A stretch of 56,314 nucleotides of DNA from Methylotenera sp. (GTDB taxonomy: Bacteria > Pseudomonadota > Gammaproteobacteria > Burkholderiales > Methylophilaceae). The DNA lies in NCBI GenBank assembly GCA_020622105.1, contig JAHRYP010000017.1, positions 1-56,314 on the forward strand, read 5' to 3'. Of this stretch, positions 1-56,314 are shown piece after piece. Every line of letters starts with the position of its first letter. Within the stretch, counting starts at the first letter, position 1. The notes beneath the pieces were generated by a model. The model was not told the DNA's origin, searched no databases, and was given only the letters and a program-made list of their open reading frames with translations. Position numbers and translations under genes: made by a program.

Positions 1-394
1 GTTGTTTATTGGCAACTGGAGCGCTTTTTTGTTTGGGCGAGATATGCGTGGGTGCTTTGTCTAGAAGGCTGTATTTAGCCTCAAGTTGTTTTAAAAGTTG
101 CCGAAAGCCTTCTGCTTCAATCATGGCTACTTTTTTTACGGTGTCGGCGGGAATGCCCTGTTCCGCTAAAAACTGATGTAATTCCTTGCCTAGATGTTTA
201 TTTTCTCTGGCAAGCAGATTCTGTTCATAGTCAACTCTCAGATGACTTTCAAAACCAGCATTAATTAATGCATGATCAATGCTATAAGCGAGTATCGTTG
301 CTGACATTGTGGGCCTGTTTACCAAATGCTCCATGATTAACTGTTCGATCACAGCGCCTTTTGCAAGTCCATTTTCAACCATGCGATTAGCCAT
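1..394 (-). CDS. Unknown protein, C-terminus cut by window edge
   Basis: An open frame on the minus strand starts at ATG 394-392 behind an AGGAAA ribosome site and runs off the left edge after 131 codons. The visible protein begins MANRMVENGLAKGAVIEQLI. It is rich in Glu, Lys, Leu and Ala and looks mostly helical. It has no signal peptide or membrane segment, and the last visible part becomes Lys/Pro/Gln rich, suggesting a flexible tail. I do not recognise the family. A possible -10 (TATAAT, complement of 440-445) lies upstream. It is separated from the LysM gene by about 135 bases containing a hairpin, so it is probably its own unit. Confidence 0.6.
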   Translation of the reverse strand, partial: MANRMVENGLAKGAVIEQLIMEHLVNRPTMSATILAYSIDHALINAGFESHLRVDYEQNLLARENKHLGKELHQFLAEQGIPADTVKKVAMIEAEGFRQLLKQLEAKYSLLDKAPTHISPKQKSAPVANKQ

Positions 395-462
395 GGTGAT
401 TTCCTTATAATCATGTTTTTTATTTAACAATGTAGCTAAATTATACATGAAATATAAATTTT

Positions 463-481
463 AACGGGAATTTTTCCCGTT
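463..481. terminator. Short hairpin downstream of the LysM gene
   Basis: An 8-bp perfect inverted repeat AACGGGAA / TTCCCGTT with a 3-base loop is followed on the plus strand by a T-rich run. It lies between the end of the LysM gene and the start of the left-edge gene. It could end the minus-strand LysM transcript, although the T-run is better on the plus side. It also sits just upstream of the possible -10 of the left-edge gene, so an operator role cannot be excluded. Confidence 0.4.
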
Positions 482-529
482 TTATTTTTATGTGAAGATG
501 GGTAATGTAAATCAGATTGATGAAGATAG

Positions 530-1978
530 TTAACGTGTGTATTCGTTCGCTTGTTGCTTAGCTATGATTTCTCTGATTCTTGCTTGCACTACAGGGTTGT
601 TCATCAAGGCTGCATGATCATCCGGGATGAGTAACTCCTGCCCCGGGTAAATTTCATCAGGGTTGTTTTTTAGAGTTTTTTGGTTGAGTGCAAAGATTTC
701 TGCCGATGTATGCCCGGTTTTCTTGCCGATAATATCTAATGTATCTTGGGCTCTAACGACGTAGGTGGCTTTTTCTTCGTTAGATTGTTGATAACCGGGA
801 ATAGCTAAGTCTTTTTCTTTTGTCGGCGAAATACTATTGGGGTCATGTATTTGGTTTTTTTCTGCAATCGCTTTGTACTGAGTAGGATCCCCCTTCTCAC
901 GTGCAGCAATATTCCATAAATTATCCCCTCGTTTTACTTGCACATTGTAAGAGGGAGCATAGGGCTGGTGATCAATGGTTGGTGTTTGTGCAATGTGCGT
1001 TGTTGAAGAGTGCGTTGCGTTAGTTAAGGCATCACCATCGTGCGCTGGCGCAGATTGAGTGCTGCGTGGGTGCGTTAATGCTTGCATACTAGTCACTTCA
1101 AGTTTAGCAGCAGTTTCAAACATTGACTTGCTTATTGACGCGGATGACTTTAACAAGGTTTCTGCAAACATGACTCCCTTGCTAATTGCTTCACTCTGCA
1201 TAATGAATGGAAATGCTGGTGCAATATGCTCCAGTGCCACTTTGCTTTCTTGCCACGAGGGTAGGTCAGCCATGACTCGATTGTATAGCGGTACATATTT
1301 TTCTTTAATACGAAAGCTGGCATCATTGCCAAAAAAATATCCATAGGTAATTGTTGATAATGGTTTGAATGAGTTTGATTTTTGATAGCTTGCTTCAGCT
1401 GCCGCACTCACGGATTTGCTGTTATTGTCATTACAATTAGTAAAAGTGGCTTTTATGCCAAGACGCTCATGTACAGAGCCGATCGGGTTAGATAACACTG
1501 AGGCATTACAGCCTAGCCCTTTATATACTTCTTTACCTACCTCAATTTTTGCAGCAATAGGTGCGACTTGCACATTGAACTTGCTGCTCATGACGCCAAG
1601 ACCTATGTAGTCTAGTTTGTATAATAAATCTTGCCCGCCATGCGCATTCTCCAGGCTAGATATACTGGCTTTATAGGTGACGCCTAAATCCTGATTGGTT
1701 GTTTTGTCAAATTTCTTTAAAAGAGTGGTTGCTGCCGGGATACGTGGGATAGTCGTGAAAGGCAGGTTAACCGTATGCGCGAAAGTTTTTCCTTTTTGAA
1801 TGAATGAGTCCGCATCCGACTCCTGGATTGGGCCTACCTGATGTTTATAATGAATTGCTGCGGTGGGTGTTGGGGTATAGTTGGCATGCGATTGCCTAGG
1901 TGCAGAGTGTTGAGGCTTGGCGTCTAAATCTGCATTGGAAGTATGTCCGCTTTGCTTTTGCTCATTGTGTTGGTCCAT
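530..1978 (-). CDS. Double-LysM protein without signal peptide
   Basis: This 482-residue protein ends in two LysM domains. The first (about residues 347-400) begins YNVQVKRGDNLWNIA and the second (about 407-460) begins ATYVVRAQDTLDIIG; each closes with a typical IPG or LIPD motif. LysM domains bind peptidoglycan or related glycans. Residues 1-60 are polar, rich in His, Gln, Pro and Ser, and are not a Sec signal peptide. The middle (about 60-310) matches nothing I recognise. Start ATG 1978 is supported by an AGGTGA site about 9 bases upstream. The gene is monocistronic between divergent and unrelated neighbours. A secreted role would need a non-Sec export route; a spore- or phage-tail-type LysM protein is an alternative reading. 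Confidence 0.8.
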   Translation of the reverse strand: MDQHNEQKQSGHTSNADLDAKPQHSAPRQSHANYTPTPTAAIHYKHQVGPIQESDADSFIQKGKTFAHTVNLPFTTIPRIPAATTLLKKFDKTTNQDLGVTYKASISSLENAHGGQDLLYKLDYIGLGVMSSKFNVQVAPIAAKIEVGKEVYKGLGCNASVLSNPIGSVHERLGIKATFTNCNDNNSKSVSAAAEASYQKSNSFKPLSTITYGYFFGNDASFRIKEKYVPLYNRVMADLPSWQESKVALEHIAPAFPFIMQSEAISKGVMFAETLLKSSASISKSMFETAAKLEVTSMQALTHPRSTQSAPAHDGDALTNATHSSTTHIAQTPTIDHQPYAPSYNVQVKRGDNLWNIAAREKGDPTQYKAIAEKNQIHDPNSISPTKEKDLAIPGYQQSNEEKATYVVRAQDTLDIIGKKTGHTSAEIFALNQKTLKNNPDEIYPGQELLIPDDHAALMNNPVVQARIREIIAKQQANEYTR

Positions 1979-2099
1979 CTCTTTTCACCTTTGCAATCAT
2001 GCCTATTTCATACAATAAGTATTATTGCCAGGAATTGTTACAGTGTGATTAAAGTTAAAAGACAGTTAGTAACAATCGGATGTAATGGATCGGCTTGTT

Positions 2100-2468
2100 T
2101 TAAATAATCAATGCTGCGGCGACATTTCTGCCTTCGCTCATTAGAATGTTATAGGTACGGCAGGCCGCTGCTGTAGTCATGCACTCTAATGCTATGTCAA
2201 TATCAGTCAAGTTCTGATAGTGCTTCGGATGTAAAAATAAGTGAGTAGCACCGGTTCCTAGTAAAACCACTTCTGGTTTTAAGCTTGCAATCTGTTTGAA
2301 GTGCTCATTACTCAGATCAGTAAAACCAGTTACTTGCCAGTCCAGAATGAGTGCGTCAGGCATCACAATCAGATTTTGTGTATATCGCTGTTTGTTAATC
2401 TCAATATAGTCAGCGTCATATGCGGTGATCAAGTTATTATTTTCAGCGGTGGTTAAGTGTAGTTTCAT
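2100..2468 (-). CDS. Mth938-like (DUF498) domain protein
   Basis: The 122-residue protein spans a single Mth938/NDUFAF3-type fold. The segment ASLKPEVVLLGTGATHLFLH followed by a conserved Ala-Ala-Ala-Cys-Arg-Thr-Tyr-Asn stretch is the family signature. Bacterial members are of unknown function; the mitochondrial relative NDUFAF3 helps assemble complex I. It is cytoplasmic, with no signal peptide. It is divergent from alaA with a short shared upstream region. Length is normal for the family. Confidence 0.8.
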   Translation of the reverse strand: MKLHLTTAENNNLITAYDADYIEINKQRYTQNLIVMPDALILDWQVTGFTDLSNEHFKQIASLKPEVVLLGTGATHLFLHPKHYQNLTDIDIALECMTTAAACRTYNILMSEGRNVAAALII

Positions 2469-2574
2469 GGGTGATTTTAAGCGGCTATGTCTAGGCTTTA
2501 ATTGAACGAATACAGCATTCTAATGTAAACTAGCACCTTTAACTATTATGCTTTTAAGCGCTAATTTACGCATT

Positions 2575-3822
2575 ATGCAGCCTATACTCAAATCTAATAA
2601 ACTCAGCAATGTCTGTTACGACATTCGTGGCCCCGTACTGCAACGTGCGCGCGAAATGGAAGAAGACGGTCAGCGCATTATCAAGCTCAACATCGGCAAT
2701 CCTGCCGCGTTTGGATTTGAAGTGCCAGAAGAAATCCAGCAGGACGTCATCCGCAATATGAGCAAGGCGGGCGGCTATACCGATAGCAAGGGTTTGTTTG
2801 AGCCGCGCAAAGCTATTATGCATTATACGCAAAGCAAGCATATTAATGGCGTGACTGTGGATGACATTATCATTGGTAACGGCGTGTCTGAGTTGATTGT
2901 CATGGCAATGCAGGGTTTGCTCAATAATGGCGACCAGGTGTTGGTGCCTATGCCGGATTATCCATTATGGACGGCAGCGGTGAATCTGGCTGGCGGTACT
3001 GCTCGTCACTATCTGTGTGATGAAGCCACTGGCTGGATGCCGGATCTTAAAGATATCGAATCCAAAATTACGGCCAATACGCGCGGCATTGTGGTGATTA
3101 ATCCAAACAACCCGACCGGTGCGCTCTATCCGCGTGAGATTTTAGAAGGCATCATTGAAATTGCCCGCCATCATGGCCTGGTAATTTTTGCTGATGAAAT
3201 TTACGACAAGGTGCTATACGATGGCAATGTGCATACGTCGATTGCATCATTAGCGGATGATGTTTTATTTGTTACGTTCAATGGCTTATCAAAAAACTAC
3301 CGTACTTGTGGCTATCGCGCTGGCTGGTTGATTGTAAGTGGCGAGAAAAAACACGCAAAAGATTACATCGAAGGCCTGAACATGCTTGCATCCATGCGTC
3401 TGTGTGCGAATGTGCCTGGGCAACTGGCAATTCAGACTGCGCTTGGCGGTTATCAGAGTATCGACGACCTCGTTGCGCCGGAAGGCCGCTTATGCAAGCA
3501 GCGTGATATTGCCTATGAAATGCTGAATGCAATTCCGGGTGTGAGCTGTACCAAGCCGCAGGCGGCAATGTATCTGTTTCCTAAGCTGGATCCGGAAATT
3601 TATCCGATTAAAGACGACCAGCAGTTTATTCTGGATCTTTTGCTGGAAGAAAAAGTACTGCTGGTGCAAGGTACCGGTTTTAACTGGAAAACACCGGATC
3701 ATTTCCGCGTAGTGTTTTTACCGAATGTGGATGATCTTGCAGAAGCGATTCGACGCATCTCCAGATTCCTCGAAAATTATAGAAAAAAACATAATACGAA
3801 TAAAATTGGAGCAAAAGCTTGA
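2575..3822 (+). CDS. alaA: Alanine aminotransferase AlaA (PLP-dependent)
   Basis: A class I/II aminotransferase closely matching E. coli AlaA along its length (415 residues from this start). It makes alanine from pyruvate with glutamate as amino donor. Recognisable blocks are NVCYDIRGPVLQRAREMEE at the N-terminus, the substrate/PLP region around PMPDYPLWTAAV, INPNNPTGALYP, DEIYDKVLYD and the Schiff-base region FNGLSKNYR. I chose ATG 2575 because the E. coli protein starts at the equivalent point; an in-frame ATG at 2548 would add nine residues with no homology support. Neither start has a strong ribosome site. The stop overlaps the hom start by 4 bases, so the two are translationally coupled in an alaA-hom-thrC operon. 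Confidence 0.93.
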   Translation: MQPILKSNKLSNVCYDIRGPVLQRAREMEEDGQRIIKLNIGNPAAFGFEVPEEIQQDVIRNMSKAGGYTDSKGLFEPRKAIMHYTQSKHINGVTVDDIIIGNGVSELIVMAMQGLLNNGDQVLVPMPDYPLWTAAVNLAGGTARHYLCDEATGWMPDLKDIESKITANTRGIVVINPNNPTGALYPREILEGIIEIARHHGLVIFADEIYDKVLYDGNVHTSIASLADDVLFVTFNGLSKNYRTCGYRAGWLIVSGEKKHAKDYIEGLNMLASMRLCANVPGQLAIQTALGGYQSIDDLVAPEGRLCKQRDIAYEMLNAIPGVSCTKPQAAMYLFPKLDPEIYPIKDDQQFILDLLLEEKVLLVQGTGFNWKTPDHFRVVFLPNVDDLAEAIRRISRFLENYRKKHNTNKIGAKA

Positions 3823-5132
3823 AACAATTGAATGTAGGCATATTAGGCTTAGGCACAGTAGGCGGCGGTACTTATACGGTGCTGACACGTAACGCAGCGG
3901 AAATTTCACGCCGTAGCGGTGTTGCAATAAATGTGGTGCAAGTTGCAGATAGAAATATCGAACATGCAAAAGCTGCTGTAGCGGCTGGTGTGGAAGTGAC
4001 CGATGACGCATTTGCTGTGGTGAATAACCCAAATGTTGATGTAGTGGTTGAGTTAATCGGCGGCTACACATTAAGTAAAGAGCTGGTGCTCAAGGCGATT
4101 GCCAACAAAAAGCATGTAGTCACAGCCAACAAGGCGTTAATTGCATTACATGGCAATGAGATTTTTGCGGCGGCAAAAGCCAATAATGTGATTGTGGCGT
4201 TTGAGGCTGCGGTTGCCGGTGGTATTCCAATCATCAAAGCCTTGCGTGAGGGCTTGGCTGCAAACCGTATTGAATGGCTGGCTGGCATTATCAACGGCAC
4301 GACTAATTTTATTCTTACCGAAATGCGTGAAAAAGGTTTGAATTTTGCGGATGTCTTGGGTGAAGCGCAGCGTCTGGGTTATGCTGAGGCTGACCCGACC
4401 TTTGACGTTGAAGGTATTGATGCCGCACATAAATTGACGATTATGTCTGCAATCGCTTTCGGTATGCCGATGAAGTTTGAGCAGGCTTACACTGAAGGCA
4501 TTACCAAACTGCAGCAGATTGATATCAAATATGCTGAAGAGTTAGGCTATCGCGTTAAATTATTGGGCATTACCAAGCGCACTGATAAAGGTGTAGAACT
4601 GCGTGTGCATCCGACACTTATTCCAGAAAAGCGTCTGGTAGCAAATGTGAACGGCGCGATGAATGCAGTGGTAGTGAAGGGCGATGCAGTAGGCCCTACA
4701 CTGTATTACGGCGCAGGCGCCGGTGCAGAGCCAACTGCGAGTGCAGTGGTGGCAGATTTGATTGATGTTGCGCGTTTGATTGATGCAAGCAGTGAACAGC
4801 GTGTGCCTTATCTCGCATTCCAGCCGGACCAAGTGCTTGATTTACCAATATTGCCGATTGATGAAGTGCAAAGTGCTTACTACTTGCGCCTGCGCGCCAG
4901 TGACAAGCCGGGTGTACTCGCTGAAGTGACTAAAATTCTGGGTGACCGTGCGATTTCAATTGATGCCATGATGCAAAAAGAGCCGGATGAGAACGAGACA
5001 GAAGCCGACATTGTTATCCTGACGCACATCACAGTAGAAAAAAATATGAACGAAGCGATTGCCGCCATTGAAGCGCTTGCGGCGATCAATGGCAAAGTAG
5101 TGCGCATCCGTATGGAAGAGCTTGCAAAATAA
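3819..5132 (+). CDS. hom: Homoserine dehydrogenase (TTG start)
   Basis: Reduces aspartate semialdehyde to homoserine, the branch point for threonine and methionine. The 437-residue protein has the NAD(P)-binding motif GLGTVGGGT near residue 10, the catalytic domain with GIINGTTNFIL and YAEADPTFDVEGIDAAHK, and a C-terminal ACT regulatory domain from about residue 350 (YYLRLRASDKPGVLAEV). The start is TTG at 3819, with GGAG at 3808-3811 seven bases upstream, inside the end of alaA (TTGA overlap). It is monofunctional: there is no aspartokinase part. It is followed after 50 bases by thrC. The ACT domain suggests feedback control by threonine. Confidence 0.96.
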   Translation: MKQLNVGILGLGTVGGGTYTVLTRNAAEISRRSGVAINVVQVADRNIEHAKAAVAAGVEVTDDAFAVVNNPNVDVVVELIGGYTLSKELVLKAIANKKHVVTANKALIALHGNEIFAAAKANNVIVAFEAAVAGGIPIIKALREGLAANRIEWLAGIINGTTNFILTEMREKGLNFADVLGEAQRLGYAEADPTFDVEGIDAAHKLTIMSAIAFGMPMKFEQAYTEGITKLQQIDIKYAEELGYRVKLLGITKRTDKGVELRVHPTLIPEKRLVANVNGAMNAVVVKGDAVGPTLYYGAGAGAEPTASAVVADLIDVARLIDASSEQRVPYLAFQPDQVLDLPILPIDEVQSAYYLRLRASDKPGVLAEVTKILGDRAISIDAMMQKEPDENETEADIVILTHITVEKNMNEAIAAIEALAAINGKVVRIRMEELAK

Positions 5133-5182
5133 GCTTTAAGTAAAATAAAACCTTTAGTTATAAAGAACCAAGTATTTAAATT

Positions 5183-6613
5183 ATGAAATATATCAGCACA
5201 CGCGGGCAGTCGCCTGCTCAAAGTTTTAGCCAAATTCTGCTTGGTGGTTTAGCGCCGGATGGTGGTTTATACCTGCCAGAAAGCTACCCACAGTTTAGCG
5301 ATGCTGACTTAACCGCCATGCGCGGTTTGTCTTATGCTGATCTTGCATTTGCGATTCTGTCACGCTTTGTGGATGACATCCCTGCAAATGACCTGAAGGC
5401 GATTATTGATAAAACCTATCGTGCTGATGTGTATGCGTTTACGCGTAAAGGTCAAAATGCTGCTGATATTACGCCGACATTAAAACTCGAAGATAACCTT
5501 TATCTGCTGAGCCTTTCTAATGGCCCAACGTTGGCATTTAAAGATATGGCAATGCAGTTGCTGGGTAATCTGTTTGAATATGTGCTGACTAAGGAAGGTA
5601 AAACGACCAATATTCTCGGCGCAACGTCAGGTGATACCGGTTCAGCAGCTGAATATGCGATGCGTGGTAAAAAAGGCATTCGTGTTTTTATGCTGTCACC
5701 ACACAAAAAAATGAGCCGTTTCCAGACAGCACAGATGTTCAGTTTACAGGACGACAATATTTACAACATTGCCGTAAACGGCGTGTTTGATGATTGTCAG
5801 GATATGGTGAAAGCTGTTTCAAACGATGCAGTATTCAAAGCACAATATAAAATTGGTGCGGTTAATTCTATTAACTGGGGTCGTATCGTAGCGCAGGTGG
5901 TTTATTACTTTAAAGGTTACTTCGCGGTAACGCAGAGCAATACGCAGAAAGTCAGCTTCTCTGTACCTTCAGGTAACTTCGGTAATGTGTGTGCCGGCCA
6001 TATCGCACGTATGATGGGCTTGCCGATTGATAAGCTGATCGTAGCAACGAATGAGAATGATGTGCTTGATGAGTTCTTTAAAACCGGTGTTTACAGTCCG
6101 CGTGGTTCAGCTAAAACTTACCATACCTCTAGTCCGTCAATGGATATTAGCAAAGCTTCAAATTTTGAACGCTTTGTGTTTGACCTGGTTGGACGCGATA
6201 GCGATAAAACCCGTGCGCTTTGGAGCAAGGTCGATAATGGCAATAGCTTTGATTTGAACGCAGACGGTTATTTTGCAAAAATTTCTGATTATGGCTTTGT
6301 CTCCGGCAGCAGCAACCATACTAATCGTATAAAAACGATACGCGAGACTCAGCAGAAATATGGCGTAGTCATTGATACACACACTGCTGATGGCCTTAAA
6401 GTTGCGCTTGAGTACTTTGATAAGCAAACGCCTATGGTGGTGCTGGAGACTGCATTGCCAGCCAAGTTCGAGGAATCAATTATTGAGGCTTTAGGTCAGG
6501 CACCTGAGCGCCCGGCGGTATTGAATAATATTGAAGATTTACCACAGCGCTTCACCGTGATGGATGCGGATGCTGCGGCAATTAAACAGTTTATTATTGA
6601 GAAAACGAGCTAA
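5183..6613 (+). CDS. thrC: Threonine synthase
   Basis: Converts O-phosphohomoserine to threonine with PLP. The 476-residue protein has the N-terminal threonine-synthase domain (MKYISTRGQSPAQSFSQILL) and the PLP lysine at about K120 in SNGPTLAFKDMAMQ. The phosphate-binding stretch is SGDTGSAAEYA, and a long beta-family catalytic domain follows. Length fits the long bacterial type. It is third in the alaA-hom-thrC series and supplies the final step after hom. Homoserine kinase (thrB) is not in this window. Confidence 0.96.
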   Translation: MKYISTRGQSPAQSFSQILLGGLAPDGGLYLPESYPQFSDADLTAMRGLSYADLAFAILSRFVDDIPANDLKAIIDKTYRADVYAFTRKGQNAADITPTLKLEDNLYLLSLSNGPTLAFKDMAMQLLGNLFEYVLTKEGKTTNILGATSGDTGSAAEYAMRGKKGIRVFMLSPHKKMSRFQTAQMFSLQDDNIYNIAVNGVFDDCQDMVKAVSNDAVFKAQYKIGAVNSINWGRIVAQVVYYFKGYFAVTQSNTQKVSFSVPSGNFGNVCAGHIARMMGLPIDKLIVATNENDVLDEFFKTGVYSPRGSAKTYHTSSPSMDISKASNFERFVFDLVGRDSDKTRALWSKVDNGNSFDLNADGYFAKISDYGFVSGSSNHTNRIKTIRETQQKYGVVIDTHTADGLKVALEYFDKQTPMVVLETALPAKFEESIIEALGQAPERPAVLNNIEDLPQRFTVMDADAAAIKQFIIEKTS

Positions 6614-6619
6614 TACGCT

Positions 6620-7441
6620 ATGCAGGTTTATCATGAGCTACTGAACCATGTTTTAGAGCATGGTAACCTAAAAGAAGATCGTACCGGTACCGGCACCACC
6701 TCAGTGTTCGGTTACCAGATGCGATTTAATCTGGCTGATGGTTTTCCTCTACTTACGACTAAAAAGCTGCATCTAAAATCCATTATCCATGAACTGCTGT
6801 GGTTCTTGCAGGGCAGCACTAATATTGCCTACCTCAAAGAAAACGGTGTACGTATCTGGGATGAATGGGCGGACGAAAACGGTAATTTAGGCCCTGTTTA
6901 TGGTTATCAATGGCGTAACTGGCCTAAGCCGGATGGGACGCATATTGACCAAATAGCCAATGTTGTAAAAGCGATTAAAAAGAATCCGGATTCACGCCGA
7001 CTGATTGTTTCAGCCTGGAATGTGGCAGATGTCGATCAAATGAAATTACCGCCTTGCCATGCCTTTTTCCAGTTTTATGTGGCGCCTGCTTTGCCGGACG
7101 AAGCGGATCAAAGGTCAAAACTGAGCTGTCAGCTCTATCAGCGTAGTGCTGATATATTTCTTGGCGTGCCATTTAATATTGCATCTTATGCCTTGCTCAC
7201 CATGATGGTGGCACAGGTGTGCAATTTGAAATTGGGCGATTTTGTGCATACACTCGGCGATGCACATATTTACTCCAACCATATGGACCAAGTACACGAA
7301 CAGCTCGCGCGTACGCCACGTACACTGCCAACAATGCGTATCAATCCAGAAGTGAAAGATATCTTCGGTTTTAAATATGAAGATTTCACTTTGGAAAATT
7401 ATGATCCATACCCTGCTATTAAAGCCTTGGTAGCAGTTTGA
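6620..7441 (+). CDS. thyA: Thymidylate synthase
   Basis: Methylates dUMP to dTMP using methylenetetrahydrofolate, yielding dihydrofolate. The 273-residue protein has the catalytic cysteine at C146 in [12 protein letters not shown] and the folate/dUMP-binding stretch [20 protein letters not shown]. The N-terminal [20 protein letters not shown] is also typical. It is slightly longer than the E. coli enzyme because of an insert after the catalytic cysteine segment. It starts only 6 bases after thrC and may be co-transcribed with it. The folA product that recycles its dihydrofolate is encoded about 5 kb downstream. Confidence 0.97.
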
Positions 7442-7453
7442 GGTTAAAAAAAT

Positions 7454-7485
7454 GGTTGCCTTGTTCGGGAATTAACAAAGCAACC
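7454..7485. terminator. Terminator between thyA and the EF-hand gene
   Basis: GGTTGC-C-TTGTT and AACAA-A-GCAACC form an 11-bp stem with one mismatch and an 8-base loop. On the minus strand the hairpin is followed by ATTTTTTT, the form of an intrinsic terminator for the EF-hand transcript. It also separates it from thyA, which converges from the other side. Confidence 0.7.
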
Positions 7486-7549
7486 AAAGCTTGCAACTTA
7501 CAGGGGATAAGGATAAGTCACAAGTAATGCATAAAGTTACTACTTACAT

Positions 7550-7897
7550 TTAGTTTGTGGCTGGTGCTTTCTCCTTATTGATGCTTGATAAAGCTGATTT
7601 GTAATTTACATACTCACTTGTTGTCAGCATGCCGTCACTGTCTGCATCAGTGACATCAAAAACATTCGCTAATTCCTTGTCTTTAACAGCCTCTTTAAGC
7701 GATATTTTTCCATCAGCATTGGCGTCCAGTTTTTTGAAATCAGCGTCGGCTGTTTTAACTACTGCTGAATCAACTTTTTTGGTGTCTGCTGCTTTATTCT
7801 CAGCAAATGCTGTGCTGATCATGCCCGTGCTAAAGAACATGCCCATTGTTCCGGCTGCGATTAAGCGCATTGAATTACTTGATAAATTGAATTTCAT
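7550..7897 (-). CDS. Exported EF-hand calcium-binding protein
   Basis: A 115-residue protein with a Sec signal peptide (hydrophobic core about residues 11-30, likely cleavage after AFA at residue 32). Two canonical EF-hand loops follow: D58-A-N-A-D-G-K-I-S-L-K-E69 and D84-A-D-S-D-G-M-L-T-T-S-E95. All calcium-ligating positions hold acceptable residues, so it should bind two calcium ions in the periplasm or outside the cell. The mature protein is otherwise Lys/Ala/Asp rich and has no enzyme domain. Start ATG 7897 has an AGGAGT ribosome site. A sigma-54-type promoter lies about 70 bases upstream. The partner gene at 8361 points the other way across a shared control region, so I infer joint control by GlrR. 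Its role is unknown. Confidence 0.88.
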   Translation of the reverse strand: MKFNLSSNSMRLIAAGTMGMFFSTGMISTAFAENKAADTKKVDSAVVKTADADFKKLDANADGKISLKEAVKDKELANVFDVTDADSDGMLTTSEYVNYKSALSSINKEKAPATN

Positions 7898-7976
7898 GAA
7901 TTAACTCCTGAATAATATTTAAAAGATTTTTAAGACAACTGCAATTTAAGCTGCAATTAAGCTGTAATAAATACAT

Positions 7977-7993
7977 TGCGAATATCGTGCCAC
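7977..7993 (-). promoter_or_regulatory. Sigma-54 promoter for the EF-hand gene
   Basis: Read on the minus strand the sequence is GTGGCACGATATTCGCA. It has a perfect TGGCACG -24 block and a CGC -12 block, with the G of GG and the G of GC exactly 12 bases apart, as sigma-54 requires. The predicted start of transcription is near 7966, giving a leader of about 69 bases before ATG 7897. Only one position of the -12 TTGCA core differs. Confidence 0.75.
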
Positions 7994-8056
7994 ATTTTTT
8001 TATCATTATTAATCAATAAGTTATGATGATTTATGTTTTTTTGGCTCTGATTAAGA

Positions 8057-8074
8057 TGTCGCTAAATAACGACT
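8057..8074. promoter_or_regulatory. Candidate GlrR site 1
   Basis: TGTC-N10-GACT, one base off the palindrome TGTC-N10-GACA that E. coli GlrR recognises upstream of glmY. It lies about 100 bases upstream of the predicted EF-hand start and about 260 upstream of the predicted 8361-gene start, within the usual range for a sigma-54 enhancer site. Confidence 0.55.
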
Positions 8075-8122
8075 ATTATTTAGATCTTCTGATCTAACTA
8101 TATGATTTAATGTAATAAAATT

Positions 8123-8140
8123 TGTCTTGTATTGACGACA
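8123..8140. promoter_or_regulatory. Candidate GlrR site 2
   Basis: An exact TGTC-N10-GACA match, extended to TTGTC-N10-GACAA. It lies about 165 bases upstream of the EF-hand start and about 197 upstream of the 8361-gene start. With site 1 it is flanked by two sigma-54 promoters facing outward, and the cognate regulator gene glrR begins about 2 kb away. Confidence 0.65.
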
Positions 8141-8301
8141 ATATTCTTATATTTACAGATCCGTTAATGATTATTTTTCGAATCGATATGATTTCCTCAA
8201 AAATCTTAATCTGAGATCAAAAGATTGAATCTAAAGCGCTAATTTGGGTTTCAGCAAGTTGATATATGACTGTAAAGTTACTGTTTAACCTCTTATTTTG
8301 A

Positions 8302-8318
8302 TTGGCATAGATCATGCA
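8302..8318 (+). promoter_or_regulatory. Sigma-54 promoter for the thioredoxin-fold gene
   Basis: TTGGCATAGATCATGCA matches the -24 (TTGGCA) and -12 (TGCA) elements with the required 12-base phasing between GG (8304-8305) and GC (8316-8317). Predicted transcription starts near 8329, about 32 bases before ATG 8361. A weaker sigma-70 reading (TTGATT-N17-TAGACT) overlaps the same bases but is a poorer match. Confidence 0.7.
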
Positions 8319-8360
8319 TATAGACTATTACCATCAAACTTGATGATTAGGAGGTAAGAA

Positions 8361-8771
8361 ATGAATAGATTATTAAAACGTACAACACAGCTAGTATGTG
8401 CAGTATTAGCGGCAGGGACGCTTACGGTTTTTGCCAAGACTAGTCCAACATTTGATATTCACACTAGCGTAGTCTCAAAGGCTGTAGAAAGTGAAAAGGG
8501 TGTCATTATGGTTTTTACAGAGCGTGGCAATGTTGCTGCTGAAGCGGCGTATTTGTTATTGGCACAAACTAAGCAAAATGAAGGTTTTGCGCCGTTATTG
8601 CTAGCGGTGGAAAATGAGAAAGTAGCAGGCTACAAAGCTGCTTTGGGATTGCCGAGTGCCGCACTCCCTGCTGTAATTTTCTTTAACAAATCTGGCAAAG
8701 AAATCGCGCGTGTAGTTCCCGCCAAATCTGCAATGACCAAGTATAGCCATGCACAGTACCAGCTTATTTAG
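8361..8771 (+). CDS. Exported thioredoxin-fold protein lacking CXXC
   Basis: A 136-residue protein behind a very strong AGGAGGT ribosome site. A signal peptide (MNRLLKRTTQ then a hydrophobic core) probably ends after VFA at residue 25. The C-terminal part, ALPAVIFFNKSGKEIARV, resembles the cis-proline strand and following turn of thioredoxins. There is no Cys pair: the only Cys is in the signal peptide, so redox activity is unlikely. I do not recognise a named family; a binding or chaperone role is guesswork. It is transcribed alone, from a sigma-54-type promoter, and is followed by a large hairpin. It is divergent from the exported EF-hand gene and next to glrR. Confidence 0.75.
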   Translation: MNRLLKRTTQLVCAVLAAGTLTVFAKTSPTFDIHTSVVSKAVESEKGVIMVFTERGNVAAEAAYLLLAQTKQNEGFAPLLLAVENEKVAGYKAALGLPSAALPAVIFFNKSGKEIARVVPAKSAMTKYSHAQYQLI

Positions 8772-8803
8772 CAGGCATGCCTTGATCTAGTGGTGTTATG
8801 TAT

Positions 8804-8852
8804 AAGGCAGTAAACTATCAAATCCAGAGTGTGTTTGATAGTTCACTGCCTT
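8804..8852. terminator. Long hairpin between the 8361 gene and glrR
   Basis: A 19-bp stem (8804-8822 with 8834-8852) with a single mismatch encloses an 11-base loop. It separates two convergent genes. T-runs are short on both sides, so it may act as a bidirectional terminator or as a transcript-stabilising 3' hairpin. Confidence 0.65.
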
Positions 8853-8915
8853 TAAGCTATTTAAGCGGCTGTACCTTACTTGCTTATCTGCTGACGACTA
8901 AGTTTAATGCCTGGT

Positions 8916-10265
8916 TTAACTCTTAAAAGTGTTCGCTTGTATATGGTGACGTTCCAGCAAACGGTAAAATTCAGTGCGGTTACGCTGCGCTAACTTGGCT
9001 GCTTGCGTTACATTGCCCTGGGTCAGTTTTAGCAGGTTGATAAGATAGGATTGCTCAAAATTACGGCGGGCGGCTTCAAATGGAATAATTGCATTTGATT
9101 CATCCTGTAACGATTTCTGTACCAGACTTGCAGGCACAATCTGCGTAGTCGCCAGGACTACCATCTGCTCAACCATATTCTGTAGCTGACGCACATTTCC
9201 CGGCCATGGTGCTGCAATCAGTATTTCCAGAGCGTCAGGTGCAAAACCATATACCTTTTTCTTATATTTTTTATTGTAAATGCCAATAAAATGGTTGGCC
9301 AACAGGCTGATATCCTCACGACGATTCGCTAAAGAAGGTATCTCCAGGCCGACAACGTTAATTCGGTAAAATAAATCTTCACGAAAACGTTCATTCTGCA
9401 TTTCATTCGCCAAGTTACGGTGCGTCGCTGAGATTAATCTCACGTCGATTTTGACGTCAGTGGTATTACCAACAGGACGAATAGTACGTTCCTGCAAAGC
9501 TCTTAAAACCTTAACCTGTAGCGGCAGGGGCATATCGCCGATTTCATCCAGAAACAGGGTGCCGCCATCTGCACTTTGGAATAAGCCAACATGCGATTTT
9601 GTGGCACCCGTGAATGAGCCCTTGCTATGGCCAAACAGTTCGGATTCGAGGAGATTTTCCGGGATAGCGCCACAATTGATTGCTACAAATGGCCTCGAGT
9701 GACGCGGACTTGCATTATGAATTGCCCGTGCCAGTAACTCTTTGCCGGTACCGCTTTCACCTTGAATAAAGACATTCGCATCCGTGCCTGCAACTAATTT
9801 AGCCTGTCCCAGTAAACTTTCCATTTGTGGGCTGCGTGTAATGATGGCTTCTCGCCAATCATTATTTTCATTTATATCGGATTGCGTGGTGTTTATACCG
9901 TTTAAACGTAGCGCTGCCGCTACCTGATGCAGCAGTTCCTGGCTATCGAAGGGTTTGGTTAAGAAGCCAAACACGCCGCGCTGGGTAGCACGTACAGCAT
10001 CGGGTATAGAGCCGTGCGCTGTTAATATGATGACAGGTAGGGTGGGGTGCGAATTATGCACGGCTTCGAGCAAAGCCATGCCATCCATGGCTGGCATGCG
10101 TAAGTCGCTGATGACAATGTCCGGGCGCTGTAGCGCAATCGCTGACATGGCTTCAACACCATTACTGGCAGTCGCCGTATCGTAGCCGGCAGCGCGCAGG
10201 CGTATGCTGATCAGTTTTAGTATGTCCTGATCATCATCTACAATGAGTATGTATGGCTTTTGCAT
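8916..10265 (-). CDS. glrR: Sigma-54-dependent response regulator GlrR
   Basis: An NtrC-family activator of 449 residues. It has a receiver domain (about 1-120, phosphoacceptor D54 in VISDLRMPAMDG) and an AAA+ sigma-54 interaction domain (Walker A GESGTGKE at 169-176, Walker B LFLDEIGDMP). The C-terminal Fis-type helix-turn-helix contains GNVTQAAKLAQRNRTEFYRL, closely matching E. coli GlrR. The sigma-54 contact loop reads GSFTGA (216-221) instead of the commoner GAFTGA. It is the last gene of glrK-lipoprotein-glrR, the enterobacterial order, 9 bases after the lipoprotein gene. Likely targets are the two sigma-54 promoters in 7898-8360, which hold TGTC-N10-GACA-type sites. Confidence 0.92.
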   Translation of the reverse strand: MQKPYILIVDDDQDILKLISIRLRAAGYDTATASNGVEAMSAIALQRPDIVISDLRMPAMDGMALLEAVHNSHPTLPVIILTAHGSIPDAVRATQRGVFGFLTKPFDSQELLHQVAAALRLNGINTTQSDINENNDWREAIITRSPQMESLLGQAKLVAGTDANVFIQGESGTGKELLARAIHNASPRHSRPFVAINCGAIPENLLESELFGHSKGSFTGATKSHVGLFQSADGGTLFLDEIGDMPLPLQVKVLRALQERTIRPVGNTTDVKIDVRLISATHRNLANEMQNERFREDLFYRINVVGLEIPSLANRREDISLLANHFIGIYNKKYKKKVYGFAPDALEILIAAPWPGNVRQLQNMVEQMVVLATTQIVPASLVQKSLQDESNAIIPFEAARRNFEQSYLINLLKLTQGNVTQAAKLAQRNRTEFYRLLERHHIQANTFKS

Positions 10266-10274
10266 TTGTTATGC

Positions 10275-10859
10275 CTAGTTGCTGGATTTGGAATCACGGT
10301 CATTCATGGTCTTTTCAATATTTTTCAGTTCATTAAGCTTCTGTTCCAAGACTTTATTTTTAAGCTCGAGGGCTTCGTATTTCTGTTGAGCAGATTCAAG
10401 TTTTTTTATCTCTTCTCGATTCCTCTGCTGTTGCTTCGTATAGTCTGTCGTGTATTCATATAGCAAGCTACTCAAAGCAAAGTCTGCAGGATGAAGCGTA
10501 TTTTCTTGCAATATGTCTTGAAGCAAATTTTGTGCCTTTGCATTATCGCGCACGCGGCTAGTAGGAAGGGCAAGCATAGATGCCAGCTTGAGGCGGCTCA
10601 GCAGATTATTTTTATTTTCTGCCAGTATTTGGTTGGTTTCTGCAAAAACTTTCTTCTGCATTTCCGGTGTAAGGTTTGAGTAGCTATCGATAAAAGCCAA
10701 TAGCTCTGTCACATTATTTTGTTTAAAAGCGCTGGTTTTTATTGTGCTGGCTTTACCAGTATTGCCATTGGCAGTAGCGTTACTGACGATTGCGTTATTG
10801 CTGCATGCGCAGGCTAACATCAGGCTGCAAAGTAACATTGTAAAATTCTTGCTGTTCAT
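10275..10859 (-). CDS. QseG-like outer-membrane lipoprotein
   Basis: A 194-residue protein between glrK and glrR, the position held by QseG in enterobacteria, where it modulates GlrK from the outer membrane. The N-terminus is a short lipoprotein-type signal (TMLLCSLMLACACSNN) with cysteines at 17 and 19; the lipobox is not ideal. The middle is helical, and the C-terminus (about 145-185) is a Lys/Glu/Leu coiled coil (KKLESAQQKYEALELKNKVL). Direct sequence similarity to QseG is not obvious to me, so the assignment rests on position, lipoprotein signal and coiled coil. It begins 7 bases after glrK ends and is surely co-transcribed. Confidence 0.7.
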   Translation of the reverse strand: MNSKNFTMLLCSLMLACACSNNAIVSNATANGNTGKASTIKTSAFKQNNVTELLAFIDSYSNLTPEMQKKVFAETNQILAENKNNLLSRLKLASMLALPTSRVRDNAKAQNLLQDILQENTLHPADFALSSLLYEYTTDYTKQQQRNREEIKKLESAQQKYEALELKNKVLEQKLNELKNIEKTMNDRDSKSSN

Positions 10860-10866
10860 CTGAATC

Positions 10867-12306
10867 TCAATCTTCTGATTTTATTATCTTGGGTAAAGTC
10901 ACGATAAAGTGTGCACCCTGACTCGAAGGCGCAAGTTCAATGTTGCCGCCATGCACTTTAACCAGGTCTTTTGTAATTGCCAGACCAAGTCCACTGCCAC
11001 TTATCAAACTCTTATGTATATTAGTACCTCTGTAAAAGGGGTCAAACAATTTTTCCTGATCTGCTTTATCCAGACCAGGACCATGATCGATCACTTCAAT
11101 AATGACTCGGTCGCTATCTTCGCTGGCGTATATTTTAATATGCCCAGAGTCAGGACTATATCGCACGGCATTGGAAATAAGGTTGTCTATAATAATTGTC
11201 AGTTTTTCATAGTCAGCAGTTATTTGCTTGAGATTGAATACGGTATCTATAAGCAATTGCTTGTTACGAATACTGAGTTCGTGTGCGCCGATAACTTTGG
11301 TGATCAAATCTGGTAAGTTTACTGGCTGCAAATCAAGTTTGAGCTGAATGGATTCCAGCTTCGTGTAATTAAGCAGGTTTTCGATCATGCGCTGCAAGCG
11401 GATCGTATTGTCTTTTAGGATATGGGTAATTTCTGCCTGCTGTACAGATAAGGTACCACCTATGCCATCATTCAATAATTCCGTAGCCTCTCTAATCGCT
11501 GTGAGCGGCGTTTTAAGTTCGTGTGAGATATGGCGCAGGAACTGCTGTTTTTGTTCGTCAAGTTCTTTGAGTTCGGCACGCAGCCAATCCAGACGTTGAC
11601 CTAAAACTCGTAAATCGCCGGGGCCATCAATAGAAATTTCCTGTTCATAATGACCTTCACCAAGCTCTTTGATTGCTTTATCCATACGACGAATCGGGCG
11701 CGCAAGCATAAAGGCGATGCAGCCGGCGACTAACAGCGCTAATGGAATTAACACCAGACTTTGTATGAATAAATTTCTTTGTGTATTTTTTGCAGTAAGG
11801 GTGAGTTGGGAGGATGTTTTATCTATTGCCTGGCTATTTTCTTCAATAATCACCTCAATTTGCTGCGTAAGCTGGCTAAAGGTATCAAGAAAATCCAATT
11901 GTGTCGTTTGCGTTCCTATGGAATTCAGGATTAGCTGATTTAGCTGTTGGGTTTGCTGCCGTAGAGAATTGATTCTTTCCAGCTGCGGACGATAGGTCGT
12001 CAACTGCTGCAGTTCTACAATAGCTGAGTCGAATTTGATATCAGCCTGTTTGTAGTTTTTAAACAAGGTGTCATCTTGCAGCACATAATATTGCCTGATG
12101 CTGCGTTCCATTAAATATGCCTGCTCTTGCAGTATTCGCACTGCCCGCGTTGTTTTGACGGCATTGTTAATCGTAATTTCACTCTGCTCGGCAAGTTTAT
12201 CAAATGCAATGTTGGCATTTGTAAAAGCCCATAACAAAGGGAAAATGGCGAATGCAAAGCCAATTAACAGCAGCTTTAAAAACGAGCCTGGGTAATGAAT
12301 GCTCAT
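10867..12306 (-). CDS. glrK: Sensor histidine kinase GlrK
   Basis: A 479-residue membrane kinase that should phosphorylate GlrR. It has membrane segments at about 10-30 and 180-202, a helical periplasmic domain between them, and HAMP at about 203-255. The phosphoacceptor H262 lies in FLRHISHELKTPLTAIREAT, and a HATPase domain (N-box region IIDNLISNAVRYS, G-boxes DHGPGL and GSGLGLAI) follows. Length and the SHELKTPL region match E. coli GlrK/QseE. It is first in the three-gene operon and divergent from folA across only 46 bases. The signal it senses is not evident. Confidence 0.9.
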   Translation of the reverse strand: MSIHYPGSFLKLLLIGFAFAIFPLLWAFTNANIAFDKLAEQSEITINNAVKTTRAVRILQEQAYLMERSIRQYYVLQDDTLFKNYKQADIKFDSAIVELQQLTTYRPQLERINSLRQQTQQLNQLILNSIGTQTTQLDFLDTFSQLTQQIEVIIEENSQAIDKTSSQLTLTAKNTQRNLFIQSLVLIPLALLVAGCIAFMLARPIRRMDKAIKELGEGHYEQEISIDGPGDLRVLGQRLDWLRAELKELDEQKQQFLRHISHELKTPLTAIREATELLNDGIGGTLSVQQAEITHILKDNTIRLQRMIENLLNYTKLESIQLKLDLQPVNLPDLITKVIGAHELSIRNKQLLIDTVFNLKQITADYEKLTIIIDNLISNAVRYSPDSGHIKIYASEDSDRVIIEVIDHGPGLDKADQEKLFDPFYRGTNIHKSLISGSGLGLAITKDLVKVHGGNIELAPSSQGAHFIVTLPKIIKSED

Positions 12307-12340
12307 AGACTAGTCGGGGTCAATCTTTGCAAACATCCAG

Positions 12341-12346
12341 TATAAT
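12341..12346 (+). promoter_or_regulatory. Perfect -10 box abutting folA start
   Basis: TATAAT ends 6 bases before the ATG of folA. With normal spacing, transcription would begin at or next to the A of the ATG, and no ribosome site precedes that ATG. This suggests a leaderless folA mRNA. A convincing -35 is not seen 17 bases upstream. Confidence 0.5.
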
Positions 12347-12352
12347 TGAACC

Positions 12353-12835
12353 ATGACAAAATTATCTATTATTGTGGCTATTGCTAAAAACAGGGTTATT
12401 GGAATCAACAATACTTTACCTTGGCATCTGCCTGAAGATTTAAAACGTTTCAGAGCGCTCACCATGGGGCATCATATTATTATGGGGCGCAAGACTTATG
12501 ATTCATTAGGACGCCTATTGCCGGGGCGTACTACAGTGATTGTTACGCGCAATACAGATTACAAGGTAGAAGGTGCACTCATTGCACACTCATTACAGGA
12601 TGCAATTGCGCTGTGTAAAGCCGATGATGAAGTGTTTTTAATCGGTGGTGCTGAACTGTATCAAGAAGGCTTAAAACTTTCGAGTAAGCTTTATATTACC
12701 GAAATTGCTTTGGATGTTGAAGGCGATGCCTATTTCCCTGAATATTCATCAGATGATTGGCTGGAAAGCTCGCGTGAAGCGCATGTTTCAGAGCAAGGTC
12801 TGGCATTTAACTACGTTACTTACGTTCGTAAATAA
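12353..12835 (+). CDS. folA: Dihydrofolate reductase
   Basis: Reduces dihydrofolate to tetrahydrofolate with NADPH, closing the cycle opened by thyA. The 160-residue protein shows the family layout: LSIIVAIAKNRVIGINNTLPWHLPEDLKRF with the Asp/Glu-type active-site acidic residue region, IMGRKTYDSLGR, the NADPH-binding VFLIGGAELYQ, and a normal length. The start has no ribosome site and sits 6 bases behind a TATAAT box. It is divergent from glrK and convergent with the decarboxylase gene, separated from the latter by an inverted repeat. Confidence 0.96.
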   Translation: MTKLSIIVAIAKNRVIGINNTLPWHLPEDLKRFRALTMGHHIIMGRKTYDSLGRLLPGRTTVIVTRNTDYKVEGALIAHSLQDAIALCKADDEVFLIGGAELYQEGLKLSSKLYITEIALDVEGDAYFPEYSSDDWLESSREAHVSEQGLAFNYVTYVRK

Positions 12836-12870
12836 GCGAACTTAAGTAAGCTGAAGCAAGTAACGTAGTT
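12809..12870. terminator. Nested inverted repeat between folA and decarboxylase gene
   Basis: A perfect 13-bp pair AACTACGTTACTT (12809-12821) / AAGTAACGTAGTT (12858-12870) encloses a second imperfect stem (12818-12828 with 12837-12847). The left arm lies inside the last codons of folA. It probably ends transcription between the two convergent genes, though there is no long T-run. Confidence 0.5.
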
Positions 12871-12883
12871 TAATTCAAGGCTA

Positions 12884-15130
12884 TTATTTTTCCAGTTCCA
12901 CACAGTCTACGTAGTAGATTGCTTTGCCGTCTTCCACTTTTTTTACCAGACCATGCACATCGGTTTCAAAGCCCGGGAAGCGTTCATTGAACTCACGTGC
13001 GAATTTCAGGTAATTCACAATAATCTTGTTGAATTGCTCACCTGGAATCAGCAGCGGAATGCCTGGTGGGTATGGCGTCAGCAATACTGCGGTAATACGG
13101 CCTTCCAGTTCATCAATCGATACACGGTCAATTTTGCGATGTGCCATTTTTGCAAAGGCATCGGTCGGCTTCATTGCCGGCACCATGTCAGACAGGTACA
13201 TTTCCGTAGTCAGGCGCGCAACGTCGTTGGCTTTGTAAACGCTGTGAATCTGCGTACATAAGTCGCGTAAACCCATGCGCTCGTAGCGCGGCTGTTTCTG
13301 TACAAACTCCGGCAGTACTTTCCATAATGGCTGGTTCTTGTCGTAATCATCCTTAAACTGTTGCAGTGCCGCTACCATGGTGTTCCAGCGGCCTTTGGTA
13401 ATGCCGATGGTGAACATGATAAAGAATGAATACAGGCCGGTTTTTTCAACAATCACACCGTGCTCAGCCAGATATTTAGTCACAATTGCAGCTGGGATGC
13501 CAAATTCATCAGAGAAATCACCGTGAATATCCAGACCAGGTGTAATGATGGTCGCCTTGATCGGATCCAGCATATTGAAGCCTTCAGCCAGATTGCCGAA
13601 ACCGTGCCAGCTTTCGTTGGCTTTCAGCATCCATGCTTCTCGCTCTTCAATGCCTTCTTCTGAAAGGTCATTCGGACCCCAGACCTTGAACCACCAATCG
13701 GCGCCCCATTCCTCGTCCACCTTGCGCATGGCACGGCGGAAGTCGAGCGCTTCCATGATGGATTCTTCAACCAGTGCGGTACCGCCGGGTGCTTCCATCA
13801 TCGCTGCAGCTACGTCACAGCTGGCGATAATAGAGTATTGCGGACTGGTAGACGTATGCATGAGGTAAGCCTCATTGAATACATCGCGATCCAGATTGTT
13901 CTGTTCAGCATCTTGCACCAGAATCTGTGAGGCTTGGCTTAAGCCCGCAAGCAGTTTGTGCGTGGATTGCGTAGAGAACACCATGCTCTCTTTACAGCGT
14001 GGACGATCCGCACCGATTGCGTGGTAGTCACCATAGAAATCATGGAACGTTGCATGCGGCAACCAGGCTTCATCAAAGTGCAGGGTGTCGATCTTGCCAT
14101 CCAGCATTTCCTTGATTTCTTCAACGTTGTATAACACGCCGTCATAAGTGGATTGCGTAATGGTCAGTACACGTGGTTTTGCGTTTTTGTCGGTCGCAAA
14201 TGGGTTGCGCTCGATTTTCTTCTGAATGTTTTCCCAGGCAAATTCGCTTTTAGGGATAGGGCCAATAATGCCGAAATGGTTACGTGTCGGCATCAGGAAC
14301 ACCGGGATCGCGCCGGTCATGATAATTGAGTGCAGCACAGATTTGTGGCAGTTCCGGTCAACGACTACAACATCACCCGGAGCCACTGTACTATTCCAAA
14401 CGATTTTGTTGGAAGTCGAAGTGCCGTTGGTCACAAAGTACAAGTGGTCACAGTTGTAAATTCGAGCCGCATTGCGCTCAGAAGCTGCTACCGGGCCGGT
14501 ATGATCCAGCAGTTGACCAAGCTCATCTACTGCATTGCATACGTCTGCACGCAGCATGTTTTCACCGAAAAACTGGTGAAACATCTGACCAACCGGAGAC
14601 TTCAGAAATGCTACGCCGCCGGAGTGGCCAGGGCAGTGCCATGAGTAAGAGCCATCTGCCGCATAATGCGTCAGCGCTTTAAAGAATGGTGGCGGCAGGC
14701 TATCCAGATAAGCTTTTGCCTCGCGGATAATCAGACGCGCCACGAACTCCGGCGTATCTTCATTCATGTGAATGAAGCCGTGCAGTTCACGTAACACGTC
14801 GTTAGGAATATGACGTGAAGTACGTGTTTCACCATGCAGGAAAATTGGTATTTCCTCGTTACGGTGACGAATCTCCTGCACAAAGTTACGCAGTTGTTCT
14901 ATGGCTTCAGGCTTTTCTTCAATGAACTCTTCGTCATCGATAGAAAGAATAAAAGCGGACGCGCGGCTTTGCTGTTGTGCAAATGAAGTCAGGTCGCCGT
15001 AGCTGGTAACACCCAGTACTTCGGTACCTTCTTCTTCAATCGCTCTGGCAAGCACGCGGATGCCTAAGCCTGATGAGTTTTCAGAACGGAAGTCTTCGTC
15101 AATAATGACGACAGGGAAGCGAAATTTCAT
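12884..15130 (-). CDS. Orn/Lys/Arg decarboxylase (AdiA type)
   Basis: A 748-residue fold-type I PLP enzyme of the large biodegradative decarboxylase family, closest in memory to E. coli arginine decarboxylase AdiA. An N-terminal response-regulator-like wing domain occupies about 1-130. The catalytic domain carries the PLP lysine near K392 in STQSTHKLLAGLSQAS, plus HFDEAWLPHATFHDFYG and PGHSGGVAFLKSP. The C-terminal domain ends with TPYPPGIPLLIPGEQF. Substrate choice among arginine, lysine and ornithine cannot be read from sequence by eye. The product would be a polyamine precursor or serve acid resistance; with no antiporter gene beside it, polyamine supply is my preferred guess. It lies downstream of dcd on the same strand. 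Confidence 0.88.
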   Translation of the reverse strand: MKFRFPVVIIDEDFRSENSSGLGIRVLARAIEEEGTEVLGVTSYGDLTSFAQQQSRASAFILSIDDEEFIEEKPEAIEQLRNFVQEIRHRNEEIPIFLHGETRTSRHIPNDVLRELHGFIHMNEDTPEFVARLIIREAKAYLDSLPPPFFKALTHYAADGSYSWHCPGHSGGVAFLKSPVGQMFHQFFGENMLRADVCNAVDELGQLLDHTGPVAASERNAARIYNCDHLYFVTNGTSTSNKIVWNSTVAPGDVVVVDRNCHKSVLHSIIMTGAIPVFLMPTRNHFGIIGPIPKSEFAWENIQKKIERNPFATDKNAKPRVLTITQSTYDGVLYNVEEIKEMLDGKIDTLHFDEAWLPHATFHDFYGDYHAIGADRPRCKESMVFSTQSTHKLLAGLSQASQILVQDAEQNNLDRDVFNEAYLMHTSTSPQYSIIASCDVAAAMMEAPGGTALVEESIMEALDFRRAMRKVDEEWGADWWFKVWGPNDLSEEGIEEREAWMLKANESWHGFGNLAEGFNMLDPIKATIITPGLDIHGDFSDEFGIPAAIVTKYLAEHGVIVEKTGLYSFFIMFTIGITKGRWNTMVAALQQFKDDYDKNQPLWKVLPEFVQKQPRYERMGLRDLCTQIHSVYKANDVARLTTEMYLSDMVPAMKPTDAFAKMAHRKIDRVSIDELEGRITAVLLTPYPPGIPLLIPGEQFNKIIVNYLKFAREFNERFPGFETDVHGLVKKVEDGKAIYYVDCVELEK

Positions 15131-15277
15131 TCAAATACCTTCATTAATTCATTTTGAGGGCAAATGCGTTTTTGCTCACTCATTGTCTTTCTATATGAGA
15201 TGCCTGCATCAATATGCTAGAGGCTTCTCTCGCTTAATCCCACAAAAAAATAAATTTCTGATAGGCTTTTGTTGCTT

Positions 15278-15853
15278 TTAGATTTTCGGTAACGTTACGC
15301 CTACTTGTCCCTGATACTTGCCACCACGGTCTTTATAACTGGTTTCACAGACATCATCTTCATCTGCTTCAAAGAATAGCACCTGCGCGCAGCCTTCATT
15401 GGCATAGATTTTTGCCGGCAATGGCGTCGTGTTGCTGAACTCTAGTGTGACATAACCTTCCCACTCAGGTTCAAACGGCGTTACGTTTACGATGATGCCG
15501 CAGCGTGCGTAGGTTGATTTACCCAGACAAATTGTCAGCACGTTACGTGGAATACGGAAGTATTCAACCGTACGTGCCAGTGCGAATGAGTTTGGCGGAA
15601 TAATGCAGTAGTCGGCATTCACTTCAACGAACGAATTCGGGTCAAAGTTTTTCGGGTCTACAATCGTGCTGTTAAGGTTTGTAAATAACTTGAATTCTTT
15701 TGAGCAGCGAATATCGTAGCCATAGCTGGATGTGCCGTAAGACACCATGCGTTGGCCATCTGGTGACATCTTGACTTGATTCGGCTCAAATGGCTCGATC
15801 ATGCCATTTTGTTCTGCCATGCGGCGTATCCATTTGTCAGATTTAATGCTCAT
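15278..15853 (-). CDS. dcd: dCTP deaminase
   Basis: Deaminates dCTP to dUTP, feeding dTMP synthesis by ThyA. The 191-residue protein begins [20 protein letters not shown] and contains the conserved [16 protein letters not shown], the active-site region [20 protein letters not shown] with its catalytic Glu, and the C-terminal [12 protein letters not shown] lid. Length is usual. It lies 147 bases upstream of the decarboxylase gene on the same strand and is separated from zwf by a strong terminator. Confidence 0.96.
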
Positions 15854-15941
15854 AAGTGTCTATATTTACAGAGTTAAAAGTGAATCGCATTATAAAGCCT
15901 AACTACGGAGTTATGCGGAAAAAATATCAATTTTTAACTGA

Positions 15942-15982
15942 AAAAAAACCTCACAAACCAAGGCTGGCGGTGAGGTTTTTTT
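15942..15982. terminator. Bidirectional terminator downstream of zwf
   Basis: AAAAAAACCTCAC (15942-15954) pairs with GTGAGGTTTTTTT (15970-15982). A GC-containing stem with A-run and T-run on opposite sides gives a classic intrinsic terminator in either direction. It ends the minus-strand zwf transcript just before dcd. Confidence 0.9.
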
Positions 15983-16006
15983 ACAAGCTGATTTTGCAGC
16001 TAAAAC

Positions 16007-17512
16007 TTAGTGTTTATCGCCACCCAATTCAATGCTGTAACGCCAGAATTGGTCTTCTGATTCAAAGATTACACTAGACTCTTTAGGGTCACGATTGCCC
16101 GCAGTGTATTGATGCAGCGGTGTTTTGTCTTCAGCCCAGGCTTTTACAATCGGATCTACCAAGCGCCATTGTGCTTCTACTTCGCTGATGTGCAGGTATT
16201 GTGATGGGTCACCTTCCATCAGGTTCAGCATCAGGGTTTCGTATGAGTCGATGGTTTCATCACCTTGCTGGCGTTGCGGTGCGTCAATGCTTAATGTGCG
16301 GGTTGCAATGTCGAGACCTGGAATCTTGGATTCAATTTCCATTTTAATGCATTCACGCGGCTGAATATTAATCGTGAGCCAGTTATGGTGTTGGCCTGCT
16401 ACCAATTCCATTGGCGCTTGTTTGAAGCGGATAGAAATGGCAGTGTTGCCTTCGTGCATACGCTTTGCGGTGCGTACATAAAACGGCACACCTTGCCAGC
16501 GTGGATTGTCGATAAACAGTTTTACCGCAGCATAAGTTTCAGTGTGGCTTGATTCAACCCCGTCACGTTTAAGTTCTTCCAGGTAGCCTGTTACGTTCTC
16601 GCCATGGCCATCACCCACACATACACGACCTGCAGTATATTGTGCACGGAATGCCTGTTTATTCAGGTTCTTGGTATCAACCGGGCGGATTGATTGCAGC
16701 AGTTTGATTTTTTCTGCACGAATGCTGTCTGGACTCAGATCTTTTGGTTTTTCCATTGCTACCAAAGCCAGTGTCTGCAATAAGTGGCTTTGGAACATGT
16801 CACGTAATGCACCGGTTGCATCGTAGAATGTAGTGCGGTCACCCACGCCTAAAGTTTCATTGTTGGTGATTTGCACATGGTCAATGTGATCGCTGTTCCA
16901 TAATGGCTCAAATATTGCGTTGGCAAAGCGGGTGAGCATGATGTTCTGTACTGCAGATTTGCCCAGGTAGTGGTCAATACGGTAAATCTGACTTTCTTTG
17001 AGGTACTTGGTTAATTCAGCTTGCAAAGCTTGTGCGCTTGGCAAGTCAGTGCCGAATGGTTTTTCAATCAACACACGGCGCCAGTATTTACTTTCATCTA
17101 CCAAGCCTACGCCTGACAGTTGCTCAACAATCACTGCAAAATCGGTAGGGCGTACTGACAGGAAGTAAGCCAGGTTTTGCGGGAAGACTGACTCATCGCC
17201 CAATTTCGCCGCCATTTTCTGGAATGAATCAGGGTCTGTTGGTGGGTTTGAGTGGTAGTGGTTACGTGCGATAAAGCGGTCATACACTTTTTGGTCGTAG
17301 CCATCTTTAAATTTCTTATCAAGCATGCCTTTTACTTCGGCCTGCCATTCTTCGCGAGATAATTCACCGCGGCCTACAGACAGAATTTTCATATCATCAG
17401 CAAGGCGGCCTGCAGCATCCAGACGGAACAAGCCGGGCATTAATTTAATGCGTGATAAATTGCCACTTGCGCCAAAAAGTACAAGGGTACATGGGTCTAT
17501 TTGTTTAGCCAT
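16007..17512 (-). CDS. zwf: Glucose-6-phosphate 1-dehydrogenase
   Basis: Oxidises glucose 6-phosphate to 6-phosphogluconolactone with NAD(P). The 501-residue protein has an N-terminal nucleotide-binding motif (VLFGASGNLSRIKLMPGLF), the signature RIDHYLGKSAVQNIM near residue 177 with the catalytic His region, and a C-terminal domain of usual length. The nucleotide motif reads GASGNLS where many homologues have GASGDLA, a conservative change. It is divergent from pgl, the next enzyme of the pathway. In ribulose-monophosphate methylotrophs these enzymes drive the dissimilatory formaldehyde oxidation cycle, which is an inference here. Confidence 0.96.
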   Translation of the reverse strand: MAKQIDPCTLVLFGASGNLSRIKLMPGLFRLDAAGRLADDMKILSVGRGELSREEWQAEVKGMLDKKFKDGYDQKVYDRFIARNHYHSNPPTDPDSFQKMAAKLGDESVFPQNLAYFLSVRPTDFAVIVEQLSGVGLVDESKYWRRVLIEKPFGTDLPSAQALQAELTKYLKESQIYRIDHYLGKSAVQNIMLTRFANAIFEPLWNSDHIDHVQITNNETLGVGDRTTFYDATGALRDMFQSHLLQTLALVAMEKPKDLSPDSIRAEKIKLLQSIRPVDTKNLNKQAFRAQYTAGRVCVGDGHGENVTGYLEELKRDGVESSHTETYAAVKLFIDNPRWQGVPFYVRTAKRMHEGNTAISIRFKQAPMELVAGQHHNWLTINIQPRECIKMEIESKIPGLDIATRTLSIDAPQRQQGDETIDSYETLMLNLMEGDPSQYLHISEVEAQWRLVDPIVKAWAEDKTPLHQYTAGNRDPKESSVIFESEDQFWRYSIELGGDKH

Positions 17513-17622
17513 TATTTCAAATTCTCTCTATAGGTTTTTACAGATACCGACGCTATTTTTAAGTTAAAATAGCCAGTTATTAAATTTAACGTAATTATAC
17601 CGAAAAAGGCATTAATAGTTTT

Positions 17623-18336
17623 ATGCAAACCACACAAACCCTTACTTTAGCGAATAATCAAATTACACGATGGCATAGTTTTGCTTCACAAGACGAGATT
17701 AACCAAGCGATCTTAAAACGTATCCTGCAGGCAGCTGACGAAGCAATTGCCAAATATGGCAGCTTTTTGATTGTATTGGCCGGTGGTAGCACGCCTAAAA
17801 GCGTTTACCAGCTATTGGCAAAAGAACAGGCTGATTGGGCTAACTGGCATGTTTTCCATAATGATGACCGTTGCCTGCCAGTTGATCATGTAGAGCGTAA
17901 TAGCAAAATGGCGCGTGAAGCCTGGTTGAACCATGTAGCGATACCGCAAGCGCAAATTCATGATATTCCTGCTGAATTAGGTAATGTTGAAGGCGCCAAA
18001 GCTTATGCGAAAACACTTGCAGGTGTGCGCAGATTTGACCTCGTGATTTTAGGGCTGGGAGAAGATGGCCATACCGCTTCCTTGTTCCCTAATCAAGCTG
18101 TAGATAACAGTGCTGATGCTGTGCCTGTATTTAATTCACCGAAACCGCCTGCTGATCGCGTCACTATCAGTCAGAATCGTTTAAACAATACGCATGAAGT
18201 GCTGTTTTTGGTAACAGGTGCGGGTAAGCAGGATGCCGTGAATAATTGGTTGAATGGCGTTGGAATTCCAGCTACGCTAATTGCGCCGGCTTGTGGCGTA
18301 GATGTTTATTGTTTTGGCGTCAAGGTCGCTGCGTAG
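17623..18336 (+). CDS. pgl: 6-phosphogluconolactonase
   Basis: Hydrolyses 6-phosphogluconolactone made by Zwf. The 237-residue protein has the family motifs VLAGGSTPKSVYQLL, HVFHNDDRCLPVDHVERNSK and DLVILGLGEDGHTASLFP. Length is typical of the DevB/SOL type. It is divergent from zwf, the two start codons lying about 110 AT-rich bases apart, which suits joint control. Gluconate-6-phosphate dehydrogenase is not in the window. Confidence 0.95.
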   Translation: MQTTQTLTLANNQITRWHSFASQDEINQAILKRILQAADEAIAKYGSFLIVLAGGSTPKSVYQLLAKEQADWANWHVFHNDDRCLPVDHVERNSKMAREAWLNHVAIPQAQIHDIPAELGNVEGAKAYAKTLAGVRRFDLVILGLGEDGHTASLFPNQAVDNSADAVPVFNSPKPPADRVTISQNRLNNTHEVLFLVTGAGKQDAVNNWLNGVGIPATLIAPACGVDVYCFGVKVAA

Positions 18337-18368
18337 CAGCGGGTACCTGACGGACATAACCCCAGAGG

Positions 18369-19028
18369 TCATGGCGTCAAGTTTTTACTGAAGTAACCTT
18401 TGGCGTAATTATGCATGATCGCCAGAGGTTCGCGCAGAGCGCCTTTATGCAGCATGCCCCATGTCGTCCAGCACGTAGTTGGGGCCGCTGTATAAGTAAC
18501 ATCAAACCCCCGGCCTAAATGGCCAGCTGCTACCAGTTTCTCTGTGCGCCACAGGTGGTAGGGTTCTGACAAAATTACTACACTTTTGATATTGGCTGAT
18601 TTTAGAATTGGTGCCGAAAATTCAAGATTTTCTTTTGTCGAGCGTGAGCGGGACTCAATTAAGACGCGACCTTTGTAGCCCTTTTCCTTTGCATAGGCTG
18701 CCATAAAGTCGCCTTCAATTCTGAAGTCTTCATCGTCACGCCCGCCGGTCATGGCAAGTGTGGTAACGATTCCTTGTTTTGCCAGTATCAGGCCTCTATC
18801 AACACGTCCAGTCAGGCACGGGTTTGGCGCCCCATGTAAATAAGTGCGATTTCCAAGTATAAGCGCTGCGTCAGATTTTGTAGTTACGGGGTTTGTGAGT
18901 AGTTTTTTGGCATGCAAGCTGACAATTGTAAACAGTATCAGGTAGATGCTTGCGAACGTGATTATTAAACAAGTGAGCAGCCGGAGCAGTGGGTGGTAAC
19001 TTAGAAATTGACTGAACAGTTTCTTCAA
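18369..19028 (-). CDS. SanA/YdcF-like membrane protein (DUF218)
   Basis: A 219-residue protein with one N-terminal membrane anchor (about residues 15-38) and a DUF218 domain facing the periplasm. Family landmarks are DAALILGNRTYLHGAPNPCL, GIVTTLAMTGG and RSRSTKENLEFSAPIL followed by VVILSEPYHLWRTE. DUF218 proteins such as SanA and ElyC affect envelope integrity and lipid-carrier use; the exact reaction is unknown. It converges on pgl and lies 35 bases downstream of apbC on the same strand. Confidence 0.85.
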   Translation of the reverse strand: MKKLFSQFLSYHPLLRLLTCLIITFASIYLILFTIVSLHAKKLLTNPVTTKSDAALILGNRTYLHGAPNPCLTGRVDRGLILAKQGIVTTLAMTGGRDDEDFRIEGDFMAAYAKEKGYKGRVLIESRSRSTKENLEFSAPILKSANIKSVVILSEPYHLWRTEKLVAAGHLGRGFDVTYTAAPTTCWTTWGMLHKGALREPLAIMHNYAKGYFSKNLTP

Positions 19029-19063
19029 TTTTAGATGTTGCCCAATGACCGGCTGTTAAATAT

Positions 19064-20152
19064 TTAAGTGTTTTGAATCACAATGTTCGGGAATTTGCTG
19101 CTGTGATCCAGGCTGGTATTGGCAATTTTAATGGCAGCTTTACGCGCAATCCCTTTGTAAATACCTGCAATCTTGCTATCAGGGTCTGCAACCACGGTTG
19201 GAGTTCCGCTATCAGCCTGCATGCGAATGCCGATATCCAATGGCAGGGAGCCTAGTAAATCGACGTTGTAGTCTTTAGCCATGAGTTCGCCACCGCCTGC
19301 ACCGAAGATATGTTCTTCATGCCCACATTTGCTACAGATATGCGTACTCATGTTTTCTACAATCCCCAAAATCGGGATATTCACTTTTTCAAACATTTTC
19401 AGGCCCTTGCGTGCATCAAGCAGTGCAATGTCCTGTGGCGTAGTCACAATGATAGCGCCCGTTACCGGAATTTTTTGCGATAAAGTCAGTTGAATATCGC
19501 CTGTGCCCGGTGGCAAGTCGATAATCAGATAATCCAGATTTTGCCAGTTAGTTTCGCGCAGCAGTTGTTCCAGTGCGCCGGTCACCATAGGGCCACGCCA
19601 TACCATAGGTGTGTCAGTGTCGATCAGAAAGCCGATAGACATGGCCTGTATGCCGTGTGCACGCATCGGCTCCATGCTTTTGCCATCTGCACTTTCAGGG
19701 CGGCCACTGATGCCAAGCATCTGTGGTTGGCTCGGGCCATAAATGTCTGCATCCAGCAAGCCAACGCTAGCACCTTCTGCGGCAAGGGCTAAAGCCAGAT
19801 TTACTGAAGTGGTCGATTTTCCAACGCCACCCTTGCCAGAGGCAACGGCAATAATGTTTTTAACATTAGGCAGCAAGCCCACGCCTTGTTGCGCCTTGTG
19901 CGCAACGATTTTGCTGCTGACATTGACAGTCACTCTGCCTATGCCATCAAGTCCTAACAAGGCTTCTGCTACTAATTTCTGTATATCTGCCATCACTGAT
20001 TTGGCAGGGTAGCCAAGTACGATATCCAAGCTGACATCGTTGCCGCTGATTTTGATATTTCTTGCTGATTTTCCACTCACAAAGTCTTTGCCGGTATTGG
20101 GGTCTATGCATACTTTCAGCGTGCTTTGAATGAGTAATTCTGTGATAGCCAT
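19064..20152 (-). CDS. apbC: Mrp/ApbC iron-sulfur carrier ATPase
   Basis: A 362-residue P-loop ATPase of the Mrp/NBP35 family that carries and delivers Fe-S clusters. It has an N-terminal MIP18/DUF59-type domain (about 1-90), the deviant Walker A motif ASGKGGVGKSTTSVN near residue 110, LDADIYGPSQPQMLG, LIIDLPPGTGDIQ, and the cluster-binding pair CSKCGHEEHIFG near residue 275. Length and order are normal. It is divergent from metG, an arrangement common in proteobacteria. Confidence 0.94.
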   Translation of the reverse strand: MAITELLIQSTLKVCIDPNTGKDFVSGKSARNIKISGNDVSLDIVLGYPAKSVMADIQKLVAEALLGLDGIGRVTVNVSSKIVAHKAQQGVGLLPNVKNIIAVASGKGGVGKSTTSVNLALALAAEGASVGLLDADIYGPSQPQMLGISGRPESADGKSMEPMRAHGIQAMSIGFLIDTDTPMVWRGPMVTGALEQLLRETNWQNLDYLIIDLPPGTGDIQLTLSQKIPVTGAIIVTTPQDIALLDARKGLKMFEKVNIPILGIVENMSTHICSKCGHEEHIFGAGGGELMAKDYNVDLLGSLPLDIGIRMQADSGTPTVVADPDSKIAGIYKGIARKAAIKIANTSLDHSSKFPNIVIQNT

Positions 20153-20387
20153 TGCTTGAATTCCTGATTAATAGAAGTGCTTGTAGGTTAATTAAGTTGA
20201 GTAAAAAGAAAGGTTATTTTAACTGATTGTACGATTGATTGTTTAAGTGGCTTGGTTATTTTGCAGAAAAATCTTATTGTTTAAACTTGAGAGTACCGTT
20301 AATGTGTCTAAAAGCAGCAATCATAGCTGGGTGAACCAAGCCGCATTTGTTAGAATAGAGTTTTAGCTTAATAGATCCATTTATCTC

Positions 20388-22475
20388 ATGGCAATTGCAA
20401 ACACTCCTCGCAAAATTCTCGTTACTTCTGCACTCCCTTATGCAAACGGCAGTATCCATCTTGGGCACCTGGTTGAGTACATCCAGACTGATATATGGGT
20501 GCGCTTTCAAAAAATGCAAGGCCATACCGTGCATTATGTATGTGCTGATGACACGCATGGTACACCTATTATGCTGCGCGCTGAAAAAGAGGGCATTACT
20601 CCGGAAACCTTGATTGGCAATGTACACAAGGAGCATAGCGCAGACTTCTCTGAGTTTTTGGTGGCCTTTGATAATTACTATTCAACCAATGCACCTGAGA
20701 ATAAAGAGCTTTCGCAAGGGATTTACAAGAAATTAAAAGCAGCGGGTAAGATTTCGACTAAAACGATTGAGCAGTTTTATGACCCGGTTAAAAACATGTT
20801 TTTGCCAGATCGTTTTATTAAAGGTGAATGCCCGAAATGCCATGCTAAGGACCAGTATGGTGACTCATGTGAAGTGTGCGGCGCAACCTATAATCCAACT
20901 GAACTGATCAATGCATATTCAGCTGTGTCAGGTGCTGCGCCGGTGCGTAAAGAAACCGAGCATTATTTCTTTAAGCTATCAGAGTGCGAAGACTTTCTCA
21001 AAAACTGGACACGCTCTGGCACGTTGCAGGGCGAAGCCGCCAATAAAATGGGCGAGTGGTTTGAGAATGGCCTCAATGACTGGGATATTTCACGCGATGC
21101 GCCTTACTTTGGCTTTGAGATCCCTGATGCACCCGGAAAATACTTCTACGTGTGGCTGGATGCGCCAATTGGCTATATGGCAAGCTTTAAAAAACTGTGC
21201 TCTGACAAAGGTTTCGACTTTGACGAATACTGGAAGCAGGATTCAACGACAGAGCTTTATCACTTTATCGGCAAGGATATTCTGTATTTCCATGCCTTAT
21301 TCTGGCCAGCAACGCTTGAATATTCAGGGTACCGCAAACCTACACAGATTTTTGCACATGGCTTTTTAACAGTTAATGGTGAAAAAATGAGTAAATCACG
21401 TGGCACGTTTATCACCGCGCGCAGCTATCTTGACCACATAAAAAACCCAGAATATTTACGCTATTACTATGCGGCCAAATTAAACAGCACGATGGAAGAT
21501 ATTGACCTGAATCTGGAAGATTTTGTAGCACGTGTGAATAGTGACCTGGTTGGTAAATATATCAATATTGCCAGCAGAACCGCCGGTTTTATCAATAAGC
21601 GCTTCGAGGGTAAATTAAACCCATCTGCTAATAACGCTGTTGTTGCTGAAATTAAAGCGGCTGCACAGTTGCTGGCTGATAGTTACGCTGAACGAGAATA
21701 CGGTAAGGCTCTGCGTGAAATTATGCGTCTGGCTGATCTGGCAAATGGATTTGTCGCTGAAAAAGCGCCTTGGGTGCTAGCAAAGCAGGAAGGGCAAGAT
21801 GCACTGTTACAGGAAGTCTGTTCTGATGCGCTTGAAATGTTCCGCTTGTTAACCTTGTACTTAAAACCTGTATTACCAAAATTGGCGACTGAAATTGAAC
21901 AATTCCTTAACATTGCGCCGCTGACTTGGGCGGTTGTAGATGCATCGTTACCGGTACAGCACGGTATTAATAGTTACGAACACCTGATTACACGTGTGGA
22001 TATAAAGCAGATTGAAGCGATGACCGAAGCTAACAAAGAAAACCTGCAGGCTACGCCGACGCCTGCAGCAGTGTCAGCAACGCATTCAGAACAACGCCAT
22101 GCACAGCATCAGCAAAATGAAGCCAACGCCGAGGCTGAAGAAGCTGCGTATATTTCGATTGATGACTTTACCAAAGTTGATCTGCGTATCGCGAGAATTG
22201 CGAATGCAGAACATGTGGAAGGTGCGGAGAAACTGCTTAAATTGACGCTGGATATTGGCGAAGAGAAACCACGCCAGGTGTTTGCCGGTATTAAATCAGC
22301 TTATGATCCTGCAACTCTGGTAGGTCGTTTGACGGTGATGGTTGCCAATTTGGCACCGCGTAAAATGAAATTTGGCCTGAGTGAAGGCATGGTGCTGGCT
22401 GCCAGTGATGAACGTGGCGGACCATTTATTCTGTCGCCAGATAGCGGTGCGCAGCCGGGAATGCGTGTTAAATAA
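20388..22475 (+). CDS. metG: Methionyl-tRNA synthetase
   Basis: Charges tRNA(Met). The 695-residue class I synthetase has the HIGH-type motif HLGH at residues 24-27 and a zinc knuckle ([17 protein letters not shown]). The KMSKS motif is at 333-337. A C-terminal EMAP/Trbp111 domain ([20 protein letters not shown] onward) supports dimerisation and tRNA binding. A low-complexity Ala/Glu/His linker joins the catalytic part to the EMAP domain. It is followed by a strong terminator and divergent from apbC. Confidence 0.97.
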
Positions 22476-22530
22476 AGATTTAGCTGTCAGTGATAGCATA
22501 GATATCTAGACTACATATTTTTAGGGTTAT

Positions 22531-22569
22531 CCAAGTAAAAAAGCCCCTGATAGGGGCTTTTTTACTTGG
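22531..22569. terminator. Bidirectional terminator after metG
   Basis: A perfect 18-bp stem (left arm CCAAGTAAAAAAGCCCC, right arm GGGGCTTTTTTACTTGG) encloses a 3-5 base loop. A- and T-runs on the two arms let it work for metG and for the convergent ComEA-like gene. Confidence 0.92.
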
Positions 22570-22616
22570 AGGTTATGCTTTTTGCCAGCATGGCTGGCTA
22601 ATTGCTTTTGAGGCTT

Positions 22617-23015
22617 TTATTTGCCGGTTTTTTCTTTTATTACTTTAGAACCAGCTGTTTTCCCGCTTACGGCCGCTTTTTCATTACCGACGGCTTTAAT
22701 ATCTTGTGCCTGTTTTGTAGCTTTTGCTACTTTGTTGGCTTTAGGCGCTACAGCAGTGGTTGGACCTGTAATGGATATATTTTTGCGAAGATTCTCCAGT
22801 GTTGCATTGCCAATACCATCTACTTGTTTCAAGTCATCAACTGACTTAAATCCACCATGACTCTTACGGTAATTAATGATGGATTGCGCTTTGGCTGGCC
22901 CGATACCATTCAGGCTTTCAAGTTCTGCCTGTGTGGCTGTATTGATATTAACCCCTGCTACTGCGTTCAGGCTTATGCTTAAAAAAACGACTAGTGCGAG
23001 TATGACTTTTTTCAT
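22617..23015 (-). CDS. ComEA-like helix-hairpin-helix DNA-binding protein
   Basis: A 132-residue exported protein. The signal peptide ends near AVAG at about residue 20. A tandem helix-hairpin-helix domain follows (VNINTATQAELESLNGIGPA and DDLKQVDGIGNATLENLRK), as in ComEA, which binds incoming DNA in the periplasm during natural transformation. The tail (about 85-132) is Lys/Ala rich and disordered, which may add DNA affinity. Many bacteria carry such short ComEA relatives even when competence is unproven. It is transcribed toward metG and is separate from pyrF. Confidence 0.88.
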   Translation of the reverse strand: MKKVILALVVFLSISLNAVAGVNINTATQAELESLNGIGPAKAQSIINYRKSHGGFKSVDDLKQVDGIGNATLENLRKNISITGPTTAVAPKANKVAKATKQAQDIKAVGNEKAAVSGKTAGSKVIKEKTGK

Positions 23016-23138
23016 TTGCTTCCCCTTAGATTAAATATTGATGATAAATAAGGCAATTGCATGCATTCGCAAAACAATTACACTCCATCATATATTAAAT
23101 GGGATTATTTCCCTAATTTATTAGGAGAATTGCAATGA

Positions 23139-23858
23139 TTAAGTCTTGTAGCACTCCGTGTTTATTGCTTCTAATGCTGATAGTGGATTAGCGGCCTGGG
23201 TAATTGGCCTGCCGATAACAAGATAGCTGGAGCCTAGTGCCAGTGCATCAGCGGGTGTCACAATTCGTGATTGATCATCTTTGCTGGCATTTGCCGGGCG
23301 AATACCAGGTGTTACCAGACAAAATTCACTGCCCAGATTTGAACGCAGCATTTGTGCTTCGAGTGCTGAGCAGACCACACCATCCAGACCGGCCTGCTGT
23401 GTCAGTTTGGCAAGATTCAAAACATGTGTGGCTAAGTCGGTATGTATGCCGATCTGATTCAGGGTATCCTGATTCATGCTGGTTAAAACTGTTACCGCGA
23501 TTAATAGTGGTTTAGTATTGCTACTATCTACAGCTTGTTTAGCCGCCTGCATCATTTCGAGACCGCCGCTAGCATGAACGTTCAGCATCCAGACGCCAAG
23601 ATTACTTGCCGCGCTACAGGCTTTTGCAACAGTATTCGGAATGTCGTGAAATTTTAGATCCAGAAAAACGCCAAAGTTTGAGGCTGACAGTTTTTCAACA
23701 AACTGTGGCCCTGCGGCAGTAAATAGCTCTTTACCTACTTTTAAGCGGCAAAGCGCAGGGTCAAGCTGATTGACTAGTTTAAGCGCACTGTCTGCATCTG
23801 CGTAATCCAGAGCTACGATAATTTTAGGGTCGTTATTCTTGTTCAAATTTGATTGCAT
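23139..23858 (-). CDS. pyrF: Orotidine 5'-phosphate decarboxylase
   Basis: Last step of UMP synthesis. The 239-residue TIM-barrel protein has the catalytic signature [13 protein letters not shown] (Asp-Lys-His-Asp charged network), the N-terminal [13 protein letters not shown] and the phosphate-binding region [16 protein letters not shown]. Length is normal. It follows lapB with a 36-base gap, as in the widespread lapB-pyrF arrangement. Confidence 0.96.
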
Positions 23859-23894
23859 AGGTTAACTTCGTCTTTTAGTTACGTTGTACTAATG

Positions 23895-25067
23895 TTAAAC
23901 AGTGGCTGGTTCAGCTGGCAGTGCTTCCCATGCGTTACAGGCAGGGCATTGCCAATGATGGTATTTGGCTTTGAATCCGCACTGTTCGCAGTGATAGGCA
24001 GTTTTATTGCCGATGGCGTGGCGCACAGCCTGCTGCATCAGTTGTGTGTCTTGCAGATTACCATTTTGCGGATGATTGGTTTCCAGAATCGTACGCGCTT
24101 GTAATAGTAAATCCAGAGTATTCAGGCTAGGCATTTTAATCAGCTCGTTACGCGCAAGCTTGGCTGCATTTTCTGCACCATGTTCTGCCAATGTCGCTTC
24201 ATAAAGTACATTGAGCAAGGAATTTAGCTGATAAGTCTGCAGGTAGGTTTGAAGCAGAGTTAAACCTTCTTCGATTTGATTTAATACGCGGAAACTTACC
24301 AGTAGCTTTGGTGCAATCAAGCCCAGATATTCCGGTTTCTGAAATTCAATGCGTTTCCATACCGAAATGGCAGCCTTGTGATTATTGGCTTCAGCTTCGA
24401 GGTCACCTAATAAAACATTGGCACGCACACAGCTTTTATTAACATTCAGCGCTTGGTCTAGTTCAAATCTAGCGGTATGTGTATCGTTGGCAAGTTTAGA
24501 CTTAACTGCCATTTCGCAATAGTAGTTTGCAATTTCTACGCGGAATGGTACGCCTGAAATTCTTTCCAATTCTGTTGCGGCTTTGATGGCACGCTCCCAT
24601 TCGCGTTCACGTACATAAATTTCAAGCAAAGCACGTAATGCAGGTTGGCGGTATCTGTCATCGTCCAGCGATTCAAAAAGTTCTTCAGCGCGGTCAAACA
24701 GGCCAGCCTTCAGGTAATCTTGCGCAAGCTCTGCCGTGACTGCTAACTTCTGTTGCGGCTCCAGCTGTTTCTTTTCCAGCAAGTGTAAGTGTAGATGGAT
24801 TGCGCGGTCGACTTCGCCACGTTTTCTGAATAAGCTGCCTAAAGCAAAATGCAGCTCCAGTGAGTCTGTGTTGGCTTGCACTGCTTCAGTAAAAGCTTCA
24901 ATAGCTTTATCTTGCTGATTGGTAATAAGAAAGTTCAGGCCTTTAAAGTAGGCTGCTGGAAGAGCGGTGGATTCAGCCAATAGCTGCTTGAGGTCGACGC
25001 GTGCGGCGAGCCAGCCTAAGCTAAAAAACAAGGGCAGTGCTAATAGCCACCAGAATTCGAATTCCAT
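23895..25067 (-). CDS. lapB: Lipopolysaccharide assembly protein B
   Basis: A 390-residue inner-membrane-anchored TPR protein (LapB/YciM) that adjusts LPS synthesis by steering FtsH toward LpxC. It has an N-terminal membrane helix (about 5-22, EFWWLLALPLFFSLGWLAA), then a series of TPR repeats over about 50-330. A C-terminal rubredoxin-like zinc site carries the pairs CEQC and CPAC near residues 360-378. The partner gene lapA, normally just upstream, is absent here: only 111 bases with a terminator separate lapB from ihfB. Confidence 0.93.
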   Translation of the reverse strand: MEFEFWWLLALPLFFSLGWLAARVDLKQLLAESTALPAAYFKGLNFLITNQQDKAIEAFTEAVQANTDSLELHFALGSLFRKRGEVDRAIHLHLHLLEKKQLEPQQKLAVTAELAQDYLKAGLFDRAEELFESLDDDRYRQPALRALLEIYVREREWERAIKAATELERISGVPFRVEIANYYCEMAVKSKLANDTHTARFELDQALNVNKSCVRANVLLGDLEAEANNHKAAISVWKRIEFQKPEYLGLIAPKLLVSFRVLNQIEEGLTLLQTYLQTYQLNSLLNVLYEATLAEHGAENAAKLARNELIKMPSLNTLDLLLQARTILETNHPQNGNLQDTQLMQQAVRHAIGNKTAYHCEQCGFKAKYHHWQCPACNAWEALPAEPATV

Positions 25068-25130
25068 TTTATTTCACTTTTGCAAAGGTCTCAGGGTGTA
25101 TTTTACCTGAATAGTGGTTTGAGACATAAA

Positions 25131-25158
25131 AAAACGGCAGCCACTGGGCTGCCGTTTT
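25131..25158 (-). terminator. Terminator downstream of ihfB
   Basis: AAAACGGCAGCC / GGCTGCCGTTTT, a perfect 12-bp stem with a 4-base loop. On the minus strand it is followed by seven T's, a strong intrinsic terminator for the rpsA-ihfB transcript. It implies that lapB has its own promoter or is read by leakage. Confidence 0.92.
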
Positions 25159-25178
25159 AAATAGAACTAAAACAATTA

Positions 25179-25460
25179 CTAGCTTAAATCTACTCGTTCG
25201 CGTAACTCTTTACCCGCTTTAAAGTGCGGTACATGTTTTTCAGGTACTTGCACTTTGCTGCCAGTTTTAGGGTTGCGACCCAAGCGCGGCGGACGATAAT
25301 TCAAGCTAAAACTTCCAAAGCCTCTAATTTCAATGCGTTCGCCTGAAGCCAAGTTATCTGACATAGCGTCGAGAATTGCCTTAACTGAAAGCTCTGCATC
25401 CTTCATCACTAGTTGCGGAAAACGTTCCGCCAATAGCGTTATTAGCTCAGATTTTGTCAT
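25179..25460 (-). CDS. ihfB: Integration host factor beta subunit
   Basis: A 93-residue HU/IHF-family protein. The beta-type N-terminus [15 protein letters not shown], the arm region [26 protein letters not shown] with its intercalating proline, and the position 27 bases after rpsA identify it as IHF beta. It pairs with IHF alpha to bend DNA. IHF commonly supports sigma-54 promoters such as those predicted in this window. Confidence 0.95.
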
Positions 25461-25487
25461 TATTATCTGCCTTTTTTTAACTACTTA

Positions 25488-26987
25488 TTATTTTTTGCTG
25501 TCCATCTTGGCTTTTAATAAAGCGCCAAGATTGGTTGTACCAGCAGCTGCACCGTCATCTGGTATTTGAGCAGCTTCTTTAGTTTTAGCAGATTTTGCTT
25601 TTGGTTTAGCTTCTGATTTATCTTCAGAAGATGCACCTGATGGATCAGCAGTTAATTGTTTAACACCTAGTGAAATACGCTCTTTTTCAACGTCAATCGC
25701 CAAGATAACTGCTTCCAGCTCGTCACCTTTTTTGAAGTTACGGATAGCTTCTTCGCCAGACTGTGTCCATGACAAGTCAGACAAGTGCACTAAACCGTCG
25801 ATGCCACCTGGCAAACCGATGAACACACCAAAGTCAGTGATTGATTTGATTTGACCTGACACTTTATCGCCTTTAGCGTGTGTAGCAGAGAAATCATCCC
25901 ATGGGTTTGGTTGGCATTGTTTCATACCTAATGACAGACGACGACGTGCTTCGTCAATCTCAAGAATCATCACTTCAACTTCGTCGCCTAATTGCGCAAT
26001 TTTGCCCGGGTGAATGTTTTTGTTTGTCCAGTCCATTTCTGAAACGTGAACCAAACCTTCGATACCTGGTTCGATTTCAACGAACGCACCGTAGTCAGTC
26101 AAGTTAGAAACTTTACCGAACAAGCGTGTGCTTACTGGGTAACGGCGAGCTAAAGCAACCCATGGGTCGTCGCCTAATTGTTTGATACCTAATGAAACAC
26201 GGTTTTTTTCTTGATCGAATTTCAGGATTTTTGCTTCAACTTCTTCACCAACAGTCAGAACTTCTGATGGGTGTTTTACACGACGCCATGCCAAGTCAGT
26301 GATGTGCAGCAAGCCATCGATGCCGCCCAAGTCTACGAATGCACCGTAGTCAGTGATATTTTTAACGATACCTTTAACTACTGCGCCTTCAGTCAATGTG
26401 CCGATCAGTGCTTCGCGGTCAGCGCCAGCACTAACTTCCATTACTGCACGACGTGAAACAACGATGTTGTTACGTTTACGGTCAAGTTTGATCACTTTCA
26501 AATCACATTCTTTGTTTTCGAATGGAGTCGTGTCTTTTACTGGACGTACGTCAACTAATGAACCTGGCAAGAATGCCATGATGCCGTTTACAGATACGCG
26601 TAAACCGCCTTTAACTTTACCGCTTACGAAGCCTTTAATGATACGGCCCTCGTTCATTGCGTCTTCAAGATCCAACCATGTTTCCATGCGTTTAGCTTTT
26701 TCGCGTGAAAGTACAGTTGAGCCGAAGCCGTCTTCTAGTTTTTCAATGGCTACTTTAACAAAGTCACCCACTTGAACCTCAAGTTCGCCTTGAGCATTAC
26801 GGAATTCAGCAGCGTCGATAACGCTTTCAGATTTAAGACCAGCGTTAACGATCACGTGGTCGTTATCAACTGAGGTTACTTCAGCCGTGATTACTTCGCC
26901 AGAACGCATTTCCTGACGTGCCAAGCTTTCTTCAAAAAGCGCAGCAAAAGATTCCATCGGTGAAGCAGAAGATGTAGTAGAAGCCAT
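25488..26987 (-). CDS. rpsA: 30S ribosomal protein S1 with five S1 domains
   Basis: S1 helps the 30S subunit bind and unfold mRNA. This protein has 499 residues, against about 557 in E. coli. The five S1 domains present correspond to E. coli domains 1-5. Domain 5 ends at [13 protein letters not shown], and instead of a sixth domain there is a Ser/Glu/Lys/Ala linker of about 35 residues. The ending [12 protein letters not shown] resembles the C-termini I recall from betaproteobacterial S1 proteins. The sixth domain therefore seems to have been lost internally, with no frame disruption visible. It is co-directional with cmk upstream and ihfB downstream, the usual order. Confidence 0.95.
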
Positions 26988-27128
26988 TAAAAAAATTACC
27001 TAAGATTAATCCCACCTAGCAGCGGGGTAGTTAAAAAAACTGCACATCTGTGTGATGCAACAGGCCTTTAAAGTTTATACAAAAACTTTGAGTCGATGAT
27101 TATAACTAAAACATTGAAAAATAAAAGA

Positions 27129-27821
27129 CTATTTACAATTTTTATTCAATTTTTTATGCTCAAAATTCTGTAAAACAGTGTTAACCGCTTCGGCAATTGT
27201 TAAGTTGTCGGTCTCAAGCAAGATTGCGTCTGCTGCCATCACCAGCGGAGCACTGGCTCTGCCTTTATCTCTGGCGTCGCGCTCCTGCAAATCGAGCAGG
27301 ATATTTGCATAATTAGCAGGCAGGCCTTTACCTAGTAATTGTTTATAGCGGCGCTCTGCACGCGTTTCTGTTGAAGCGGTTAAAAATATTTTTAATTCGG
27401 CATCCGGGAATATTACGGTACCCATATCGCGGCCATCAGCCACTAAGCCTGGCGCCTGACGGAATTTGTGTTGTAAATCAATCAGCGCAGCTCTGAGAGG
27501 GGCATGTACTGCAACCTGAGAAGCGCCTTTACTCATTTCTTCAGTGCGGATCAATTCTGAAATGTCAGTATTATTTAGATAAATCTGCTCATTCTTAAAT
27601 TGAATATCCAGTTTGCGGGCACACGCTGCTACTGCCTCAGCGTTGTGCCAGTCGATGCCGTTTTGCTTGGTCGCAAAAGCAACTACACGATAAAGTGCGC
27701 CTGAATCCAGATAGCCAAAGCCAAGCTTATCTGCCACCAATTGTGCCACGGTACCTTTGCCAGATGCAGAAGGCCCATCTACGGCGATGACTGGAATCGT
27801 GTTCTGAGCAGTTTTATTCAT
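27129..27821 (-). CDS. cmk: Cytidylate kinase
   Basis: Phosphorylates CMP and dCMP. The 230-residue protein carries the P-loop DGPSASGKGTVAQL near residue 16, YLDSGALYRVVAFA for nucleotide binding, DGRDMGTVIFPDA, and the ERRYKQL and ERDARDKGRASAPL stretches of the lid. It lies between aroA and rpsA as in many proteobacteria. The C-terminal tail is Lys/Asn rich and short. Confidence 0.95.
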   Translation of the reverse strand: MNKTAQNTIPVIAVDGPSASGKGTVAQLVADKLGFGYLDSGALYRVVAFATKQNGIDWHNAEAVAACARKLDIQFKNEQIYLNNTDISELIRTEEMSKGASQVAVHAPLRAALIDLQHKFRQAPGLVADGRDMGTVIFPDAELKIFLTASTETRAERRYKQLLGKGLPANYANILLDLQERDARDKGRASAPLVMAADAILLETDNLTIAEAVNTVLQNFEHKKLNKNCK

Positions 27822-27921
27822 TTAAAAAATTTATCGTTATGGTTTTAACAATCAATTGGATTTGATGTTGGTAAAAGTAGAACATAGCCAAATAGAAGCA
27901 GATAACACAGGAGCACTTATC

Positions 27922-28145
27922 ATGGCCAAGACCTTCTCGTTTGCAATTTTACACTTTACCGTAGCATTTACGGTAGGCTATTTACTGACTGGCAGGTCAT
28001 GGTCGGCGGCTTGCTCGCTATTATTGAGCCTGCCTGTAATACAGTGGCGTTTTATTTTCATGAAAAAGCATGGAAACGGTTTGAAGAAAACAGCCCTGAA
28101 CAGCATGCCAGAGCTGTGAACATGGGCTGGTTCCACGTACATTAA
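27922..28145 (+). pseudogene. DUF2061 membrane protein gene, frameshifted
   Basis: ATG 27922 behind GGAG opens a frame reading MAKTFSFAILHFTVAFTVGY, the start of DUF2061 small membrane proteins. After the Thr-Gly near 27988-27993 the expected continuation (VMVGGLLAIIEPACNTVAFY then HEKAWKRFEEN) appears in another frame and runs to TAA at 28143-28145. One missing base around 27991-27993 explains the switch. As written, the initial frame goes on with unrelated residues to a TGA at 28117-28119. The restored protein would be about 74 residues with two hydrophobic segments. It is divergent from cmk and convergent with aroA. Either a genuine lesion or a sequence error. Confidence 0.85.
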
Positions 28146-28167
28146 ATTACGGGCACTTAATGGCTAG

Positions 28168-29466
28168 TTATGAAGCCAGTTTTTTGAATTCTGCAAAATA
28201 ATTCGGGAATGTTTTTGCCACACAGTTAGGGTCATTGATCACAATCGGTACATTTGCTAATGACACGAGTGAGAAGCACATGGCCATACGGTGGTCATCA
28301 TAAGTGTCAATCACCGCGTTAGGTGTTAATTGCGCCGGCGGTGTAATTTTGATGTAGTCCGCACCTTCTTCTACAGTGGCGCCAACTTTACGTAATTCTG
28401 TGGCCATAGCAGCGATACGGTCGGTTTCTTTTACCCGCCAGCTCGCAATGTTGCGCAAGGTGGTGGTGCGTTCTTCATTAGTTTCTCCTTGGGCAAACAG
28501 TGCAAGTATTGCCAATGTCATTGCCGCATCTGGAATATGGTTGCAGTCCAGATCAATTGCTTTGATTTTTTCAGCTTTGGTTGCCGTGATATGGTTTTCA
28601 CCATAGCTGATATGACCACCCATGAGTGCCAATGCTTCAGCAAAGCGTACGTCGCCCTGAATACTGTGTTCGCCGAGGCCTTCGACGGTAATGTTGCCCG
28701 CAATTGCGCCGGCAGCCAGGAAGTAAGACGCGCTGGAAGCGTCACCTTCAACAAAAATCTGGCTTGGTGAGTGATAGCTGCTACTGGCTGGAATAGTGAA
28801 ACTCTGCCAGCCATTTCGTTCAACTTGAATGCCAAATTTGGCCATCAGGTTAAGTGTAATTTCAATATAGGGTTTTGAGATCAGTTCGCCAACCACTTCA
28901 ATCGTGGCTTTTTGTTTTGTGAGCGGCAGTGCCATGAGCAGGGCAGTTAAAAACTGGCTGGAAACGTCACCACGAATCTTAATGGCGTTATTCAGATTTA
29001 AAGTTGCCGCTGATATTTTTAGCGGAGGAAATCCCTCGTTCTGCAAATATTCAATTTGCGCACCGGCTTGACGTAAGGCATCAACCAGATCACCGATCGG
29101 CCGCTCGTGCATACGTGGCACGCCTGAGAGTTGGTAATCACCATTGGCAAAAGCCAGTGCAGCAGTTAATGGGCGAAATGCTGTGCCGGCGTTACCCAAA
29201 AACAGGTCTGCATTTTTGTTGGGGAAGTTGCCATTGCAACCTGCCACACGCCATGCGTTTTCGGCAAAATTTTCCAGCTTAACACCCAGTGCTGCCAGCG
29301 CTTCCAGCATGCGGGAAGTATCATCCGAGGCTAACAGGTCGCGGATTTCAGTGACGCCATCTGCTAAGGCTGCCAGTAACAGGGTGCGGTTTGAAATGCT
29401 TTTTGAGCCGGGCAGGGTAATTGTGCCGTTTGCACTGGTGCTGGCTAAGAGAGTGAGTTGTTCCAT
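28168..29466 (-). CDS. aroA: EPSP synthase (3-phosphoshikimate 1-carboxyvinyltransferase)
   Basis: Joins shikimate 3-phosphate and phosphoenolpyruvate, the sixth shikimate-pathway step. The 432-residue protein shows the N-terminal [18 protein letters not shown], the [19 protein letters not shown] signature, [12 protein letters not shown], and near the end the family motifs [19 protein letters not shown] and [14 protein letters not shown]. It sits 34 bases after tyrA in the tyrA-aroA-cmk-rpsA order. Confidence 0.96.
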
Positions 29467-29500
29467 TTTTACGGTTTGCGCTTATATATTCAATGAAGGG

Positions 29501-30373
29501 TTACTGGTTTTGTTTTCTGGACTCGCCCCAGTTGTTGCGCGCAACACTTGCACGTTCGAACAGTGCTTCCAAGCCTGCACCGTCTTGCGCTTTTAGTAAT
29601 TGCTGTAGCTTGCTGAGCTCTTGCTGGTATGCATCAAGTTCGTTCAGCAGGGCAGTTCTGTTTGCAAGGCTAATATCTCGCCACATTTCAGGATGACTGC
29701 CGGCAATGCGCGTAAAGTCTCTGAAACCGCTGGCGGCAAAGCCAAATAACTGTTCAGCATTGGTGCGTGATGCAATATCATCTACCAAAGCAAATGCCAG
29801 CAGGTGCGGTAAATGGCTTACAGCTGCAAATATGCCATCGTGGGTTGCGGCTGTCATTTCGCTGACATTTGCGCCGCACGCTTGCCACAGTGTTTTTACA
29901 AGCGCAATTGCTTCTGGGTCTGTTTCGGCGGTTGGTGTCAGTACAACATTTTTATTCAGGTATAAATCTGCTGTTGCAGCACTAACACCGCTTTTTTCAG
30001 CACCGGCAATCGGATGACCGCCTACAAACTGATTAAATTGTTCACCTAAAATGTCTTTTGCACATTGCAGAACATCGCCTTTGGTGCTGCCGGCATCGGT
30101 AATTACCGTCGATGCATTTAAATGTGGCTTGATAGCGTTCAGTATAGCGGGGGTTTGTGCGACTGGAGCGGCAATCAGAACGAGGTCTGCATCTTTAATC
30201 GCGGCCGCAACATCGCTGGTATCCACGTCAATAACACCCAGGTCAAGCGCAGTTTGCAGGCTTTCGGCCGAGCGACCAACGCCGACAATAGTCGCTGGAG
30301 TTTTTGTTTTTTTTAGGGCCAGCGCAACAGAGCCGCCAATCAGGCCTACGCCAAAGATTACAAGTTTTTTCAA
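29501..30373 (-). CDS. tyrA: Prephenate dehydrogenase
   Basis: Oxidatively decarboxylates prephenate toward tyrosine. The 290-residue protein begins with the NAD-binding VIFGVGLIGGSVALALKK and carries the conserved VGGHPIAGAEKSGV and the active-site stretch HDGIFAAVSHLPHLLAFAL. It is monofunctional, with no chorismate mutase or ACT domain, the usual betaproteobacterial form. It heads the minus-strand block; pheA and hisC, which often precede it, are absent and the upstream gene at 30614 points the other way. Confidence 0.93.
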   Translation of the reverse strand: MKKLVIFGVGLIGGSVALALKKTKTPATIVGVGRSAESLQTALDLGVIDVDTSDVAAAIKDADLVLIAAPVAQTPAILNAIKPHLNASTVITDAGSTKGDVLQCAKDILGEQFNQFVGGHPIAGAEKSGVSAATADLYLNKNVVLTPTAETDPEAIALVKTLWQACGANVSEMTAATHDGIFAAVSHLPHLLAFALVDDIASRTNAEQLFGFAASGFRDFTRIAGSHPEMWRDISLANRTALLNELDAYQQELSKLQQLLKAQDGAGLEALFERASVARNNWGESRKQNQ

Positions 30374-30613
30374 TTTAATTGTCTGAGTTATTGATCTGAA
30401 TTGTTATAGCCTTGATTGTAACATTGTTGCAATTGCTGCGATGTAACCTGAAAGTGTTTTTGTACGACACTGCTTTGTATGTGGTTAAACACAGAGTTTT
30501 TTTTGTTTTCTAGAAGTAATTCTATTTCTACATACCAGTTGAAAATAACAGCGTGTAGATTATCTGTATTTTTTGAGTAATAATAGCTGTAACAAGTCTG
30601 GCTAAGAAAAATA

Positions 30614-31078
30614 ATGAAAATCTGGCAGATCGGTTTACTTATTCAAATCGCGGCATTTCTATTGCCGTCTTCTACTGTTGCCGAAACCGTATTGGCAACT
30701 GCTGGCATCGAAAACTCACAAGTAGTCGCAATCACCTCAGCCGCATACGATCCTGGCGATGTCAGCCGCAATACACTACGTGCCATATTTTTAATGCGTT
30801 ATGCCAAGTGGGATGATGGTATGCCGGTCAAGGTGTATGTTTTTTCAGATACAGATCCCAAGCATGAAATGTTCACAAAGGAGATTCTAAGATTTTTGCC
30901 GCGTCAGCTCAGGCAAGCCTGGGATAGGCAGGTTTTTTCAGGGTTGGGTCAATATCCGGAGCAGGTGCTTTCAGTTCAGGACATGCTCAAAAAGGTTAAA
31001 ACTACACCCGGTAGCGTAGGCTATCTATCCATGCAAGAGGTAACTAAAGATGTGCGCATCCTACAAATTCGTCCATAA
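30614..31078 (+). CDS. Periplasmic PstS-like substrate-binding protein
   Basis: A 154-residue protein with a signal peptide ending near VAE at about residue 24. The body resembles short phosphate/PstS-like binding proteins: RNTLRAIFLMRYAKWDDGMP (the 'insertion of a loop after a start domain' typical of the PBP-like family), VYVFSDTDP, HEMFTKEILRF and TTPGSVGYLSM. It is half the size of a true transport binding protein and has no permease nearby. The next gene overlaps its end by 29 bases, then a GGDEF/EAL gene follows. I infer a sensor role, presenting a ligand to the membrane enzyme. Confidence 0.75.
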   Translation: MKIWQIGLLIQIAAFLLPSSTVAETVLATAGIENSQVVAITSAAYDPGDVSRNTLRAIFLMRYAKWDDGMPVKVYVFSDTDPKHEMFTKEILRFLPRQLRQAWDRQVFSGLGQYPEQVLSVQDMLKKVKTTPGSVGYLSMQEVTKDVRILQIRP

Positions 31079-32255
31079 AACCTGCGCCTGTTTTACAGTA
31101 TGCCTGATGCTGTTTATGCATAATTCTGTATGGGCGTTAGACGCACTGGATGGGCGTTTACAGCTGCATGGCTTTATCGCACAGGGCATGGTGAATACCA
31201 GCGGTAATAATTTTCTTGGCAAGAGCAAGGATGACATCAGTTATGATTTCCGTGAAATTGGGGTCAACGCTTCCTATCGGGCCATGCCGCAATTATTATT
31301 TTCGGCACAGTTGATGTCGCATCGTGCCGGTGAGAGTGATGACGGTGAACCGGATCTTGATTATGCTTTTGTAGACTGGACTGCATTCTCGGGTAATTGG
31401 GGCAGGATTGGCACCAGAGTCGGCCGGATCAAAAATGCCTACGGCTTATATAACACTACACGTGATGTGCCATTTGCACGGCCTGGCATTTTACTGCCGC
31501 AGTCAATTTATTTTGAACGTACACGTAAGTTATCATTAGCGTCAGACGGCATTAATTTTTACGCAGATCACTTAAGTGAATTGGGTACTTTCAGTGCCGA
31601 AGTGAGTCTGGGCTACCCTGTGATTGATAAAGCAAGCGAGACCGCAATATTGGGTAAAGTACGTGGCGACTTTCATACTGATTTAACCCAGCTTTATCAG
31701 CTAAAGTATGAAAGCCCCAGTGCTGAATATGTGTTTGCGGCCACAGTGGTGAATATGGGTGTTTCTTATGACCCGGCTACGGTTGATGTTTTAAAGGCTG
31801 GCAGCTTCCTGTTTGATCCAGTTGTTTTGTCTGCCCAGTACAATGCGGAAAAATGGAGTCTTACCGGAGAGTATGCTTTCCGTTCTTCAAGGTTAAGAGG
31901 ATTCGGCGCTTTTCCTGATGTGGCTCAGGATGGCGAAAGCTACTATTTGCAGGGTACATACCGGGTCACGCCGAAGTTGGAAATGCTCATGCGTTACGAT
32001 GTGGCATACAGCAATCGCGATGACCGTAATGGTAGTGAATATGCCAGCAGGACCGGCCGGCCTGACTTTACGCAATACAGCAAAGACTGGACGCTGGGTT
32101 TGCGCTATGACGTGACATCTGAATTCATGGTGCGTGCCGAATATCACAACATAGAAGGCACTTCAATATTGCCCACGCTAGACAATCCGGCAGGTCCTGC
32201 TTCTTATGAAAAGCGTTGGGATATGTGGATGTTACTCGGCTCCTACCGTTTTTAA
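31050..32255 (+). CDS. Outer-membrane beta-barrel (porin-like) protein
   Basis: A 401-residue protein with a signal peptide ending at VWA|LD (about residue 29). It is rich in alternating aromatic/polar strands (DLDYAFVDWTAFSGNWGRIG, LEMLMRYDVAYSNRDDRN, WTLGLRYDVTSEFMVRAEYH) and ends in a C-terminal Phe (LLGSYRF), the BAM recognition signal. No named porin family is clear. It overlaps the binding-protein gene by 29 bases and precedes the GGDEF/EAL gene by 20, so the three form one operon. It may admit the ligand seen by the binding protein. Confidence 0.8.
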   Translation: MCASYKFVHKTCACFTVCLMLFMHNSVWALDALDGRLQLHGFIAQGMVNTSGNNFLGKSKDDISYDFREIGVNASYRAMPQLLFSAQLMSHRAGESDDGEPDLDYAFVDWTAFSGNWGRIGTRVGRIKNAYGLYNTTRDVPFARPGILLPQSIYFERTRKLSLASDGINFYADHLSELGTFSAEVSLGYPVIDKASETAILGKVRGDFHTDLTQLYQLKYESPSAEYVFAATVVNMGVSYDPATVDVLKAGSFLFDPVVLSAQYNAEKWSLTGEYAFRSSRLRGFGAFPDVAQDGESYYLQGTYRVTPKLEMLMRYDVAYSNRDDRNGSEYASRTGRPDFTQYSKDWTLGLRYDVTSEFMVRAEYHNIEGTSILPTLDNPAGPASYEKRWDMWMLLGSYRF

Positions 32256-32275
32256 ATGATGCAGTGACCTGACCC

Positions 32276-35110
32276 ATGTATTCATCTGGAAAAATGCCAA
32301 AGTTTTTTCTGAGTCTTAAATGGAAGACTATGTCTTCACTCGGTCTGGTTTTACTGACCATCATGATTTTTCTGATCTCATGGTCTTACATGAGTCAGAC
32401 CTCACGATTTGAGAAAGAAAGGGAATTTGTTAATACACGCTACCTGGAACAGGTTAAAGCGATGCTTGATGACTTTTCTTTAAAAATATCCCAAGTGTCT
32501 TCGCTCGTGGCAACCATGATAAGTATCGATGATACTTTATCTTCTTCCGGCATATTGTCATGGCCAAGTGCAAAGAAGCGTGTAGATGTTGCATGGGCGG
32601 CACTCCAGATAGACTATGGGCTGGATTCTTTACGTATCTATAATGCAGATAACGATCTAGTTGCAAAATGGGGTGGGTTACAGCCGGCAAGCGAGCTTGA
32701 ACTCAGGCAAGTGAAAGCATCGATTCGCCGCGAGGTGAGCGTGGCATGGGTTGACTGCACCCATATTTGCCAGCAATACGCAGCTACCCCTATTTTAACT
32801 AATGGCGATGTGGCCGGTGTGGTGTTGGTGTCGGCCAATATGGCAGACCTGATTCTGGCTTTTCATCGCATCACCAATGCAGATATCGGTTTCATCTTAA
32901 ACAATGTGGCGAAGGAAAATGAAAACACATTACCAAGGTTGGGAATGCATGTGGCAGGGCTCTCAAACACGGATATCAATATACCTTTACTGCAGAAACT
33001 GGAAAGTGTTTCATTAACCAAAGGTAAAACCTCCTGGCAGCGCCTGCAGTCCGGTGAAAACTATCATGAGCTGGCATTTCTGCCGCTTGATGATGGTATG
33101 GGGCATTTACAGGCTATGATCGTAGTTATTGATAATGTCACTGCTTCTGTTCACTACATCAACAACTATGTGTCAGAAAGGTTGAAGATTGGCTTTGTAC
33201 TGTCTTTTTTTGCGATGCTGGCGATGTATCTGCTGTTAAACGCACCGCTTAGAAGAGTGACAAATGCTGTCAAGGCCATTCCATTTATCGGCAAACATGA
33301 TTTTGATGCTGCGCGGACTCAAATTCATATACGCGATAACCCGATGTTTAGCGATGAGGTTGATAAACTGGCAGAGGCTGCATGGCAGCTTACCAACCAG
33401 CTGGAAGCGCTTGAAAAAGATGCTGGCAGGCATCATTCGGAAATGCTGGATATGTTGCGCCGGATTTCTCAGGCAAACGAGTTTTCAGAGCGTATTCTGG
33501 AAACAGCGCAAGTAGTCATTATCACGCAGAACATAGATGGTACGGTTACCAGTATCAATCATTATGGAGAGCAATTGCTGGGATGGAGCAAGGATCATTT
33601 GCAACACAAACTCCTGCGGGAAGTGTTTAAATCCAAAGAAGCCGGTAGCCAGTTAAAGAAAATTTTTAAAAGTATTATTTCTCAAGGGCTGGATCATTAC
33701 TATCACGAATGCACCATGATCTGTAACAAAGGTGTGGAACGTGAGATTGCATGGCATCATTCTAGAATGGATGGAGAGGTCGTGCAGATTTTATCTGTAG
33801 GCGTTGAAATTACATTGCGCAAGAAAAGTGAAGAGAAAAGCCTGTATCTGGCTGAACATGATCAGCTTACCGGACTTATCAATCGCCAGTGCTTTATGCG
33901 TGAGGTTGAGAATGTGCTGCTTAGAATCAGAGGCACTTCCGAGCAATATACGCTGCTGTACCTTGACCTGGATGGATTTAAATATATTAATGATATTTCC
34001 GGTCATCAGGCCGGTGATATTGTATTGCGCATGGTAGCCGAAGCCCTATCCAAATTATGTCGTCGCGATGATATTCTGGCGCGTCTTGGCGGCGATGAAA
34101 TGGGTATTCTGCTCAGTGATTGTGATGTGGAAAATGCAATTAAAGTAGCAGAAAAGATTAATCATCAGTTCGGTGAAATACGTTATCCGGGTTTGGTAGG
34201 CGAGCATCATATTTCCAGCAGTATCGGTATTGTCAGCGTGACAGATGCCAATCAGGATGTAAGGCACTTGTTAGCGAACGCGGATATCGCTATGTATCAA
34301 GCCAAATCAATAGGTAAGGCGCGCTGGTACGTGTTTTCTGAGGGGGAACGCCTGCAGGAAAAACTGGAGCAACGCGTGCTGTGGGAAGACCGTATCAAGC
34401 AGGCATTACGTGAAGAGCGTTTTGTGATGCAGTATCAGCCGATACTGGATATTCACAAAAATACAATCAGCCATTATGAAGCGCTGGTGCGTATGCAGGG
34501 CGATGATGGAAGTTTGATACCTCCTGTTGAGTTTATTGAAGTTGCAGAGAAGTCTGGATTTATTAATGAGCTTGACCAGTATGTAGTGCGAACCGTAATA
34601 AAACGCTGGGCGGCATTAATGGCGGAAGGTAAACAGCGTAAGGTTGCCATTAATTTATCTGGCCTGAGTATGAATGATGAGTCTTTATTGCAACTGCTTC
34701 AGGACTTGTTTATGCAACACCCGGACTTACCTTCGCACATCATTTTTGAAATTACAGAAACTGCAGCTGTGGCAGACTTTGGCCTGGCTAAAGAGTTTAT
34801 TGAAACAGTAAGGGCGATGGGATGCGCTTTTTCTTTGGACGATTTTGGCGTAGGTTTTTCTTCGTTCTATTACCTGAAACATTTTCCGGTTGATTACGTA
34901 AAGCTTGATGGTTCTTTTATACGAAATCTGGCGGATAGTCCTGACGATCAGATATTCGTGCGTGCACTGGCTGAGGTCGCGCGCGGCTTTGGCAAGTTCA
35001 CCGTTGCAGAGTTTGTCGGTGATGAGCGCAGTCTGGCATTGCTGCGCAGCTATGGAGTGGACTTTGCACAAGGATATTATGTTGGCAAACCTTCAAATGA
35101 AATTTTATAA
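32276..35110 (+). CDS. Membrane GGDEF-EAL c-di-GMP enzyme with PAS domain
   Basis: A 944-residue inner-membrane protein. Transmembrane helices at about 18-38 and 306-326 enclose a large periplasmic sensor, followed by a linker, a PAS domain (about 400-520), GGDEF (about 525-690) and EAL (about 705-944). The GGDEF site reads GGDEM at 605-609, with Met in place of Phe. The inhibitory RxxD site (RRDD, 596-599) is intact. EAL motifs look complete: EALVR at 735, NLS, EITET, DDFGVGFSS and KLDGSF. It should hydrolyse c-di-GMP and may also make it. It is the third gene of the binding-protein/barrel operon. Confidence 0.9.
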   Translation: MYSSGKMPKFFLSLKWKTMSSLGLVLLTIMIFLISWSYMSQTSRFEKEREFVNTRYLEQVKAMLDDFSLKISQVSSLVATMISIDDTLSSSGILSWPSAKKRVDVAWAALQIDYGLDSLRIYNADNDLVAKWGGLQPASELELRQVKASIRREVSVAWVDCTHICQQYAATPILTNGDVAGVVLVSANMADLILAFHRITNADIGFILNNVAKENENTLPRLGMHVAGLSNTDINIPLLQKLESVSLTKGKTSWQRLQSGENYHELAFLPLDDGMGHLQAMIVVIDNVTASVHYINNYVSERLKIGFVLSFFAMLAMYLLLNAPLRRVTNAVKAIPFIGKHDFDAARTQIHIRDNPMFSDEVDKLAEAAWQLTNQLEALEKDAGRHHSEMLDMLRRISQANEFSERILETAQVVIITQNIDGTVTSINHYGEQLLGWSKDHLQHKLLREVFKSKEAGSQLKKIFKSIISQGLDHYYHECTMICNKGVEREIAWHHSRMDGEVVQILSVGVEITLRKKSEEKSLYLAEHDQLTGLINRQCFMREVENVLLRIRGTSEQYTLLYLDLDGFKYINDISGHQAGDIVLRMVAEALSKLCRRDDILARLGGDEMGILLSDCDVENAIKVAEKINHQFGEIRYPGLVGEHHISSSIGIVSVTDANQDVRHLLANADIAMYQAKSIGKARWYVFSEGERLQEKLEQRVLWEDRIKQALREERFVMQYQPILDIHKNTISHYEALVRMQGDDGSLIPPVEFIEVAEKSGFINELDQYVVRTVIKRWAALMAEGKQRKVAINLSGLSMNDESLLQLLQDLFMQHPDLPSHIIFEITETAAVADFGLAKEFIETVRAMGCAFSLDDFGVGFSSFYYLKHFPVDYVKLDGSFIRNLADSPDDQIFVRALAEVARGFGKFTVAEFVGDERSLALLRSYGVDFAQGYYVGKPSNEIL

Positions 35111-35177
35111 ATACCAGCTTGTAGCATAGTTCATTTGTCATCAAAGGCTGCTTACAAGCCTGCTGAAACCTATAAAA

Positions 35178-35903
35178 TTAAGCCCACTCGCCGTTAATGA
35201 GTTTTTGCAGGGGCTTGTAATTTTGTTTGTAAGCCATTTTTTGGCTGTCCCTGATCCAGTAACCTAAATATAAATAGGGTAGCTCCAGATTTTTAGTCCA
35301 TTCCGCCTGCCACATCACGTTATAGGTGCCGTAACTTGTACCAACATCACTGGTGTCATAAAAGGTATAAACCGCAGAGATGCCATCGCGCACAATATCA
35401 ATCACGCTCACCATCTTGAGTTTTCCCTGATCGCGAAATTCAACCAATACGCTTTCTACATTACTCTGACACAAGAAATTTTTATACTGTTCTATTTCAT
35501 CTGCCTCAGAACTCTCAGTTTTTGCCTGATCATTGTGACGTGAACGCTGGTAGTCCGCATACAAGGCATAATGCTCTTCATAGTAATCTACAGATACGAT
35601 CTTGGTTGTGAGGTTTTGATGATGTTTGAAAGCGCGTTTCTGGCTGCGGTTAGGTGTGAATTCATTCACAGCAACTCTGACAGGCACGCATTCCTGACAG
35701 TTTTCGCAGTGGGGGCGGTAAGCAAATTTACCGCTACGGCGGAATCCCTGGTCTATCAGGCTGCTATATACCTCAGCATTGATCAGGTGTTGCGGCGCAG
35801 CAATCAGGCTTTGTGCCATTTTGTTGGGTAGGTAGCCGCAGCTATAACCTGTGGTGACATAGAATTGCAGCTTTTGCAGGGGTTGGTCGCCGGGTAAGCT
35901 CAT
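35178..35903 (-). CDS. bpt: Aspartate/glutamate leucyltransferase Bpt
   Basis: Transfers leucine from Leu-tRNA to proteins with N-terminal Asp or Glu, marking them for ClpAP. The 241-residue protein carries the N-terminal ATE motif GYSCGYLPNKMAQ, the Cys-rich FRRSGKFAYRPHCENCQECV, and C-terminal YLYLGYWIRDSQKMAYKQNY. Length is right for Bpt rather than the longer eukaryotic Ate1. It lies 27 bases downstream of aat, so both bacterial N-degron transferases are made together. Confidence 0.94.
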   Translation of the reverse strand: MSLPGDQPLQKLQFYVTTGYSCGYLPNKMAQSLIAAPQHLINAEVYSSLIDQGFRRSGKFAYRPHCENCQECVPVRVAVNEFTPNRSQKRAFKHHQNLTTKIVSVDYYEEHYALYADYQRSRHNDQAKTESSEADEIEQYKNFLCQSNVESVLVEFRDQGKLKMVSVIDIVRDGISAVYTFYDTSDVGTSYGTYNVMWQAEWTKNLELPYLYLGYWIRDSQKMAYKQNYKPLQKLINGEWA

Positions 35904-35930
35904 AGAACAATAATATCCATTACAAGTATA

Positions 35931-36650
35931 TTAGTTATGGGTGCTGTTATTAGCATAAGTTTCATTATTGCAGAGAATCGCAAGATTTTTAATAAATTCT
36001 TCCCTGTTTATTTCGCGAGCACCTAGACTGGCAAGATGTGCAGTTTTCATCTGGCAATCTATCATGCCTACACCTTGGTGATTGAGATGTTCTACCAAAC
36101 TCACAAAAGCGATTTTTGATGCATCAGTGACGTGATGGAACATACTTTCTCCGTAAAACATGTTGCCGATTTTTACGCCATAGCAGCCGCCAGCCAGCTT
36201 TCCATCCAGCCACGATTCGGCTGAAACTGCATAGCCTGCTTCATGCAGCGCACAATAGGCATCAATAATATCCTGAGTAATCCATGTACCATCTTGTCCG
36301 CTTCGTAATGTATTACTACAAGCGCTGATGACTTCGCGAAAGGCTGTATTAAAGCGCACTTCAAATTTTTGTTTTCTTAATGTTTTTTTGAGTGATTCAG
36401 CAACTTTTAGTTCGTCTGGAAACAGTACCATGCGTGGGTCCGGGCTCCACCATAAAATAGGCTCGCCATCACTGAACCAGGGGAATATGCCCTGCCGGTA
36501 AGCGGATAGCAAACGTGGTAAAGACAGATCGCCGCCTATAGCGATCAGGCCGTTAGGTTCGCGCAGTGCGCTTGATATCTCGGGAAAATCACAGTTTCCA
36601 TCGATGCTGGCAACGCGGCCATTTGGTAATTGATAATAAGCGTGGCTCAT
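35931..36650 (-). CDS. aat: Leucyl/phenylalanyl-tRNA-protein transferase
   Basis: Adds Leu or Phe to N-terminal Lys or Arg of proteins, directing them to ClpAP. The 239-residue protein has the family signature: [50 protein letters not shown] and [16 protein letters not shown]. It is first of the aat-bpt pair and divergent from the copper-associated genes. Confidence 0.95.
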
Positions 36651-36727
36651 AAACTTAATCTTGATTAACAGGTATAGTTTGTACTATGCTTGGAGCATTG
36701 CTAAAAGCAAACTTTTGATAAGTGTAC

Positions 36728-37156
36728 ATGCGGTTATTTAACCATCATTTTCTGCGTATTTTTGTTGTTCTGCTCATAAGCGTGTTTATTTCAAACACGG
36801 TTTATGCAGGCGGTATGATGGTATCTGCCAGTATTGATAGTGTTGCTGTAAATGCGTCACTACAATCCCCAATAAAATCTACCTTGCAGCCTCACGCGGT
36901 TTCAGCACATGATGAGGCACATAACTGTCATCATCATGACGCTGCTGATTCATTGATAAGCCCTCAAGCGCATGATCAATCACCTTCACATGGTAGCTGC
37001 AGTCATTGTAATCATTGCATGGCTTGTTATTCAATGATTCTTTATGATCAAGTCAATGTTGTATCCATTTCCAGTCAGCCTGTGTTGGCGATTGCCAATC
37101 ATGTGCTTTATCTGGCACCTACCACTCCCCAGCCAAATAAACCGCCCATCAGCTGA
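36728..37156 (+). CDS. Exported His/Cys-rich metal-binding protein
   Basis: A 142-residue protein with a signal peptide ending at VYA (about residue 27). A metal-binding patch in the middle contains HNCHHHD and, further on, SHGSCSHCNHCMACYSM, giving many His and Cys ligands. The pattern resembles small DUF2946-like proteins found with copper resistance genes. The frame also has a GTG two codons upstream (36722); I prefer the ATG because it begins a normal signal peptide. It lies 127 bases before a TolC-type gene and a multicopper oxidase gene, so periplasmic copper binding is the likely role. Confidence 0.7.
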   Translation: MRLFNHHFLRIFVVLLISVFISNTVYAGGMMVSASIDSVAVNASLQSPIKSTLQPHAVSAHDEAHNCHHHDAADSLISPQAHDQSPSHGSCSHCNHCMACYSMILYDQVNVVSISSQPVLAIANHVLYLAPTTPQPNKPPIS

Positions 37157-37283
37157 TTTTCTACTGCGAAATGATGTTTGCGTAGTTTTGTTATAAGACT
37201 TTAAGCGTATTACATCAATGTCATGTCGGGGTTGATGCGGTTTAGTTACATCAATCCCAGTCAGTTATATAGATGGAGGTTGT

Positions 37284-38681
37284 ATGAAAGTTTTTAAAAC
37301 AATCCCTGATCAAAACACCTTGTTACGATACCTGCCGGTATTGTTATTGAGTAGTTTTGTATTGAGCGGATGTGCCAGCTTTTCTAAAGATGGCGGTTTG
37401 AATGATGTTAAGTCTTTAACACAGAGGCACATTAAACAGGAAGTCGTCTGGCCAAAAACAGCAGCGGAACAGCAGCTCGCAGAGGCGCGCGTGCAAGAGT
37501 TACTGCAAAAAGAGCTGGATGTCGAAAGTGCGGTGCAGATTGCGTTGCTGAGTAACAAAGGATTGCAGGCTTCATTATTTGAGCTTGGCATTTCCGAAGC
37601 CGAAGTGGTGCAGGCAGGCCGCTTGCCTAATCCAAAGTTTTCCATGTTGTATGCCCGCCATAACGGCGATTACAAAATCGAGCAGGCGCTTACGTTTAAC
37701 ATTTTCTCATTGTTGACCATGCCGAAAATGCTGGAAATTGAGCGCCTGAATTTCGAGAATACCAAACAGAAGACCGCGCTTGATGTGCTGAAATTGGCTT
37801 ATCAGACAAGATTAGCCTATTTTAATGCGGTAGCAGCAAATGAGCAGGTGACTTACAGTGCGCAGGTGCTGGAGTCTGCAGAGGCGAGTGCCGAGATGGC
37901 AAGGCGCATGGTGAAAGCCGGTAACTGGAACCAGCTTGAACTGGCACGTGAGCAGGGCTTTTATGCGGATGCCAAGCAGGATGCACTGGCAGCAAAGCAA
38001 AAGCAGTCTGCAGCCCATGAAGCTTTAACACGCCTGCTGGGCGTTTCTGTTAACCAGCTTGCAATACAGAAGCGCCTGCCGGATTTACCCAAGACCATTA
38101 CCGAACCGTCACAATTTCAACAAGAGGCTGTTGAGCAGCGGCTTGATTTGCAAGCAGCACGTTTGCGTGTGCAGGCGCTGGCCAAACAATTAGGTCTTAC
38201 CAAAGCTACCAGCGTGATTAACGTGCTGGAACTGGGACCTGCGCGGGTGCTTGAAGGCAGGCGGGGTGATAGTTACAAAAAAGGTGTAGATATTTCATTC
38301 GAACTACCTTTATTTGACTGGGGCGGAGCAAAAGTGGCGCGTGCGGAAGCGACTTATATGCAAGGCGTAAACCGCGCTGCCTATATTGCAAGTAATGCGC
38401 AGTCAGAGATTCGCGAAGCCTATAGCCACTACAGCACAAGCTACGATATTGCCAAACAATATCACGATGAAATCGTACCCTTGCGCAAGAAGGTGCTGGA
38501 TGAGAAGCTGTTGCGCTACAACGGTATGCTGATCAGCCCGTTTGAGCTCTTTGCAGATGCACGTGCACAGGTTGCCAGCGTGAAAACCTATATAGAAAAA
38601 TTGAATGAATTCTGGCTGGCTGATACCGAACTGCAAATGACGCGTATCGGCACTCTGAATTCATTGGAAGGAAAAGAATAA
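37284..38681 (+). CDS. TolC-family outer-membrane lipoprotein
   Basis: A 465-residue outer-membrane efflux protein. The lipobox LSGC places the lipid-modified Cys near residue 30. Two long-helix OEP repeats follow (AVQIALLSNKGLQASLFELG and QEAVEQRLDLQAARLRVQAL with their coiled coils). A ribosome site GGAGG precedes ATG 37284. There is no membrane-fusion or RND pump gene beside it; instead the stop overlaps the start of a multicopper oxidase by one base (TAATG), an arrangement seen in copper tolerance clusters. Export of copper or delivery to the cell surface is an inference. Confidence 0.88.
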   Translation: MKVFKTIPDQNTLLRYLPVLLLSSFVLSGCASFSKDGGLNDVKSLTQRHIKQEVVWPKTAAEQQLAEARVQELLQKELDVESAVQIALLSNKGLQASLFELGISEAEVVQAGRLPNPKFSMLYARHNGDYKIEQALTFNIFSLLTMPKMLEIERLNFENTKQKTALDVLKLAYQTRLAYFNAVAANEQVTYSAQVLESAEASAEMARRMVKAGNWNQLELAREQGFYADAKQDALAAKQKQSAAHEALTRLLGVSVNQLAIQKRLPDLPKTITEPSQFQQEAVEQRLDLQAARLRVQALAKQLGLTKATSVINVLELGPARVLEGRRGDSYKKGVDISFELPLFDWGGAKVARAEATYMQGVNRAAYIASNAQSEIREAYSHYSTSYDIAKQYHDEIVPLRKKVLDEKLLRYNGMLISPFELFADARAQVASVKTYIEKLNEFWLADTELQMTRIGTLNSLEGKE

Positions 38682-40099
38682 TGGATTCCCCAAAATTGAA
38701 CAGACGCGATTTTTTCAAGCTGGCGGGTGCCGCAGGCGCAGGTATCGCTTTAAGCTCGGTCAGTAACGTAGCGATGGCAGCATTGCCTGAAATCGTATCC
38801 TCAGAAAAAGCCGATACCCATGCCCCTTTGCATCCGGATACTGGCAGGCCTTATAACCCGGTGGTGACACTCAATGGCTGGAGTCTGCCCTGGCGCATGA
38901 ATAATGGCGTTAAAGAATTCCATCTGGTGGCAGAACCTGTTGTGCGTGAAATTGCACCGGGTATGAAAGCCCACTTGTGGGGCTATAACGGTCAAAGCCC
39001 GGGACCTACGATTGAAGTGGTAGAAGGCGACCGTGTACGCATATTTGTAACGAACCGGCTTCCGGAGAAAACCAGCATCCACTGGCATGGTCAGCGCCTG
39101 CCTAATGGCATGGATGGCGTAAGTGGCCTGACGCAGCCGGCAATTATGCCCGGTAAAACGTTTGTGTATGAATTTGTGGCAAAGCGCCCGGGTACCTTTA
39201 TGTATCATCCGCATGCCGATGAAATGACGCAAATGGCGATGGGGCTCATGGGCAGCTGGATTACGCACTTTAAAGATACCAAAACTATGCCGGTAGACCG
39301 GGACTTTGTATTCTTGCTGAATGCTTATGATATTGAGCCTGGCAGTTACAAGCCTAAGACCAATACCATGCTCAATTTTAATTTATGGACATGGAATAGC
39401 CGCGCCTTTCCGGGCATCGATCCTCTGGTCGTACGCAAGAATGATCGTGTGCGTATTCGCGTCGGTAATCTGACAATGACTAATCATCCGATTCATCTGC
39501 ATGGCCATGAATTTATGGTGACGGGTACTGATGGCGGTTGGGTACCGCCGAGTGCTAGATGGCCGGAAGTAACGACTGATATTGCAGTAGGGCAGATGCG
39601 TGCGCTTGAATTTTTGGCAGATGAGCTGGGTGATTGGGCGCTGCATTGCCATAAAAGCCATCACACCATGAATGCTATGGGGCATGAGGTACCAACACTG
39701 CTGGATGTGAAGCAGGATGACCTGGTGAAAAAGATCAGTAATCTGGTGCCAGATTATATGGCAATGGGTGAAACCGGCATGTCGGAAATGAGCGATATGG
39801 CCGCCATGATGGATATGCCGTTACCGGAAAATACACTGCCGATGATGACAGGAACCGGCCAGTATGGCGCCATTGAAATGGGCGGCATGTTCAGCACGCT
39901 TAAAGTGCGTGAAGGTCTTGCACGTAACGACTACAAAGACCCCGGGCCATACCGGCATCCCAAAGGGTCAGTTGCCCGAGAATACGATGGGTCTGATCAA
40001 GCACCGGAAATAAAAAGGCCGCAGATTAAAGATGAGGCACCTGCTGTAGAGGTTCAGGTACGCAAGCCAGGTGGGCATGGCGAGCATAGCGGGCATTGA
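38681..40099 (+). CDS. Tat-exported multicopper oxidase (CopA/CueO type)
   Basis: A 472-residue periplasmic copper oxidase. A twin-arginine signal (NRRDFFKLAGAAGAG, Arg 8-9) marks folded export. Copper ligands are all present: HWHGQRLPNGMDGV and YHPHADEMTQMAMG in domain 1, HPIHLHGHEF and HCHKSHHTMNAMGH at the type 1 and trinuclear sites. A Met-rich stretch near residues 360-410 (METGMSEM-like runs, MMDMP, MMTGTG) and a His-rich C-terminus (GGHGEHSGH) would bind extra copper. It should oxidise Cu(I) to less toxic Cu(II). Translationally coupled to the TolC-like gene. Confidence 0.93.
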   Translation: MDSPKLNRRDFFKLAGAAGAGIALSSVSNVAMAALPEIVSSEKADTHAPLHPDTGRPYNPVVTLNGWSLPWRMNNGVKEFHLVAEPVVREIAPGMKAHLWGYNGQSPGPTIEVVEGDRVRIFVTNRLPEKTSIHWHGQRLPNGMDGVSGLTQPAIMPGKTFVYEFVAKRPGTFMYHPHADEMTQMAMGLMGSWITHFKDTKTMPVDRDFVFLLNAYDIEPGSYKPKTNTMLNFNLWTWNSRAFPGIDPLVVRKNDRVRIRVGNLTMTNHPIHLHGHEFMVTGTDGGWVPPSARWPEVTTDIAVGQMRALEFLADELGDWALHCHKSHHTMNAMGHEVPTLLDVKQDDLVKKISNLVPDYMAMGETGMSEMSDMAAMMDMPLPENTLPMMTGTGQYGAIEMGGMFSTLKVREGLARNDYKDPGPYRHPKGSVAREYDGSDQAPEIKRPQIKDEAPAVEVQVRKPGGHGEHSGH

Positions 40100-40117
40100 C
40101 GGAAGCTTTGATTTTAT

Positions 40118-40143
40118 GAGTCCCCCGGCTTGCCGGTGGACTC
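40118..40143. terminator. Hairpin downstream of the multicopper oxidase gene
   Basis: GAGTCC and GGACTC flank CCGGC/GCCGG arms, giving an almost perfect GC-rich hairpin with a 2-base tip. There is no T-run after it, so it may slow polymerase or protect the transcript end rather than terminate. Confidence 0.5.
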
Positions 40144-40193
40144 AGCAAGGATTTACCTGCACGTCGGTCATTTAATTTTGGATAGGAAAAAAC

Positions 40194-40544
40194 ATGCAAT
40201 ATCTGATCGTTAAATATCTGATCACGGCTGGAGTGGTGGTGCTGGTATCAGAACTTGCAAAGCGCAGCGACAAACTTGGTGGCTTGGTTGCGGCCTTGCC
40301 GCTGGTGACTGTATTAACCCTGATATGGCTTTACGTGGAGCAGCAGCCAGTGAGCAAAATTGCTAATCACGCATGGTATACATTCTGGTATGTGATTCCA
40401 ACGCTACCTATGTTTTTGGCGTTTCCGTTGCTGCTGCCAAAGATTGGATTCTGGCCAACTTTGTTAGCATGTGTTGTTATTACAGTGATTTGCTTTAGCT
40501 TATTTGCCGTGGTTGCAAAGCGCTGGGGCATAGAGTTGCTTTAG
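40194..40544 (+). CDS. DUF3147 family membrane protein
   Basis: A 116-residue protein made of four hydrophobic segments with short loops, beginning MQYLIVKYLITAGVVVLVSE and containing GGLVAALPLVTVLTLIWLYV. This is the DUF3147 pattern, a small inner-membrane family without known function. A GGAAAA stretch precedes the ATG. It follows the copper genes by about 95 bases and a hairpin, so co-transcription is possible but not shown. Confidence 0.82.
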   Translation: MQYLIVKYLITAGVVVLVSELAKRSDKLGGLVAALPLVTVLTLIWLYVEQQPVSKIANHAWYTFWYVIPTLPMFLAFPLLLPKIGFWPTLLACVVITVICFSLFAVVAKRWGIELL

Positions 40545-40751
40545 AGTTGCTAGTTTTCGCAGCATCAGCACCAAATAAATGCCTGTAGTAAATGTTTACA
40601 GTTGCACAGTGCAATTTTACATAGCCTTGTTATAAATGGGGTTAAAAATATGTAAAGATTTAGTAAAAAAGCTTTTTAATCATACAATTAGCGCGTAAAA
40701 TGCGCGGTCTTTTATAGTTTATCGAATCACACCTTGGAACAATACTCAACA

Positions 40752-42890
40752 ATGCTAGCTAAGCCCATTCAAAGCTACCGTCCTTACTGGGCGAAGCGCT
40801 TTGGGCCTGCGCCTGTTTTGCCTATGTCTCGTGCCGAGATGGACGCGTTGGGTTGGGATAGCTGCGACATTATTCTGGTATCCGGCGACGCGTATATCGA
40901 CCATCCGAGTTTTGGCGTAGCACTGATTGGCCGTTTGCTGGAAGCACAGGGCTTTCGTGTAGGAATTATTGCACAGCCTGATTGGCAGAATGCCAGTGCA
41001 TTCAAGGTGTTGGGTAAACCTAACCTGTATTTCGGCGTTACTGCCGGCAATATGGATAGCATGGTGAATCGCTACACCGCCGATAGAAAAATCCGCAGTG
41101 ATGATGCTTACACGCCGGATGCTGCGGCCAATAAGCGCCCGGATCGTGCAGTGCTGGTATACAGCCAGCGTTGCCGCGAAGCTTATTCTGACGTGCCACT
41201 GGTGATTGGCAGTATTGAAGCCAGTTTGCGCCGTATCGCGCATTATGATTACTGGTCTGATAAAGTGCGCCGCAGTATTCTGGTAGATTCCAAAGCCGAC
41301 ATTTTATTGTATGGCAATGCAGAGCGTGCGCTGGTGGAGTTAACACACCGCATCGCCAAAGGTGAGAAAATCGCTGACATTCAGGATATTCGCGGCACTG
41401 CATTTTTACGCAAGCATATTCCTGAAGGCTGGAGCGAGATCGAAAGTACCAAGCTGGATCGCCCGGGAACAGTAGAGAAACACGTTGACCCGTATGAAAT
41501 GAAAATGGGTAAAGCCGATGCCAGCTGTGCAACGGACGACAGCAAAGCTAAAACAGATTTACCTGATGGCACAAAAGCGATTGAAATTGTGCGTAAGCCC
41601 AAAGCTGATAGAACGAAGCAGGTTGTGCGTTTACCTTCATATGAAGAAGTCGCGGGTGACCCTGTCATGTATGCGCATGCGTCACGCGTACTGCATCTGG
41701 AAGCAAACCCCGGGAATGCGCGTGCGCTGGTACAACGCCATGCCGACCGTGAAGTTTGGCTGAACCCGCCGCCGATTCCGCTCACGACTAAAGAGATGGA
41801 TTATGTGTACGACATGCCGTATGCACGTAAGCCGCATCCAGCCTATAAAGACGCAAAAATCCCGGCATGGGAGATGATCCGTTTCAGTGTGAATATCATG
41901 CGCGGCTGTTTTGGCGGCTGTACTTTCTGCAGCATTACCGAGCATGAAGGCCGCATTATTCAAAGTCGTTCTGAAGGTTCGATACTGAAAGAAATTGAAG
42001 AAATCCGCGATAAGGTAGATGGCTTTACCGGTGTTATTTCTGACCTGGGTGGCCCAACTGCCAATATGTATCGCATTGCCTGCAAGAGCGAGACCATTGA
42101 AAAGAACTGCCGTAAGCTGAGCTGTGTGTATCCGGGCATCTGTGAAAACCTGCAAACCGACCATAGCGCCCTGATTCAGCTTTACCGCAAAGCGCGCGCC
42201 ATTAAAGGCGTGAAGAAAATCCTGATCGGTAGCGGCGTACGTTATGACCTAGCGGTGAAATCACCTGAATACGTGAAAGAACTGGTACAGCACCACGTAG
42301 GTGGTTATCTAAAAATTGCCCCTGAGCACAGTGAAGAAAACGTGCTGAGTAAAATGATGAAGCCGGGCATGGATGCATATGACGAATTCAAAGCCATGTT
42401 TGAAAGATTCAGTGCCGAGGCAGGTAAGAAACAGTATCTGATTCCTTACTTTATTGCGGCGCACCCAGGTACTACCGATGACGACATGCTGAATCTGGCG
42501 TTATGGCTCAAAAAGTATGATTTCAAGCTGGATCAGGTGCAGACCTTTACGCCAACGCCAATGGCAATGGCGACTGCGATGTACCATTCCGGTAAGAACC
42601 CGTTGCGTAAGGTCACGGCAGATTCCGATACGGTACCGATCCCTAAAGCCGGAAATGTGCGCAAGCTACATAAAGCGTTTATCCGTTATCACGATCCTAA
42701 CAACTGGCCAATGCTGCGCGAAGCTTTAATCCGCATGGGTCGCCCCGACCTGATCGGCAGCGGCAAGCAATGCCTGATCCCAGCATGGCAGCCACTTTCC
42801 AGCAAACCGTTGACAACTGTGCGCGGTGAACAACTGGAGCGTACGGTAAGGCCAAGACGCACGGTAGAGAAAAAACGTAAGTACTCGTAA
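40752..42890 (+). CDS. ygiQ: YgiQ-family radical SAM protein
   Basis: A large radical S-adenosylmethionine enzyme (712 residues from this start) of unknown reaction. Family blocks are [20 protein letters not shown] near the start, [20 protein letters not shown], the 4Fe-4S site [17 protein letters not shown] (Cys-x3-Cys-x2-Cys) near residue 385, and [19 protein letters not shown]. The E. coli protein matches well. ATG 40752 is my choice; an in-frame TTG at 40734 adds six residues and cannot be excluded. An AT-rich region of about 190 bases precedes it. It is followed by a palindromic repeat. Confidence 0.92.
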
Positions 42891-42919
42891 CTTTTCTTAA
42901 AGGAAGCGTTGTTTAAATC

Positions 42920-43062
42920 GTCATTGCGTACCCGTATAGGGCATCCCCATCAAACTAAGCTACTAAAGTAGCAAGTTTGGTGTGAAGGAGCATAGCGACG
43001 CGGCAATCCATAATTTCTTTTTAGTATAAAGCACTGGATTGCCACGCTTCGCTCGCAATGAC
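42920..43062. repeat. REP-like palindromic element with insert
   Basis: GTCATTGCG (42920-42928) and CGCAATGAC (43054-43062) form the ends, and GGCAATCCA (43002-43010) pairs with TGGATTGCC (43035-43043). This is the 'GTCATTGCGA...GCAATCCA' palindrome dispersed in many bacterial genomes. The left half is split by about 55 bases that contain their own hairpin. Imperfect inverted arms (about 42897-42911 and 43080-43093) lie just outside. No open frame is inside. Confidence 0.7.
42949..42982. repeat. Small hairpin inserted in the repeat
   Basis: ATCAAACT-aa-GCTACT pairs with AGTAGC-a-AGTTTGGT around a 2-base tip. It sits within the stretch that interrupts the larger palindrome and looks like a second, independent mobile-type palindrome. 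Confidence 0.5.
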
Positions 43063-43191
43063 AAACATTATGAATAGATCAGCGTTTCCTTAAATATTTT
43101 TTTGGCACTAAACTTTTCTTATGTGTTCAAGGTCTTGAAAAGGGTATGGTTTGTTTCTGTTGAAATAAACTACAGACTTTTAAGGCTTTAT

Positions 43192-44070
43192 ATGACTTCC
43201 AATTTTAAAAATACGGTAAAGAGACTAATGTTATTTAGTATCTTTACTTTATTCAGCATAAGTGCCGGTGCAGCCTCCGGCATGTTCTGGAAAGCAGAGT
43301 CAGCTTCTGCTAACACTATCTACCTGTTTGGCACGATACATACTGACGATAATCGCGTGACGGATTTTTCACCTGTAGTGATCAGTGCGATTAAATCTTC
43401 TGATGCATTTATGATGGAAACACTGGCGCCCAAGGACCCTTCGGTATTGATGATGCCGGTCGGCAGTCTTAAAGACATGTTGACGGAAGCGGAACTCGAA
43501 AAAGTATATGAACTGACCGAATTCCATGTGATGCACCGTAACGCGGCTTTGCGCATGAAGCCTTGGTTATTGGCAGCAATATTTGATGTGCCGCGCCCAA
43601 TAACGCCTTTTGCCCAAGATAACCTGCTTATGGCGCAGGCTGAAGATTTTGGCAAGGAAATCATTGGTATTGAAAGTACAGCCGAACATTTTGGCGTAAT
43701 GGATAGCATCAGCATGGATGAACAGATAACGATGCTGCGCGAGGTGTTGAAGCGAACACCTGATGCTAAAGAGCGTGATTACGAAAGGCTGGTTCAAGCT
43801 TACCTGAAAGGTGATAGTGAGAAACTTGCACTTTTAAACGCTGAAATTACCGGTAACAGTATGCAGAAAGATTTGTGGGAACGCATGCGAGTTAAGCTGC
43901 TGGATGAGCGTAATGCATTAATGGCCGAGCGCATATTAGAAGCAGCAAAAACTAAAAAACTATTCGTAGGTGTCGGTGCTTCGCACTTGGCAGGTCAGGC
44001 TGGGCTATTAGTCATGCTTAAAAACGCTGGTTTTAAGTTAACACCAGTTAAATTAAAGCCAGTTAAATAA
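43192..44070 (+). CDS. TraB/GumN-family protein
   Basis: A 292-residue exported protein. The signal peptide (hydrophobic core LMLFSIFTLFSISAGAAS) ends near residue 30. TraB/GumN landmarks are TIYLFGTIHTDDNRV, the Met-Glu pair in AFMMETLAP, KEIIGIESTAEHFGVMD, and the C-terminal KLFVGVGASHLAGQAGLLVM. Members are thought to be metal-dependent hydrolases or proteases, but function is unproven. I start at ATG 43192 because upstream codons (from 43102) are not signal-like and have no homology support. Confidence 0.85.
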   Translation: MTSNFKNTVKRLMLFSIFTLFSISAGAASGMFWKAESASANTIYLFGTIHTDDNRVTDFSPVVISAIKSSDAFMMETLAPKDPSVLMMPVGSLKDMLTEAELEKVYELTEFHVMHRNAALRMKPWLLAAIFDVPRPITPFAQDNLLMAQAEDFGKEIIGIESTAEHFGVMDSISMDEQITMLREVLKRTPDAKERDYERLVQAYLKGDSEKLALLNAEITGNSMQKDLWERMRVKLLDERNALMAERILEAAKTKKLFVGVGASHLAGQAGLLVMLKNAGFKLTPVKLKPVK

Positions 44071-44094
44071 AGGTTTGCTTAATTGCGCGTTTAA

Positions 44095-44577
44095 TTAATC
44101 GTGACGTCTGTATTCCCATGGCGGTATGGGATCGCTCTGCGTCCATAAACCTAAGTGCCGATTTTCAGCTTCTTCCTGAGCATCCACATAGTCAGCTTGA
44201 TCTTGTGAATATGGGTCATCCATAAAATGCTTGAAAACCCATGCCATGCCGCGCTTTACCTGCTCCAGATTTACATCAACTTTTTTTAGCAATACTTTGC
44301 CAACTACGCGTTTGTGGTAGTCGCGTTTTATCCAGTTCACGGTGACTTCTTTGCCGTTAATCAAATCAGACAGTGACTTTTTTGATTCCATACCGAAAGG
44401 CTGCTGTTTCTCTGGTGCATCAATACCAGACAGCCTGACTTTAAATTCTGTATTGGTTGCATCCACAATCGTGATGTTATCACCGGACGAAACATCTACG
44501 ACGCGCCCAGTCAGTTCGTCTGCGTACGCGCAAATTGAAAATAGCAGTAGTAAGCTCGAAAATAAAAGCTTTGTCAT
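44095..44577 (-). CDS. Exported staphylococcal-nuclease-like protein
   Basis: A 160-residue thermonuclease-family protein. ATG 44577 gives a clean signal peptide (MTKLLFSSLLLLFSICAYA). The SNase fold shows GRVVDVSSGDNITIVD, the catalytic-type RLSGIDAPEKQQPFG with its Asp, VTVNWIKRDYHKRVVGKV, and the closing AEAENRHLGLW-like helix. It likely degrades extracellular or periplasmic DNA or RNA. It is convergent with the TraB-like gene and co-directional with the lipocalin gene. Confidence 0.87.
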   Translation of the reverse strand: MTKLLFSSLLLLFSICAYADELTGRVVDVSSGDNITIVDATNTEFKVRLSGIDAPEKQQPFGMESKKSLSDLINGKEVTVNWIKRDYHKRVVGKVLLKKVDVNLEQVKRGMAWVFKHFMDDPYSQDQADYVDAQEEAENRHLGLWTQSDPIPPWEYRRHD

Positions 44578-44625
44578 GTGATCTAGAGATGAAAAATAGT
44601 TGTTTAAAATCAAGTTAATGCCTAA

Positions 44626-45216
44626 TTAATGTCTTACGTGGCGGCCTGCTTCATAATCTACAATATCAGCAGATTGCGTTACATAGATCAGTTTGTCGGT
44701 TGCAAAGCCCAGTTCTTTCGCTTTTGCAATCAGGTGCTGTTTGATCGGGTAAGGCAGCTGCGGTGTACGTGATAATATCCAGAAGTAGGATTTATCAGGC
44801 CCGCACAGCATGACATAGTTGTAATACGGTTTGTCCAGCTCAATAATGTTGTAGGCACCGTAAAATGGGCCGAAGAAAGACACTTTCAGCTTGCCGGTAT
44901 AGCTGCCGTCTGCGTGTTTTGGGTCAACAAAATAAGCTTTGCCTTCAGCTTCTTTCCATTTTTTTGTTTCAGGATTAAAGCCGCGATTAATGACCTTGAT
45001 GCCGCCGTCTTCGCGTAGCGAATAGTTTGCAGTCACATTAACCAGGCCGCGCTCAAAGCTATGATCAAGCCGTGCAATTTCGTACCATGTACCCAGATAC
45101 TGATTCGCATCTACTCCATCAACCACTTTCACATTATCGGGCACGCCCATGCACGATGTGAGCAGCATGGCTGCAAACGCAAGAAAAGGTGTAAACACAG
45201 TATTTCGTAAAGTCAT
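44626..45216 (-). CDS. blc: Bacterial lipocalin (Blc-like lipoprotein)
   Basis: An outer-membrane lipoprotein of 196 residues with lipobox LLTSC near residue 20. Lipocalin signatures are the N-terminal NQYLGTWYEIARLDHSFERG and the later YNYVMLCGPDKSYFWILSRT. Bacterial lipocalins bind lysophospholipids and help maintain the envelope. The open frame extends upstream to 45300, but ATG 45216 begins the signal peptide and is preferred. It follows the pseudouridine synthase gene. Confidence 0.9.
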   Translation of the reverse strand: MTLRNTVFTPFLAFAAMLLTSCMGVPDNVKVVDGVDANQYLGTWYEIARLDHSFERGLVNVTANYSLREDGGIKVINRGFNPETKKWKEAEGKAYFVDPKHADGSYTGKLKVSFFGPFYGAYNIIELDKPYYNYVMLCGPDKSYFWILSRTPQLPYPIKQHLIAKAKELGFATDKLIYVTQSADIVDYEAGRHVRH

Positions 45217-45289
45217 GATGGTTGAATGTACCTTGAATGAATTCTTTATAAATTTATTGATTTGAAAATAAGACTTTACGTGAGCTGCT

Positions 45290-46012
45290 CTAGTTCTCAA
45301 TCGGCTTGAGATTGTTCAAATCAGCTTCAGATAACCAGCGCCATTCACCTACTTTCAGGTCATCCGGCAGTTTGAGTTGCCCGATTTGAATACGTTTCAA
45401 ACCCTCAACACGGTTACTGATGGCAGCCACCATGCGTTTTACCTGATGGTATTTGCCTTCAGCCAGCGTCATATGAATCACATGCTCGCTGATTTTTTCG
45501 CAGGAAAGTGCTGCAATCGGTGCATCTTCATCGATGAGCTGCACACCTTTTAGAATATGTGCAATTTGCTCATCGCTCACTGGATGCTTGCAGGTAGCTT
45601 CGTATATTTTCGGTACTTTCCATTTTGGCGAGCTCATTTTGTGTATGAACTGGCCGTCATCTGAAATCAGTATCAACCCGGTAGTATCTTCATCCAGCCT
45701 GCCAATGCACTGCACACCACGTTCCACCAGCGGGTGCGGCAATAGGCTATAGATGGTAGGGTGGTGCTGGGTTTTGTGTGAGCATTCGTAATTAGACGGT
45801 TTATGCAGCATCAGGTACGATTTTTCATGATAAACCCATGGTTCACCTTTAACCGTATAGCTCAGGTTTTCTGTATCAAATGTTGCGTCGGGGTCATCAC
45901 AAAGCTCACCATTGACGGTGACTTCTTCATTGATGATAAAAATACGGCACAGCTTGCGTGAACCAAAGCCTTGGTTATGCAGAATGCGTTCTATAGAGAG
46001 TTTTTTAGCCAT
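45290..46012 (-). CDS. rsuA: RsuA-family rRNA pseudouridine synthase
   Basis: A 240-residue enzyme expected to convert U516 of 16S rRNA to pseudouridine. The N-terminal S4 RNA-binding domain (KLSIERILHNQGFGSRKLCR) is followed by the catalytic domain with the Asp motif GRLDEDTTGLILISDDGQF and the RsuA-type close AEGKYHQVKRMVAAISNRVE. Assignment to RsuA rather than RluE or RluB rests on these motifs and is likely but not certain. Confidence 0.85.
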   Translation of the reverse strand: MAKKLSIERILHNQGFGSRKLCRIFIINEEVTVNGELCDDPDATFDTENLSYTVKGEPWVYHEKSYLMLHKPSNYECSHKTQHHPTIYSLLPHPLVERGVQCIGRLDEDTTGLILISDDGQFIHKMSSPKWKVPKIYEATCKHPVSDEQIAHILKGVQLIDEDAPIAALSCEKISEHVIHMTLAEGKYHQVKRMVAAISNRVEGLKRIQIGQLKLPDDLKVGEWRWLSEADLNNLKPIEN

Positions 46013-46040
46013 AGCAGTATTATAGCTGCCCTAACAAAAA

Positions 46041-46059
46041 CGCCCACATAATGCAGGCG
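46041..46059 (-). terminator. Terminator downstream of aqpZ
   Basis: ATCGCC and GGCG arms around an 11-base loop are followed on the minus strand by TTTTTGTT, ending the aqpZ transcript. The stem is short, so strength is doubtful. Confidence 0.55.
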
Positions 46060-46103
46060 ATTTTTCTCCAAAGTATTCGCATAAAATTAGGTCAGATGCT
46101 ATT

Positions 46104-46793
46104 TTAGTCATCTACTATCAGGTTATAAACCAAAGCACCAATAATGCCGCCGAAAATCGGCGCCAGCCAGAATAGCCATAGCTGATCAATATAAGCACTG
46201 CCTGCAAACAAGGCCTGACTAGTGCTGCGTGCCGGGTTCACTGAGGTGTTGGTCACTGGGATGCTGATCATATGGATGAGTGCAAGCGTCAAGCCAATGG
46301 CAAGCGGAGCGAGGCCAGCGGGAGCACGTTTATCAGTAGCGCCCATGATGATGAAAATAAAAACCGCCGTCATCACAACTTCAGTGACCAGAGCCGCTTG
46401 AAATGAGTATTGGTGCGGTGATAATTCACCATAGCCATTTGCGGCAAAGCCACCAACGGTAAAACCTGCCTGACCACTGGCAATGACGTAAATGACCGTA
46501 GCTGCCAAAACTGCACCAAGCACTTGTGCCACAACATAAAATGGCAAGTCTTTTGCACTAAAGCGACCTCCCATCACCAGACCAACTGACACTGCAGGAT
46601 TTAAGTGGCAGCCTGAAATGTGGCCAATGGCATAAGCCATCGTGACCACAGTTAATCCAAACGCAAGAGATACGCCCAGGTATCCCAAGCCTAAGTCAGG
46701 AATGCCTGCCGCCAGCACTGCACTGCCGCAACCGCCTAGCACTAACCAGAAAGTACCGATTAACTCGGCTAATGAACGTTTTGTTAATGACAT
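46104..46793 (-). CDS. aqpZ: Aquaporin Z
   Basis: A 229-residue water channel with six membrane helices and the two half-helix motifs [12 protein letters not shown] and [12 protein letters not shown]. The N-terminus [20 protein letters not shown] is typical of AqpZ. Start ATG 46793 has a GGAGGTG ribosome site; upstream in-frame codons reach 46883 but lack support. Water flux is expected; selectivity-filter residues were not checked. Confidence 0.93.
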
Positions 46794-46923
46794 ATACACC
46801 TCCGAAATTATTAATAATTTTGATAAAGGCCAACGTCTGCTACAGCGGTAATTTACTGCAATCTGGTTACGCTCACAAGCCAAGTTCGGTTAAACTAGCT
46901 CTTTTGGTTCGTAAAAAATAGTT

Positions 46924-47700
46924 ATGTCTTTTAAACACATTACCTCGCGCGATAACCCGATTTTCAAGCAGCTCAAAAAATTTGCTGATAATGCCCGTGA
47001 GCGCCGCAGTGAAGGTAAAACCCTGCTGGATGGCGTGCATCTCATAGAATCTTACATGGCGACATTCGGTTTGCCGGATGTAGTCATTATTCCTGAAGGT
47101 AAAAGTACGGTAGAAGCCACTGGCCTGATTCAGGAGCTGGTCGATGTTTCTACTGTGATGCTGCCAACGCTGATGTTTGCCGAGCTGACACCGGTTGTCA
47201 GTGCTACGGGCATACTGGCGCTGGTTAAAATACCGCAATTGTCAGTACCTGAAGCGCCAGAATTTGTGCTGATGCTGGAAGACATTCAGGATCCGGGAAA
47301 TCTTGGCAGTATGCTGCGTACAGCAGTAGCCGCGGGTGTGCAGGTGGCGTATTTAAGTACGAGCTGTACCGATGCATGGTCACCTAAAGCATTGCGCGGC
47401 GGACAGGGCGCGCAGTTTGTGCTGCCGATTGTTGAACGCGCTGACTTGATTGCGGAACTGCAGAATTTTAATGGTAATAGCTATGCCACCACAATGTCAG
47501 GTGAGTCTGTATATGCGCAGGATTTAACCCAAGCAACGGCTTTTGTAATGGGTAATGAAGGCGCGGGACTGCGTAAGCAAACGATTGCAGCGGCTACTAA
47601 ATCGATCACGATTCCGATGGCCGCAGCGTCAGTTGAATCTCTTAATGCAGGGGCTGCCGCAGCCGTTTGTTTGTTTGAACGCATGCGCCAAACTCTGTAA
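46924..47700 (+). CDS. TrmH/SpoU-family RNA methyltransferase
   Basis: A 258-residue 2'-O-ribose methyltransferase with a SPOUT knot. An N-terminal substrate-binding domain (ITSRDNPIFKQLKKFADNAR) precedes the catalytic motifs LMLEDIQDPGNLGSMLRTAV, FVMGNEGAGL and SITIPMAAASVESLNAGAAA. Target rRNA or tRNA position is not clear. It is divergent from aqpZ and upstream of a pilin-like gene. Confidence 0.9.
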   Translation: MSFKHITSRDNPIFKQLKKFADNARERRSEGKTLLDGVHLIESYMATFGLPDVVIIPEGKSTVEATGLIQELVDVSTVMLPTLMFAELTPVVSATGILALVKIPQLSVPEAPEFVLMLEDIQDPGNLGSMLRTAVAAGVQVAYLSTSCTDAWSPKALRGGQGAQFVLPIVERADLIAELQNFNGNSYATTMSGESVYAQDLTQATAFVMGNEGAGLRKQTIAAATKSITIPMAAASVESLNAGAAAAVCLFERMRQTL

Positions 47701-47738
47701 AGCTAACTCACTCTGTACTTAAAATGTGAACTACCAAT

Positions 47739-48251
47739 ATGCGCTATCAATCAAAACTGCCTAATCTCTCATTCAGGAAAGCCATATTTGGGTTCACTGC
47801 GATAGAAATGATGGTGGTGATAGCGATTTTCGCTATTTTGGCGACCATAGCCATACCTTCGAGCATGGGGCGCATTGTTAGAGAACAGATTGTAGCTGCT
47901 ATACCGTTGGCTGATATTGCAAAAGCACCTGTTGCTGCCAATTGGAAACTGGAAAAAACCTTATTGGCCGATAACGAGGCTGCTGGCCTGCCTGAGCATA
48001 ATAAGATTGTGAATAATTACGTCAGTGCTGTGCTTGTGGAAAACGGCGCAATCCATATGACTTTCGGCAACAAAGCCCACAATGTGATTAAAGGCAAAGT
48101 GCTATCCATGCGACCAGCAGTGATTGAAGAATCCGAAATTGTTCCGGTGACCTGGGTTTGCGGTAACGCCAAAGCACCGGAGCAAATGACTGTGATGGGA
48201 GTGAATAAAACTAACGTTGCACCTGAGTATTTGCCTTATATCTGCAAATAG
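47739..48251 (+). CDS. Type IV pilin-like protein
   Basis: A 170-residue protein with a class III signal: a short basic leader, then G|FTAIEMMVVIAIFAILATIA, with Glu at position 5 of the mature part and a hydrophobic helix. PilD-type peptidase would cut after Gly and methylate Phe. The C-terminal domain has two Cys (about residues 146 and 169) that could form the usual disulfide. It could be a minor pilin or a type II secretion pseudopilin. No other pilus genes are adjacent. Confidence 0.85.
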   Translation: MRYQSKLPNLSFRKAIFGFTAIEMMVVIAIFAILATIAIPSSMGRIVREQIVAAIPLADIAKAPVAANWKLEKTLLADNEAAGLPEHNKIVNNYVSAVLVENGAIHMTFGNKAHNVIKGKVLSMRPAVIEESEIVPVTWVCGNAKAPEQMTVMGVNKTNVAPEYLPYICK

Positions 48252-48270
48252 GGCGTTTAACAGTAAGTTT

Positions 48271-49182
48271 TTAGTGTATTTCTTTGCTGCCCTGTGCCGC
48301 AATATCGCTCACCATTAATTGTGCAGCATCTACTTTGTCAAACTGATAGTGTGTATTGCAGAAGTCGCAGTTCACTTCAATTTTGCCTTGCTCTTCAAGA
48401 ATGCTGCTAATTTCTTCATTGCCTAGCATACGCAGCATATTGGCAACACTGGTTCTGGTGCAGCTGCAAAAGAATTTTGTGTTACTTGCTTCAAATAGTC
48501 GTACGTCTTCTTCATGAAATAAACGGTGCAGCAGCGTCTCGGTATCTAAATTGAGCAGCTCATCATTGGTGATCGTATCTGCAAGATGTCCAACACGGTT
48601 CCATGCATCAACGTCGTGCTCAGCAGATTCTTCGCTCTTGCTAACCTGATTCATCGTGTCGGGTAGTTTTTGTAGCAGCATGCCTGCAGCAGATTTTCCA
48701 TCACTAGCCAGCCATATTTTGGTGTCGATCTGCTCGGAGCGCAGCATGTAGTTTTCAAGAATGGTGCTGATGTCATCACCTTCAATCGGTACGATACCCT
48801 GATAAGTCTGTCCGCCGTCTTTTGGATCGAGCGTGATTACAAACTGACCGTGTTCGATTAAATCAAACAGGTTTTGCTCATCACTGATTTCACCGTTCCA
48901 TTTTGCAGTGGCACGAATTCCAAAGTCAGAAGTGCATTCTACAACCAGCAGTTTCAGTGTGCCTTTGCTTTGAATCTGCAGTACTAAGGAACCATTCATC
49001 TTCAGCGTGGCGGTGAGCAGGGCACTTGCAGCCATTAATTCACCTAGAGCCTGTTTTAGGCCTGCAGGAAGGTTTTGTTTATTTAGCGCAAGCTGAAACG
49101 TATTGGTCAGATTAACCAGATTGCCGCGTACCGGGGTGTTTTCAAATAGAAAACGATTGAGTGTGTCATTAACTTTATCCAT
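48271..49182 (-). CDS. hslO: Redox-regulated chaperone Hsp33
   Basis: A 303-residue cytosolic holdase activated by oxidants. The C-terminal zinc switch has Cys-x-Cys (FFCSCTRT) followed about 32 residues later by Cys-x2-Cys (NCDFCNTHY). The N-terminal core LNRFLFENTPVRGNLVNLTN and GTLKLLVVECTSDFGIRATA match the family. Length is typical. It converges on the pilin-like gene. Confidence 0.94.
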   Translation of the reverse strand: MDKVNDTLNRFLFENTPVRGNLVNLTNTFQLALNKQNLPAGLKQALGELMAASALLTATLKMNGSLVLQIQSKGTLKLLVVECTSDFGIRATAKWNGEISDEQNLFDLIEHGQFVITLDPKDGGQTYQGIVPIEGDDISTILENYMLRSEQIDTKIWLASDGKSAAGMLLQKLPDTMNQVSKSEESAEHDVDAWNRVGHLADTITNDELLNLDTETLLHRLFHEEDVRLFEASNTKFFCSCTRTSVANMLRMLGNEEISSILEEQGKIEVNCDFCNTHYQFDKVDAAQLMVSDIAAQGSKEIH

Positions 49183-49252
49183 TGTGTAATTTTAACATAG
49201 TGCGCATTTTTAAATGGATGCGTCACTTTATAATCTGCATTCAAATAAGAAA

Positions 49253-49276
49253 AGCCCCGGCAAAATTGCCGAGGCT
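49253..49276 (-). terminator. Terminator of the TonB receptor gene
   Basis: On the minus strand AGCCTCGGCAA and TTGCCGGGGCT pair over 11 positions with one G-T, followed by TTTTC. It lies 25 bases after the receptor stop. Confidence 0.8.
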
Positions 49277-49301
49277 CAGGATGAGGCTGTTAATGAAAAG
49301 T

Positions 49302-51532
49302 TTAGAAGTTGTAAATCAGCGTTGCGCGACCCGTGAGTGGGGAGCCTGGTACGATGTTATTATTGTTGTGTGCACTTAAGGCATACTCTTTGTTTGTCAG
49401 GTTTTCTAAATTAACCTGCAAGCGCAAGTTTTTGCTGAATTTTCCATAAATGGCTGCATCGACACGAGTGTAGCCTGGTAAGACAGTGCTTTGTGAAGCG
49501 GTAGGTGTAGTTGCATACATCTCTGACCTGCTTACAACACCAAGCGCAGCACCCCAAGTCTCATTGAAGTCATAGCGGTTCCAGACTGAGAAAGTGTGTG
49601 GTGTTTGGCCAAGTTCAGCACCCTTTAATATTCTTGAATTTGATGAATTCAAACCTTGTTGTTTGGTTATCTCTCCATCCTGGTATGCATAGCCGCCAAA
49701 TATGCTCCATTTGTCAGTTAGCTTACCTGTTAAACCTAATTCAACACCATGTGTTTCTTGCCCATCAACTAAGGTATTTATGCCTGATTCTGGACTTTGA
49801 ATTAATACATTTTGGCGTTCTAATTTATATATTGCTGCAGTTACTGACAATTCAGGCATTACATCAAGTTTTGCACCAATTTCATGGTTGATAAATTTTT
49901 CTGGACTGAGACCAGCATTGGCTTGTGAGAGGTCTGTTATTTGATCACCAGCACGCGGTGCATAAGTTTGACTGTAGCTTGCATACAGCGAAAGATTATC
50001 AACAGGTTTAAAAATCAGTCCTGCACGTGGAGAAACTTTATTGTCGGTGCTATTGAATTTACTAATCGTATTTGAGGTTGCAGTTGGTAAATTGGTATAG
50101 TCCACTGCGAATTTGTCATGTCTTAAGCCCAATACCAACTCCCATTTTGGCGATAGGATAATTTGGTCTTGCACGTAGAATGACGTGATAGTAGCTTCAC
50201 TTTTTCTATTTCTTGATAATTTGTTAAATGAAGGCGATCCTATGTAGTTAGGATTTTCTGCATTAACACTACCTAATGACTCGCTTGCTGGGGCGGTTGG
50301 TACTGCACGATAGTTATCAGTATCTTGTCGGCCTAGTTCCATCCCTGCTAATAGTCGGTGCTCAAATCCTCCAGCTTTTAGGTCATAAGTAATATCAGTT
50401 TGGTTAAACAGATTTTGGCGTTGCGTGTCATCTAGATAGCCACCAATGCTAACGTTGTTGCTGCTATTGACAGAAGAGGATGCAAAAACATTTTGATAAT
50501 ATTTGTCATAATCCGCATAGCGAGTACGGTTGCGTATTGTGATGCCGTTATCAAAAGCATGTTCAATCATTGCATTGAAAGCCTTGGTTTCCGTTTCATT
50601 CGGACTTAAACGCGCGTTGCCAAAAAATGTGCTGTGATCGCCAATATCATAAGGACGATTTTTGAAGCCGCTGCCAATTGATGGCATGCCGCGGTCACCA
50701 ATTCGCTTGTCTTTGAAATATTCCGCGCTTAATACTATTTTTGTGCTGTCGGTTGGCTTGATAGTTAGGGTTGGTGTAATGCCAAAACGCTCTAGATTTA
50801 CCCCGTCACGGTAGCTATCGGCATCCTCATAAACTGCGTTCAGGCGAAATGCAGCAACATCATTTATACCATTGCCAACATCGATGGTGGCGCGTTTCTG
50901 GTCATAAGCGCCATAGGTAACTGATAGTTCACGTACCGGATCCCAGCCGGCCTCTTTGCTCACACGATTAATCACACCGCCAGAACCGCCACGGCCAAAG
51001 ATCATCGCATTTGAGCCTCTTAATACTTCGATTCGATCAGTGTTATACAAGTCGCGATAAGTTTGAACATCATCACGCACGCCATCCAGATAAAAGTCTC
51101 CTGTACTCACGCCAGCGCCACGAAAGTTCAAGGCGTCGCGGTTTCCTTCGCCTTGTGATGCGGTTACACCAGGCACATAACGCACAGCATCACTAATACT
51201 CTGAATGGACTGATCTTTAATGACGTCCTGTGTGACTACTGTTACTGATTGTGGCGTATCTTTTAAATCAGTATCAGTTTTAGTGGCAGAGCGGCTTCTA
51301 TTTGCGTTGTAGCCTTTTACGGGTTTTGTATCGCTCTCTGCTTTTCCAACGACTTCAATTTGTTTCAATTCATAGCATTTGTGGCCTGATCTTCGGCAAA
51401 GCTGAGGTGCATAGTGCCGGCAGAAACCAATCCCAAGGATTGCAATCCGTACAGCTGACTTTAATTTAGCGTTTTATGAGGAAATGCTGACTTGTTTTGA
51501 TTTAAAGATGATTTAAAAGATGCCTTTTTCAT
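49302..51532 (-). pseudogene. TonB-dependent siderophore receptor, frameshifted 5' end
   Basis: The body (open from 51368) encodes about 688 residues of a siderophore receptor: a plug with DLKDTPQSVTVVTQDVI and VRYVPGVTASQGEGNRDALN, then a 22-strand-type barrel ending in ATLIYNF. It lacks a signal peptide. A plausible start, ATG 51532 behind AGGA, reads MKKASFKSSLNQNKS but reaches TAA. Signal-like pieces lie in two frames: AVRIAILGIG in the body's frame, and LVSAGTMHLSFAEDQATNAM in the ATG frame. Start and body are net one base out of phase. A Fur-like site is upstream. Either degraded or misread. Confidence 0.8.
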
Positions 51533-51562
51533 GACCAATCCTGATGGTGATATTTGTATAAC

Positions 51563-51592
51563 ATAATGATAATGCAAATGAGAATGGTTATC
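51563..51592. promoter_or_regulatory. Fur box candidate
   Basis: The plus strand reads ATAATGATAATGCAAATGAG and continues AATGGTTATC. It contains a run of GATAAT-like hexamers (GATAAT, GCAAAT, GAGAAT) characteristic of overlapping Fur sites. It lies about 30-60 bases upstream of the receptor start, consistent with iron repression. Confidence 0.65.
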
Positions 51593-51660
51593 AAATACAT
51601 TTTCTTGTTTTACAGGTGTTTAGGGTTGGAAATGATTAATTTTAAAAGTGTTGAGGTGTA

Positions 51661-52550
51661 CTAAATGGAAATTAATTTAAGTGTTTTTGATTGCGGAATT
51701 TTGGATAGTTGCCAATTACTGAATGCCCATTGCCAGATAGTGTTTTTATTTTCATTAATCAAAGAAGCTGGAGGCGTTTGCCCAAGAAAATGTAATGCCT
51801 GAATCAGTTCCATGGATGTTTTTGATGTGTCTAGAGGAGAAGCGTGTGTCTGTTTGCTAAGTTTTTCACCAGCGGAATTGCATGCAACCGGAATGTGCGC
51901 GTATTGCGGTTGTAAATAATTCAACTGTTTTTGCAAATAAATCTGTCTCGGTGTGGAGTCCAGCAGGTCAGCCCCACGCACTATGTTTGTGATGCCTTGT
52001 GCCGCATCATCTGCAACTACAGCGAGTTGGTAGGCGAACAAACCATCCGCACGCTTTAAAATAAAATCACCAATGTCAGTAGTTAAAGTTTGGCTGATTT
52101 CGCCTTGAATCGCATCTTTGAAACTGATCTTAGCGACATCGGTTTTAATGCGCCAGGCAGTGGCAGCATGAGGTTTGATCGGCTGTTGTAAACAAGTTCC
52201 TGGGTAAATCAGGCCTTCAATACCCATATTTGTACTGGAGTCGGCTATTTCTTTGCGGGTGCAGGTGCAGGGATAGATTAGCTGCTTGGCCTTTAGCGTT
52301 TCAAATGCTTCATTATAGAAACTGTCGCGCTGGCTTTGATACAGCACAGGCCCATCCCACTCAAAGCCAAAGTGTTCCAGCTGATGCAGTATCGTATCCG
52401 CGGCTCCTTTGACTGTACGTGGTCTATCCAGATCTTCCATACGCACCAGCCATTGACCATTGTTTTTCTGGCATCTGCTTCAACAGCCGCGGCCAGAGAG
52501 CCAAAGTGCAGAGGGCCAGTAGGTGAGGGAGCAAAGCGGCCGATATACAT
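51661..52550 (-). pseudogene. gluQ: Glutamyl-Q tRNA(Asp) synthetase gene, frameshifted
   Basis: Attaches glutamate to queuosine at position 34 of tRNA(Asp). ATG 52550 opens MYIGRFAPSPTGPLHFGSLA with the HIGH-like HFGS. After ADAR the frame breaks at a run of five A's (plus-strand T's at 52463-52467): one more A would continue directly into NNGQWLVRMEDLDRPRTVKG. The rest shows the zinc-type Cys cluster YPCTCTRKEI, YPGTC, and a KMSKS-like EKLSKQ. Restored length is 296 residues, normal for the family. The lesion is a single-base loss in a homopolymer. Confidence 0.88.
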
Positions 52551-52560
52551 CTTCAGATCG

Positions 52561-52872
52561 TTAATTGACTGGTTGTAAATACGGTGGGATATGCCAGGAG
52601 CCAAGATGGTTACCTAGCAGTATCAAATGGCAGTGCAGGCGATCATCTCCGCTTGCACTGACGTCGAATTCATAGGTGCGCAACAGCTGTATATGGCCTT
52701 TGCGATTTCTGCCTAACCATATACGACTACAGACTACCGACTCATCAAGCAGCTGCAAATTGAATCTGGAAGCGAGTTCGCCGCCTAGCAGAATTGCTCT
52801 TTCACGCTTGTCCAGGCTATCAATCCAGAACCAGGCCAGTGCAAGTAATATTACTATTAACGCTATTTCCAT
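52561..52872 (-). CDS. DUF3301 small membrane protein
   Basis: A 103-residue protein with one N-terminal membrane helix (MEIALIVILLALAWFWI) and a cytoplasmic domain containing RAILLGGELASRFNLQLLDE and RTYEFDVSASGDDRLHC. This matches the DUF3301 family, whose function is unknown. It ends 10 bases before the gluQ start on the same strand, so they are probably one transcript. Confidence 0.8.
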   Translation of the reverse strand: MEIALIVILLALAWFWIDSLDKRERAILLGGELASRFNLQLLDESVVCSRIWLGRNRKGHIQLLRTYEFDVSASGDDRLHCHLILLGNHLGSWHIPPYLQPVN

Positions 52873-53203
52873 AAACTACCTTAAAGTTCTTACTATATAT
52901 TTAAATTGTACTGCTTCAATTCTACCTAGTTGGCGGCATATTACTGGTAAATTAATAAAAATATAAGCATGAAATTTATCTGAATTTTATTTTTTAATTC
53001 TGTACTTATGTGTTGTATATATAAAACTAGCGCGTAGTTTTTATATATAATACGAGCAGAAAAATAAATAGCAGGTCTCAATAAACTGCAAGAAGCTGAT
53101 AGTGCAATACATATAATAAATAAATTTCTATAATAAATTGCAAGTGCAAACCAATATCAGTTCAGGTATGGCTTTCTTGGTTTTCTAATCGAAATAATAA
53201 TCA
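52873..53203. other. AT-rich intergenic region
   Basis: 331 bases without a convincing gene on either strand. It is very AT-rich and contains the hairpin listed separately. It should carry the promoters of the divergent DUF3301 and 53204 genes, but no clear -35/-10 pair stands out. Confidence 0.6.
53014..53053. repeat. AT-rich inverted repeat
   Basis: TTGTATATATAAAACTA and TAGTTTTTATATATAATAC form an approximately 15-bp stem with one bulged T around GCGCG. It sits mid-way between divergent genes, so it may be an operator or a transcript hairpin. The T-run is inside the arm. Confidence 0.55.
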
Positions 53204-53878
53204 ATGAATATGATCCGTGAAAAAGAAGCAATTAATGCTTATTTGAAATTGTTGCAGTCAAAAGGGGCGAATAGTTCTCTGTTGCATAAACGTTCATTGT
53301 TTTTGGACAAGCTGAGTGCCAGTCTAGGCAATTTAGCGCTTGATGGCGGTGAATATCGCATTGCCATTGAAAATATCATGGAGTCGGTTCCTGCAGATAA
53401 TTGGCATGAGAATCTTACAGCCGCACGTGAGTTTTATCCGTTCTGGCTGAAAGATATCAAAGCGATTGCTGCGCTTAATAAGAACCCAGGTTTTGAGGTG
53501 CCCTCAGTAGATTGGAAGCCCGATTTAGTGTCACTGAAAGCCTTGACCGATAGTCTGGAAACCGAAAAGTTTGACACCTCTGAGACTTGGCCCCTAAAAG
53601 CTTATACTCAAGCCCTGCGCCATGAGGGTGCTGAGCAGGCATTAGTGGATACGCGTGTCAAGCTCGCAAAAATTATCCTGATCCGATTAAGAAGCGCACC
53701 GGAAAAAAACGGTGTGATGTATAGAACAGCGGTTGACCTTACCCTGCCGTTGTTTACCATTAAACAAAATAGAAGATTGTTTCTGGTGGTGGTTAGAGAG
53801 TTTTTCCACTTCTGGTCTGGTAATCCAGATGCTGCGAGCATGGTGCTTAAAGATGGCTCCGGCAGTATGTTGCTGTAA
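53204..53878 (+). CDS. Unknown cytoplasmic protein
   Basis: A 224-residue protein I do not recognise. It is soluble, with no signal peptide or membrane segment, and mainly helical. The N-terminus reads MNMIREKEAINAYLKLLQSK and the C-terminal half has basic segments (KLAKIILIRLRSAPEKN, FTIKQNRRLFLVVVREFFHF). A second Met lies two codons after the first. It is upstream of the amtB control region but separated by its own 3' stretch; co-regulation is not implied. Codon use and length look like a real gene. Confidence 0.65.
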   Translation: MNMIREKEAINAYLKLLQSKGANSSLLHKRSLFLDKLSASLGNLALDGGEYRIAIENIMESVPADNWHENLTAAREFYPFWLKDIKAIAALNKNPGFEVPSVDWKPDLVSLKALTDSLETEKFDTSETWPLKAYTQALRHEGAEQALVDTRVKLAKIILIRLRSAPEKNGVMYRTAVDLTLPLFTIKQNRRLFLVVVREFFHFWSGNPDAASMVLKDGSGSMLL

Positions 53879-53986
53879 TGAACCTAAATGGCTGTACTAA
53901 GTTAAATCGGAAAATTTTCTCCTAAAAAAATCATAATTTTGAAGTACTCATTTCTGATTTAATCGAAGTTTGCAGCACGCCTAATT

Positions 53987-54003
53987 TGCACAAAAAAAGT
54001 GCA
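53987..54003. promoter_or_regulatory. NtrC site 1 upstream of amtB
   Basis: TGCAC-AAAAAAA-GTGCA, an exact TGCAC-N7-GTGCA palindrome as used by NtrC. It is centred about 117 bases upstream of the predicted amtB start. Its A-run could also give a weak hairpin terminator for the 53204 gene. Confidence 0.7.
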
Positions 54004-54016
54004 AGACAAGTGATGA

Positions 54017-54033
54017 TGCACTTTATCGGTGCA
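54017..54033. promoter_or_regulatory. NtrC site 2 upstream of amtB
   Basis: TGCACTTTATCGGTGCA, an exact TGCAC-N7-GTGCA palindrome, close to the E. coli glnA enhancer sites. It is centred 30 bases (about three helical turns) from site 1, ideal for paired NtrC dimers. Confidence 0.8.
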
Positions 54034-54084
54034 TTCTTCTGCATCATTCTATATCAATCTCTATATAAAACATAAGTTTATATT

Positions 54085-54101
54085 CTGGCTTAATATTTGC
54101 T
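54085..54101 (+). promoter_or_regulatory. Sigma-54 promoter for amtB
   Basis: CTGGCTTAATATTTGCT has TGGC at -24 and TTGCT at -12, with GG (54087) and GC (54099) 12 bases apart. Transcription should begin near 54112, about 26 bases before ATG 54138, with AGGTGAT as ribosome site. Confidence 0.85.
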
Positions 54102-54137
54102 TATATTCATGCGCTTAGTTTTTACAGGTGATATTAA

Positions 54138-55322
54138 ATGGAAGCATTAATTGCAGCAAATGATGTTCTTTTTGTATTGTTAGGCGCCATTATGGTGCTA
54201 GCAATGCATGCCGGCTTTGCCTTTTTAGAAGTCGGTACCGTCCGCAAAAAAAACCAGACCAATGCCTTGGTTAAAATCATGGTGGACTTTTCAGTGTCGA
54301 CGATTGCTTATTTTTTTATTGGCTACAGTATTGCGCACGGCATTAGCTTTTTTAGCGGAGCCGAAGTGTTGGCCGATAAAAACGGTATTGAGTTAGTTAA
54401 GTTTTTCTTTTTACTTACTTTTGCAGCAGCTATTCCCGCAATTATTTCAGGTGGCATTGCTGAGCGCGCAAAATTTAACCCGCAAATGGCTGCAACTTTT
54501 TTGCTGGTCGGTTTTGTGTATCCGTTCTTTGAGGGTATTGCATGGAGCGGCCATTATGGATTGCAAGAATGGTTGAAGCTCACTTTCGGTGCACCATTCA
54601 GGGACTTTGCCGGTTCTGTTGTCGTACACGCCATGGGCGGCTGGATCGCAGTGATCGCAGTCGTGCTGTTAGGCGCACGCCAAGGACGCTACAGTAAAGA
54701 TGGTCGTTTGCACGCTTACCCGCCTTCAAATATTCCTTTTCTGGCTTTAGGTGCATGGATACTAACCGTAGGCTGGTTTGGATTCAACGTTATGTCAGCA
54801 CAATCTATTCAGGGGATTTCAGGGCTGGTAGCGGTGAATTCGCTGATGGCGCTGGTAGGTGGCACTTTAGCGGCATTATTGCTGGGTAAAAATGACCCCG
54901 GCTTTGTACATAATGGTCCATTGGCTGGTTTAGTGCGGTCTGTGCGGTTCCGATATCATGATCCACTAGGTGCTGGTCATAGTGCTATTGCTGGCCTAAT
55001 ATTTGTGTTGACCTTTAATCTGACGCAGAGTCGCTGGAAAATTGATGATGTGCTAGGTGTCTGGCCTCTGCATGGATTGTGCGGAGCATGGGGCGGCATC
55101 GCTGCCGGGATTTTTGGAACAAAAGCACTAGGCGGGCTTGGCGGCGTAAGCTTGATGTCGCAGTTGATTGGCACTGGTCTGGGCATTGTGGTTGCAGTGG
55201 TCGGTAGTTTTATTGTTTATGGCACACTTAAAAAACTGGTCGGCCTCCGTCTAAGTGCAGAGGAAGAGTTTGATGGCGCAGATTTAAGTATCCATAAAAT
55301 CAACTCAATGGCTGATGATTGA
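54138..55322 (+). CDS. amtB: Ammonium transporter
   Basis: A 394-residue inner-membrane Amt protein of about eleven helices, without the cleaved signal of E. coli AmtB. The N-terminus ANDVLFVLLGAIMVLAMHAG is the first helix. The family signature around FRDFAGSVVVHAMGGW holds the first pore His; the second is in WPLHGLCGAWGGIA. A short cytoplasmic tail (LSAEEEFDGADLSIHKI) follows. It conducts ammonium/ammonia when nitrogen is scarce. Two NtrC-type sites and a sigma-54 promoter precede it. No glnK gene is directly attached. Confidence 0.93.
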   Translation: MEALIAANDVLFVLLGAIMVLAMHAGFAFLEVGTVRKKNQTNALVKIMVDFSVSTIAYFFIGYSIAHGISFFSGAEVLADKNGIELVKFFFLLTFAAAIPAIISGGIAERAKFNPQMAATFLLVGFVYPFFEGIAWSGHYGLQEWLKLTFGAPFRDFAGSVVVHAMGGWIAVIAVVLLGARQGRYSKDGRLHAYPPSNIPFLALGAWILTVGWFGFNVMSAQSIQGISGLVAVNSLMALVGGTLAALLLGKNDPGFVHNGPLAGLVRSVRFRYHDPLGAGHSAIAGLIFVLTFNLTQSRWKIDDVLGVWPLHGLCGAWGGIAAGIFGTKALGGLGGVSLMSQLIGTGLGIVVAVVGSFIVYGTLKKLVGLRLSAEEEFDGADLSIHKINSMADD

Positions 55323-55457
55323 GTCTGGTTAATCAGGTTGATATATATCAAAGTCTGTTGATTTATCTTTAAAATTGATCTCCACCATTATCGGTAGCTT
55401 ATTGCTACTGTGTCGTGGTCATAGATTAAGTCTGTAAGCCCTCAGCAGTTAAAAAAA

Positions 55458-55495
55458 GAAAATCCCTTGGAAATTACAACTCTCAAGGGATTTTC
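55458..55495. terminator. Bidirectional terminator between amtB and AraC gene
   Basis: GAAAATCCCTTG (55458-55469) pairs perfectly with CAAGGGATTTTC (55484-55495). Outer arms TCAGCA/TGCTGA extend it. An A-run on the left makes it a good terminator on the minus strand, for the AraC-type gene, and acceptable for amtB. Confidence 0.85.
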
Positions 55496-55546
55496 CATTG
55501 CTGAAAAGTTTCTAGTAAGTTACCAGTAGCGATTCAGTCGCAACTT

Positions 55547-56314
55547 TTAATGGTTTCTAACATCTCTTGGGCTCACGCCATATTTCTTTTTGAATGCCCG
55601 GCTAAAATGCGAGAAGTCATTAAATCCCCATTGCAGCGCAACCTCAGATATTCTGTTTGGAAAACAATCTGGGCTAGATAACTCTTTATGACAATGTGTT
55701 AACCTGGAATTCCAAACGTAACGCATGAGAGAGGTATCTTCATGTTCAAATAATTCATTGATATATCTTGCCGACAATCCGGTACCAGACTCAATTGCAG
55801 CTGTATCTAACAAAGGGTTGGTAATATTGCGCTCTATAAACTCTTTTATCCTGAATAAAGAAAGAGAGCGACTTCTTGATAGATTGTGATTTTGTGGTCG
55901 AATGTCATTGAGTGCCAAGGTGAATAAATCTAAAGAATTCTCAGATAGGGCGTCAAATGTATTTAGAGAAATTCTGCCAGCCTCCCTGGCCATTGATTGA
56001 ATAAAATGTGAAGCAATCTTCCCCGCACCTTGTTCGCTTTTAATATGTAATGCGGTGCAATGTTCAACGCCAGTCAGCCTTTCTCGCATGAGTTTTCTGG
56101 GGATTGATATGATCAGTTTAGAGAAGCTCCCGGGGCAATAGATGCGATGCGGACGTGTTGCATCATAGATCGTCATGTCCCCAGGTTTTAAGAATACTTC
56201 TCGGTTGTTTTGCTCAAGCAGATATTCTCCTGCAAGTAGAATCACTCCAAAATAAGCATCTTGACTAATGAGGCCGGGCTCTTTAGGCAGCCGCCTGATG
56301 GTAATGCTATTTGA
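55547..56314 (-). CDS. AraC-family regulator, N-terminus cut by window edge
   Basis: The visible 255 residues have an AraC-binding-like cupin domain (FLKPGDMTIYDATRPHRIYC) and a C-terminal double helix-turn-helix with ISEVALQWGFNDFSHFSRAF and KKYGVSPRDVR, the AraC signature. The frame stays open through the right edge with plausible domain sequence (PKEPGLISQDAYFGVILL), so the start lies outside. Ligand and targets are unknown. Confidence 0.88.
   Translation of the reverse strand, partial: SNSITIRRLPKEPGLISQDAYFGVILLAGEYLLEQNNREVFLKPGDMTIYDATRPHRIYCPGSFSKLIISIPRKLMRERLTGVEHCTALHIKSEQGAGKIASHFIQSMAREAGRISLNTFDALSENSLDLFTLALNDIRPQNHNLSRSRSLSLFRIKEFIERNITNPLLDTAAIESGTGLSARYINELFEHEDTSLMRYVWNSRLTHCHKELSSPDCFPNRISEVALQWGFNDFSHFSRAFKKKYGVSPRDVRNH

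Follow-up and report, generated by a model that had tools for sequence, protein, structure and literature searches.

The GlrKR/QseEF system is known from enteric bacteria, in which its small-RNA output contributes to envelope control. The E. coli glmY region carries three exact GlrR-type sites (UAS), two of them 63 bp apart, together with a -24/-12 element. In the available parts of two papers the site is printed as TGTC-N10-GACA (PMC8745638) or given as TGTN12ACA (PMC6075780), and the latter source also reports assistance by IHF at the GlrKR/glmY promoter and describes rpoE P2 as a protein-coding sigma-54 output of QseF in E. coli. Betaproteobacteria share the kinase–lipoprotein–regulator gene order, qseEGF being widespread, according to the accessible part of PMC12691602, which in that part names no GlrR output outside enterics. 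A search of mostly non-subscription literature returned nothing on GlrR with an EF-hand protein, nor on GlrR with an sRNA in Burkholderiales; related work was available in part (PMC9850573, PMC10117139, PMC11722255).

The window, by which we mean the whole 56,314-nucleotide stretch of Methylotenera sp. DNA that was analysed, is a single contig of a 2.5-Mb genome. A plus-strand gene is followed by the EF-hand gene on the minus strand (7897–7550), a 463-bp gap and a plus-strand gene for a thioredoxin-fold protein. Three minus-strand genes come next: glrR, one for a lipoprotein, and glrK. The features of this region are as follows.

Ending at 7441, plus strand: gene that we take to be thyA-like, the 3' neighbour of the EF-hand gene.
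7446–7486, minus strand: intrinsic terminator with a 13-bp stem (7486–7453) and a T7 tail, from sequence parse and fold.
7490–7524, minus strand: 3'-UTR hairpin with a C-rich loop and, in the host genome, a 12-bp stem, from fold and covariation.
7550–7897, minus strand: gene for an exported-looking EF-hand protein of 115 aa with two EF-hand loops (Pfam EF-hand_5).
7977–7992, minus strand: -24/-12 promoter of the EF-hand transcript, TGGCACGATATTCGCA, read directly, with a predicted start near 7966.
8011–8023, no strand: IHF-like site, AATCAATAAGTTA, located upstream of the -24 element at a distance of 18 bp, within the UAS–promoter spacer.
8057–8074, no strand: promoter-proximal GlrR-type UAS, TGTCGCTAAATAACGACT, of the form TGTC-N10-GACT, with one mismatch.
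8123–8140, no strand: promoter-distal GlrR-type UAS, TGTCTTGTATTGACGACA, an exact TGTC-N10-GACA.
8303–8318, plus strand: -24/-12 promoter of the thioredoxin-fold gene, TGGCATAGATCATGCA, read directly, with a predicted start near 8329.
8361–8771, plus strand: gene for an exported-looking protein of 136 aa with a probable thioredoxin fold and no CxxC (AlphaFold2, Foldseek).
8916–10265, minus strand: gene for a response regulator and sigma-54 activator of the glrR/qseF type (PRK15115 GlrR being its best NCBIfam model).
10275–10859, minus strand: lipoprotein gene in the QseG position, from its place between kinase and regulator and its N-terminus.
10867–12306, minus strand: histidine kinase gene in the glrK/qseE position (Pfam HAMP, HisKA, HATPase_c).

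The last three genes stand in the kinase–lipoprotein–regulator order of GlrR/QseF systems, and GlrR is the best model for the regulator, in agreement with the glrK–lipoprotein–glrR operon that an earlier reading of the sequence alone (the sequence-only reading) had placed here. PRK15115 scores 612 bits, against 428 for the next best NCBIfam model, ntrC. Because this score lies under the equivalog cut-off of 763, the regulator is called GlrR-type and not a certified equivalog. Its Response_reg and Sigma54_activat domains pass the Pfam thresholds, and HTH_8 is under cut-off. The lipoprotein has no meaningful family match in Pfam or NCBIfam. In the EF-hand protein, one stretch passes for EF-hand_5 (E 7e-8), two loops are visible in the alignment, and several loop residues do not vary among 15 aligned proteins. 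The protein is presumably exported, as judged from its hydrophobic N-terminus, and would be expected to bind calcium. Strong matches to its family occur in 19 of 52 genomes of the genus. An identity with lanmodulin was rejected: the NCBIfam LanM model gives 25 bits against a cut-off of 135, and the protein has two EF-hand loops only.

The minus-strand promoter has the organization of the glmY type. The element TGGCACGATATTCGCA differs at one position from the sigma-54 -24/-12 consensus, TGGCACG-N4-TTGCA, and repeated TGTC-N10-GACA sites are located upstream of it. The proximal UAS lies 64 bp from the -24 element and the distal UAS, the sole exact TGTC-N10-GACA within the window, 66 bp from the proximal one. 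Sites of the clade often take the form TGTCG-N8-CGACA, from which each of the two UAS in the window is one mismatch away. A sequence match to an IHF site is present between the UAS and the promoter, AATCAATAAGTTA conforming exactly to the IHF consensus WATCAANNNNTTR. Elsewhere in the window, a further strong -24/-12 match, TGGCAAGTCTTTTGCA, is found at 46542–46557 on the plus strand, with one mismatch.

This architecture is conserved across the genus, which was sampled with 52 genomes. Two UAS with a pitch of 64–66 bp are present in all 20 EF-hand promoters of 19 genomes (G012 has two copies); the pair lies 61–65 bp upstream of a -24/-12 element, with the EF-hand start roughly 40–80 bp further on. 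The -24/-12 element, with at most three mismatches, is at the same place in 20/20, and the proximal UAS has an equivalent with at most one mismatch in 20/20; the distal UAS carries two mismatches in two promoters (L249, L250). An exact IHF-like site is found in 12 of the 20, against 0.44 expected from shuffles, and one with at most one mismatch in 18, against 5.78 expected; two have none. For 14 of the 20, the best match and the -24 element are 17–19 bp apart. Locus L053 repeats L235 and was excluded from the counts of IHF-like sites and from the parse of untranslated regions described below.

The presence of the EF-hand gene follows that of glrR. A whole-genome search identified a glrR orthologue with at least 62% identity in 19 of the 52 genomes, G032 having at best a relative of 54%, and exactly those 19 genomes give EF-hand profile matches of at least 94 bits, the next best match in any genome reaching 58.8 bits. 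The gene is thus present in 19/19 genomes with a close glrR orthologue and in 0/33 others, G032 among them; Fisher's test gives 1.3e-14, a figure that ignores the kinship of the genomes. Proteins from 12 of these 19 genomes, each encoded next to glrR, went into the profile itself, so that the 19/19 arises partly by selection; the 0/33 is the freer half of the comparison, though several of the 33 genomes are incomplete. In 16 mapped loci of the genus (the window, L051–L060 and L062–L066) the EF-hand gene is located 3' of glrR; in G018 it is 3.6 kb away, and in G073 the two genes are on separate contigs. No such UAS pair occurs at the second GlrR-like gene of G023 (L061) or at that of G032 (L077). 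Because the EF-hand gene tracks the glrR orthologue, GlrR is the best candidate activator. The co-occurrence and the retention of the UAS pair and -24/-12 element in 20/20 promoters bear out what the sequence-only reading had proposed for this side, and the minus-strand promoter with its link to GlrR is, on comparative grounds, very probably genuine.

Pattern scans of the genus gave a less complete picture. A search for exact pairs was too strict (5 of 52 genomes, and no match in the host). A looser scan returned 24 places in 21 of the 52 genomes, 15 of which are EF-hand promoters; the host pair was missed because of its mismatch. The places in G061, G036, G065, G030, G003 (C43) and G020 were judged by eye to be chance matches, and those in G032, G023 (C7) and G010 (C12) precede other open frames. 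The last of these (L209), which lies away from glrR, has an exact and a one-mismatch UAS 66 bp apart and a -24/-12 element before the gene for an exported-looking protein of 215 aa, and represents a possible second target in G010.

The divergent thioredoxin-fold gene presents a different pattern. A single-sequence fold of its product (pLDDT 38.6) was replaced by an AlphaFold2 model computed with 11 sequences (pLDDT 79.3), for which Foldseek ranks thioredoxins first among solved structures, with modest scores (lowest E 4e-4; query TM 0.34–0.46 among the best 50 listed). The protein has no Pfam match and lacks a CxxC active site, its only Cys lying in the N-terminal hydrophobic stretch. The family comprises 10 close copies (at least 62% identity) in 8 of the 52 genomes and one distant relative. 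The plus-strand element TGGCATAGATCATGCA has three mismatches to the -24/-12 consensus, and elements with at most four mismatches lie within 165 bp upstream of 10/10 close copies; the eleventh relative (L233, 28% identical) has none with up to five mismatches and is left out of this count. The plus-strand promoter is therefore probably real.

This promoter is only loosely linked to GlrR. GlrR-type sites accompany only the two copies beside glrR (G000, G011), where the UAS pair lies 139–228 bp from the promoter. The eight close copies away from glrR all have a -24/-12 element, but up to 700 bp of sequence before them contains no GlrR-type site. In seven of them a GCAY-N15/16-GCAC repeat is located at -213 to -234 (upstream regions L225–L227 and L229–L232), possibly the site of another sigma-54 activator. 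These eight copies suggest an alternative in which the plus-strand promoter is sigma-54-dependent but answers to an activator other than GlrR; the G000 and G011 copies beside glrR, which have the UAS pair and lack the repeat, argue against it, and we regard it as plausible though not probable. Each of these two genomes has a second, distant copy that does carry the repeat. Most simply, a duplicate of the thioredoxin-fold gene would have relocated next to glrR and swapped one enhancer for another. From these comparisons, control of the gene in the window by GlrR is only slightly favoured. Of the second output that the sequence-only reading had assigned to GlrKR, the promoter thus stands in all close copies, and GlrR-type sites accompany the two copies beside glrR and are missing at 8 of the 10 homologues.

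On the minus strand, the EF-hand transcript ends in a hairpin with a C-rich loop followed by a terminator (7524–7453), which fold with a z-score of -6.96. A parse recovered the same arrangement behind 20 of 21 EF-hand genes, against 0.98 expected from mononucleotide shuffles, L250 being the one failure; the pair table of this parse is dependent, because pairing chose the hairpins. With nearly the same parse, 3 of 49 other genes of the window pass, with scores of 23.1, 12.0 and 10.0 against 25.0. We further analyzed covariation in a MAFFT alignment of 21 distinct hairpins, with rows cut by hand as hairpins, out of 26 (21 tails from the genus and L279, that of G147 and four bare RNAs; G115 was left out). 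Paired cells make up 90.0% of this set, where shuffles average 75.1, and slid versions of the alignment pair at 27–47%. The covariation score of 0.562, against 0.278 for shuffled alignments, was reached by 0 of 500 shuffles; eight of ten pairs change on both sides, a number reached by 12 of 500. In a smaller count on 16 of these hairpins, 93.1% of cells pair, and the 12 G-U cells against a single A-C/C-A cell favour the minus strand. We are highly confident that the module is a conserved structured element.

No Rfam family matches the window at 7300–8500 (E up to 1) or seven related loci (E up to 0.5). Homology to GlmY/GlmZ was considered and rejected, as RF00083 has no match in the host genome with a positive E. 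coli control. The glrR-adjacent promoters of other lineages did not show the module, with 1 of 29 passing the parse.

A homologous module directly follows the promoter, with no EF-hand frame between, in part of the sister genus g39. In four genomes (G142, G145, G146, G154), the same kind of promoter lies directly after a glrR that is 66–67% identical, no EF-hand frame follows, and a nearly invariant segment of 71–73 nt begins at the predicted +1. The segment consists of a hairpin with a CUUCCUCCCUU-containing loop and a terminator, beyond which stands a convergent gene whose product is 31–32% identical to that of the thyA-like gene of the window. This bare RNA with its CCUCCC loop, at a GlrR-type promoter beside glrR, is found at L274, L276, L277, L280 and L102, the last being a Methylophilus contig with the same promoter and RNA segment as G154. 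In G147, of the same sister genus, an EF-hand gene is followed by almost the sister-genus hairpin sequence, implying common descent of the bare RNA and the mRNA tail.

A covariance model built from the four sister-genus RNAs (R1) was searched in 187 genomes of the family and matched 12 places in 11 of them. Four are the training loci beside glrR; the other eight are located just 3' of EF-hand genes, in G009, G001, G027, G018, G012 (both copies), G147 and G115, the frame of the last holding masked letters. With filters off, R1 matches 14 of 20 EF-hand loci, the window included, at a position 3' of the gene, and has no match in the remaining six (L245, L246, L247, L250, L251, L252); four additional matches of this run (E 0.41–0.62) fell in loci with a better match and were left uncounted. 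The match to the window module is weak (21.4 bits, E 0.026), and in the whole-genome search at E 0.01 the module was unmatched.

These results bear on what the RNA does. If GlrR simply drove two small proteins, the 3' hairpins would be just a terminator and an mRNA-stability structure. The second hairpin is indeed an ordinary terminator, several EF-hand loop residues are invariant as noted above, and this type of promoter precedes EF-hand genes in other lineages too. Against this, the first hairpin, with its C-rich loop, is conserved in addition to the terminator, and the two hairpins stand straight after the promoter where the EF-hand frame is absent, so that an output of proteins only appears unlikely. 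Because the sister-genus promoter leads directly into the module without an EF-hand frame, the RNA itself appears to be a selected output, and the module may well work as a regulatory RNA in trans. The claim of the sequence-only reading that GlrKR drives proteins here instead of an sRNA is, given the conserved module and its homologues in the four sister-genus genomes, probably wrong.

GlrR-type promoters also occur in more distant lineages. A scan of named genomes for two UAS and a promoter gave at least 120 stretches, the classes of which are to be read as a sample; target classes derive from automatic ORF picks and BLAST clusters, and ten representatives were checked with Pfam. Among the matches listed are small EF-hand, BON-domain, CxxCG, bactofilin-like and cyanophycin-synthase-like proteins, TRAP/ABC substrate-binding proteins, most of these beside activators about 40% identical to GlrR, and three probable glmY regions (L091 of Tatumella, L118 of Pantoea, and L181). 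Pfam recognized the EF-hand (4/4), BON (2/2) and cyanophycin synthase (1/1) representatives; the bactofilin match was under cut-off and the CxxCG protein had none. The bactofilin-like cluster has at least 18 members (L079, L081, L084 and others) under sigma-54 promoters with UAS pairs, and among the matches listed a glrR-like gene is 3.3–3.5 kb away in 14 of 18. At L268, EF-hand-like repeats, under cut-off, are joined to a BON domain behind the same promoter type, which links two target classes. Paired TGTCTC-N6-GAGACA-like sites, possibly those of a related activator, precede the sigma-54 promoters of L268, L269, L271 and L272.

In other families of the order, paired sites and a promoter lie just 3' of glrR in 4 of 10 loci (L067–L076), and one locus has a single site. 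One such family has a second RNA 3' of glrR, with a core, TTCAAGAGTGCGCCTTGTGGGGCAGG, that was matched in 8 of 399 genomes, seven of them from that family; the eighth match (L281, f43) was set aside as chance, having no promoter, UAS or glrR. The seven genomes and two named contigs have paired UAS, a -24/-12 element with at most four mismatches, and a glrR that ends 226–368 nt upstream (L282–L288, L112, L130; L130 is identical to L282 in the stretch compared, and L070 is the place of L287). C-rich stretches lie upstream of the core, the RNA has no Rfam match, and its terminator stem differs between members by paired changes. GlrR-type promoters before likely sRNAs are thus not limited to enterics.

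The motif does not belong to GlrR alone, since TGTC-N10-GACA pairs also precede genes that neighbour activators with only about 40% identity to GlrR. The UAS might accordingly be bound by another sigma-54 activator, for instance of the PrsR type, with the adjacent glrR a coincidence; the pattern beside such activators in Marinobacter and others, and the further loci of the family with TGTCTC-N6-GAGACA-like pairs, would fit this explanation. The presence of the EF-hand gene with glrR orthologues (19/19 versus 0/33) and the match of the UAS to those of E. coli glmY make it very improbable.

Finally, the gap was compared with 5000 dinucleotide shuffles of its 463 bp. An exact UAS arose in 8 shuffles and a UAS pair in none; a -24/-12 element arose in 3 with at most one mismatch and in 77 with at most three, and a divergent -24/-12 pair in none. 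The elements, which lie where the sequence-only reading had put them, therefore exceed chance. Genome-wide, single UAS-like sites show no enrichment: 40 places in the host match TGTCG-N8-CGACA with at most one mismatch, against 122 for a backwards control pattern, and only the two in the window are within 1 kb of each other. The motifs are short and single sites unremarkable in number, yet the shuffles and the conservation in 20/20 promoters leave chance matches in AT-rich DNA a negligible explanation.

The interpretation that we favour, with reasonable though far from complete confidence, is that the transcript is a GlrR-driven hybrid of EF-hand mRNA and small RNA. GlrK, with the QseG-like lipoprotein, would phosphorylate GlrR, which would bind the UAS pair at 8057–8074 and 8123–8140. 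The spacer would be bent by IHF, allowing GlrR to drive sigma-54 RNA polymerase at 7992–7977, so that transcription is predicted to depend on both RpoN and IHF. The transcript from about 7966 would encode the small, exported EF-hand protein and end in the C-rich-loop hairpin and terminator, and this 3' module would probably give rise to, or itself function as, a regulatory small RNA; its C-rich loop might base-pair with G-rich ribosome-binding sites in target mRNAs. The divergent gene, for the thioredoxin-fold protein, was probably brought under these UAS after the duplicate had relocated next to glrR. Comparison of the genomes establishes the promoter, the UAS, the IHF-like site, the EF-hand gene and the RNA structure as sequence features and ties them to one another. 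Taken as a whole, the sequence-only reading is supported in connecting GlrR, as the likely activator, with the EF-hand gene and was probably mistaken about the sRNA, and its thioredoxin-fold output is loosely tied to GlrR, given the homologues that have no such sites.

A broader proposition stands at about even chances. The ancestral and essential output of this GlrR may be a trans-acting sRNA with a C-rich loop, the EF-hand gene being a partner or passenger in a dual-function mRNA and absent from that transcript in some members of the sister genus. On a broader scale, the slot 3' of glrR in Betaproteobacteria would repeatedly host either small envelope proteins or sRNAs that are driven by GlrR but unrelated to one another, at least two families of which lack an Rfam match. 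As the regulator, its sites and the promoter geometry are kept while the product is in some cases an RNA-tailed mRNA and in others the RNA by itself, these loci constitute a natural experiment on the selected output of GlrR. They also provide a named short RNA for direct probing, at 7524–7446 of the window, with four bare homologues in the sister genus.

Among known systems, lanmodulin and small bacterial EF-hand proteins resemble the locus in comprising an exported-looking EF-hand protein in a probable methylotroph, with a weak LanM match of 25 bits; the window protein differs from lanmodulin in falling far under the 135-bit cut-off and in having only two EF-hand loops. The Rhodobacter CcsR RNAs with CcaF1 are reportedly UTR-derived sRNAs, modules with C-rich loops accompanying a small-protein ORF. 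The likeness lies in that loop and ORF, whereas the Rhodobacter system is Alphaproteobacterial and has another promoter. The E. coli rpoE P2 promoter likewise gives a protein-coding output of QseF from a sigma-54 promoter, with a different gene; we know of no 3' RNA module there. Because rpoE P2 is already a protein output of QseF (PMC6075780, in part), protein outputs of GlrR/QseF are not new in principle, and the output that the sequence-only reading called undescribed is so for the pairing of GlrR with an EF-hand protein, which had no match in the literature searched, and not for a protein output as such. A further counterpart is E. coli glmY with GlrKR/QseEF and QseG, which shares the sigma-54 promoter, the repeated TGTC-N10-GACA sites, the reported help from IHF, the adjacent kinase–lipoprotein–regulator genes and an RNA output. 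GlmY is likewise an RNA output of GlrR, but no homology was detected to the window module, the RNA of the window having no GlmY/GlmZ match. The promoter in the window lies 3' of glrR and not 5' of glrK, and, unlike GlmY, its transcript usually also encodes an EF-hand protein.
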